Notes under the pieces: model-generated
What the model saw: the letters and a program-made list of their open reading frames with translations, nothing else
Told to the model about the DNA's origin: nothing
Database searches by the model: none
From: a virus
DNA: 29,216 bases
Virus record (IMG/VR): IMGVR_UViG_3300036770_002311
Span: 1 to 29,216 of that record
Strand: one strand, 5' to 3'
Part shown: piece by piece, positions 1 to 29,216 of the stretch
Layout of the letters: each line of letters opens with the position of its first letter
Numbering within the stretch: position 1 is the first letter of the stretch
Position numbers and translations under genes: made by a program

Positions 1-95
1 CCGGCACAAACAGAACCTGGGCTCACGTATGGATAGTTAGGGAATCCTCCTGTGACCACAAGATATGGTCCTTGTGAAGTTAAACCTTTTATCAT
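1..95 (-). CDS. Partial probable virion structural protein (N-terminus only)
   Basis: The reading frame opens with ATG at 95 and stays open to the left edge, so only about 31 residues are visible, beginning MIKGLTSQGPYLVVTGG and continuing with PNYPYVSPGS. Its ATG overlaps the TGA of the sliding clamp gene (ATGA at 92-95), which argues for a translated, coupled gene. N-termini of the type 'M-I-x-G-L..G-x-Y..V-x-G-G....PY(I/V)' are, from memory, common in structural or tail-associated proteins of T4-like marine phages; this is recollection, not a search. No domain can be assigned from 31 residues. Coding status is fairly likely, function uncertain. Confidence 0.5.
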   Translation of the reverse strand, partial: MIKGLTSQGPYLVVTGGFPNYPYVSPGSVCA

Positions 96-826
96 TTTGT
101 CAGTGCTGGAATAGTGTAAGTGTAAGTGGCTAGTCCTGAGTCCACAGTGATTTGGCTAGCTCCGTGGTCACTAAAACGTACAATTTTGTCTCCAGGCAGC
201 GAAAAAATATTTTCAAATACAGCAACTGGCCAAGGCCAGCTAGTGGCTAATTTGCCGTTAGTACCAGCATGGAACACAAAGTTACCAGCATGGTTACTCA
301 TGTCACCGAAATGAAACTCTAATTTGTCTCCATTGGTTTTAGCAGTAAAACTGGTTTCTTCACTGTTGGCTTGACGCTGAAATCTAAACCTTTGAATACT
401 TAATACACTAGGTTCAATTTCCACGTCCCAATTGCTAACACCTTTGAACTTAACTGTTTTTAGTTTCTCTGCAATAACGCCGCCGCTCATAAATCTGTAG
501 TGATTCTTAAAGTCTCCGGTTTTGTTAACGAAGTTAATTCCAGAAGGGTAGTTTTCTCCATTTTCAGTCTTATAGGCCAAGGTCAAATTAGCATCTTCAC
601 GATACTCTTGTATATCTAAAATCACCGCCAATTTATTCAAATTTGGCATACCGAATGTGCCCAGTAACTCGGGTACCGGCTGATGAAAACTAGCATCTAG
701 TACCACAGTTTGATCTTCACTAGGACCGTTAAGTTTTGTTTCCTTATCGGTGCCCATTACTTTGATCAAATTAAATAGACCTAGTTTGTGTGTATGCTGC
801 ACTATATCATGTAGAGCATCTTTCAT
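92..826 (-). CDS. Sliding clamp, T4 gp45-like DNA polymerase processivity factor
   Basis: 244 residues, close to T4 gp45 (228) and cyanophage clamps. No catalytic motif is expected. The match is one of layout: an N-terminal helix followed by a 'PNLNKLAVILDI' segment corresponding to gp45 'YDLNGFLGILSLV', a mid-protein strand-helix-strand around residues 130-170, and a C-terminal LPGDK...V-x-F...TYTYTIPAL segment resembling the gp45/cyanophage end 'LLPGDYEV...Y-x-I-AL'. The clamp would trimerise around DNA and tether the polymerase encoded immediately upstream in transcription. SD AAAGGA lies just before ATG 826. It is separated from the polymerase stop by 67 bp that contain a promoter-like pair, so it may be expressed independently. 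Gene order differs from T4, where the clamp and loader genes adjoin; here the loader is 26 kb away. Assignment is by pattern recognition. Confidence 0.7.
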   Translation of the reverse strand: MKDALHDIVQHTHKLGLFNLIKVMGTDKETKLNGPSEDQTVVLDASFHQPVPELLGTFGMPNLNKLAVILDIQEYREDANLTLAYKTENGENYPSGINFVNKTGDFKNHYRFMSGGVIAEKLKTVKFKGVSNWDVEIEPSVLSIQRFRFQRQANSEETSFTAKTNGDKLEFHFGDMSNHAGNFVFHAGTNGKLATSWPWPVAVFENIFSLPGDKIVRFSDHGASQITVDSGLATYTYTIPALTK

Positions 827-850
827 AGTATTCCTTTACAAAATGTTATT

Positions 851-879
851 AGTATAATAGATGTATTTAGAAAATGCAA
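851..879 (-). promoter_or_regulatory. Possible sigma70-like promoter for the clamp gene
   Basis: On the minus strand TTGCAT (874-879) is followed after 17 bp by TATACT (851-856), 25 bp before the clamp start codon. The -35 matches only 3 of 6 consensus positions. The TTGC(A/T)TTTT start of the element resembles the one upstream of the DsbA-like gene, and both recall the MotA-dependent middle promoters of T4 (TTGCTTTA box), although the spacing here is longer. Confidence 0.4.
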
Positions 880-893
880 TAGCTAATTGCAAA

Positions 894-3548
894 TTATTCA
901 AAACTAAACAAACTATTAAAGGTAGTTTTAATATTGGTTTTGGACTTAAGGTCCCAGTCCAATACTCCTAGTAGGTTTTCAACCTTTTGTTCAACAATGG
1001 TATCTTCCATTAACGAATCATCAAACGGCAGTTCTTTGAACCAGTCTGGAATATGAGTTTCGTCAGTAGGGTATCCCACTGACGTATATCCCAACGGATT
1101 AGGACGCAGTTTGCACACAATGGTTTTCATTCCGTCTACTATGCTCATGCTATAGTTGTCAGAGTGCATGCGACGTAACGTGTTCCAGTTTATAGCAGCA
1201 CGTACATGTCCTGGCATGTTAGCACGCCCTTTCTTAGCTTCCAGTTCCGAATAATGAGTAAGATTGTTAACTCTCTTCGGTGTACCTTTTTCCCAAGCTG
1301 GTCGAATTTGAAATATCTTCTTAAATTCAATCACACGTTCAACCACGTGTTCTTGCCCTGAGCCGGTTAACACATCTTGTAGCAAACTGCTCAAAAAGTC
1401 TTGTACTACTTTAGGAGTATCGCTACGTTTAAGATCTAAGCCCATGGCCTTAACTTTACCTGGCTTACCATCTCGATCCAGGCGTGCACCTTCTAGATCG
1501 TAAATCAATACAGCATAGCGTTTCTTTTTAATAAAAAGCCCTTTGCTGGCAACTAGTTCTCTACCACCTTTAATGATACTACCCATATCACGTGGGCAGT
1601 TAAATGCACGTTCCATGAACCCAGGGAAACTTTCGTTTACTGAATCAGCAATGGTGTCATATAATTGCACACAGATGTCGCGGTCCCATTCCATGGTTCC
1701 TGCTAGAATTTCTGCCTGCAAAATAGGATAAGCACTAAAATAAACCGAATCGGTGTCACCATAGATAATAGCACGACCCACATGATCATACTCACCTGTG
1801 ATACATTCATTGACATGAGCATCCATGTGACGTGCAATCACACGACCGGTTAAGGTTGTAGACTGGCCAATGCGCTTGTCAAAAAAGCGACATCCAGGAT
1901 TAAGAATAGCACCATACAGTGAGTTAAGGTTAATCTTCTTAACCAACTGTCGCTTGTCCCAAAAGGCCTTATCTTCAGCAGTAGTGGCATCTTTCTTCTT
2001 AGCTTGAAGCTCCTTACGCTCAGCATACCAACGCTCAAGCAAGCCCGGTACAATTCCTTTTTGATCATAACTAAAGATAGTTCCATTTGCACTTAATATC
2101 CAATTGTTATTTGATTCAAAGATAAGTTGGAAAACTTCACGTGCCGACAAGCTGTCAGCGTCGCCGGACTCCCAGTCGATAACGATTTCTCGTCCGGGTT
2201 CTTGATTCATTACTGCGGTATATTCTATACTACCAAACAAATTTTCCCAGGCGTCAGCAAAACTGGCACCCGAGTCCATTTTTTCTTTTATGTACTTTTC
2301 TGTGTATGTAGGTCGCAATTGTCCAACAATGGTTTCTGGCGCCATGTTAAGAGCGCGGATCGCTGACGGGTACAGACTGTTGATGTCGATTGCCCCGATG
2401 TATTCGTGCATGCCCCTTTTGGGATAAGCAACATAGGCACCTGCTGCTTGTGTGTCACCATCTGATGATTTCCTATTCTGGACAATAAGTCCTTGTTGAT
2501 GTGCTTCGTTGATAATAGCTTGCTCGGTTACTGCAACTGCACCCATGGTTGTGGGTAGTAATACAGTATTGTCGTGTGCTAGTTCATTGGCCAAATCTAG
2601 AAAGCGTAGCTTTTTATCTAGTTTAGCCAACAACATGGTATCTTGTCTGTTGTAGTCAACAAACTTAGCAAAATCTCTGTTATACAGCTGATCTAGAGTG
2701 CCTTCGTATTGTATTTTCCTTTCATCTAGTTCATATTCACCAATTGCATCCAAACTATAACTATGGCGTTCTTCGTAGGTGTATTTGCGATAAAGCTGCA
2801 TATAGTCCATGTGCACACGACCGATTAAATCAAAGGTAATATGTTCAGCACCAAACCGTTCAAATGTGCGTTCTTTGGGAAATTGATCCCATAGACAAAA
2901 TCTACGAGTATCATCTTTGCTAAGTATGCGTTTGGTACGCATGACCATATATGGAATATCGAACCCTTCTGAGTTCCACCCACTTAGTATGTCAGCATCT
3001 TCGATTAGATCCAAAAATGTTTTAATAAGATCTTCTTCGCGCTCTACAAGAAAACAGTTATCAAAACGTGCAATAGTCTCTTGGGCGGTTTCCCAAGTCA
3101 TGCCACGAGGAGGGACCACTAGTGTGATTAAACGATCCATCCAATCTAAGTATAGACTGATAGCAGTGATAGGATTAAATGGATCTTCGGGACGACTGAA
3201 TCCGCGTACTGGATCAAAATCCACCTCAATGTCAAAAAATGCAGTTTGCAATTTTGGAGCCGGTTTACCTAAATAGTTTTCTTCCAGGCAACGGTTAACA
3301 GGTTTAATGTCGCTTTCCCAAAGTCTTTTATTGCTGTGTAGTTTTAGTTCACGAGTATATTCTTTGTGATTACGAGTGCTAAACTTACTAACCGGAGTAC
3401 CATAGATAGTTTTATATCGACCTTTTGGATCATCGTAATAGAACATGTAGTTAGCAGCGTACTCTCGATAAATCCGCTCTCCGTCTACACGTTCTACTAT
3501 ATGGATACGATTATCCTCTTTAGCAAACAAGGCATCAACATAACTCAT
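894..3548 (-). CDS. Family B DNA polymerase with 3'-5' exonuclease (T4 gp43-like)
   Basis: Replicative polymerase of 884 residues (T4 gp43 is 898). The exonuclease domain shows ExoI DIE at 106-108, ExoII around 187-200 (SGWNSEGFD) and ExoIII YNRQDTMLL at 299-307. The polymerase domain has motif A DINSLYPS (D388), motif B K-K-I-N-L-N-SLYG at about 537-545 and motif C YGDTDS at 596-601, so all catalytic carboxylates are present. The extreme C-terminus, TTFNSLFSFE, resembles the clamp-binding tail of gp43 (SLFDMFDF type), fitting the gp45-like clamp next door. The start ATG overlaps the stop of the upstream DsbA-like gene (ATGA), so the two form an operon. No intein or intron is apparent: the motifs run uninterrupted. 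Confidence 0.97.
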   Translation of the reverse strand: MSYVDALFAKEDNRIHIVERVDGERIYREYAANYMFYYDDPKGRYKTIYGTPVSKFSTRNHKEYTRELKLHSNKRLWESDIKPVNRCLEENYLGKPAPKLQTAFFDIEVDFDPVRGFSRPEDPFNPITAISLYLDWMDRLITLVVPPRGMTWETAQETIARFDNCFLVEREEDLIKTFLDLIEDADILSGWNSEGFDIPYMVMRTKRILSKDDTRRFCLWDQFPKERTFERFGAEHITFDLIGRVHMDYMQLYRKYTYEERHSYSLDAIGEYELDERKIQYEGTLDQLYNRDFAKFVDYNRQDTMLLAKLDKKLRFLDLANELAHDNTVLLPTTMGAVAVTEQAIINEAHQQGLIVQNRKSSDGDTQAAGAYVAYPKRGMHEYIGAIDINSLYPSAIRALNMAPETIVGQLRPTYTEKYIKEKMDSGASFADAWENLFGSIEYTAVMNQEPGREIVIDWESGDADSLSAREVFQLIFESNNNWILSANGTIFSYDQKGIVPGLLERWYAERKELQAKKKDATTAEDKAFWDKRQLVKKINLNSLYGAILNPGCRFFDKRIGQSTTLTGRVIARHMDAHVNECITGEYDHVGRAIIYGDTDSVYFSAYPILQAEILAGTMEWDRDICVQLYDTIADSVNESFPGFMERAFNCPRDMGSIIKGGRELVASKGLFIKKKRYAVLIYDLEGARLDRDGKPGKVKAMGLDLKRSDTPKVVQDFLSSLLQDVLTGSGQEHVVERVIEFKKIFQIRPAWEKGTPKRVNNLTHYSELEAKKGRANMPGHVRAAINWNTLRRMHSDNYSMSIVDGMKTIVCKLRPNPLGYTSVGYPTDETHIPDWFKELPFDDSLMEDTIVEQKVENLLGVLDWDLKSKTNIKTTFNSLFSFE

Positions 3549-3805
3549 AGAGTGCGACCTACAGTCTCCAAAATTGTATTGAGTTCTTCGTTGTCTTTGT
3601 TGGTTTCGTTGAGCTTGCTTTTAGCAGCAATTTTGATTGCTCGTTTTAATATAGCAGGTTTGATCTCCATTTCTTCTGCTACTGCTTTAATGGTATCATT
3701 TAAGCCAGCATTGAGGTCATCAATCTCGGTCATAACTTGAATACCTTCATTGATGATCTGTGTCAATTTGGCTTTTTGCTCGGAACTGAACATGCGACTG
3801 CTCAT
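3545..3805 (-). CDS. Small DsbA-like double-stranded DNA-binding protein
   Basis: 86 residues, highly charged and predicted helical, beginning MSSRMFSSEQKAKLTQIINEG and containing IKPAILKRAIKIA, which could be a recognition helix. Size (T4 DsbA is 89 residues) and the pattern 'short helix, E-I-x-x-L-N-x-G-L, acidic helix, K-P-A-x-L-K-R-A' fit the DsbA-like proteins of T4-type phages, which bind DNA near late promoters. No Zn site or enzyme motif. An AAGGAG SD lies 5 nt upstream of ATG 3805 and a sigma70-like promoter lies 26 bp further upstream. It overlaps the polymerase start by 4 nt, so it is the first gene of a dsbA-pol operon. Function is inferred from resemblance; another small regulator is possible. 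Confidence 0.6.
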   Translation of the reverse strand: MSSRMFSSEQKAKLTQIINEGIQVMTEIDDLNAGLNDTIKAVAEEMEIKPAILKRAIKIAAKSKLNETNKDNEELNTILETVGRTL

Positions 3806-3830
3806 AGAGTCTCCTTAGTCTAAAATGTAT

Positions 3831-3859
3831 ATTATAGAGGGTATTGATGAAAAAAGCAA
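3831..3859 (-). promoter_or_regulatory. Sigma70-like promoter for the DsbA-like/polymerase operon
   Basis: A perfect -10 TATAAT (plus-strand ATTATA 3831-3836) with TTGCTT 17 bp upstream (3854-3859). The TTGCTTTTTT stretch also resembles a T4 MotA box, which suggests middle-type control as an alternative. The T-run can also serve as the 3' end of the upstream structured element. Confidence 0.6.
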
Positions 3860-3876
3860 GAGAAGTGCTCACTTTA

Positions 3877-3962
3877 GTTGATCCGGGGTGGTAGCGGAGT
3901 TGGATCAACAGGGCAGCAGCCGCCCGACGCCTTAGGCCTAGATAACTAGGACGGTCCTAAGG
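3877..3962 (-). ncRNA. Structured non-coding RNA or 3'-end element, three hairpins (strand inferred)
   Basis: The intergenic stretch between the DsbA-like gene and the gene at 3969 folds into three consecutive hairpins. Hairpin 1 pairs GTTGATCC (3877-3884) with GGATCAAC (3902-3909). Hairpin 2 pairs GGGC (3911-3914) with GCCC (3922-3925). Hairpin 3 pairs CCTTAGG (3930-3936) with CCTAAGG (3956-3962), and inside it CCTAG (3937-3941) with CTAGG (3946-3950) across an ATAA loop, leaving ACGGT bulged. It is GC-rich compared with its surroundings. The minus strand is preferred because neighbouring genes are on it and a T6 run (complement of 3851-3855 and adjacent bases) follows. A tRNA cloverleaf could not be drawn. 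No known RNA family was recognised. Confidence 0.5.
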
Positions 3963-3968
3963 GATTTC

Positions 3969-4583
3969 CTATATAGCCTTTTCGGTAAATTCCGCTCGGC
4001 TCCAATTTAATAAATGTCTTGCTTTCCAATCGTTTTGTGCGAATCCACGCAGTGATTGCCATTGGTCTTGATGTTGCAGTATACTATCTGCCGCAGCATG
4101 CCAATCTATGCTATCAATGCGTTCTTTAATCTTATTTAACTCTGAACAAAACTGTGAAAAAATATTTGTATCGTATTCTATGTGTATAACTTCAAATACA
4201 TCACCGTGCTCATCTATGCTGTCTAAAGCAAAGTCAAAACCCCATTTTGGCACAGTGTTTAATAATAAGCTAGCCTGCGGTACAGATTCTTTTAATATAG
4301 ATAGCTGTCGTTCTGCATCACCGCGGTATTCACAACGATATAATAACACACTATGATCCACTATGAGCTTAGGATCTGAACTGGTATACCAGGGCACTGT
4401 GTATGCACGATGGTTAAGACAGTCTGATAACTCATAGCCCATGAGCTGATAGTATTTTTGTTCAGCTTGGTTGAGTTCAAAGCCATCTTTATCGTAATAA
4501 AGAAAGTCGATTTTGTGTAGATCGTTGCAGAAACGATCACAATACAAATCAGTACGAATACCAATTCGATTACAACTTAGCAT
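3969..4583 (-). CDS. Unknown protein, 204 aa
   Basis: Not recognised. The protein is acidic and rich in aromatic residues, with a hydrophilic middle and a helical C-terminal third (DWHAAADSILQHQDQW, then LRGFAQNDWKARHLLNW). No transmembrane segment, signal peptide, Cys-pair zinc site or nucleotide-binding loop is visible. It starts two bases after the stop of the 139 aa gene (TAA-CT-ATG) with no clear SD, so it is probably translated by coupling as the last gene of the operon that starts at 5623. Its stop lies 6 bp before the structured RNA element. Codon use and strand are like the neighbours. The reading frame is long and well placed, so it is likely real; no function is offered. Confidence 0.75.
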   Translation of the reverse strand: MLSCNRIGIRTDLYCDRFCNDLHKIDFLYYDKDGFELNQAEQKYYQLMGYELSDCLNHRAYTVPWYTSSDPKLIVDHSVLLYRCEYRGDAERQLSILKESVPQASLLLNTVPKWGFDFALDSIDEHGDVFEVIHIEYDTNIFSQFCSELNKIKERIDSIDWHAAADSILQHQDQWQSLRGFAQNDWKARHLLNWSRAEFTEKAI

Positions 4584-4585
4584 AG

Positions 4586-5005
4586 TTACTGTGTACGATC
4601 TTTATTATCTATAGCGCCGCCGGTAACCCAACTAGTACATGATCTAGTACCGGCACATTTGAAGTGATGAAAATTGCAATAACCTAAATCGGCCTTATGT
4701 ATACTGGCCATTGCATCTACTGCTGAATCATCACCTTTGATGCCTGCTTCGATACAAGCCCACATTTTATCTGACACATCAAATGCGGCACAATTACCAC
4801 ATTTCATGGTCTTAGCGGTCTTTTCTGTGATATCCCAACGTTGGGCGGCTTGCTTCCAATAATCGCCGGGATTATCGGGATTAGCAGGCCCATAATAGTA
4901 TTCGTCTATAGCACGTTGGCGATTTTTAAGGTTGAGATCAATATCGTGGGTGGCTCTAGGACATCCACGGGCAGCGGCTTCTACAATACGTAGATACTGT
5001 CTCAT
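4586..5005 (-). CDS. Conserved phage protein with Cys cluster; possible capsid-targeting N-terminus
   Basis: 139 residues. The core has a Cys arrangement C-G-N-C-A-A-F-D ... C ... LGYC-x-F-H-H-FKC-x-G-x-R-S-C, with seven cysteines and several histidines, which looks like a metal or Fe-S site. The pattern is familiar from uncharacterised proteins of T4-like marine phages (recollection). The N-terminus MRQYLRIVEAA fits the island's shared peptide with a candidate I-V-E cleavage site at residue 9. ATG 5005 overlaps the TAA of the 53 aa gene upstream (TAATG), so the two are translationally coupled. A late-type promoter upstream of 5623 would serve the group. Function unknown; virion association is an inference from the N-terminus and promoter type. 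Confidence 0.75.
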   Translation of the reverse strand: MRQYLRIVEAAARGCPRATHDIDLNLKNRQRAIDEYYYGPANPDNPGDYWKQAAQRWDITEKTAKTMKCGNCAAFDVSDKMWACIEAGIKGDDSAVDAMASIHKADLGYCNFHHFKCAGTRSCTSWVTGGAIDNKDRTQ

Positions 5006-5166
5006 TAGTTATTGCTTTTGATGATGTGTTTATCTATGCAATCGTTGCAACTGCATTCCTTACAATCACAGCCGTCGGTGCGACATTCTATACCACAGTG
5101 ATGAAAGCAGCCACAACCACAACGGTGAGTTAATCTATGATAATCTGCATCGAGTGGGTCTTCCAT
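5005..5166 (-). CDS. Small cysteine-rich protein, 53 aa
   Basis: Direct translation from ATG 5166 gives 53 residues starting MEDPLDADYHRLTHRCGCGC and ending HIIKSNN. It contains ten cysteines, in the order CGCGC-F-H-H-C-x3-C-x4-C-x-C-x2-C-x-C-x2-C, plus several histidines, which suggests a metal-binding knuckle. The start has a good SD (AAGGAG, 6 nt away), lies 1 nt after the stop of the 151 aa gene, and the TAA overlaps the next ATG (TAATG). That tight packing, with frame conservation through 162 nt, supports a real gene despite its size. No family recognised. It could bind zinc or iron and may work with the Cys-rich protein immediately downstream. Confidence 0.7.
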   Translation of the reverse strand: MEDPLDADYHRLTHRCGCGCFHHCGIECRTDGCDCKECSCNDCIDKHIIKSNN

Positions 5167-5167
5167 A

Positions 5168-5623
5168 CTATACTCCTTGCGGGATTACAACCACATTGCT
5201 AATAGGTGTGCGTAATAGAATGTTGTCTTGTGTTCTAAAGTAAACTGCTTTTTGGCCAAAAGGTCTGTATAATTCTACGCTTTCTACTATACCACGTTGA
5301 CTCATATCCTGTGTTCGTATAAATGCACCGACCTGTACGCTTTCTGGAACACAGTTTGGTACAGTACGGCCATTCTTTTTCTTAGTGCCAATGGGATGAT
5401 AACCCTTCCAGCATGGATTGGTATTACGCAGACTCTTTTTTTCTTCTTCACCTACTAGGCGATTGCCTACAGGCGGCTTGTTCTTGCCTTTGAAGTGCCC
5501 GGTAAACTTAGGACCCGTGGCTGTTTCATTCTTGGGCTTTTTGCCAGCCTTTTTCATACTAATAGCTATGGCTGCTTGTTGAGCAGGGTTGGCAGCTTCA
5601 ACCACAAAGTCTTTAATTTTCAT
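5168..5623 (-). CDS. Probable virion/prohead protein with NPCWKGY motif
   Basis: 151 residues. The N-terminus MKIKDFVVEAANPAQQ closely resembles the T4 internal-protein targeting peptide MKTYQEFIAEA; V-V-E (residues 7-9) would be the prohead-protease site. A basic, Lys/Gly-rich segment follows, then NPCWKGYHPIGTKKKNGRTV-x-N-C-V-P-E (about residues 69-92), a motif remembered from structural proteins of T4-like marine phages, and a C-terminal beta-rich domain of about 55 residues beginning after the V-P-E. That VPE may itself be an internal cleavage point. No enzyme motif. A late promoter box AATAAATA ends only 5 nt before ATG 5623 and there is no SD. Function unknown; packaged or core protein inferred. 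Confidence 0.8.
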   Translation of the reverse strand: MKIKDFVVEAANPAQQAAIAISMKKAGKKPKNETATGPKFTGHFKGKNKPPVGNRLVGEEEKKSLRNTNPCWKGYHPIGTKKKNGRTVPNCVPESVQVGAFIRTQDMSQRGIVESVELYRPFGQKAVYFRTQDNILLRTPISNVVVIPQGV

Positions 5624-5628
5624 AAATG

Positions 5629-5636
5629 TATTTATT
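5629..5636 (-). promoter_or_regulatory. T4-type late promoter box (AATAAATA)
   Basis: Minus-strand AATAAATA matches the T4 late box TATAAATA in 7 of 8 positions. It ends 5 nt before the start codon at 5623 and lies across the end of the 43 aa gene. No SD is present between the box and the start, so any transcript would be almost leaderless. Confidence 0.5.
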
Positions 5637-5766
5637 AAGCTGTGAGAAAGATATACATAGTAGCCACACTAAAGATTACCAACATAGGAATCCATCCTAT
5701 TAGTAAACCCAATCCTATAAAAAATGCCAACCATGCTGCGTGATAAGCATGTAGGTACCAGGGCAT
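5635..5766 (-). CDS. Small membrane protein, 43 aa
   Basis: Translation from ATG 5766 gives 43 residues: MPWYLHAYHAAWLAFFIGLG, then a hydrophobic stretch LLIGWIPMLVIFSVATMYIFLTA. Nearly the whole length after residue 10 is hydrophobic, enough for one long or two short transmembrane segments with a proline turn. The ATG overlaps the TAA of the nucleotidyltransferase gene (TAATG), showing translational coupling in place of an SD. Codon and frame integrity over the whole intergenic gap support it. No family recognised; a membrane-active accessory is possible but not shown. Confidence 0.6.
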   Translation of the reverse strand: MPWYLHAYHAAWLAFFIGLGLLIGWIPMLVIFSVATMYIFLTA

Positions 5767-6458
5767 TATAAACTCAGCGCACGATCCTGCTGATCTTTAA
5801 TGGCTCGACTTAGGCGCTCAATGTATCCTAAATTCCGTAATATTTTGAAACTCAGGTTTTCAACACTGTATTCGCCACCACTGTCTAAACCACTTTGACG
5901 CATCTTGCGTAACTTAGTCATTAGTCTACGTACATCTGCAGCATCATCGGCATTTTGAATTGTTACTGTGATTTGTTTTATAAGATCTTGTACTTTATGA
6001 TTTACCGCTAAATCATCAATGCTTGGAGGTTCATAGCTGGGTTGTTTAACCCATGCATCATCTAATAAACTGTAAATGCCGCCTGATATAGGAGGTTCTT
6101 CAACATCTTCTACGTATAGTTCTACTTCATGGCCACGTACAATTACATCATGGTCATCATTCCAAATCTTTTTCTTAGCTTGATAAAACGCTTCGGCTAA
6201 ATCATCGCAGTCTAAATCACTATAACGAGTAACCACATGCACATCAAAATCGCTAAAACGTGTATAGTTAAAATTAGCCATGCTGCCTGTTAATACTACA
6301 TCTATTAATTTGAAATTAGGAATTTCTAAATATTCCACAAACATTTGTGCCGCTCGCAAGAGCTTGTATCTAACCTCACTGCGTAGATTAACACCTCTCC
6401 ATGCTTCAGGCGCTAGTTCTTTATTGTAAGCAACATTAGATTTAACGTAATTGGGCAT
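5766..6458 (-). CDS. Nucleotidyltransferase-fold protein
   Basis: 230 residues. The motif LTGSMANFNYTRFSDFDVHVV (about residues 56-76) matches the nucleotidyltransferase signature G-S-x(n)-S-D-x-D, with the two metal-binding aspartates in SDFD; a third acidic position may be in HEVELYVED (about residues 111-119). A helical C-terminal region follows. Proteins of this kind transfer a nucleotide to protein, RNA or a small molecule; the substrate cannot be told. Similar predicted nucleotidyltransferases are common in T4-like marine phages. Unlike most neighbours to its right, it lacks the MR..FxxE N-terminus. It starts only 4 nt after a late-type AATAAATA box with no SD. The 43 aa membrane protein is coupled to its stop. 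Confidence 0.85.
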   Translation of the reverse strand: MPNYVKSNVAYNKELAPEAWRGVNLRSEVRYKLLRAAQMFVEYLEIPNFKLIDVVLTGSMANFNYTRFSDFDVHVVTRYSDLDCDDLAEAFYQAKKKIWNDDHDVIVRGHEVELYVEDVEEPPISGGIYSLLDDAWVKQPSYEPPSIDDLAVNHKVQDLIKQITVTIQNADDAADVRRLMTKLRKMRQSGLDSGGEYSVENLSFKILRNLGYIERLSRAIKDQQDRALSL

Positions 6459-6462
6459 GTAG

Positions 6463-6470
6463 TATTTATT
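6463..6470 (-). promoter_or_regulatory. T4-type late promoter box (AATAAATA)
   Basis: Minus-strand AATAAATACTAC directly precedes ATG 6458, with 4 nt between box and start codon. In T4 the start of transcription is about 6 nt past the box, which would fall inside this start codon, so either the start point is shifted or the message is leaderless. Confidence 0.45.
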
Positions 6471-6472
6471 GT

Positions 6473-7315
6473 CTAGCTGGTTTTAGTTCCAATCCAGTCA
6501 TTTATCCTATGATAAAATACATTATCGGCAAAAGTATTCGGATCGGCATCACGCCAACTATACACTTTCTTTTTATCGAATCGACTGTCGCAGCAATAGT
6601 GACTAATATAGTGGTTTTGATTTATTTCGTTCACACCGGGCACATAGCAATAATCTCTGGCGGTCATACGCACATGATTATTAGCACAGGCCGCTTGTAA
6701 CGAAAACATACCCGACCACCATTTCAAATGCACCTCTGGGTGTTCTAGTACCATAGCTTTGTGTATAGATATCCAGTCATTTAAGATACGTTTGAAAGTA
6801 GCAGCATGCCCTATAACGGGAACGAAACCTCCATTGTAGGCACCGTGTCCTGATACTAAATGAGGCTCGACTACATGCCGATAATCGGTTAAACTTTTTA
6901 AGTGCCAGTTTTCATAGATATCACTGACTAACAATTCATTGGGTTCTAGAGGAATTTCCGGATGTGGACGCATATGAAACATGTCACAATCTAGAATTTC
7001 AATCACTTGATCTGGCGCGAACCTATCTATTAACTGTGCTAGTCCGATTTGTATATTCAATGGTACCAGATAAAATTCTTGATTGTTATCTTCGTTCATA
7101 TAATCATAACAACCTTCACACAACAAGTGCGGAACATCTATATCCCATTCATAAGTTTCTTGTTTGGTTTCGGTGGTATGGTTACGCTTAATCACAGCAG
7201 CCATGGCTTTGTTACGTGCTAAATCTCCGTAACATCTTTTATGATTGTACCAAAATAAATCTAATTGGAGATGAAAGCTGCCTTGATTATATACAGCGGT
7301 TGGAATTGAAATCAT
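6473..7315 (-). CDS. Predicted glycosyltransferase, GT-A type
   Basis: 280 residues. A central E-I-L-D-C-D-M-F segment (about residues 108-115) supplies the D-x-D metal/nucleotide-sugar motif, and GAYNGGFVPVIG (about 158-169) matches the N-G-G acceptor-site segment of several eukaryotic- and phage-type galactosyl/arabinosyl-transferases. A third conserved-looking region, H-L-K-W-W-S-G-M-F-S-LQAAC, follows. It would move a sugar from a nucleotide-sugar to a protein, DNA base or surface glycan; acceptor unknown. The frame starts with ATG 7315 behind a short hairpin and a late box. It ends 3 bp before the next late box. A second, different glycosyltransferase lies at 17083, so glycosylation is a theme. 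Confidence 0.7.
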   Translation of the reverse strand: MISIPTAVYNQGSFHLQLDLFWYNHKRCYGDLARNKAMAAVIKRNHTTETKQETYEWDIDVPHLLCEGCYDYMNEDNNQEFYLVPLNIQIGLAQLIDRFAPDQVIEILDCDMFHMRPHPEIPLEPNELLVSDIYENWHLKSLTDYRHVVEPHLVSGHGAYNGGFVPVIGHAATFKRILNDWISIHKAMVLEHPEVHLKWWSGMFSLQAACANNHVRMTARDYCYVPGVNEINQNHYISHYCCDSRFDKKKVYSWRDADPNTFADNVFYHRINDWIGTKTS

Positions 7316-7323
7316 TAGTTGAC

Positions 7324-7340
7324 CTGTCAGTTAATGACAG
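7324..7340 (-). other. Hairpin in the leader of the glycosyltransferase gene
   Basis: CTGTCA (7324-7329) pairs with TGACAG (7335-7340) around GTTAA. It sits between the late box and ATG 7315, so a transcript from that box would begin in or just before this hairpin. A 5' stabilising stem is a plausible role. Confidence 0.4.
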
Positions 7341-7348
7341 TATTTATT
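7341..7348 (-). promoter_or_regulatory. T4-type late promoter box (AATAAATA)
   Basis: Minus-strand AATAAATACTG, 7 of 8 to the T4 late box, placed 25 nt before ATG 7315 and just after the stop of the 589 aa gene. This spacing allows a normal leader. Confidence 0.55.
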
Positions 7349-7349
7349 G

Positions 7350-9119
7350 CTAGTCTTTACTACGACCCGATTTCATATTAGCACACCAATGATACATCTT
7401 ACCCTTTTCACCACCGTACTTTTTAGCCTTGGCTCTAAGATCTGTGACTGATCCATTGCAACTAGCACCGGACCGTTCTACACGACCAGGGCGACTCCGT
7501 CCTTTAACTTTACCATCTGCAAAGTTTTCCGCGACACCACGCCCTAGGCCATCTAGCCCAAAATTTGTAGGTGGCTGATATTGACCGCCATGTTGTTGAA
7601 TATGACTGGCTAGGTCTGCTAAATCTTTGAAGCCACGATCTTCTAGTTCTTGATCGACATCAACTAATTCTTTACCGCCCCACTTATATAGGGCCAATTC
7701 CATATGACCTACATCTTGATTCTTTTTCAATCCATTGATAACATAACCCACAATAGCGTCCCAATTCGCATCTTGCCGATCTTGGTCTAGGTCACTCATT
7801 ACACCTTCCGCCACACCTTTGTTTATTCTATTTAATTCATAGTGAACTTTATTACCAGCATCGGCCCTAAATGCTTTGAATCCCAATGCCCGAGCATAAC
7901 GCTGAACTAATCTATCGTACAAATTAGCACGACTTTGTGATTTTTGTCCGGGTTCAACTTCTTTACTAGCCGAAAAGACTACTCTTTTGGGCTTGTATTT
8001 CTTAATAAATGTTTGAATAGCACTTAATACTGTAGCAAATATTCTCTGTGCGTCACCTTCACCTGTTACTTGTTGACTGTTATTTCTATAAAATTCAACA
8101 CTCCAGGCTTCTTCTCCTTCTTCATTTGCGTCTAGGTTGAACATGATATTTAGATCATCACCATTGGGTATTTCAGCGTAGACTGTTACCTCATCCATGT
8201 CACCTGGATACCATTTGAGTCTGTAGGGTTGGTCAAAGGCTTCCGCCACACCTTCTTTGATGTTTTTCCACTTGTCGGCTAGCGAATTTACAAAGTCATC
8301 GACTGTGGCTAAGTTATTCTGCTGCATGAACTTGATGATTCTTATAGCATTATTGCGATCAGCATCTGGTCCTGGCTTGCGAGCATTGCTCAAGTCTACT
8401 GCTAGGCTTTTAGCCAAGCCTTGCTTGTCATAGGTATATTGTAAGTCATAACGCTTGCGATCGGCATCCTTACTTAATTGTGCCTTGGTCTTGGCCTGCA
8501 TGAGTTCCATCCATGGCTTTAAGTATCCACCCCGACGTCTTTCTACATAACCACGAGCAGGATCCTGCCCACGGAGTTGACTGACACCGGCCAGTTTACG
8601 TGTATCACGCTGACGCCAGGCTGCTTGGTCATTGAACAAGTTTACAGGAATACCTGCTTTTTTGGCTAAAATAATTACCTGTCTTGTACGAGCACGAGCA
8701 GCTTCGTCGGCGTCTGGTGCTATATAAAGATCTATTACTTTGATGGCAGCGGGTATAGCATTTTCCCTGCTAAAGATACGATCCTCTGCTTCATGTGCTT
8801 TGTGATGATCTTTCATGGGATCGCGATTATTCCAGTAATCTATTGCTTTACCAGGATAGCGTTGATTATAAAAGTCGCCATCAAGTTCAAATAACACAGC
8901 ATCTTGTCCAAGATAACCATGATAGCCACCGTGGCGTGTTCTAGTGGTGCTTAGGAAATATGGATAGCCCTTGGGAGCAAACTGTGCTTCCCAGCTGGTG
9001 CCTAGTGTATGACTAAGTTCAAATTGGCCTGATTGTAGGATTTTAAGTGCAGTGGTGACTCGAGTATAATGAAATACTCGGCTGCTAATACGCTCTATAA
9101 GGAATTCAGTCGCTCTCAT
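7350..9119 (-). CDS. Multidomain putative packaged protein with ADP-ribosyltransferase-like N-terminal domain
   Basis: 589 residues. N-terminus MRATEFLIER is the shared targeting-like peptide, with L-I-E at 7-9. Residues 14-135 look like an ADP-ribosyltransferase fold: FHYTR (H17, Y18), FLSTTR (55-60, the S-T-S-like strand) and EAEDR (110-114, an E-x-E arrangement). Three later segments each start with a V-A-E tripeptide (E293, E438, E531): an alpha/beta domain with VVFSASKE and SRANLYDRLVQRYARALGF (about 380-413), a helical domain with ALYKWGGKELVDVD (about 476-489), and a C-terminal basic module with GASCNGSVTDLRAKAKK and MYHWCANMKSG. The last module is remembered from structural proteins of marine T4-like phages. 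T4 also packages an ADP-ribosyltransferase (Alt). It overlaps the upstream gene by 4 nt. ART assignment is from motifs only; DarT-like or RNA 2'-phosphotransferase-like folds are alternatives. Confidence 0.65.
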   Translation of the reverse strand: MRATEFLIERISSRVFHYTRVTTALKILQSGQFELSHTLGTSWEAQFAPKGYPYFLSTTRTRHGGYHGYLGQDAVLFELDGDFYNQRYPGKAIDYWNNRDPMKDHHKAHEAEDRIFSRENAIPAAIKVIDLYIAPDADEAARARTRQVIILAKKAGIPVNLFNDQAAWRQRDTRKLAGVSQLRGQDPARGYVERRRGGYLKPWMELMQAKTKAQLSKDADRKRYDLQYTYDKQGLAKSLAVDLSNARKPGPDADRNNAIRIIKFMQQNNLATVDDFVNSLADKWKNIKEGVAEAFDQPYRLKWYPGDMDEVTVYAEIPNGDDLNIMFNLDANEEGEEAWSVEFYRNNSQQVTGEGDAQRIFATVLSAIQTFIKKYKPKRVVFSASKEVEPGQKSQSRANLYDRLVQRYARALGFKAFRADAGNKVHYELNRINKGVAEGVMSDLDQDRQDANWDAIVGYVINGLKKNQDVGHMELALYKWGGKELVDVDQELEDRGFKDLADLASHIQQHGGQYQPPTNFGLDGLGRGVAENFADGKVKGRSRPGRVERSGASCNGSVTDLRAKAKKYGGEKGKMYHWCANMKSGRSKD

Positions 9120-9919
9120 CGCATGTATTTAAGGTAATATTTGAAATTCTCGTGTCTATCTTCGATACCAGCTAAGGCAGGATTTATTCTTTTAGTCACT
9201 GCCACAGTATTGGCAAAATCCATTACACCAGGGCGAACTCGTTCAAACCAATACCATATAGCAATTTCTGCTGCTATGTCTGGTCTCGCTGCTAGGTCAG
9301 GATTCTTCAATAAGTCAATGCCCAGTGCCTGACTAGCAGCACGATAGTTATCACGACCAGTTAATTGTATGAACCCGCGACCCTTAAAACGCTCGCCATC
9401 ACCGGTTTTGACATTACCTAGTTTTTGTGCAGTGCGTGGTGCGTGTTTGGGATCATATCGCTTAAAGTAATCTTTCCCCTGTGGAACTTCTTTCATCTTC
9501 TTAAAGTCCCACGACTCATGTTCCATTTGTGCTAGAAACTGTGCTAGTTCAATACCTTTGATGCCAGACTTTTGTGCTCGTTGTGCTAGTACATTAGCTT
9601 TGGGGTTTTCTAATTTAATGGTTTTATTTTTTACCGTAGGTTTTTCTATAGGCGGTAATTGTTTTGCCGCAGGCTTTTCTGGTTCTGCTTGTTTAACAGC
9701 AGGAGCAGCCTTGGCTTGTGGCACTGGTGCAGGTGCAGTTTGTGGACGCTGTGCTGGTGCTACTTGTGCTGGAGGTATATCATAAGCAGGTCGTGGTTTT
9801 TCATATCCGGCTTTATGAGCGTAGCCTGTGGCTATGGCAGCAGCACCTAGGCCGGTGGCAAACCATTTGGGCCAGTCTTCATCTAGCTCTTGTTCAACCA
9901 CAAGTTCATGCAGTCTCAT
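9116..9919 (-). CDS. Virion-associated GH19 muralytic enzyme with targeting-like N-terminus
   Basis: 267 residues in four parts. MRLHELVVEQ is the shared N-terminal peptide (V-V-E at 7-9). Residues 17-34 (KWFATGLGAAAIATGYAH) form a short hydrophobic segment. Residues 40-100 are a Pro/Ala/Lys linker. Residues 105-267 are a glycoside hydrolase 19 (chitinase/lysozyme) domain with AQMEHES (E133 and E135, one of them the likely catalytic acid) and RFKGRGFIQLTGRDNY (177-192). The enzyme would cut peptidoglycan. A second GH19 protein without the leader and linker is in the lysis cassette, so this one is more likely carried in the particle and used on entry. ATGA overlap with the gene on either side places it in the long late operon. 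Confidence 0.85.
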   Translation of the reverse strand: MRLHELVVEQELDEDWPKWFATGLGAAAIATGYAHKAGYEKPRPAYDIPPAQVAPAQRPQTAPAPVPQAKAAPAVKQAEPEKPAAKQLPPIEKPTVKNKTIKLENPKANVLAQRAQKSGIKGIELAQFLAQMEHESWDFKKMKEVPQGKDYFKRYDPKHAPRTAQKLGNVKTGDGERFKGRGFIQLTGRDNYRAASQALGIDLLKNPDLAARPDIAAEIAIWYWFERVRPGVMDFANTVAVTKRINPALAGIEDRHENFKYYLKYMR

Positions 9920-11187
9920 TTTTTTATCACCACTGGGTTATGTCCTACTACCTTGGCGAACCATACTACAACTGGTAGGTTAGGTGTGGTTTTAACATAG
10001 GGATTTGGTTCTATTTCAATGTCAAGACCACGTGGTAGTAATATTTCTTTTTCATCTGAATCATGCACACTGACTTTATTCATGCTCAGTGCCGAGTACC
10101 CTGCTGGTACTGTAATATGTAGGATTTGATATCCATTATATACTTCCTTGACGCCTTTACTTACTACACCTATTGGATAAAGTTTTAGATTTCCTTTAGG
10201 TATATTTCGAGGTTTGTGATTATTATAGGTTGTATAGTCAAGTTTGGCAAAACTTACAGAGGCTATCATAAAATCTGTAGTTGTGCTAGTATATGCCGGT
10301 AAATGAACACGCACTGGCTTTGTGACATCAGCGTGATATTTTTCCCATATTCTGCCTGGACTTTCTGGTATCCCTGAATATACCTTGATGTTCTCTTTTA
10401 GTTGATATTGTTTTAACACATTATCAAGTCGTTGGATATGACCATATTGATCTTCGTCATGGCCTTGGTTTCTATAATGATGATGTAGGGTAGTGTTGAT
10501 TATAGCAGACCCAAGGTCGGAATAGTGTTTTAACGATCTTCGGTCTTGGTCAATGGGACCTCGGTATTGTTGGGTACGATGGATAGTGCCTGGTGACACT
10601 GCTATTTCTGGTTCAGCGGGTTGTTTTTCAGATATAGTACTTTCTGTTTTGGGCGGTTTAGTGAGGCTGTGGGTTTCAATACTGGGATAATGTTGTCCAC
10701 GCTGTGGGTGCTGTGGTGTGGCACGACGCATGATGTCCCGGCTCGGAGCATCTGATAACACAGCCTGTAAGCCAGGGTGAAGTGGACTAGGCCACGCACC
10801 ATATTCTACCCAGTCATAACCTTGTGTTTCCCAATCTAGTCGTGGCCGAAATTCCCGCTCAACTATGGCTAGAAAGTTATAGTAAGTAAATCCTGATTTA
10901 TGCTTAAACACATATAACGGTACCATTTTCATTGCACCAGTATATCCAGCTTCTTCCGCCACTTCTCTTTGAGCAGCACGAGCAGGATCTTCACCTTCAT
11001 CAATAGCACCACCCCAAGTACCCCAAGTACCAGGTTGTTCTACCTTGGAACTACGATGTGCTAAACAGAATCTACCGGTATCCCGTGCCAAGATAATACA
11101 GCCAGCACCACGACGCCCCCAAAAGCCAGTTTGTTTGAGAGCCTGCCGGTGTTCTCGGTCATCATCAAATAAATCGTCTACTCTCAT
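9916..11187 (-). CDS. NUDIX hydrolase fused to an ADP-ribosyltransferase-like domain
   Basis: 423 residues. N-terminus MRVDDLFDDD is nearly identical to that of the GNAT protein two genes upstream. Residues 25-135 are a NUDIX domain with a perfect box G60-x5-E66-x7-REVAEEAGY (74-82), expected to cleave a nucleoside diphosphate linked to X, such as ADP-ribose or NAD. A linker of about 60 residues (Pro, Thr, Ser, Gln) follows. Residues 205-400 fit an arginine-type ADP-ribosyltransferase: VYSG (269-272) at the first strand, AYTSTTTDF (298-306) for the STS strand, and DEKEILLPRG (378-387) giving the E-x-E pair at 379/381. The first-strand Arg usual in this class is Ser271 here, so activity is uncertain. 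Fusing an NAD-using with an ADP-ribose-hydrolysing domain is notable. Overlaps both neighbours by 4 nt. Confidence 0.8.
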   Translation of the reverse strand: MRVDDLFDDDREHRQALKQTGFWGRRGAGCIILARDTGRFCLAHRSSKVEQPGTWGTWGGAIDEGEDPARAAQREVAEEAGYTGAMKMVPLYVFKHKSGFTYYNFLAIVEREFRPRLDWETQGYDWVEYGAWPSPLHPGLQAVLSDAPSRDIMRRATPQHPQRGQHYPSIETHSLTKPPKTESTISEKQPAEPEIAVSPGTIHRTQQYRGPIDQDRRSLKHYSDLGSAIINTTLHHHYRNQGHDEDQYGHIQRLDNVLKQYQLKENIKVYSGIPESPGRIWEKYHADVTKPVRVHLPAYTSTTTDFMIASVSFAKLDYTTYNNHKPRNIPKGNLKLYPIGVVSKGVKEVYNGYQILHITVPAGYSALSMNKVSVHDSDEKEILLPRGLDIEIEPNPYVKTTPNLPVVVWFAKVVGHNPVVIKK

Positions 11188-13556
11188 GCCCGGTCCGGAA
11201 CAACGGTTAGTCCAAGTTGAGCATATCTACTATTTCTTTCTAACCACTGTCTGGCATGTGCGTTAGCCTCGGCTTGAGTAGTTACACCACCGAATGTGTG
11301 TATGACTTGATTTTGGTCTGTGACAATATTCCAACGACCAGTAAATTGGCCATGATCGACTCGGCTTTCCGGGGCAGATCTAGGTCTTATAGCAATAAGA
11401 TAATAAGGAGCCGATGGTGAATGTCGTATTAAACTTGCTGCTAGTCCTTGTGAAGAAAGCCAGCGAGTAAATGCGTCTTCTGCTTCCTGTCTTGTATTAC
11501 GAATAAAATAATTGATCACAGCATTATCACTGGATCTTATTATAGCAAAATTAGCATCAGGATCACTTTCTGGTGCGGTCATTGATCCGTCAAGTCTACG
11601 CTCAGGCTGTGATTGAGCATCTTGCGAATTTCGTGGATTTATGGAAATCAGATAAAAATCAACCACCCGCGCTCCGGTATGTTGAAGCCATCTAGTATAT
11701 TCTTGTACTGCTCCTTGTTGGGTACTGGCAGTAAAATACCTAATCGGAACATTGTCGGCCACTCTTATGATCGCGTAGTTAGCATCCGGCATTGACTCTG
11801 GTGCGGTCATTGATCCATCGGCACGTCGAGATCGAGAAGATTCTGGTTCAGGACTACTAGGTGTCTGATCCCCTGTGTAGGGTTTGATCACTTGTATTGT
11901 GGCTGCTGCGGCATCAAAGCGACGCCCCCATTCCGGGTAGCCTTCATAACCAATGGCCTTGGCCCAGGCATCATTGCGATTAGCGGCTACCACTTGTAGA
12001 CTAGCACTGGAACCAGGAACAGTGACATTCCAGTAATATAGTTTGCCTTCATCGGGCTTTTTGTTTACTTCGCGTTCAAGTTTGGCCTGCTTAAGGAAAC
12101 TCTTTAGTGCTGCTTTTGGCAGTGCTCCTGCCGCATACTTGGAAAAGTATTTTATAGTGTCACTGGCATTTTCTGGTGCTATGACTTTGTATAATTTCTT
12201 TGAGTATTCTTCTTTATACTTTGCAGGATCAACTGCTGCGTCTAAGGCTACTACAAAGCGATTCATAGTAGACACAATCTTGTCTAGGTCTGCGTTGAGC
12301 CAATCACCACCTGGGCTGCGAAATTCTATGTATTTTTCTTTGTTGTTTATGCTGATATACTTGCCGGTTGATCCACTGTGTATCATTTTACCGGCCAATT
12401 TGTTTAAGCCAGCCTTCATCATATCTAGTAGGCCCGGAACTTGATTGCGATTGCTTTTGGCACGCGATAAGATCTCATCCATGGCACTCTTACAATAGGT
12501 ATTGGCTGACCTGCCAAATTGTTCTAGTACATACTTGTCGCCCAGCAGCAGTGCCAATTTGACATAGTCTAGATTATCCATGTTCATGTTAGGTACACTG
12601 ACATTGATGTGTAGCCCGGTGGTACGATTAGTATAGCAGTTATTATCTCTAGCGTATTCTTTTACAGCTTCAAGATGCTGGGTCATTTGTTCTAGTGTAA
12701 GTGGAGGACTAACAAACTCTAGGCCTGTGTCACCGGGGTTATCACCATCCAAGCTACTGTCTGGCTCAACCACATAAGTATCAGGTTTACGCTTGGCACC
12801 ATGATAACTTTGGCTGTAGTCAACCTTCATATTCACATAGGCTGCGAAGTCATTGGCTACTTTGCCAACATCGGCGTCGTCATCACCAGCTAGTTCCCAA
12901 TATGGCCAAGTCACGAGATGACTGAAACTGCTTTCAATGTCAGTCATGTAGCTGTAGCTATTACGCAGAAAACGACTGAAGCCGGTTTCATGATCGGGTT
13001 CCGACTCTTCCATGGCATCATCACGAGCTAGATCGTATATCTCGTCATTATTGTTTATACTTTCGTCTCTACGATCTGCTATTAGGGTACTATATATTTC
13101 TTCGATAGCATTTTTACGATCACGCTCATCAGCAAACTTTCGATCGCCTAACTGCTCTGCGGCCTCCTGCCATAGTTCTTCGCCTAGTTCTTTTTCAACT
13201 GCTTGTTCTACATAGTATTCTTCGTTTTCTTCCCACCAGGATTGTTCTGCTTCCTGCCAGTAATCACTTTCGGCGTATTCTTGAAAGAGCTCGTCGTGTA
13301 GCCTACCTATTGATGCTCTCGAGTTGTGGTCGCTGTCAAGGAAAAAATTTTCTATTGATTGCCAACTGCGTACACGCTCATCGTTGGTATAATCGGGTTC
13401 ACTTTCGGCGTTATCGTCAGTTTCAACATTGGGCACAATCATTTCAAATTCCATGCCCACACGAGCATCAATCTTACCGGCCAACTGTTTAAGGTTGCCG
13501 GGGCTCATGTTTATTTCAAATAGTTCCTGTTCCGCTATAAAATGTCTAGCTCTCAT
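11184..13556 (-). CDS. Amidoligase-family protein with C-terminal tandem modules
   Basis: 790 residues, the second largest protein in the window. N-terminus MRARHFIAEQ contains the exact F-I-A-E of the T4 internal-protein peptide. GMEFEMIVP (34-42), TGLEFVSPPLTLEQM (277-291), TTGLHINVSV (312-321) and YISINN...YIEFRSPGGDW (400-419) match the carboxylate-amine ligase (amidoligase, glutamine-synthetase-fold) family, which makes amide or isopeptide bonds using ATP. An acidic insertion (about 85-200, many Glu/Asp/Trp) interrupts the domain. Beyond 505 come four related modules of 55-75 residues: 505-560, 578-642, 654-726 and 739-790; the middle two each begin DGSMTAPES. Overlaps the GNAT gene stop by 4 nt. 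Ligase substrate unknown; a role in prohead maturation or modification of host protein is conjecture. Confidence 0.75.
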   Translation of the reverse strand: MRARHFIAEQELFEINMSPGNLKQLAGKIDARVGMEFEMIVPNVETDDNAESEPDYTNDERVRSWQSIENFFLDSDHNSRASIGRLHDELFQEYAESDYWQEAEQSWWEENEEYYVEQAVEKELGEELWQEAAEQLGDRKFADERDRKNAIEEIYSTLIADRRDESINNNDEIYDLARDDAMEESEPDHETGFSRFLRNSYSYMTDIESSFSHLVTWPYWELAGDDDADVGKVANDFAAYVNMKVDYSQSYHGAKRKPDTYVVEPDSSLDGDNPGDTGLEFVSPPLTLEQMTQHLEAVKEYARDNNCYTNRTTGLHINVSVPNMNMDNLDYVKLALLLGDKYVLEQFGRSANTYCKSAMDEILSRAKSNRNQVPGLLDMMKAGLNKLAGKMIHSGSTGKYISINNKEKYIEFRSPGGDWLNADLDKIVSTMNRFVVALDAAVDPAKYKEEYSKKLYKVIAPENASDTIKYFSKYAAGALPKAALKSFLKQAKLEREVNKKPDEGKLYYWNVTVPGSSASLQVVAANRNDAWAKAIGYEGYPEWGRRFDAAAATIQVIKPYTGDQTPSSPEPESSRSRRADGSMTAPESMPDANYAIIRVADNVPIRYFTASTQQGAVQEYTRWLQHTGARVVDFYLISINPRNSQDAQSQPERRLDGSMTAPESDPDANFAIIRSSDNAVINYFIRNTRQEAEDAFTRWLSSQGLAASLIRHSPSAPYYLIAIRPRSAPESRVDHGQFTGRWNIVTDQNQVIHTFGGVTTQAEANAHARQWLERNSRYAQLGLTVVPDRA
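11379..11825 (-). repeat. Tandem coding repeat, period 228 bp (76 aa)
   Basis: Two in-frame copies inside the amidoligase gene encode about 70 residues each (11631-11825 and 11379-11597), both beginning with R-R-x-D-GSMTAPES and carrying DAN(Y/F)AIIR and TRWL. The nucleotide match is best in a 20-base stretch around 11573 and 11801. Copies have diverged elsewhere, so this is an old duplication. Confidence 0.75.
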
Positions 13557-14239
13557 CGTCTTACCCAGTGTGCAAACATACTAATTTCATAACTAACATC
13601 GTCATACCCATATGGTTCAATTATGGTATCTTTAATATGAGTTTCCATACGGTCAAACCCTCGGCGCACAGGAAATGCAAAAAAGTCTGTGCCGCGACTA
13701 CTACCGATATGAAATCCACCAATTTCCATTAAGTCCTGTGCCAATAAATTACCAATCTCTCGAGGAGTTTTAGTATTTAACGATCTTAAATTTATTGCAA
13801 TGTAACCCATGACTTCTACGCCAGGGATTCTACTTAAATTTACCCAGTTAGCTGCACCTCCAGCGGTTTGTACATCGTCGGCTATGAGTACCAATTTCAA
13901 ACTACGCATGGCAACTTGATACAGTGTTTGTGCTATTTTTTGACCTCTATAAGCAGGATCAACTGCTATCCCTGCCACAGATTTGGCATTTTTGCTAGGA
14001 AAGTTTACAGATTCTAAACTCATCTTGGCAGCTACCTTGCGACCTTGGGGATCTACCACATAAACATCATTAAGATTGTTTTGAAAACTTAAGAGCAGAT
14101 TTTCCCTGCCAGGAAAAGGAATACGATCGTCTAAGTATTTTCTATAATCTAGTTTAGCTAGCCAATCGCCTTTGTATAACTCTTGCGGTAATAGAATGAT
14201 TTCTTGTAATGAATCATCGAATAGTTGGTCAACACGCAC
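13553..14239 (-). CDS. GNAT-type acetyltransferase; GTG start preferred
   Basis: The frame is open from an ATG at 14335, but a GTG at 14239 is the better start: it lies 1 nt after the TAA of the upstream gene, has a CAAGGGG SD 5-6 nt upstream, avoids a 95 bp overlap, and gives the N-terminus MRVDQLFDDS, matching MRVDDLFDDD of the NUDIX protein. The resulting protein has 228 residues. VAGIAVDPAYRGQKIAQTLY (about residues 88-107) is the acetyl-CoA binding motif A of GNAT enzymes (R-G-Q-K-I-A). A following segment, IADDVQTAGGAANWVNLSRI, is remembered from phage GNAT-like proteins. It would acetylate an amine or protein; substrate unknown. Its stop overlaps the amidoligase start by 4 nt. Confidence in the fold is good, in the start moderate to high. 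Confidence 0.75.
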   Translation of the reverse strand: MRVDQLFDDSLQEIILLPQELYKGDWLAKLDYRKYLDDRIPFPGRENLLLSFQNNLNDVYVVDPQGRKVAAKMSLESVNFPSKNAKSVAGIAVDPAYRGQKIAQTLYQVAMRSLKLVLIADDVQTAGGAANWVNLSRIPGVEVMGYIAINLRSLNTKTPREIGNLLAQDLMEIGGFHIGSSRGTDFFAFPVRRGFDRMETHIKDTIIEPYGYDDVSYEISMFAHWVRR

Positions 14240-14240
14240 T

Positions 14241-14828
14241 TTAGCCCCTTGACTGCTTAGGGCCTTTGCGTTCCTTCCAACGCTTGTCTGTTGAGCACCA
14301 GTAACGACCATAGCCTTCTGTAACATCACCTGCATCTAACTTTCTTATATAACTATTAGCAGATTCTTTGCTGTCAAACGCAGGACCTACTGGATTACCC
14401 TGTGCATTTTGAATACGATAACGCACTGTTGGCACGCCATTACTGTCGCTGACAACATGCTTGGTCAACCGATAACTAGTAGGTTCAGTTTTTTGATCAG
14501 GATCGTATTCAACATCTCTTATGAGTTTTTCAGCAGGGGCATCACCTTCTTGTACACCACCAACTACATCGTTATAGTTGTCCATGCTCAATGGCTGCCC
14601 TGTTGAGCTTAAACTAACCAGCTTTTCAACTACATGATGAAGATCCATATCTGATTGAGCATCTTCTTTACTATACTCCATTATACGCAATAACAATGGT
14701 ACATCCATAGTTACAGTATCAGTGGGATTAGCGGGTTTATCTTCAGGTTGATTTTCTGCTGGTTGTGGCTTGGGTGCTTGATCTTCTTGTATTGAATCAT
14801 GTTTAGCAAAAATATCAAATATTCTCAT
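14241..14828 (-). CDS. Putative packaged/core protein with targeting-like N-terminus, 195 aa
   Basis: N-terminus MRIFDIFAKHDSIQED has the island's F-D-I-F form, with a candidate I-Q-E site at about residue 15. A disordered, Pro/Glu/Asn-rich stretch (17-38) follows. Residues 40-90 form a helical block containing VPLLLRIMEYSKEDAQSD, remembered from uncharacterised T4-like phage proteins. G-V-Q-E-G (about 92-96) and D-V-T-E-G (about 172-176) are further V-x-E-G sites flanking a compact C-terminal tail YGRYWCSTDKRW. No enzyme motif. Start ATG 14828 follows the stop of the upstream gene by 2 nt. Function unknown; the repeated V-x-E-G junctions suggest proteolytic processing, which is inference. 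Confidence 0.7.
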   Translation of the reverse strand: MRIFDIFAKHDSIQEDQAPKPQPAENQPEDKPANPTDTVTMDVPLLLRIMEYSKEDAQSDMDLHHVVEKLVSLSSTGQPLSMDNYNDVVGGVQEGDAPAEKLIRDVEYDPDQKTEPTSYRLTKHVVSDSNGVPTVRYRIQNAQGNPVGPAFDSKESANSYIRKLDAGDVTEGYGRYWCSTDKRWKERKGPKQSRG

Positions 14829-14830
14829 GA

Positions 14831-15850
14831 CTATTTCCTTTGCATGACCTTAGCCAACAATTCTGCAAAACTTTTACTGACATTAGGATCGTTTAATTTT
14901 GTTGCTATATCTTTTTCCAAATTAACTGCATCTTGTGCTGTCATTGGTTGCTGTGGTTGTTGCTGTTGAGTTCCTGCTTGATTAGAACTTATAGAAACAT
15001 TAGCAGCTGGACTAACTGGAGCTACTGCTTGTTGTGTCTGTGCTCCTGGTGCCGGCTTAGGGGGTTGTCCGGGTTTAGTCATGCCAGTGGTAGGCATAAT
15101 AGGACCAACTTCATTTAGTTCATGTGTAAAAAATTCTAATATACTGCTAGCAGCATCTTCATAGTCTAAACCCGACTCCATTAATCCTATCATGGTCCGC
15201 TGTACGGCTATACGATCTTTATGACCGGCACCGCCGTAGATGTCGCGACCCTCCACTAGGTCTTTTACAGTGATTAACCCGTTAACAATACGCATTTTTA
15301 ACCATAGATCAATGTTTTCTGCTACACTTTCGAACCCAATGCCGCCACCTTGTTGTTTAATCATGGATTTAACACGAGCGATTTCTTGTTCTAATGCATG
15401 TTGCTTGACCCAATACCCATGGTCATCACTTAGTTTATACTTAGGATCAAATTGTGATTCTAAATGTTGTAATTTCAACTTAAGATTACTAACATCTACT
15501 GGGATCTCGTGTTGAACAGGTGCAGCAGTGGATTTAAGATTAGCTTGACGATCTGACTTAAATTGGTTAGCTAATGATTTAACTTGTCCTGCTAGACCGG
15601 GCTGTGTTTCTCCAACTACTGGAGCACCATTCTTAACCATGTGTCTTAGTTCGGCACGAGCAGTATTTACAGCATCTTGCATGGATTCTTCGTGACTCCA
15701 TGTATCTTCAGGAAGCTCTTGCCCATTGGCATAGTATTTGACCAGGAATTCATCCCACTCTGTGTTTTTGTAAACCACAGCAGTATGCTGGTTATCGCCA
15801 CCTTCAATGGTGCCCACACGACGCAGAGCAGATTCGTTAATATGATTCAT
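14831..15850 (-). CDS. Putative prohead-core or packaged protein, 339 aa
   Basis: N-terminus MNHINESALRRV has an I-N-E at 4-6, a weaker fit to the shared peptide. Residues 20-75 form a small alpha/beta domain with YKNTEWDEFLVKYYANG. A candidate V-V-G-E site (about 77-80) precedes a charged helical stretch with coiled-coil character (85-165). E-S-V-A-E-N marks the start of a helical domain with GRDIYGGAGHKDRIAVQRTM (about 205-224). E-L-N-E precedes a Pro/Gln/Ala-rich linker of about 65 residues, and the last 45 residues are helical. The modular, low-complexity make-up suits an internal or scaffold component. No enzymatic signature. It starts 1 nt after the stop of the 177 aa gene. Confidence 0.7.
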   Translation of the reverse strand: MNHINESALRRVGTIEGGDNQHTAVVYKNTEWDEFLVKYYANGQELPEDTWSHEESMQDAVNTARAELRHMVKNGAPVVGETQPGLAGQVKSLANQFKSDRQANLKSTAAPVQHEIPVDVSNLKLKLQHLESQFDPKYKLSDDHGYWVKQHALEQEIARVKSMIKQQGGGIGFESVAENIDLWLKMRIVNGLITVKDLVEGRDIYGGAGHKDRIAVQRTMIGLMESGLDYEDAASSILEFFTHELNEVGPIMPTTGMTKPGQPPKPAPGAQTQQAVAPVSPAANVSISSNQAGTQQQQPQQPMTAQDAVNLEKDIATKLNDPNVSKSFAELLAKVMQRK

Positions 15851-15851
15851 A

Positions 15852-16385
15852 TTATCGTTTCTGGTTAAGTTGACCTAATGTCTGCGAACTAGATTTATGT
15901 TGCTGGCTACGTTCTACATCGCCCATAGTGGCTGGGCGCTCACCGTCGGCTTTACGAAAATACGCTGGTGTTTTTAATTTCTTGCGTGCTTGGTCCCCAC
16001 TTTTTACAGGATCGTATTCTTCTTCTTTCATGCGGCGTCGAACAAACGGTTTACTAACAGTGGCCACTGATCCTGCTCCGGTTGCACCGCCACTGGCAGT
16101 TTCGCCCATCATTGGTGCTGGCTGGCTGACCTTGTTCATTACTTCGTATTCCATCCATTCCTTGACTTGACGAAGATAATCATTAGCTAGTGTGATTTTT
16201 TCTTGTACCCACCCTTCAAGGCCTTGGCGCTCTGTGATGTGTCTTAGCATACGATGCAGCTCAATGGCGTTACTGGCTGCATTATAGCACTGTTCACGAG
16301 CCATTTGAATTTCGTGATCATCGTGCATTTCTACTACAGCTTGCACAATGTTATGGTTTTCGGTTATAAAATCGGTGGGTTTCAT
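15852..16385 (-). CDS. Helical protein with targeting-like N-terminus, 177 aa
   Basis: N-terminus MKPTDFITENHNIVQ is one of the closest matches to the T4 internal-protein peptide (F-I-T-E at 6-9). The following helical region with EMHDDHEIQMAREQCYNAA and LEGWVQEKITLANDYL is remembered as a recurrent uncharacterised module in T4-like marine phages. An M-M-G-E (about 94-97) precedes a Gly/Ala linker; V-V-G-E in the next gene occupies a comparable place. The tail is basic and polar. First gene of the long operon that runs to 7350; a late box CATAAATA lies 24 nt upstream of ATG 16385 with only a weak GGA-type SD. Function unknown. Confidence 0.75.
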   Translation of the reverse strand: MKPTDFITENHNIVQAVVEMHDDHEIQMAREQCYNAASNAIELHRMLRHITERQGLEGWVQEKITLANDYLRQVKEWMEYEVMNKVSQPAPMMGETASGGATGAGSVATVSKPFVRRRMKEEEYDPVKSGDQARKKLKTPAYFRKADGERPATMGDVERSQQHKSSSQTLGQLNQKR

Positions 16386-16409
16386 AGCAGTCCAGTTAAT
16401 AATATGTTA

Positions 16410-16417
16410 TATTTATG
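16410..16417 (-). promoter_or_regulatory. T4-type late promoter box (CATAAATA)
   Basis: Minus-strand CATAAATA, 7 of 8 to the T4 late box, 24 nt before the ATG at 16385. It overlaps the 3' end of the cytidylyltransferase-fold gene. It could drive the nine-gene run 16385 to 7350, whose genes overlap or abut without other promoters. Confidence 0.55.
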
Positions 16418-17033
16418 CTGTGATCTTTTGTTGCATGATTCTAAACACATCCTCATCGAAAGCACCAAACAGATCTTTGACTAATGCACGTTGAGTCTGC
16501 TCGTCGGCCGCAGCAAATTGTGCTCTAAATTCACTAGCACTACGCATGGGTTTACCTAGTACAGTGAAATTAAAAGTAGGCACAGTCATAATATAACCAT
16601 GCTCGCTCATTGGCCTAAGGTCTGCAAGTTTATTAGGTACAGGTTGAAAATATCCAGGACTGCCGTCCTTTTTGGTCCATTTACCAAAGCGTGGATCTTC
16701 GGCCATGTCCTTTTCACTTACGGCAAAAATAAGTTTTGTCTCTGGAGGATAGTTTACAGTAAGCTCGTGTGCTTTATAAGGATCACGAGTTTCTACCACA
16801 CGGTCTAACGGAACCCCGGTTAAACGCATAAAGGCAGTTTTTTCACCAAACCCAAATGGGCTTTTTGGTGGCTCAACCTTGTTACTGGTAGCGATAAACA
16901 CATTATCTCTACCAAATTTTTTAACTAAAAAATCATATACAGCACGATGACCTTTGTGGAATGGTTGAAATCGTCCTGGGTATATGACCAATGGGCTAGA
17001 GGAAACTGCTTCAAATAATTCAGTAAGGAACAT
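16413..17033 (-). CDS. NMN adenylyltransferase-like (cytidylyltransferase-fold) protein
   Basis: 206 residues. VIYPGRFQPFHKGHRAV (17-33) carries the nucleotidyl-transferase H-x-G-H motif (H26, H29), and MRSASEFR (163-170) is the C-terminal S-x-S/T-x-x-R-type loop that binds triphosphate. Together these define the NadM/NMNAT/phosphopantetheine-adenylyltransferase superfamily; the GRFQPFHKGH spelling favours the NadM/NadR NMN adenylyltransferase branch, which makes NAD from NMN and ATP. N-terminus MFLTELFEAVSSS fits the island peptide with L-F-E at 6-8. A late box TATAAATA (8 of 8) ends 7 nt before ATG 17033, immediately after a terminator. Substrate is not proven; other nucleotidyl transfers are possible. 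Confidence 0.8.
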   Translation of the reverse strand: MFLTELFEAVSSSPLVIYPGRFQPFHKGHRAVYDFLVKKFGRDNVFIATSNKVEPPKSPFGFGEKTAFMRLTGVPLDRVVETRDPYKAHELTVNYPPETKLIFAVSEKDMAEDPRFGKWTKKDGSPGYFQPVPNKLADLRPMSEHGYIMTVPTFNFTVLGKPMRSASEFRAQFAAADEQTQRALVKDLFGAFDEDVFRIMQQKITA

Positions 17034-17040
17034 AATGTAG

Positions 17041-17048
17041 TATTTATA
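17041..17048 (-). promoter_or_regulatory. T4-type late promoter box, exact TATAAATA
   Basis: Minus-strand TATAAATACTACATT directly before ATG 17033. It matches the T4 late box in all 8 positions and comes 5 bp after the T-tract of the terminator, a compact terminator-promoter junction. With T4 spacing the message would begin about 2 nt before the start codon. Confidence 0.65.
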
Positions 17049-17053
17049 TTCCT

Positions 17054-17078
17054 AAAAAAAAGACCGCCTAAGCGGTCT
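17054..17078 (-). terminator. Rho-independent terminator
   Basis: A 7-bp GC-rich stem AGACCGC (17061-17067) / GCGGTCT (17072-17078) with loop CTAA. On the minus strand it is followed by TTTTTTT (complement of 17054-17060), ending the operon dnaJ-clp-unknown-glycosyltransferase. A weaker T-rich stretch on the plus side could allow bidirectional use. Confidence 0.92.
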
Positions 17079-17082
17079 TGTT

Positions 17083-17940
17083 TTATGCAGGTTGCGCCAC
17101 TGGAGCTGCTGCTTTTTTAGTAAAATCTGGCATTTGGTCCAGGTTACCTTTGTATTCGTAGTGCCCACAGTGGTTCAATAATACCTTGCTGTGCGCCCAA
17201 ATTTCACCACCTAAGGCTTGCCATCTGCGACAAAACAACCAATCTTCACTGAGATAGTGTCCTCGAGGATCTATAGCAGTATCAAAGATAGCGTACATGT
17301 GAGGTTCATATTGTTTGCCCAGGCCTACATCGTCTACATATTTGGTTTCTGGATGTGCTTCACACAAACGTTTATATACTTCTCGTTTGAAAATCAAGAA
17401 ACCAGTGCCCATTGTATCTACAGTAAACACATCACCTTGGATTTTGGTTTGTGGTAGTAGATTAATTACATAGTTAGTAGGAATCGACTTCTTAGGATAT
17501 AGTCCACCAATTACTTCTTTATCGTATACTAACATCTGGAAAACACTGTCTGGCTCAAATCTAATGTCAGCATCAATAAACATAAAATGCGTGGCATTCT
17601 CGTTGCTCATCATTTTAGCCATTAAGTTATTACGACCTCTGGTGATAAGACTTTCATTCACCATAGTATCTAAACTCCAGTTTAATCCAACTTTAGCAGC
17701 CATTAGAATAAACTTCAGTAAACTAGTCACAGTGGGCTCACTCATCATACCGCCATAACAAGGAATACCAATATGTAAGTGCAACTTGGCAAAATCAAAG
17801 GGTCGACCGGCACGTGGCTCTTCGGCAGCGGAGGCGTTTTCAGCCTGTTGTTTCATTAGAGCACTGATTTTTTGTACTACCTCAGTGGCACTTTTACCAG
17901 GTAGCTCAACATCTGCTTTTTTAGGTGTATTATTTTCCAT
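17083..17940 (-). CDS. Glycosyltransferase, GT-A fold (family 2-like)
   Basis: 285 residues. After a Lys/Ala/Glu-rich N-terminal extension (1-50), the catalytic part starts at LHIGIPCYGGM (about 54-64). FIDADIRFEP (about 120-129) is the D-x-D metal and nucleotide-sugar site, and GHYLSEDWLFCRRWQALGG (about 227-245) supplies the conserved E-D-W-x-F-C acceptor/catalytic region. The C-terminal tail is Ala/Pro-rich. It would transfer a sugar to an unidentified acceptor such as phage or host surface glycan or modified DNA. It is the last gene of the chaperone operon and ends right before a terminator, so it is likely expressed early with DnaJ and the ClpA-like protein. No link with the chaperones is evident. 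Confidence 0.82.
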   Translation of the reverse strand: MENNTPKKADVELPGKSATEVVQKISALMKQQAENASAAEEPRAGRPFDFAKLHLHIGIPCYGGMMSEPTVTSLLKFILMAAKVGLNWSLDTMVNESLITRGRNNLMAKMMSNENATHFMFIDADIRFEPDSVFQMLVYDKEVIGGLYPKKSIPTNYVINLLPQTKIQGDVFTVDTMGTGFLIFKREVYKRLCEAHPETKYVDDVGLGKQYEPHMYAIFDTAIDPRGHYLSEDWLFCRRWQALGGEIWAHSKVLLNHCGHYEYKGNLDQMPDFTKKAAAPVAQPA

Positions 17941-17944
17941 ATCT

Positions 17945-18631
17945 TTACTTTGGGTTGATTACTATTTCTTGACAATACCGTATGATGAGTGGATCTATCA
18001 GTCTGATCATATCCACTATGCGAGGATCATTGACATAAAAATATCCTGCGCTGAGATATTTATTACTGGTCTTGATCCTATTCAATAATTGTTTTCCTAT
18101 TTTAATTTCATCGCCTAGTCCAGTGAGATAATTCCCTAGGCTAGGGATAGTGTCGCTGTTGGTTTTATATCCATCACGCAATGTTACTTTATACCTATAG
18201 CCTATATGCTCCCGCAATACAATATTACCTTTTTCAATATACTCCATATCTTCCGGGCGCACCAAACTAACTTCGTCAAGACGATGAGTATGTTTTGCTA
18301 ACTCCTCGCTGGCTAATTTATACAGTTCGTCAATGTTGGTACCAAAAATACTAAAGGTACTACGTTCAGATCTAAATTTTAGATCCCTATCACTAATGTA
18401 AACTTTATAAAAGTCTGTAGTAGCAGTATAATCCACTATGGATCTATTACTGTCTAAGCGTTTACTAAACTCCATTCGATTAATAAGCTGGTCTTCATCT
18501 GCGCTGCCAGAAAAATATACACAGCCCGGCACAGTATAAACTAGTTTGTAGAGATATTTTTTATAAAACTTTCGATTACTATAACTAATCTTAACTCTTT
18601 TATTGAGCTTAGACCACTGAGATGTATCCAT
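17945..18631 (-). CDS. Unknown protein, about 228 aa
   Basis: Not recognised. ATG 18631 is taken as start; an in-frame TTG at 18640 would add three residues. Either way it overlaps the end of the clp gene by 23-32 nt, so translation is probably coupled. The protein is basic at its N-terminus (KLNKRVKISYSNRKFYKKYLYKL across residues 6-29) and rich in Tyr, Lys and Arg, with a C-terminal helical part (DPRIVDMIRLIDPLIIRY). No transmembrane helix, Walker loop or metal site. It ends 4 nt before the glycosyltransferase start. The basic N-terminus might bind nucleic acid, but this is only a composition argument. Confidence 0.75.
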   Translation of the reverse strand: MDTSQWSKLNKRVKISYSNRKFYKKYLYKLVYTVPGCVYFSGSADEDQLINRMEFSKRLDSNRSIVDYTATTDFYKVYISDRDLKFRSERSTFSIFGTNIDELYKLASEELAKHTHRLDEVSLVRPEDMEYIEKGNIVLREHIGYRYKVTLRDGYKTNSDTIPSLGNYLTGLGDEIKIGKQLLNRIKTSNKYLSAGYFYVNDPRIVDMIRLIDPLIIRYCQEIVINPK

Positions 18632-20927
18632 TTTCGTCAACTTTCGCTTGAGTGTCTGTTAGTGCTGGAAACATATTAAACATTTTTACGTCAAATGTCA
18701 ATGCTTTGTCTACGCATAATACTATCACAGTGCTACCAGGTGGTAGACTTTCAAATAAAATTTTCTTACTGATAGGAACTTTGATCAATTCGTTAATGGT
18801 CCTTGCCAATGGCCTTGCCCCCATCTTTCGATCAAACCCTTGCTCGATTAAGTAATCCATGGCACTTTCAGTCAAAGTAATTTTGATCTGTTTGTCGGCT
18901 AACAAATCATTGACTTCATTCATGAACTTAATCACAATTCTACGCATACTTTCTTTATCCAAGTACCCAAACTTACAAATAGCATCTAGTCTATTACGAA
19001 ACTCGGGACGGAAGAACTCTTTTACTGCGCGATCATCTTCGCCTGTGCGTTGTAGGTCTGTACTAAACCCAATGGTATTGCGTTCGTTATCTTGTGCACC
19101 AAGATTCGATGTCATAACTAAGATACAATTACGAGCATCGGCCCGCTTACCATTGCTACTGGTTACAAAGCCCTCATCCATAAACTGTAGCAGCACGTTA
19201 CTGACATCAGGATGCGCTTTTTCGATCTCATCAAATAATACCACGCTGTTAGGGTTCTTTTCAATTTGACTAATCAGTAGACCACCTCCTAGGTTGGCAT
19301 CATCATAACCTACGTATCCTGGAGGAGCACCAATTAATTTAGCTACTGCATGCTTTTCTTGATACTCACTCATATCAAATCGCAGCAATTTCATCTGCAT
19401 GGTTTCGCAAATCAATTTAGCTAGTTCAGTCTTGCCAGTACCAGTGGGCCCTAAAAATAAGAAACTGCCAATTGGTTTGTTCAACGGCTTCATACCAGCC
19501 TTGGCCACGTAGATTTTTTCTAAAATATTATCTACAGCTCGGTCTTGACCGTACAGCCTGGTTTTGATAGTGCTTTCGATATTCATCAAGCTACTACTTT
19601 TGGTCTCTGCTCCAATTTGATCAGCGGGTATCTTAGTGGCTCTACTCAGAGTTTCTACTATATGGGTTCTATTCAGAACAAAGTTTTCCTCTAGATCAGG
19701 CCTAATACGTTGTTTAGCAGCAGCAGTATCGATTAAATCAATGGCCTTGTCTGGTAATTTTTTATCAACTTGGTAGCGAACACTATAATCTACCGCAGCA
19801 TCAATGGCATCGACTCCAATTTTGATATTATGAAATTTTTCAAATTCAGATTTGATACCTCGCAATATCTCCTTAGCTACACTAGCACTGGGTTCGTCTA
19901 CACTGAGTTTATAAAATCTACGCATCAGTGCGCGATCCTTTTCAAAGCTCTGTGTATATTCTTCCCAAGTAGTGCTAGCAATCAATTTGATCTTGCCTTT
20001 GGTCAGAGCAGGCTTCATCATGTTACCGAAATCCACTGTGCCTCCACCACTGCTGTTACCTGCCCCACGCATGGTATGTGCTTCATCGATAAACAAGATG
20101 CATTTACCCTTAAGTTCTAAGGCCTTTAATACGTTTTTAACCTTTTCTTCAAAATCACCGCGATACTTACTACCCGCTAACATATGGCTTACATCTAAGT
20201 TGTATACTATGTAATCCTTAAGGTATTCGGGAACTTGTTTATTAATGATATTTCTAGCTAAGCCTTCGGCCAGCATGGTTTTACCAACGCCGGGATCACC
20301 TACTAGGAGTATATTGGCTTTGTTGCGTTTGGCCAGAACTTGTGAGATTTCTTGTAATTCTGAATCTCTACCAATGATCGGATCAATTTCACCATTGCGA
20401 GCCAATTCATTTAGATTAGTGCAGTATTCAGCTAATACTTCCTCTGCTTTTTGTGGAGTTTGTACATTGTTACTGGGCTCTTCGGATTCATGTGCTAGTT
20501 TTTTATACACACTAACCATGGTTTGCCTATCTAGACCATACTTGGCCATAAAAAACAGTGCATGGGAATTGTGTTCGGCAGTGATACTTAGCAGTAAATC
20601 CAGTATCTTAATGGACTTTTGTCCATTAAATAATGCCTGTGTTAGTGCACGATTAAACACACGCTCCAGGCTTTGGGTCTTTTTTGGTGGACTTTCATTT
20701 TTTACCACCAAATGATGCTGAGTTCTAATATATTGATCTAATTCAGCAACTAGATTAGTAACATCAAACTTTTGTTTGATCATTAAATCCTGGAATGGTT
20801 TATGTAAGAATATGCTTAAGGTCAAATGTTCTAACGTTACATATTCATGTTTCAAACTTCTTGCTGCTTCACCGGCCCTGAGAATGATTTCTTCAATGTC
20901 GGCGTTAGGACGCATTTGTGATGACAT
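18609..20927 (-). CDS. ClpA-like AAA+ unfoldase with ClpP-docking tripeptide
   Basis: 772 residues (E. coli ClpA 758). An N-terminal Clp repeat domain (about 1-145) precedes two AAA+ rings. D1: Walker A GDPGVGKT (210-217), Walker B ILFIDEAH (277-284). D2: Walker A GPTGTGKT (493-500), Walker B VVLFDEIEKAH (562-572), and the sensor/GAR segment G-A-R-P-L-A-R near the C-terminus. No ClpB-type middle coiled coil is evident, which favours ClpA over ClpB. The loop after TSNLGAQDNERNT is I-G-F (619-621), in the place where ClpA has IGL and ClpX has IGF for docking to ClpP. No ClpP gene is in the window, so it may engage host ClpP. It starts 4 nt after the DnaJ gene's stop and is part of a DnaJ-Clp operon. 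Confidence 0.95.
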   Translation of the reverse strand: MSSQMRPNADIEEIILRAGEAARSLKHEYVTLEHLTLSIFLHKPFQDLMIKQKFDVTNLVAELDQYIRTQHHLVVKNESPPKKTQSLERVFNRALTQALFNGQKSIKILDLLLSITAEHNSHALFFMAKYGLDRQTMVSVYKKLAHESEEPSNNVQTPQKAEEVLAEYCTNLNELARNGEIDPIIGRDSELQEISQVLAKRNKANILLVGDPGVGKTMLAEGLARNIINKQVPEYLKDYIVYNLDVSHMLAGSKYRGDFEEKVKNVLKALELKGKCILFIDEAHTMRGAGNSSGGGTVDFGNMMKPALTKGKIKLIASTTWEEYTQSFEKDRALMRRFYKLSVDEPSASVAKEILRGIKSEFEKFHNIKIGVDAIDAAVDYSVRYQVDKKLPDKAIDLIDTAAAKQRIRPDLEENFVLNRTHIVETLSRATKIPADQIGAETKSSSLMNIESTIKTRLYGQDRAVDNILEKIYVAKAGMKPLNKPIGSFLFLGPTGTGKTELAKLICETMQMKLLRFDMSEYQEKHAVAKLIGAPPGYVGYDDANLGGGLLISQIEKNPNSVVLFDEIEKAHPDVSNVLLQFMDEGFVTSSNGKRADARNCILVMTSNLGAQDNERNTIGFSTDLQRTGEDDRAVKEFFRPEFRNRLDAICKFGYLDKESMRRIVIKFMNEVNDLLADKQIKITLTESAMDYLIEQGFDRKMGARPLARTINELIKVPISKKILFESLPPGSTVIVLCVDKALTFDVKMFNMFPALTDTQAKVDENGYISVV

Positions 20928-20930
20928 AAA

Positions 20931-21755
20931 TTATACCAGTTCTTTTAGTTTATCGATTTGCTCAATGGTTAGTGCTCGTGGAATTTCAACGATTAATTCA
21001 ACTATTAGATCTCCTCTTATGGGATGATTGACGTCCCATAGTCCTTGCTGCGGGATTCTAAACTGTGTACCAGGTTGACTGCCCCGGGGAATAACTATTT
21101 CAAAGTCCTTGTTGTCTAAAGACTTGATTGTGGTTTTGCATCCTATGATCGCATCAACAGCATTAATCATGGTTTTTGCATGTAGATTTAATCCGTTTTG
21201 AGTAAATCTGCTGTCGGCATGTATTCTAAATTCTACATAAAGATCACCTGGCGCTGCTGTGCGTATGTGCTGTTCTCCGTGCCCGGGATAGCGCATTTGC
21301 ATATTACCTTGCACACCGCGCGGTATGTCAACTTGTACTGTTCTTGAAGCTCCCGATGGATCTTTGATATCAACATGTTTAACCTGGGGCTGCAAAGTGC
21401 TGGCTAAGTCTAAATCAATCACAATCCTAAGGTCTCTATTTCGTGGTTGTTGCTTAAAAGAATTTCCAAATGGATGACCTTGAAACCTTGTTCCGAAAAT
21501 TTCATTAAGATCTGGACCGAAGTTAAAACTAAAGTTGAATCCGCCACCATGTTGTTCAAATGCTTGCTGCTGTTCCCATTGTGCACGACGAGTGGGATCT
21601 GTTAAGGTGCTATAGGCTTCCTGTATTTCTTGGAATTTGGCTTGATCTCCGCCGCGATCAGGATGATGCTGCATGGCTAGTTTTTTATAAGCCATTTTGA
21701 TTTGATCTTCGGATGCGGATGCATCAACACCTAATATTTTATAGTAGTCTTTCAT
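20931..21755 (-). CDS. DnaJ/CbpA-type Hsp40 co-chaperone
   Basis: 274 residues from ATG 21755 (an in-frame TTG at 21770 is less likely). The J domain reads MKDYYKILGVDASAS...YKKLAMQHHPDRGGD with the essential H-P-D and a Gly/Phe-rich linker (GGGFNFSFNFG). There is no zinc-finger region (no C-x-x-C-x-G-x-G), so it is CbpA-like, with two C-terminal substrate-binding beta domains ending in EIPRALTIEQIDKLKELV. It would stimulate a DnaK ATPase, presumably the host's as no phage DnaK is seen. It is the first gene after a strong sigma70 promoter and precedes the ClpA-like gene by 3 nt. No SD is evident, so the start is not certain. Confidence 0.93.
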   Translation of the reverse strand: MKDYYKILGVDASASEDQIKMAYKKLAMQHHPDRGGDQAKFQEIQEAYSTLTDPTRRAQWEQQQAFEQHGGGFNFSFNFGPDLNEIFGTRFQGHPFGNSFKQQPRNRDLRIVIDLDLASTLQPQVKHVDIKDPSGASRTVQVDIPRGVQGNMQMRYPGHGEQHIRTAAPGDLYVEFRIHADSRFTQNGLNLHAKTMINAVDAIIGCKTTIKSLDNKDFEIVIPRGSQPGTQFRIPQQGLWDVNHPIRGDLIVELIVEIPRALTIEQIDKLKELV

Positions 21756-21775
21756 ATTAGTATATAGCAAAAGGA

Positions 21776-21807
21776 AAAAGGTACAGTATGATTATACTAT
21801 ACCTTTT
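21776..21807. other. Inverted repeat over the dnaJ promoter -10
   Basis: AAAAGGTA (21776-21783) and AGTAT (21785-21789) mirror ATACT (21794-21798) and TACCTTTT (21800-21807) around a GATT centre, with one mismatched pair. The dyad spans the -10 box, so it could be an operator. In transcripts reading through from the lipoprotein gene it would form a stem that could instead terminate them. Confidence 0.6.
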
Positions 21808-21820
21808 GTTGGTAAGTCAA
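21791..21820 (-). promoter_or_regulatory. Strong sigma70-like promoter for dnaJ-clp
   Basis: Minus-strand TTGACT (complement of 21815-21820, 5 of 6 to TTGACA), an 18 bp spacer, and a perfect TATAAT (complement of 21791-21796). It lies directly after the late lysis/lipoprotein operon and would start transcription about 30 nt before ATG 21755. Confidence 0.8.
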
Positions 21821-21826
21821 ACTAGA

Positions 21827-22174
21827 TTATTTTTTAGCTGGAGGAATTTCCGTAGCTTCTAGCTTTTGACGCACCTTGATAGTCTTGCACTCTTGTTCGG
21901 GCTTGCCGTCTTTGCCCATTACAGGCTTGCCGTCTTTGACTTTATCATGACAAACTTCTTTCATTACACCTTGACCGGCAGAATGATTGTCTTTGGTTTC
22001 TTCTTTCTTTTCTTCAGCTTTGGCAGCTGGTGCCGCGTCTGCTGGTTTAGCTTCAGCAGGTGCTGCAACCGCAGGTGCTGCTGGTGCTGCTTCTGCTTTT
22101 TTCTCTTCTGGTTTGCTGCAAGCTGTTAAGCCCACAGCCAATAACATCGATACTAATAGTGTGGATAGTTTCAT
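21827..22174 (-). CDS. Small lipoprotein, Ala/Pro/Lys-rich
   Basis: 115 residues. The first 19 form a lipoprotein signal peptide: MKLS, a hydrophobic core TLLVSMLLAVG and lipobox L-T-A-C with Cys19 as the lipidated residue. Residues 24-60 are a low-complexity Ala/Pro/Lys/Glu linker, then a small domain with two Cys (CHDKVKDGKPVMGKDGKPEQEC) and a KVRQKLEATEIPPAKK tail. It would be anchored in a membrane facing the periplasm. AAGGAGA SD before ATG 22174, 9 nt after the holin stop, places it last in the lysis operon. Host lipoproteins of similar style occur in beta/gammaproteobacteria (recollection), so it may be a captured host gene acting in superinfection exclusion or lysis. Function unproven. 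Confidence 0.8.
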   Translation of the reverse strand: MKLSTLLVSMLLAVGLTACSKPEEKKAEAAPAAPAVAAPAEAKPADAAPAAKAEEKKEETKDNHSAGQGVMKEVCHDKVKDGKPVMGKDGKPEQECKTIKVRQKLEATEIPPAKK

Positions 22175-22183
22175 TTTGTCTCC

Positions 22184-22717
22184 TTAAATCCATTCTCTTG
22201 GTGGTTCTACTGGGGCTGGCTTACCACCAAACCCAGTTACTACTTGTCCAAATCCGCCTTGGGCTGGTGCCCCAAAGCCGCCGGCGCTGGCACCAAAATT
22301 ATCCGCCGGGGCGCTTGAGAAATTTCCTGCTGCTGCTCCAATGCCGCCTGCTCCTGGTGCGCCAAATGTAGTAGTTACGCTTTGGCTAACTGGTTGCATA
22401 CCGCCGTTATTGGCACCATTCAGTTTCTCTTGTGTACGACCCCAGGCACTTAATCCTAGTACAGCACCCATGGCCATATGGAATAGGCCTGCACCTACTA
22501 GGGTAAGTGGTTGCCATTGACGGAATGCATCATTGGCTGCTTCGGTTTCCCAAAACTGTACAATTGTAAACATGATAGGAAATACAATAAAATCAAATAC
22601 GCACACAATCATGTACATCCAACCCATAGCCGGACGCCACTTGGAATTCATCCAATCTTCTTTGGCTTTTTCACTGTCTGAAATCGCTGGTTGTTCTTCT
22701 TTCTTGGCCTTGGCCAT
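22184..22717 (-). CDS. Holin-like membrane protein
   Basis: 177 residues. A charged N-terminus with SKWRPAMGWMYMIVCVFDFI leads into a hydrophobic segment (about 32-52), and a second runs through WQPLTLVGAGLFHMAMGAVLGLSAW (about 68-92), so two to three transmembrane passes. The W-R-P start resembles the 3-TM holin family of gene transfer agents and phages. The last 80 residues are Gly/Ala/Phe-rich and disordered, probably cytoplasmic. It sits between endolysin and lipoprotein genes with AAGGAGA SD before ATG 22717, 10 nt after the endolysin stop. It would open the inner membrane to let the endolysin out. Assignment rests on topology, the WRP segment and location. Confidence 0.75.
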   Translation of the reverse strand: MAKAKKEEQPAISDSEKAKEDWMNSKWRPAMGWMYMIVCVFDFIVFPIMFTIVQFWETEAANDAFRQWQPLTLVGAGLFHMAMGAVLGLSAWGRTQEKLNGANNGGMQPVSQSVTTTFGAPGAGGIGAAAGNFSSAPADNFGASAGGFGAPAQGGFGQVVTGFGGKPAPVEPPREWI

Positions 22718-22727
22718 GCTAGTCTCC

Positions 22728-23351
22728 TTATAGACCCATCACATGCAAGGCATGTTGATAGTGTTTGATACGATCATCTAGCCCTAGTGTACCACCATTG
22801 ATACGCTTGGTTAGTGTCAACATATCACCTTTGTCAGCCCATTGGTTTAATTTATTGGTTTCCCAAAACCAGCAGGCTGATTGTACTGCACCTTCAAATG
22901 TAGCTAGATAAGCAGGTATGTCATTGATATCAGTTTCGATGCTGTCAGCAAAGTTTTGATAGTTATTGCGTCCAGTTAATTGGATTAGGCCACGACCACA
23001 AAATCTCCAACCATCTCCGGATTCTTCTGGACCATTGCCCATGCGATTGGCATAAGCACGATTGGCAATTTTTTCTTCATTGCCTGCATATTGATTGGCT
23101 ATGTCCATGTTAGGGAAATACTTGGGCCATACTTTAGTCAAGCTGGCAGCACGATATTTTAGATTTTCTTTTAGGAACTTAAAGTTACCTGACTCATGCC
23201 CACACTGGGCCATAAATGCTGCCACTCGTTGTGGTGTATTAATATCATAGTCGGGCAAGCATCTTTCCATGGCTGAGTGCCAATAATCCACATAGGGATT
23301 ACCGGGAATGAGTTGGGCTAGTTGCTCTTTGGTTAGAATAAAATTACTCAT
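22728..23351 (-). CDS. Endolysin, GH19 chitinase-like muramidase
   Basis: 207 residues, a single glycoside hydrolase 19 domain. MAQCGHESGNFKFL (about 47-60) carries the catalytic glutamate E53, and RFCGRGLIQLTGRNNY (116-131) is the family signature. It has no signal peptide or transmembrane helix, so release depends on the holin next to it. It overlaps the upstream o-spanin-like gene by 4 nt and is followed by holin. It shares the fold with the 9116-9919 protein but lacks that protein's targeting-like leader, hydrophobic segment and linker. Confidence 0.93.
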   Translation of the reverse strand: MSNFILTKEQLAQLIPGNPYVDYWHSAMERCLPDYDINTPQRVAAFMAQCGHESGNFKFLKENLKYRAASLTKVWPKYFPNMDIANQYAGNEEKIANRAYANRMGNGPEESGDGWRFCGRGLIQLTGRNNYQNFADSIETDINDIPAYLATFEGAVQSACWFWETNKLNQWADKGDMLTLTKRINGGTLGLDDRIKHYQHALHVMGL

Positions 23352-23638
23352 TTAGCACCTTTGCTTTTAACATCGTCATATATTTTCTTTTGTTCAACAT
23401 ACCAGTCATTCCATCCATCCACTTTCAAGCTGCATTGGTGGTATAGTGTATAGTTATGTACAATGACTTTGAGCATTTCTGTTATAGCCACCGCATCACC
23501 TTCGATGAGTTTTAGTTCATTGCATTTTTCAGTCAGCTCTTTAACTGGTTGTGGAAATTCAGGCATCATTAAGATAGGCTTGTTAAATCCACATCCTGCT
23601 ATCGTGGCTGCTACAAGGGCAATAAGGATTAATCTCAT
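23348..23638 (-). CDS. o-spanin-like lipoprotein
   Basis: 96 residues. MRLILIALVAATIAGC is a lipoprotein signal with lipobox I-A-G-C (Cys16). The mature part contains MPEFPQPVKELTEKC and, at about 65-70, YHQC, ending in a charged helix. Size, lipobox, a Pro-containing start and position between the membrane-anchored coiled-coil gene and the endolysin, with 4 nt overlaps on both sides, fit an Rz1-type outer-membrane spanin subunit. It would complete lysis by linking with the inner subunit. Spanins are poorly conserved, so the call depends on context. Confidence 0.65.
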   Translation of the reverse strand: MRLILIALVAATIAGCGFNKPILMMPEFPQPVKELTEKCNELKLIEGDAVAITEMLKVIVHNYTLYHQCSLKVDGWNDWYVEQKKIYDDVKSKGAK

Positions 23639-24174
23639 TTCTTTTCTCCCTTGGCTGCATCATTAATGGCTTTTACTGCGGCTTTATTGTGTTCCTCTAC
23701 CACAATCTTAGGAACAGGACAGTTTTTAATCGATGTTTGCAGCTCTGCCAGTTTCTTTTCAAATTCGGCACGCTGCTCTGGCGTCATATCTTTTACTATG
23801 GTCTCTTTGATAGTTTCGCCCTGTACTATGCGATCAATGTACTGAATCTGTGCTGCACCACGCTCTTTGACCACTCGATCCTTGTACACAATCTTTTCTT
23901 GTATTTCTACATTCTTTTGTGTGGCTTTCTTTTCGGCTTCAGCTAAGGCAACTTTCATTTTATCAATTTCAGCTTGCCATTTGGCTTCGTTGGCAATACC
24001 ACCTTCTACCCAAAGAGTCAAAGCTAGCACAAATGCACTAAGAATGCCAGCTGGTAGTCGATAGGGTACAAAGCTGAAAAATGCAGTAACAAATAATAAT
24101 CCTGAACTGATCAGCAGAAGTATGTGCCAGACCATGTCCGGTATAAATTCAAACATATACATAAGTTGCCACAT
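23635..24174 (-). CDS. i-spanin-like membrane/coiled-coil protein
   Basis: 179 residues with hydrophobic segments at about 14-34 (WHILLLISSGLLFVTAFF) and 38-57 (YRLPAGILSAFVLALTLWVE), then a long charged coiled coil (about 65-175) rich in Glu, Lys and Ala, and a Cys at about 152. This is the layout of Rz-type inner-membrane spanins, although these usually have only one membrane segment. An AAGGAGG SD lies 10 nt before ATG 24174. It overlaps the o-spanin-like gene by 4 nt and opens the lysis block. A second in-frame ATG at 24159 is a less likely start. Confidence 0.65.
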   Translation of the reverse strand: MWQLMYMFEFIPDMVWHILLLISSGLLFVTAFFSFVPYRLPAGILSAFVLALTLWVEGGIANEAKWQAEIDKMKVALAEAEKKATQKNVEIQEKIVYKDRVVKERGAAQIQYIDRIVQGETIKETIVKDMTPEQRAEFEKKLAELQTSIKNCPVPKIVVEEHNKAAVKAINDAAKGEKK

Positions 24175-24195
24175 AATTGAACTACCTCCTTGAGT

Positions 24196-24825
24196 TTAAC
24201 GAATGCCGGCTGCTATTCTTAAACTTTCTGTAAAATCATTTTTTGGTGCGCGAGTTGTAACTGTGACTCCTGCTGCGGTGCGTAGGCGATCTAGGCTTTC
24301 TCCTAGTTCTCTGTGCTGCATGGCATAATCTTGCGGGGTCAAAGCAATGGTATTACTGATTTCTTCTACCTCTGCTCTGCATTCACGTGACGGTTTATGG
24401 TTGGCAATAATCCAATCCCCTAAATCCTTTTCTACCAATTTGCCTACATCTTCAAACATAGTCACTAGATTATCTGCTAGTACAGGTTCACGATCTGCTT
24501 CAACAAATACCAAATAGGTTCCGTCATCTAATTCACCTGAACTGCTGTCGGCATCTAGCACCCAATCATAACTTTTTTCTATAAAATTAACCAGATCCAG
24601 TGCTGGATTCTTACCCTGTATCTTAAAGGTAATAACCGCAGTTTCCTCATCGGAACCGATCTTGCTTTTGTATTCGTCAACAGTGACACGATTGTCTACT
24701 AGTCTGGCTAAATCGCCAGCTTCTAAACCTTCATTAAACTGTTGGCGGTGCTGCTGGTGCAGGTTCTGCTGTAGGTGCTGATTGTTCATTTGGTTGTTTC
24801 TCATCGGCTTGATAGATATCGTCAT
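24196..24825 (-). CDS. Probable virion protein of unknown function, 209 aa
   Basis: Starting at ATG 24825 it overlaps the preceding gene by 92 nt; ATG 24804 or 24789 are alternatives and the Gln/Asn-rich first 30 residues may be poorly conserved. The core (about 40-150) alternates strands and helices with AVITFKIQGKNPALDLVNFIE and is acidic; the last 25 residues contain FTESLRIAAG, remembered from T4-like phage proteins. No enzyme motif. It precedes the i-spanin-like gene by 21 nt and shares the late promoter at 25321. The context points to a late, structural role, not proven. Confidence 0.7.
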   Translation of the reverse strand: MTISIKPMRNNQMNNQHLQQNLHQQHRQQFNEGLEAGDLARLVDNRVTVDEYKSKIGSDEETAVITFKIQGKNPALDLVNFIEKSYDWVLDADSSSGELDDGTYLVFVEADREPVLADNLVTMFEDVGKLVEKDLGDWIIANHKPSRECRAEVEEISNTIALTPQDYAMQHRELGESLDRLRTAAGVTVTTRAPKNDFTESLRIAAGIR

Positions 24826-25303
24826 CTAATCCCACTTCGTAACTTTGTTCAATATCTTCTAAGTCCACAGTTTCTGATTCAAGTTCTACACTACCACGAT
24901 GTATATCGGTCATAAGCTGTTTAGGCATAACAATTTCTACTAACCAGACTGGCTTCTCTACCATTCTAGGCATATGTGTGTCAGGCCTGAAATCCGACTG
25001 ATCTTTAACTTTAACCGGATAACTAAACGTGGTTTTTCTAAATCTTACTTTACAGTTATAATCTAATAAACGTTCTGCACCACGAGGATCAGGCATGAGC
25101 TTGTATGGCCACATAAAAGTACAGGTAACAAAGTATTTTTCATAAATTGGACCTTCAACTAACTCACCTTTGATCCAATTTTGAAACACATAGGTATCTA
25201 ATTCATCCAGTACACGCTCAAAATCCATAAGACTTTCCAGAGCACTGTCTGTCATGTAGATGTTTTTAGTGTTATCAATTATATCTCGTACGTTTGCGAC
25301 CAT
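24734..25303 (-). CDS. Conserved T4-like phage protein, probably virion associated
   Basis: 189 residues. N-terminal helix MVANVRDIIDNTKNIYMTDS then MDFERVLDELD and a beta-rich middle with YFVTCTFMWPYKLMPDPRGAERLLDYNCKV (about 58-88). The last 60 residues are acidic, then Pro/Ala/Glu-rich. This pattern is remembered from uncharacterised proteins of T4-like cyanophages, near structural genes. The ATG at 25303 has an AAAGAG SD 7 nt upstream and a late box CATAAATA 17 nt upstream, so late expression is expected. It is the first gene of the late lysis operon. Function unknown. Confidence 0.75.
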   Translation of the reverse strand: MVANVRDIIDNTKNIYMTDSALESLMDFERVLDELDTYVFQNWIKGELVEGPIYEKYFVTCTFMWPYKLMPDPRGAERLLDYNCKVRFRKTTFSYPVKVKDQSDFRPDTHMPRMVEKPVWLVEIVMPKQLMTDIHRGSVELESETVDLEDIEQSYEVGLDDDIYQADEKQPNEQSAPTAEPAPAAPPTV

Positions 25304-25320
25304 GTTGGAACTCTTTGTAG

Positions 25321-25338
25321 TATTTATGAATATTTATA
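25321..25338 (-). promoter_or_regulatory. Pair of T4-type late promoter boxes
   Basis: Minus strand carries TATAAATA (complement of 25331-25338, 8 of 8) and CATAAATA (complement of 25321-25328, 7 of 8, followed by CTAC) 10 bp apart, upstream of ATG 25303. The plus strand reads TATAAATT at 25335-25342, so the region may also fire towards phoH. Confidence 0.6.
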
Positions 25339-25352
25339 AATTCAGGTCACAG

Positions 25353-25397
25353 CTGGTAAAAACCGGACTAAGCCAAATACTTATCATGTTTTTACAG
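25353..25397 (+). other. Inverted repeat upstream of phoH
   Basis: CTG-G-TAAAAAC (25353-25363) is the inverted complement of GTTTTTA-CAG (25388-25397), giving a ten-pair stem with one bulged G and a 24-nt loop. It lies between the divergent late boxes and phoH. It may be an operator or an RNA leader stem; no direct evidence. Confidence 0.45.
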
Positions 25398-25445
25398 AAT
25401 TTATCTACACGTAAAAAAGCAGATTGGTCGAGCCTAAATACCTGT

Positions 25446-25462
25446 GTGTTTGCAATAAACAC
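25446..25462 (+). other. Leader hairpin upstream of phoH
   Basis: GTGTTT (25446-25451) pairs with AAACAC (25457-25462) across GCAAT, 15 nt before ATG 25478. It could affect translation start of phoH. AT-rich and short, so modest confidence. Confidence 0.35.
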
Positions 25463-25477
25463 CTAACCAAAATCAAA

Positions 25478-26245
25478 ATGACATTTACTTTAGGAGAAAC
25501 TAATTTGTCAGCAAAACGTCGGGCTCAAAACAGCCGCCGAAATCAATTCGACGCGGCTAATGTAATTGGAATCAACGATTATGTGCAGCAAAAAAGTCGT
25601 CAAGTCACGCTGCTACCTAAGACATTAAAACAGGAAGAATATATCGATAAACTACTTGACCCATCTCGACTTATTGTTTTTGCCACAGGACCAGCTGGTA
25701 CGGGCAAAACCATGTTGGCAGTAATGGCCGCAATTAAAGCATTCAAAGAAAGGAAAATTAACAAAATTGTAGTAACACGCCCAGCAGTGGGAGTAGACGA
25801 CGAACAACACGGGTTTTTACCCGGGGACCTGAATGCCAAAATGGCACCATGGGTTCGTCCTATTATGGATGTTATACAGGAATATTATTCGGTTCGTGAT
25901 ATCACCAGTATGCTAGAAGAACAAGTTATAGAGATATCTCCACTAGCCTACATGAGAGGTCGTAATTTTAAGCACAGTTGGATCATATTTGATGAAGCTC
26001 AAAATGCCACTGTAAACCAAATGAAAATGGTGCTAACTAGACTCAGTGAAGGAAGCCGATTAATAGTAACCGGAGATCTTAATCAACTGGATCGTAAATT
26101 CAGTACAGAGAATGGACTTCGGGACTTCATTGCGCGATTACAATCAGCAAACAGCTCGATGATCGCCAGTGTGGATTTTGGGCGACGTGATGTACAACGT
26201 CACCCAGTGGTTGCGGAGGTGCTCAAGCTCTACGGAGAAGATTAA
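25478..26245 (+). CDS. phoH: PhoH-like P-loop ATPase
   Basis: 255 residues from ATG 25478; there is no SD there, whereas an in-frame TTG at 25505 has AGGAGA 8 nt upstream and may be the true start. Walker A GPAGTGKTML (about 71-80), Walker B WIIFDEAQN (about 169-177), and the V-T-G-D-L-N-Q-L-D segment (about 197-205) are diagnostic of PhoH, an RNA-binding/helicase-like ATPase common in marine phages and once linked to phosphate starvation. Function in the phage is unresolved. It is the only plus-strand gene, and its stop overlaps the stop of the opposite-strand gene at 26242 in a TTAA palindrome. It has its own upstream region with possible late boxes and hairpins. Confidence 0.95.
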   Translation: MTFTLGETNLSAKRRAQNSRRNQFDAANVIGINDYVQQKSRQVTLLPKTLKQEEYIDKLLDPSRLIVFATGPAGTGKTMLAVMAAIKAFKERKINKIVVTRPAVGVDDEQHGFLPGDLNAKMAPWVRPIMDVIQEYYSVRDITSMLEEQVIEISPLAYMRGRNFKHSWIIFDEAQNATVNQMKMVLTRLSEGSRLIVTGDLNQLDRKFSTENGLRDFIARLQSANSSMIASVDFGRRDVQRHPVVAEVLKLYGED

Positions 26246-26460
26246 ATAGCACGACCTAATACATCCTTGAGGAAGCGATCTAGGTCGTCTTCCCAAGGTT
26301 GCCCACATAATCTAGCACGATGAATATGGTCTAGCTGTTCAATGACAGCGTCGGGCAATCGTTGTGTTGGCAAGGCATTGCGCTGCTCTAATTCTTCTAC
26401 AAGGTCTTCAGTTGCAAAATCATCTAAATTGACTTCAACGTCTACAGTGGTCCAAGGCAT
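26242..26460 (-). CDS. Small conserved phage protein, 72 aa
   Basis: 72 residues, acidic, starting MPWTTVDVEVNLDDFATEDL and continuing with a helical region EELEQRN and DRFLKDVLGRA. The W-T-T-V-x-V-x-V-x-L-x-x-F-x-T-E-D-L pattern is remembered from T4-like phages. No motif suggests a function. Its TAA overlaps the phoH stop on the other strand. It begins 9 nt after the preceding gene's stop with no obvious SD. Confidence 0.65.
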   Translation of the reverse strand: MPWTTVDVEVNLDDFATEDLVEELEQRNALPTQRLPDAVIEQLDHIHRARLCGQPWEDDLDRFLKDVLGRAI

Positions 26461-26469
26461 GAAAAATCC

Positions 26470-26715
26470 CTATTTACTTCGATTACGAATCCAGTTTTCT
26501 AAAGCCTCAAAACTACTTTCTAATCTGCGATAGCGATTTTCAACAAAATCTAAACGCTGTTGAGTGATGCTTAATTGCAGCTGAATCCTTTCTAATTCTT
26601 CCTTAGTTAAACGTAATTCTTTAACCTGTCCTAACAGTGTAGGAGGAGGTGGAAGATTAGGATCTCTTTGACGTTTCTTCTTAGATTTAAGTAGTTTAAG
26701 GTACGAAGGGTGCAT
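26470..26715 (-). CDS. Small coiled-coil protein, 81 aa
   Basis: 81 residues: a basic start (KLLKSKKKRQRDP, about 7-19), a PPPP stretch, then a continuous helix with heptad character from about 30 to 78 (ELRLTKEELERIQLQLSITQ and RLDFVENRYRRLES). No enzyme motif. A CATAAATA late-type box ends 4 nt before ATG 26715 and overlaps the stop of the upstream gene. The protein could be a small scaffold or oligomerising partner; no family recognised. Confidence 0.65.
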   Translation of the reverse strand: MHPSYLKLLKSKKKRQRDPNLPPPPTLLGQVKELRLTKEELERIQLQLSITQQRLDFVENRYRRLESSFEALENWIRNRSK

Positions 26716-26719
26716 GAAC

Positions 26720-26727
26720 TATTTATG
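26720..26727 (-). promoter_or_regulatory. T4-type late promoter box (CATAAATA)
   Basis: Minus-strand CATAAATAG, 7 of 8 to the late box, ends 4 nt before ATG 26715 and contains the stop of the upstream 123 aa gene. As at 6463 and 5629, this is too close to the start for a normal leader; chance use of a stop codon context cannot be excluded. Confidence 0.35.
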
Positions 26728-27094
26728 TGCTACTAATAGTGCCTGATGTGTTAATGGTTTTAACAGGTTCTGCTGCTGTGTCGGGAAAGTTAGTAGACAT
26801 AAACACAGGATCTAGCAGTTGCATAACCGGTGCAGTATACTGGGGATACGAATGGTGAAAATATTTGAACATTTCTGTAAAATCTTTACTACCGCCCCAA
26901 TCATTTTTTACTACACGTTTATTTCTAAAATCTAAAATAATTTTAGCAGTAGTGTAATCTTTATTGCGTAGATTCCTAGTCACTGCTACTTGTTCATCGT
27001 AGGCAGTGGTTCCTGCTTGTTTTTGCCAACCAGCAACTTGAGTACGTACTCGATTGTGTTTGGGTTTTTGAAAATAATAAGCTACTAGATACAT
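26723..27094 (-). CDS. Conserved T4-like phage protein, 123 aa
   Basis: 123 residues, beginning MYLVAYYFQKPKHNRVRTQ. The middle part DEQVAVTRNLRNKDYTTAKIIL and FRNKRVV-x-N-D-W-G is remembered from hypothetical proteins of T4-like cyanophages near replication genes. The C-terminal 20 residues are Thr/Ser-rich. No catalytic signature. The ATG follows the clamp-loader stop directly (TAAATG), so it is in the same transcript. It occupies the position where T4 has gp62 or RegA but resembles neither. Function unknown. Confidence 0.7.
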   Translation of the reverse strand: MYLVAYYFQKPKHNRVRTQVAGWQKQAGTTAYDEQVAVTRNLRNKDYTTAKIILDFRNKRVVKNDWGGSKDFTEMFKYFHHSYPQYTAPVMQLLDPVFMSTNFPDTAAEPVKTINTSGTISST

Positions 27095-28033
27095 TTATTG
27101 TCCAATTGAAATAAGTTCTGTGATAGTGGCACTGAGATTGATTTCCGCATCTGCACAACTAACATTATTAACCAGGCCCCGACGTATGATTAAAATGGCT
27201 TCGTCTTGGCCTTCTGGTGTTTTGCTCCAAAGGTCTAAGTTGTCGTAAGTCCATCGGAAAATACTTTCCATCTCCTCTGGACGGGCATTGTTACATAATA
27301 CCTGTCGGGCTTCTCTAAAACGACCTTGCTTAAATAAATCCACTGCTTGTAATTTATAATCAGCAGTGCCTAGGATTTCTTTGCCTTTTACATCAACTAA
27401 CTTACCGGTAGTACTATTGGCCTGCAATAAATTCAAACACTTGCGTAGGTCTGGATAGGTACTGGTTACATAACTATCCAATGTTTCTAAGTCAAACTCT
27501 ACATTTTCGCTCATCAACACAGTAGCCGCCCGAGCAGTGAATTCAGTACGATCAGTGTTATCAATTTTAATATCTTGACAACGACTGCGTAAAGGTTCGA
27601 TGATACGATGTGGATAATTACAGGTTAATATAAACCGCACGTTATTACTGTAATTTTCCATTAAATTACGCAATGCTGGTTGCACACTGGCGTTATTTAA
27701 GTAATCGGCTTCGTCAATCAGTACAATCTTAAATGTACCAAAGGGCATGGTAGCACAAAAACTGTCTAGTTTTTCTCGAAGCCAATCAATTTTACGCCCT
27801 TCTTTACTACCATTTACTAGCAGCACATCGATGTCTTCAACATCGCATGCTCGAATAAGAATCTTGGCTAGTGTGGTTTTTCCAGTACCGGCCGATCCAT
27901 GTAGTAAAATATGTGGTATACTTTTTTCGTTAACCCAGTGCTCGACAATGGCACGAGTTTCCGGATTAGTAAACACATAGTCGTCGATGGTTTTCGGACG
28001 ATACTTTTCCACCCATAACTGAGTTATAGACAT
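27095..28033 (-). CDS. Clamp loader ATPase large subunit (T4 gp44-like)
   Basis: 312 residues (T4 gp44 is 319). AAA+ RFC-type layout: VEKYRPKTIDDYV (8-20, RFC box II), Walker A GSAGTGKT (46-53), Walker B IDEAD (106-110), sensor 1 TCNY (137-140), and the S-R-C Arg finger (150-152). It would load the gp45-like clamp on primer-template DNA for the family B polymerase. SD AAGGA lies 7-8 nt before ATG 28033, behind a GTGACA-17-TATAAT promoter. T4 needs gp62 as partner; no gp62-like gene is recognisable in this window, so it is elsewhere or replaced. Confidence 0.94.
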   Translation of the reverse strand: MSITQLWVEKYRPKTIDDYVFTNPETRAIVEHWVNEKSIPHILLHGSAGTGKTTLAKILIRACDVEDIDVLLVNGSKEGRKIDWLREKLDSFCATMPFGTFKIVLIDEADYLNNASVQPALRNLMENYSNNVRFILTCNYPHRIIEPLRSRCQDIKIDNTDRTEFTARAATVLMSENVEFDLETLDSYVTSTYPDLRKCLNLLQANSTTGKLVDVKGKEILGTADYKLQAVDLFKQGRFREARQVLCNNARPEEMESIFRWTYDNLDLWSKTPEGQDEAILIIRRGLVNNVSCADAEINLSATITELISIGQ

Positions 28034-28061
28034 TGATATTCCTTAAGTAATTGATCAATGT

Positions 28062-28090
28062 ATTATACACGATAAATCAAATTCTGTCAC
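28062..28090 (-). promoter_or_regulatory. Sigma70-like promoter for the clamp loader
   Basis: Minus-strand GTGACA (complement of 28085-28090, 5 of 6 to TTGACA), a 17 bp spacer and a perfect TATAAT (complement of 28062-28067), 28 bp before ATG 28033. The -35 lies within the end of the GroES-like gene. Confidence 0.75.
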
Positions 28091-28430
28091 TGATTGTTTC
28101 GTCCGTTGGTTGTTCATCACTAACCAACAAGATATCGTTGTTGTCAACCCTGCGTATAGTACGTACTCCTTGCTCGTCGCGTATGTCTACGCCTCGAGTC
28201 CAACGACCATGTGCTACATATACCCATTGACCGACCACAACATCTTGTTGGTCTGGGCCAATGGCATATACTCGAGCCCACCGAGCACGCACTCCGGATA
28301 GGGTGCCGTTGTCATTGGGTAAGACAATGCCCGAACTAGTAAAACGTTCTGCAAAATTCATTTCGGTAACCAGCACTGAATCGTGCAAGGCCCTTAAACT
28401 GCGTATTTCTTTAATTAGTGGTTGTTCCAT
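28077..28430 (-). CDS. GroES-like co-chaperonin (gp31-type function suggested)
   Basis: 117 residues from ATG 28430; an in-frame ATG at 28451 overlaps the preceding gene more and neither has a strong SD. The sequence ALHDSVLV, SGIVLPNDNG, WARVYAIGP, VVVGQWVYVAHGRWTRGV and NDILLVSDEQ follows the GroES beta-barrel order (D-R-V-L-V..., G-I-x-x-P, V-x-A-V-G-x-G, G-D-x-V...). The mobile loop candidate is the F-T-S-S-G-I-V segment. T4 gp31 replaces GroES for folding the capsid protein gp23. It ends just before the clamp-loader promoter. Identification is by segment order; sequence identity to GroES is low. Confidence 0.6.
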   Translation of the reverse strand: MEQPLIKEIRSLRALHDSVLVTEMNFAERFTSSGIVLPNDNGTLSGVRARWARVYAIGPDQQDVVVGQWVYVAHGRWTRGVDIRDEQGVRTIRRVDNNDILLVSDEQPTDETISDRI

Positions 28431-28776
28431 AATCTTCACCGTCTGGATCATCTAAAATCTTTTGTTGAGCTTTTTGTTGTAATACTTGATTGGCTAATGT
28501 ACCTTTGATTGAACTAACAGGTTTTGCATCGGGTACGTGCAATTGTGATTCGTCCGGTACAATAGGTTCGGCTGTTGCTTGAATAGTAGGTGTGTTTAAT
28601 CGATAGTAGTCATTCATAACTTCGTTACGACTACGTAACACTTCACCACCAAAGCCTAATTCGTCACCTCGGGCATTAACTTTCATATTACCAATGGCAA
28701 TGGTTTCTTCATTGGCTAATCTAATTTTATCCATGTCTACATATTTGCCTTGGGCACTTCTATATGCTTTTGCCAT
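28411..28776 (-). CDS. Conserved T4-like phage protein, 121 aa
   Basis: 121 residues beginning MAKAYRSAQGKYVDMDKI, followed by NEETIAIGNMKVNARGDELG-x-G-G (about 22-44), a pattern remembered from uncharacterised T4-like cyanophage proteins. The C-terminal half is hydrophilic, with Gln/Ala-rich and acidic parts. SD AAAGGA lies 6 nt before ATG 28776, inside the end of the preceding polymerase-like frame. No enzymatic signature; function unknown. It overlaps the GroES-like gene by about 20 nt. Confidence 0.7.
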   Translation of the reverse strand: MAKAYRSAQGKYVDMDKIRLANEETIAIGNMKVNARGDELGFGGEVLRSRNEVMNDYYRLNTPTIQATAEPIVPDESQLHVPDAKPVSSIKGTLANQVLQQKAQQKILDDPDGEDYGTTTN

Positions 28777-28778
28777 GA

Positions 28779-29216
28779 TTATCCTTTCAAAAATTCTTCT
28801 ATGTCTAGGTCGTAATAGATGCTGTCGATTCGATGTACACCGATTAGATACAGTACATAACTAGCTACACTGCTACCACGTCCTACACCCCAAACCACTT
28901 GATGTTGTCGCATGGTATCTACTAGATATTTAAGGTAATTTAATAAAGGAAATAAATTCCTCTCCTGAAACATCAACAATTCATGCCCGCATCTTTGTAG
29001 CTCGGTTTCTGTTTTGCATTGTTCTAATACCCATCGTGCAATATCAAAATCTTGATAGTCTTGGGGCATGAACCACTGGGATTGCTGTCGACTATCAAAA
29101 TCTTCTAACGATTGATTTAGAGCAGTATACGCAGTTAACTGAGGAAGATCCAAGTGCAACTTTGCTATACTAGCATTGTACTGTACAGGATCAACAACAG
29201 GAATATTTTCTAGTTG
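28779..29216 (-). CDS. Partial DNA polymerase III alpha-like (family C) fragment
   Basis: The frame is open from the right edge of the window to a TAA at 28779-28781, 145 codons, so the start lies outside. The segment from FPLLNYLKYLVDTMRQHQ through WGVGRGSSVASYVLYLIGVHRID resembles the palm-entry motif of bacterial DnaE/PolC (G-R-G-S-A...S-L-V-A-Y-x-L-G-I-T...-D-P), including the YDL..E-E-F-L continuation. The protein then ends at FLKG, before the P-D-x-D catalytic aspartates found next in DnaE. So this C-terminus lacks an intact polymerase centre and may come from a repurposed PHP-type or regulatory protein. It precedes the 121 aa gene by 2 nt. Confidence 0.7.
   Translation of the reverse strand, partial: QLENIPVVDPVQYNASIAKLHLDLPQLTAYTALNQSLEDFDSRQQSQWFMPQDYQDFDIARWVLEQCKTETELQRCGHELLMFQERNLFPLLNYLKYLVDTMRQHQVVWGVGRGSSVASYVLYLIGVHRIDSIYYDLDIEEFLKG

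What the first reader, a model, noticed from the sequence alone, without database searches (positions are those of the whole stretch)
4586..17033. Shared capsid-targeting-like N-terminus on a run of unrelated late enzymes
Seen: proteins at 4586, 5168, 7350, 9116, 9916, 11184, 13553 (from its GTG), 14241, 15852 and 16413 begin with a variant of M-[RK]-x-x-[DEH]-[FL]-[VILF]-x-[ED] (MRQYLRIVEA, MKIKDFVVEA, MRATEFLIER, MRLHELVVEQ, MRVDDLFDDD, MRARHFIAEQ, MRVDQLFDDS, MRIFDIFAKH, MKPTDFITEN, MFLTELFEAV); 14831 has a weaker form. Known: T4 internal proteins carry MKTYQEFIAEA, which directs them into the prohead core and is cut by gp21 at (L/I)-x-E. Inference: the island encodes packaged proteins, possibly injected effectors: ADP-ribosyltransferase-like, muralytic, NUDIX, amidoligase, GNAT and NMNAT-like. 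Replication, chaperone and lysis genes here lack the peptide.
Basis: partly seen in the sequence, partly recalled or inferred. Interest (0 to 1): 0.88.

Follow-up and report, generated by a model that had tools for sequence, protein, structure and literature searches.

The report
Phage cargo enzymes with head-targeting tags
A large T4-related aquatic phage carries a block of unrelated enzymes that all start with the same short peptide T4 uses to load proteins into its head, and many of the domains are joined by the short sequence that T4-type head proteases cut, so the phage probably packages, trims and delivers a swappable enzyme cargo.

Summary
All ten N-termini are at the stated coordinates. 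Patterns derived from T4 head proteins match 7 of 14 genes in the island and 0 of 22 elsewhere in the window (p = 4e-4), and 99/318 against 35/1747 genes in relatives. T4 itself has the two peptide types seen here: IP-type (MKTYQEFIAE|A) and Alt-type (MELITE|LFDED). The window's NUDIX–ADP-ribosyltransferase has an Alt-type start and shares Alt's Pfam family. Relatives encode a gp21-type protease (Peptidase_S77), a capsid protein keeping an LxE maturation site, and a small portal-adjacent protein with the same N-terminus. In cyanophages the CTS-bearing cytidylyltransferase (T4-GC190) was found in purified S-SM1 virions (PMC3037559). Best explanation: capsid-targeting sequences on packaged cargo. 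A new layer appeared. Domains after the peptide in one protein sit inside others, and at least four unrelated domains are preceded by [VILM]-x-E in both places (E at P1 in 104/106 contexts for one). This suggests protease-cut polyprotein cargo. A frequent junction, GVAEG, is also conserved as DNA (CAAGGTGTGGCGGAAGG, 156/156 in frame), perhaps a recombination linker. No virion data exist for this phage. Cleavage and injection are inferred.

The parts
16413..17033 (-). Cytidylyltransferase/NMNAT-like enzyme with Alt-type CTS MFLTE|LFEAV
   Evidence: Sequence; PF01467 4e-7; weak homologue T4-GC190 (26% over 98 aa, E 6e-4; same Pfam) of cyanophage S-SM1 starts MKKFSAFLNEA and was found in the virion (PMC3037559); late-promoter-like TATAAATA 14 nt upstream
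15852..16385 (-). Unknown protein, IP-type CTS MKPTDFITE|N; orthologue present in nearly every relative with the same N-terminus
   Evidence: 13 of 13 members of its cluster keep the motif
14831..15850 (-). Unknown protein, weak short CTS MNHINE|S
   Evidence: Sequence; resembles Alt cut at ITE-6 (PMC5694885); inference
14241..14828 (-). Unknown protein, Alt-type start MRIFDIFAKH; C-terminal GRYWCSTDKRWKxRKGPKQ module preceded by VTE|G
   Evidence: orthologues MRVHDLF, MRVFDLF, MRVNDLF
13553..14239 (-). GNAT-like acetyltransferase from internal GTG, Alt-type start MRVDQLFDDS
   Evidence: PF00583 7e-5; orthologue in L011 begins at the same GTG
11184..13556 (-). Amidoligase-like protein, IP-type CTS MRARHFIAE|Q
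   Evidence: phrog_2443 2e-5; the Atu_ph07 homologue lies next to the portal gene
9916..11187 (-). NUDIX + ADP-ribosyltransferase fusion, Alt-type start MRVDDLFDDD (Asp at the cut position)
   Evidence: PF00293 7e-16 and PF03496 1e-11; T4 Alt is also PF03496 with MELITELFDED
10627..10635 (-). Candidate protease site TISE|K in the NUDIX-ART linker
   Evidence: inference
9116..9919 (-). GH19 muralytic enzyme with IP-type CTS MRLHELVVE|Q
   Evidence: PF00182 1e-13; the paralogue 22728-23351 lacks the CTS
7350..9119 (-). Multidomain protein with IP-type CTS MRATEFLIE|R and three internal GVAE junctions
   Evidence: AlphaFold model has pLDDT <50 at residues 1-10, 290-316, 432-444 and 518-542, covering the CTS and all three junctions
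8241..8252 (-). Internal junction GVAE|AFDQPYRLKW; the same module follows a CTS directly in L019
7806..7817 (-). Internal junction GVAE|GVMSDLDQD
7527..7538 (-). Internal junction GVAE|NFADGK; the same module follows a CTS directly in L003 and G009
5168..5623 (-). Unknown protein, IP-type CTS MKIKDFVVE|AANPAQQAAIA, with a CWKG...VPNC module
4586..5005 (-). Unknown protein, CTS-like MRQYLRIVE|A; the module occurs internally in L064 after TNE|A
22728..23351 (-). GH19 endolysin paralogue without CTS (control, lysis cassette)

Best explanation
The island encodes cargo of the phage head. The first 5-10 residues of each protein are a capsid-targeting sequence of the T4 type: a hydrophobic pair preceded by polar residues docks the protein in the prohead core. 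A gp21-type serine protease then removes the peptide after [VILM]-x-E during head maturation. The enzymes (ADP-ribosyltransferase with NUDIX, GH19 muralytic enzyme, GNAT, cytidylyltransferase, amidoligase-like) would leave with the DNA and act on the host at the start of infection. Domains joined within one protein are linked by the same cut motif, so one targeting peptide may carry several domains that the protease later separates. Shown: the N-terminal motif and its restriction to the island; the same motif on T4 head and internal proteins; an S77 protease, an LxE capsid maturation site and a core-position protein with the motif in relatives; the shared junction motif; domain swapping. Inferred: targeting, cutting, packaging and injection in this phage.
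For: The motif is enriched in the island and absent elsewhere. T4 control: the T4-derived pattern picks ipII, ipIII, gp21, gp22, gp24 and alt, plus 61.1 and a few likely chance hits. S77 protease found in relatives G001 and G005, whose DNA polymerase is 79% identical to the window's, and in three larger contigs carrying the same modules. Portal-adjacent small protein MFITEFF (G001, G005), MLLNEFI (G014), MKLTELF (Atu_ph07), and a CTS-like 73-aa protein right after the G014 capsid gene. Capsid protein LxE column aligns with T4 E65. Cyanophage cytidylyltransferase with CTS seen in virions (PMC3037559). Junction motif [VILM]xE before four unrelated modules: internal contexts 60/86, 8/11, 7/8 and 7/8; CTS contexts 13/14, 5/6 and 6/6. 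ORFs chosen only by an internal GVAEG linker have a CTS start in 19 of 72 cases against 2% background. Low-confidence model segments fall on the CTS and all three GVAE sites. Paralogue control for GH19.
Against: No particle proteomics for this phage or its close relatives. The window is a fragment without head genes or protease. The island lies between replication-type genes, not next to the head cluster. Some island genes lack the peptide. GVAEG junctions are conserved at DNA level with disfavoured codons, so part of the junction signal may reflect recombination. General [LIV]xE[AGNS] sites are not enriched overall inside island proteins (1.0-fold); only module boundaries are. The window cytidylyltransferase and T4-GC190 are only 26% identical over 98 residues (E = 6e-4). 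The published Atu_ph07 virion list could not be read, so that test was not made.
Confidence: 0.82

Rival explanations
1. The N-terminal peptide targets the proteins to the head, but internal [VILM]xE junctions are not cut; they are recombination or fusion scars between modules and the proteins act as intact multidomain enzymes.
For: GVAEG is conserved as DNA (GGTGTGGCGGAA in 66 of 120 contexts, GCG 76% against 7% background), as expected of a recombination linker.
Against: Most junctions are not GVAE yet keep P3 hydrophobic and P1 Glu while P2 and P4 upward vary; a scar of a former CTS would also keep the upstream MR..EF residues. T4 Alt is cut at an internal LTE-619 (PMC5694885). The junctions fall in predicted disordered segments in the one protein modelled.
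Confidence: 0.35
2. The shared start is a translation or mRNA signal (for example set by ATGA stop-start overlaps), not a protein signal.
For: Several genes overlap by ATGA, which forces a second codon beginning with A; AAA and AGA dominate the second codon.
Against: Positions 5-10 are conserved as amino acids. Glu (36 GAA, 4 GAG) and Phe (28 TTT, 4 TTC) codons follow roughly background usage. The same residues recur internally far from any start. T4 head proteins share them.
Confidence: 0.04
3. The peptide docks these enzymes to another virion part or assembly site (tail, neck, host membrane) rather than the head core.
For: No direct localisation data; muralytic enzymes are often tail-associated (general knowledge).
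Against: The peptide matches head proteins in T4, not tail proteins, and in relatives a portal-adjacent core-position protein and a post-capsid protein.
Confidence: 0.08
4. Recent duplication and gene conversion spread one 5' end over neighbouring genes without function.
For: Neighbouring starts can be nearly identical (L047: MRANEFIVE, MRAQEFLTE, MRAQEFIAE, MRFHEFIAE).
Against: Starts stay conserved across relatives whose island genes are shuffled and diverged, and in T4 and cyanophages; two distinct classes exist.
Confidence: 0.03

Closest known systems
T4 internal proteins IPI-IPIII and their capsid-targeting sequence (Mullaney and Black 1996, via PMC9026906)
   Same: About 10 N-terminal residues, hydrophobic pair, E at the cut position, S77-type protease in relatives, unrelated proteins sharing the peptide, cargo that differs between related phages
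   Different: T4 carries only a few such proteins; here up to about ten enzymes in one run with large multidomain proteins, and domain junctions that resemble the cut site
T4 Alt ADP-ribosyltransferase
   Same: Alt-type start (MELITELFDED and MRVDDLFDDD) and the same Pfam ART family PF03496
   Different: Window protein is a NUDIX-ART fusion with little other similarity (E 0.002) and Asp at the cut position
Cyanophage virion cytidylyltransferase T4-GC190 (S-SM1, PMC3037559)
   Same: CTS-like start plus PF01467 domain; detected in virions
   Different: 26% identity over 98 residues; long linker between CTS and enzyme in cyanophages
Phage P1 DarB/Dar system and polyvalent proteins (PMC9024508, PMC5512222)
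   Same: Multidomain effectors packaged in heads and delivered with DNA; N-terminal packaging signal
   Different: P1 shows no consensus among Dar N-termini; polyvalent proteins were described without a shared short N-terminal tag or [VILM]xE domain junctions
phiKZ/SPN3US inner-body and head proteins (PMC5694885)
   Same: Head protease trims many ejected proteins at x-x-E motifs
   Different: Long propeptides, S/A/G-x-E or A-x-E specificity, different phage lineage

Membership tests
T4-type capsid-targeting sequence (CTS) proteins | Short N-terminal peptide with hydrophobic pair and E at the cut position, shared by otherwise unrelated proteins | tested here: met
T4-type capsid-targeting sequence (CTS) proteins | Peptide absent from non-virion (replication, chaperone, lysis) proteins of the same phage | tested here: met
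   0 of 22 in the window; GH19 paralogue control
T4-type capsid-targeting sequence (CTS) proteins | Phage encodes a gp21-type S77 prohead protease with [LI]xE specificity | tested here: inconclusive
   Absent from the fragment; present in relatives G001 and G005 with LxE capsid sites; specificity itself not measured
T4-type capsid-targeting sequence (CTS) proteins | Protein present inside the virion, N-terminally processed | not testable with these tools
   Indirect only: T4-GC190 in S-SM1 virions (PMC3037559)
T4-type capsid-targeting sequence (CTS) proteins | Peptide sufficient to carry a foreign protein into heads | not testable with these tools
   Needs experiment
T4 Alt family | PF03496 ADP-ribosyltransferase domain with Alt-type N-terminus | tested here: met
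T4 Alt family | Full-length similarity to Alt | tested here: not met
   Only a 48-residue match, E 0.002; it shares the ART domain but is not filed as an Alt orthologue
Polyvalent proteins (Iyer 2017) | Multidomain effector proteins with shuffled domains encoded by phages | tested here: met
   Domain shuffling
Polyvalent proteins (Iyer 2017) | Signature domains such as zincin-like MPTase or PBECR | not tested
   A TLAHELVHH motif occurs in relatives but was not assigned

The most novel reading that the evidence does not exclude
Large aquatic T4-related phages carry a polyprotein cargo system: one capsid-targeting peptide brings a chain of exchangeable effector domains into the head, the maturation protease cuts it at [VILM]xE between domains, and a translated DNA repeat (CAAGGTGTGGCGGAAGG, read as QGVAEG) serves both as cut site and as the recombination joint through which domains are swapped.
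Probability: 0.4. Interest if true: 0.9.

Novelty: new variant of a known kind. Interest (0 to 1): 0.77.

Why it matters
T4 internal proteins have long been a curiosity of a few phages. Here the same peptide marks a large and changing set of enzymes across abundant uncultured phages, so packaged cargo can be predicted from sequence. It would point to which 'hypothetical' phage proteins act in the first minutes of infection, offers natural parts for protein delivery into bacteria, and raises the testable idea that phage heads process polyproteins.

Tried and rejected
S77 search on the fragment itself: nothing, uninformative because the fragment has no head genes. PHROG and Pfam scans gave no function for 4586, 14241 and 15852. 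The GVAEG linker was first taken as pure protein-level selection; codon counts showed DNA-level conservation, so it was kept apart from the other junctions. A translation-signal reading was rejected because codons at the motif follow background. AlphaFold of the NUDIX-ART protein failed (mean pLDDT 37) and no fold search was run. The NFADG module has no match in cultured phages. The count of ATAAATA boxes is not above chance; only their positions are notable. A strict CTS pattern in Atu_ph07 found almost nothing beyond the portal-adjacent protein; its virion list is in a supplement that could not be read. General [LIV]xE[AGNS] sites are not enriched inside island proteins, so only boundary-placed sites count.
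Full report
What was checked. The window is a whole 29,216-base IMG/VR fragment. The GNAT-like gene carries its motif at an internal GTG (14239); the orthologue in locus L011 also starts at a GTG there. Patterns taken from T4 head proteins, not from this window, match 7 of 14 island genes and none of 22 others (p = 4e-4). Across 76 related contigs they match 99 of 318 island genes and 35 of 1747 others, and 15 of 59 island clusters against 11 of 537 other clusters after collapsing homologues (p = 5e-10).

What phage this is. The family B DNA polymerase is closest to Sinorhizobium phage Phosso, Agrobacterium phage Atu_ph07 and the RaK2/GAP32 jumbo myoviruses. IMG/VR holds hundreds of closer relatives. 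In relatives the slot between the 17083 gene and the small gene next to DNA polymerase (3545) holds a changing set of proteins, many starting with the same kind of peptide.

T4 comparison. In T4 (NC_000866) the pattern picks ipII and ipIII (MKTYQEFIAEA), gp21 (MNEPQLLIE), gp22 (MLKEQLIAE), gp24 (MAKINELLRE), alt (MELITELFDED), 61.1 and two likely chance hits. Internal-Met controls give under 1%. The literature states that ten residues of IPIII suffice for targeting, residues 4 and 7 matter for targeting and 8 and 10 for processing, and Asp at 10 blocks processing but not targeting (PMC9026906); Alt is cut at ITE-6 and again at LTE-619 (PMC5694885). The window has both types: IP-type MKIKDFVVE, MRATEFLIE, MRLHELVVE, MRARHFIAE, MKPTDFITE; Alt-type MFLTELFEA, MRVDDLFDDD, MRVDQLFDDS, MRIFDIFAK. 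The Alt-type NUDIX-ART protein shares Pfam PF03496 with Alt, though the proteins align only over 48 residues.

Protease and head genes in relatives. Peptidase_S77 is found in G001 and G005 (E 6e-25 and 3e-25; DNA polymerase 79% identical to the window's) and in three larger contigs carrying the same modules (G014, G015, G017). Around it lie portal, core and capsid genes. The small portal-adjacent protein begins MFITEFF (G001, G005), MLLNEFI (G014) or MKLTELF (Atu_ph07), and a CTS-like 73-residue protein follows the G014 capsid gene. The capsid proteins keep L-x-E in the column of T4 Glu65 (G001 NLAE|T, G014 HLAE|A, G015 YLSE|S, T4 FLTE|A).

Independent virion evidence. Purified S-SM1 cyanophage contained a putative cytidylyltransferase, T4-GC190 (PMC3037559). 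That protein begins MKKFSAFLNEA; homologues begin MKSFFQFLSEA (S-SM2), MKNFHQFITEA (S-SRM01) and MKSFTSFFTEA (P-TIM68). It shares PF01467 with the window's 16413 protein, at 26% identity over 98 residues. Among ORFs scanned over about 164 kb of S-SM1, the IP-type pattern matched six; the three that are annotated genes on the coding strand are gp5, gp21 and this protein, and the paper names all three as detected.

Domain shuffling and junctions. Domains that follow the peptide in one protein sit inside others, and homology begins right after the Glu. A scan of IMG/VR for the module FADGKxPGRKG, with nothing upstream specified, gave 106 distinct upstream contexts: Glu precedes the module Asn in 104 and position P3 is V, I, L or M in 77. 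Excluding CTS contexts, [VILM]xE precedes this module in 60 of 86 cases, AANPAQQAAIA in 8 of 11, xWSxKYKxSINC in 7 of 8 and GYGRYWCST in 7 of 8, while P2 and the residues upstream vary. In the AlphaFold model of the 7350 protein the N-terminal CTS and all three GVAE junctions lie in segments with pLDDT below 50. This is what protease sites between folded domains would look like, but no cut has been seen.

A complication. GVAE is enriched 6.7-fold in island proteins and is conserved as DNA: GGTGTGGCGGAA in 66 of 120 contexts with disfavoured GTG and GCG codons; the core occurs 88 times against 2.4 expected, 85 in the GVAE frame. A 17-base pattern hit at least 120 IMG/VR stretches, 156 of 156 copies in frame; of 72 ORFs picked this way 19 start with a CTS at the first ATG. 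A translated recombination linker is the simplest reading, so GVAEG alone does not prove proteolysis.

Mechanism and confidence. Most likely the peptide loads these enzymes into the prohead core, the S77 protease trims them, and they are ejected with DNA (0.82 for head targeting; about 0.55 for cleavage at internal junctions; about 0.6 for injection). The Asp-ending starts are predicted to be targeted but uncut.

Relation to the known. Capsid targeting by a short N-terminal peptide is known from T4 and, without a shared consensus, from P1 (PMC9024508). Packaging of ART and Nudix proteins in myovirus heads was predicted earlier (PMC9503650). New here, as far as the searched literature shows, are the number and variety of CTS-bearing enzymes in one phage, their spread in uncultured aquatic phages, and the shared [VILM]xE junction linking CTS and domain boundaries.

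Noticed in passing
window 7527-8252 and L351-L465: The QGVAEG linker is conserved at nucleotide level (CAAGGTGTGGCGGAAGG), always in one frame, in at least 120 IMG/VR stretches; possible translated recombination linker.
   Followed up: partly
window 5635, 6469, 7347, 16416, 17047, 25327, 25337, 26726: T4-late-promoter-like ATAAATA boxes, all nine in the window on the minus (coding) strand, eight within 35 nt upstream of a gene start.
   Followed up: partly
window 9116-9919 and 22728-23351: Two GH19 muralytic paralogues (33% identity), one with CTS and one in a lysis-like cassette without it.
   Followed up: yes
window 9916-11187: NUDIX fused to an ADP-ribosyltransferase domain; PMC9503650 describes phage Nudix domains as typically standalone.
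   Followed up: partly
L001:19491-20993 (Atu_ph07): The amidoligase-like homologue of window 11184 lies close to the portal gene in Atu_ph07.
   Followed up: no
window 5005-5166: 53-residue Cys/His-rich protein (RCGCGCFHHC) in the island, without CTS, very similar in relatives.
   Followed up: no
L155, L175, L194, L209, L235, L254, L256, L265, L270: Proteins with glycine-rich GYAGYSGDSG-type stretches directly before the ENFADG module.
   Followed up: no
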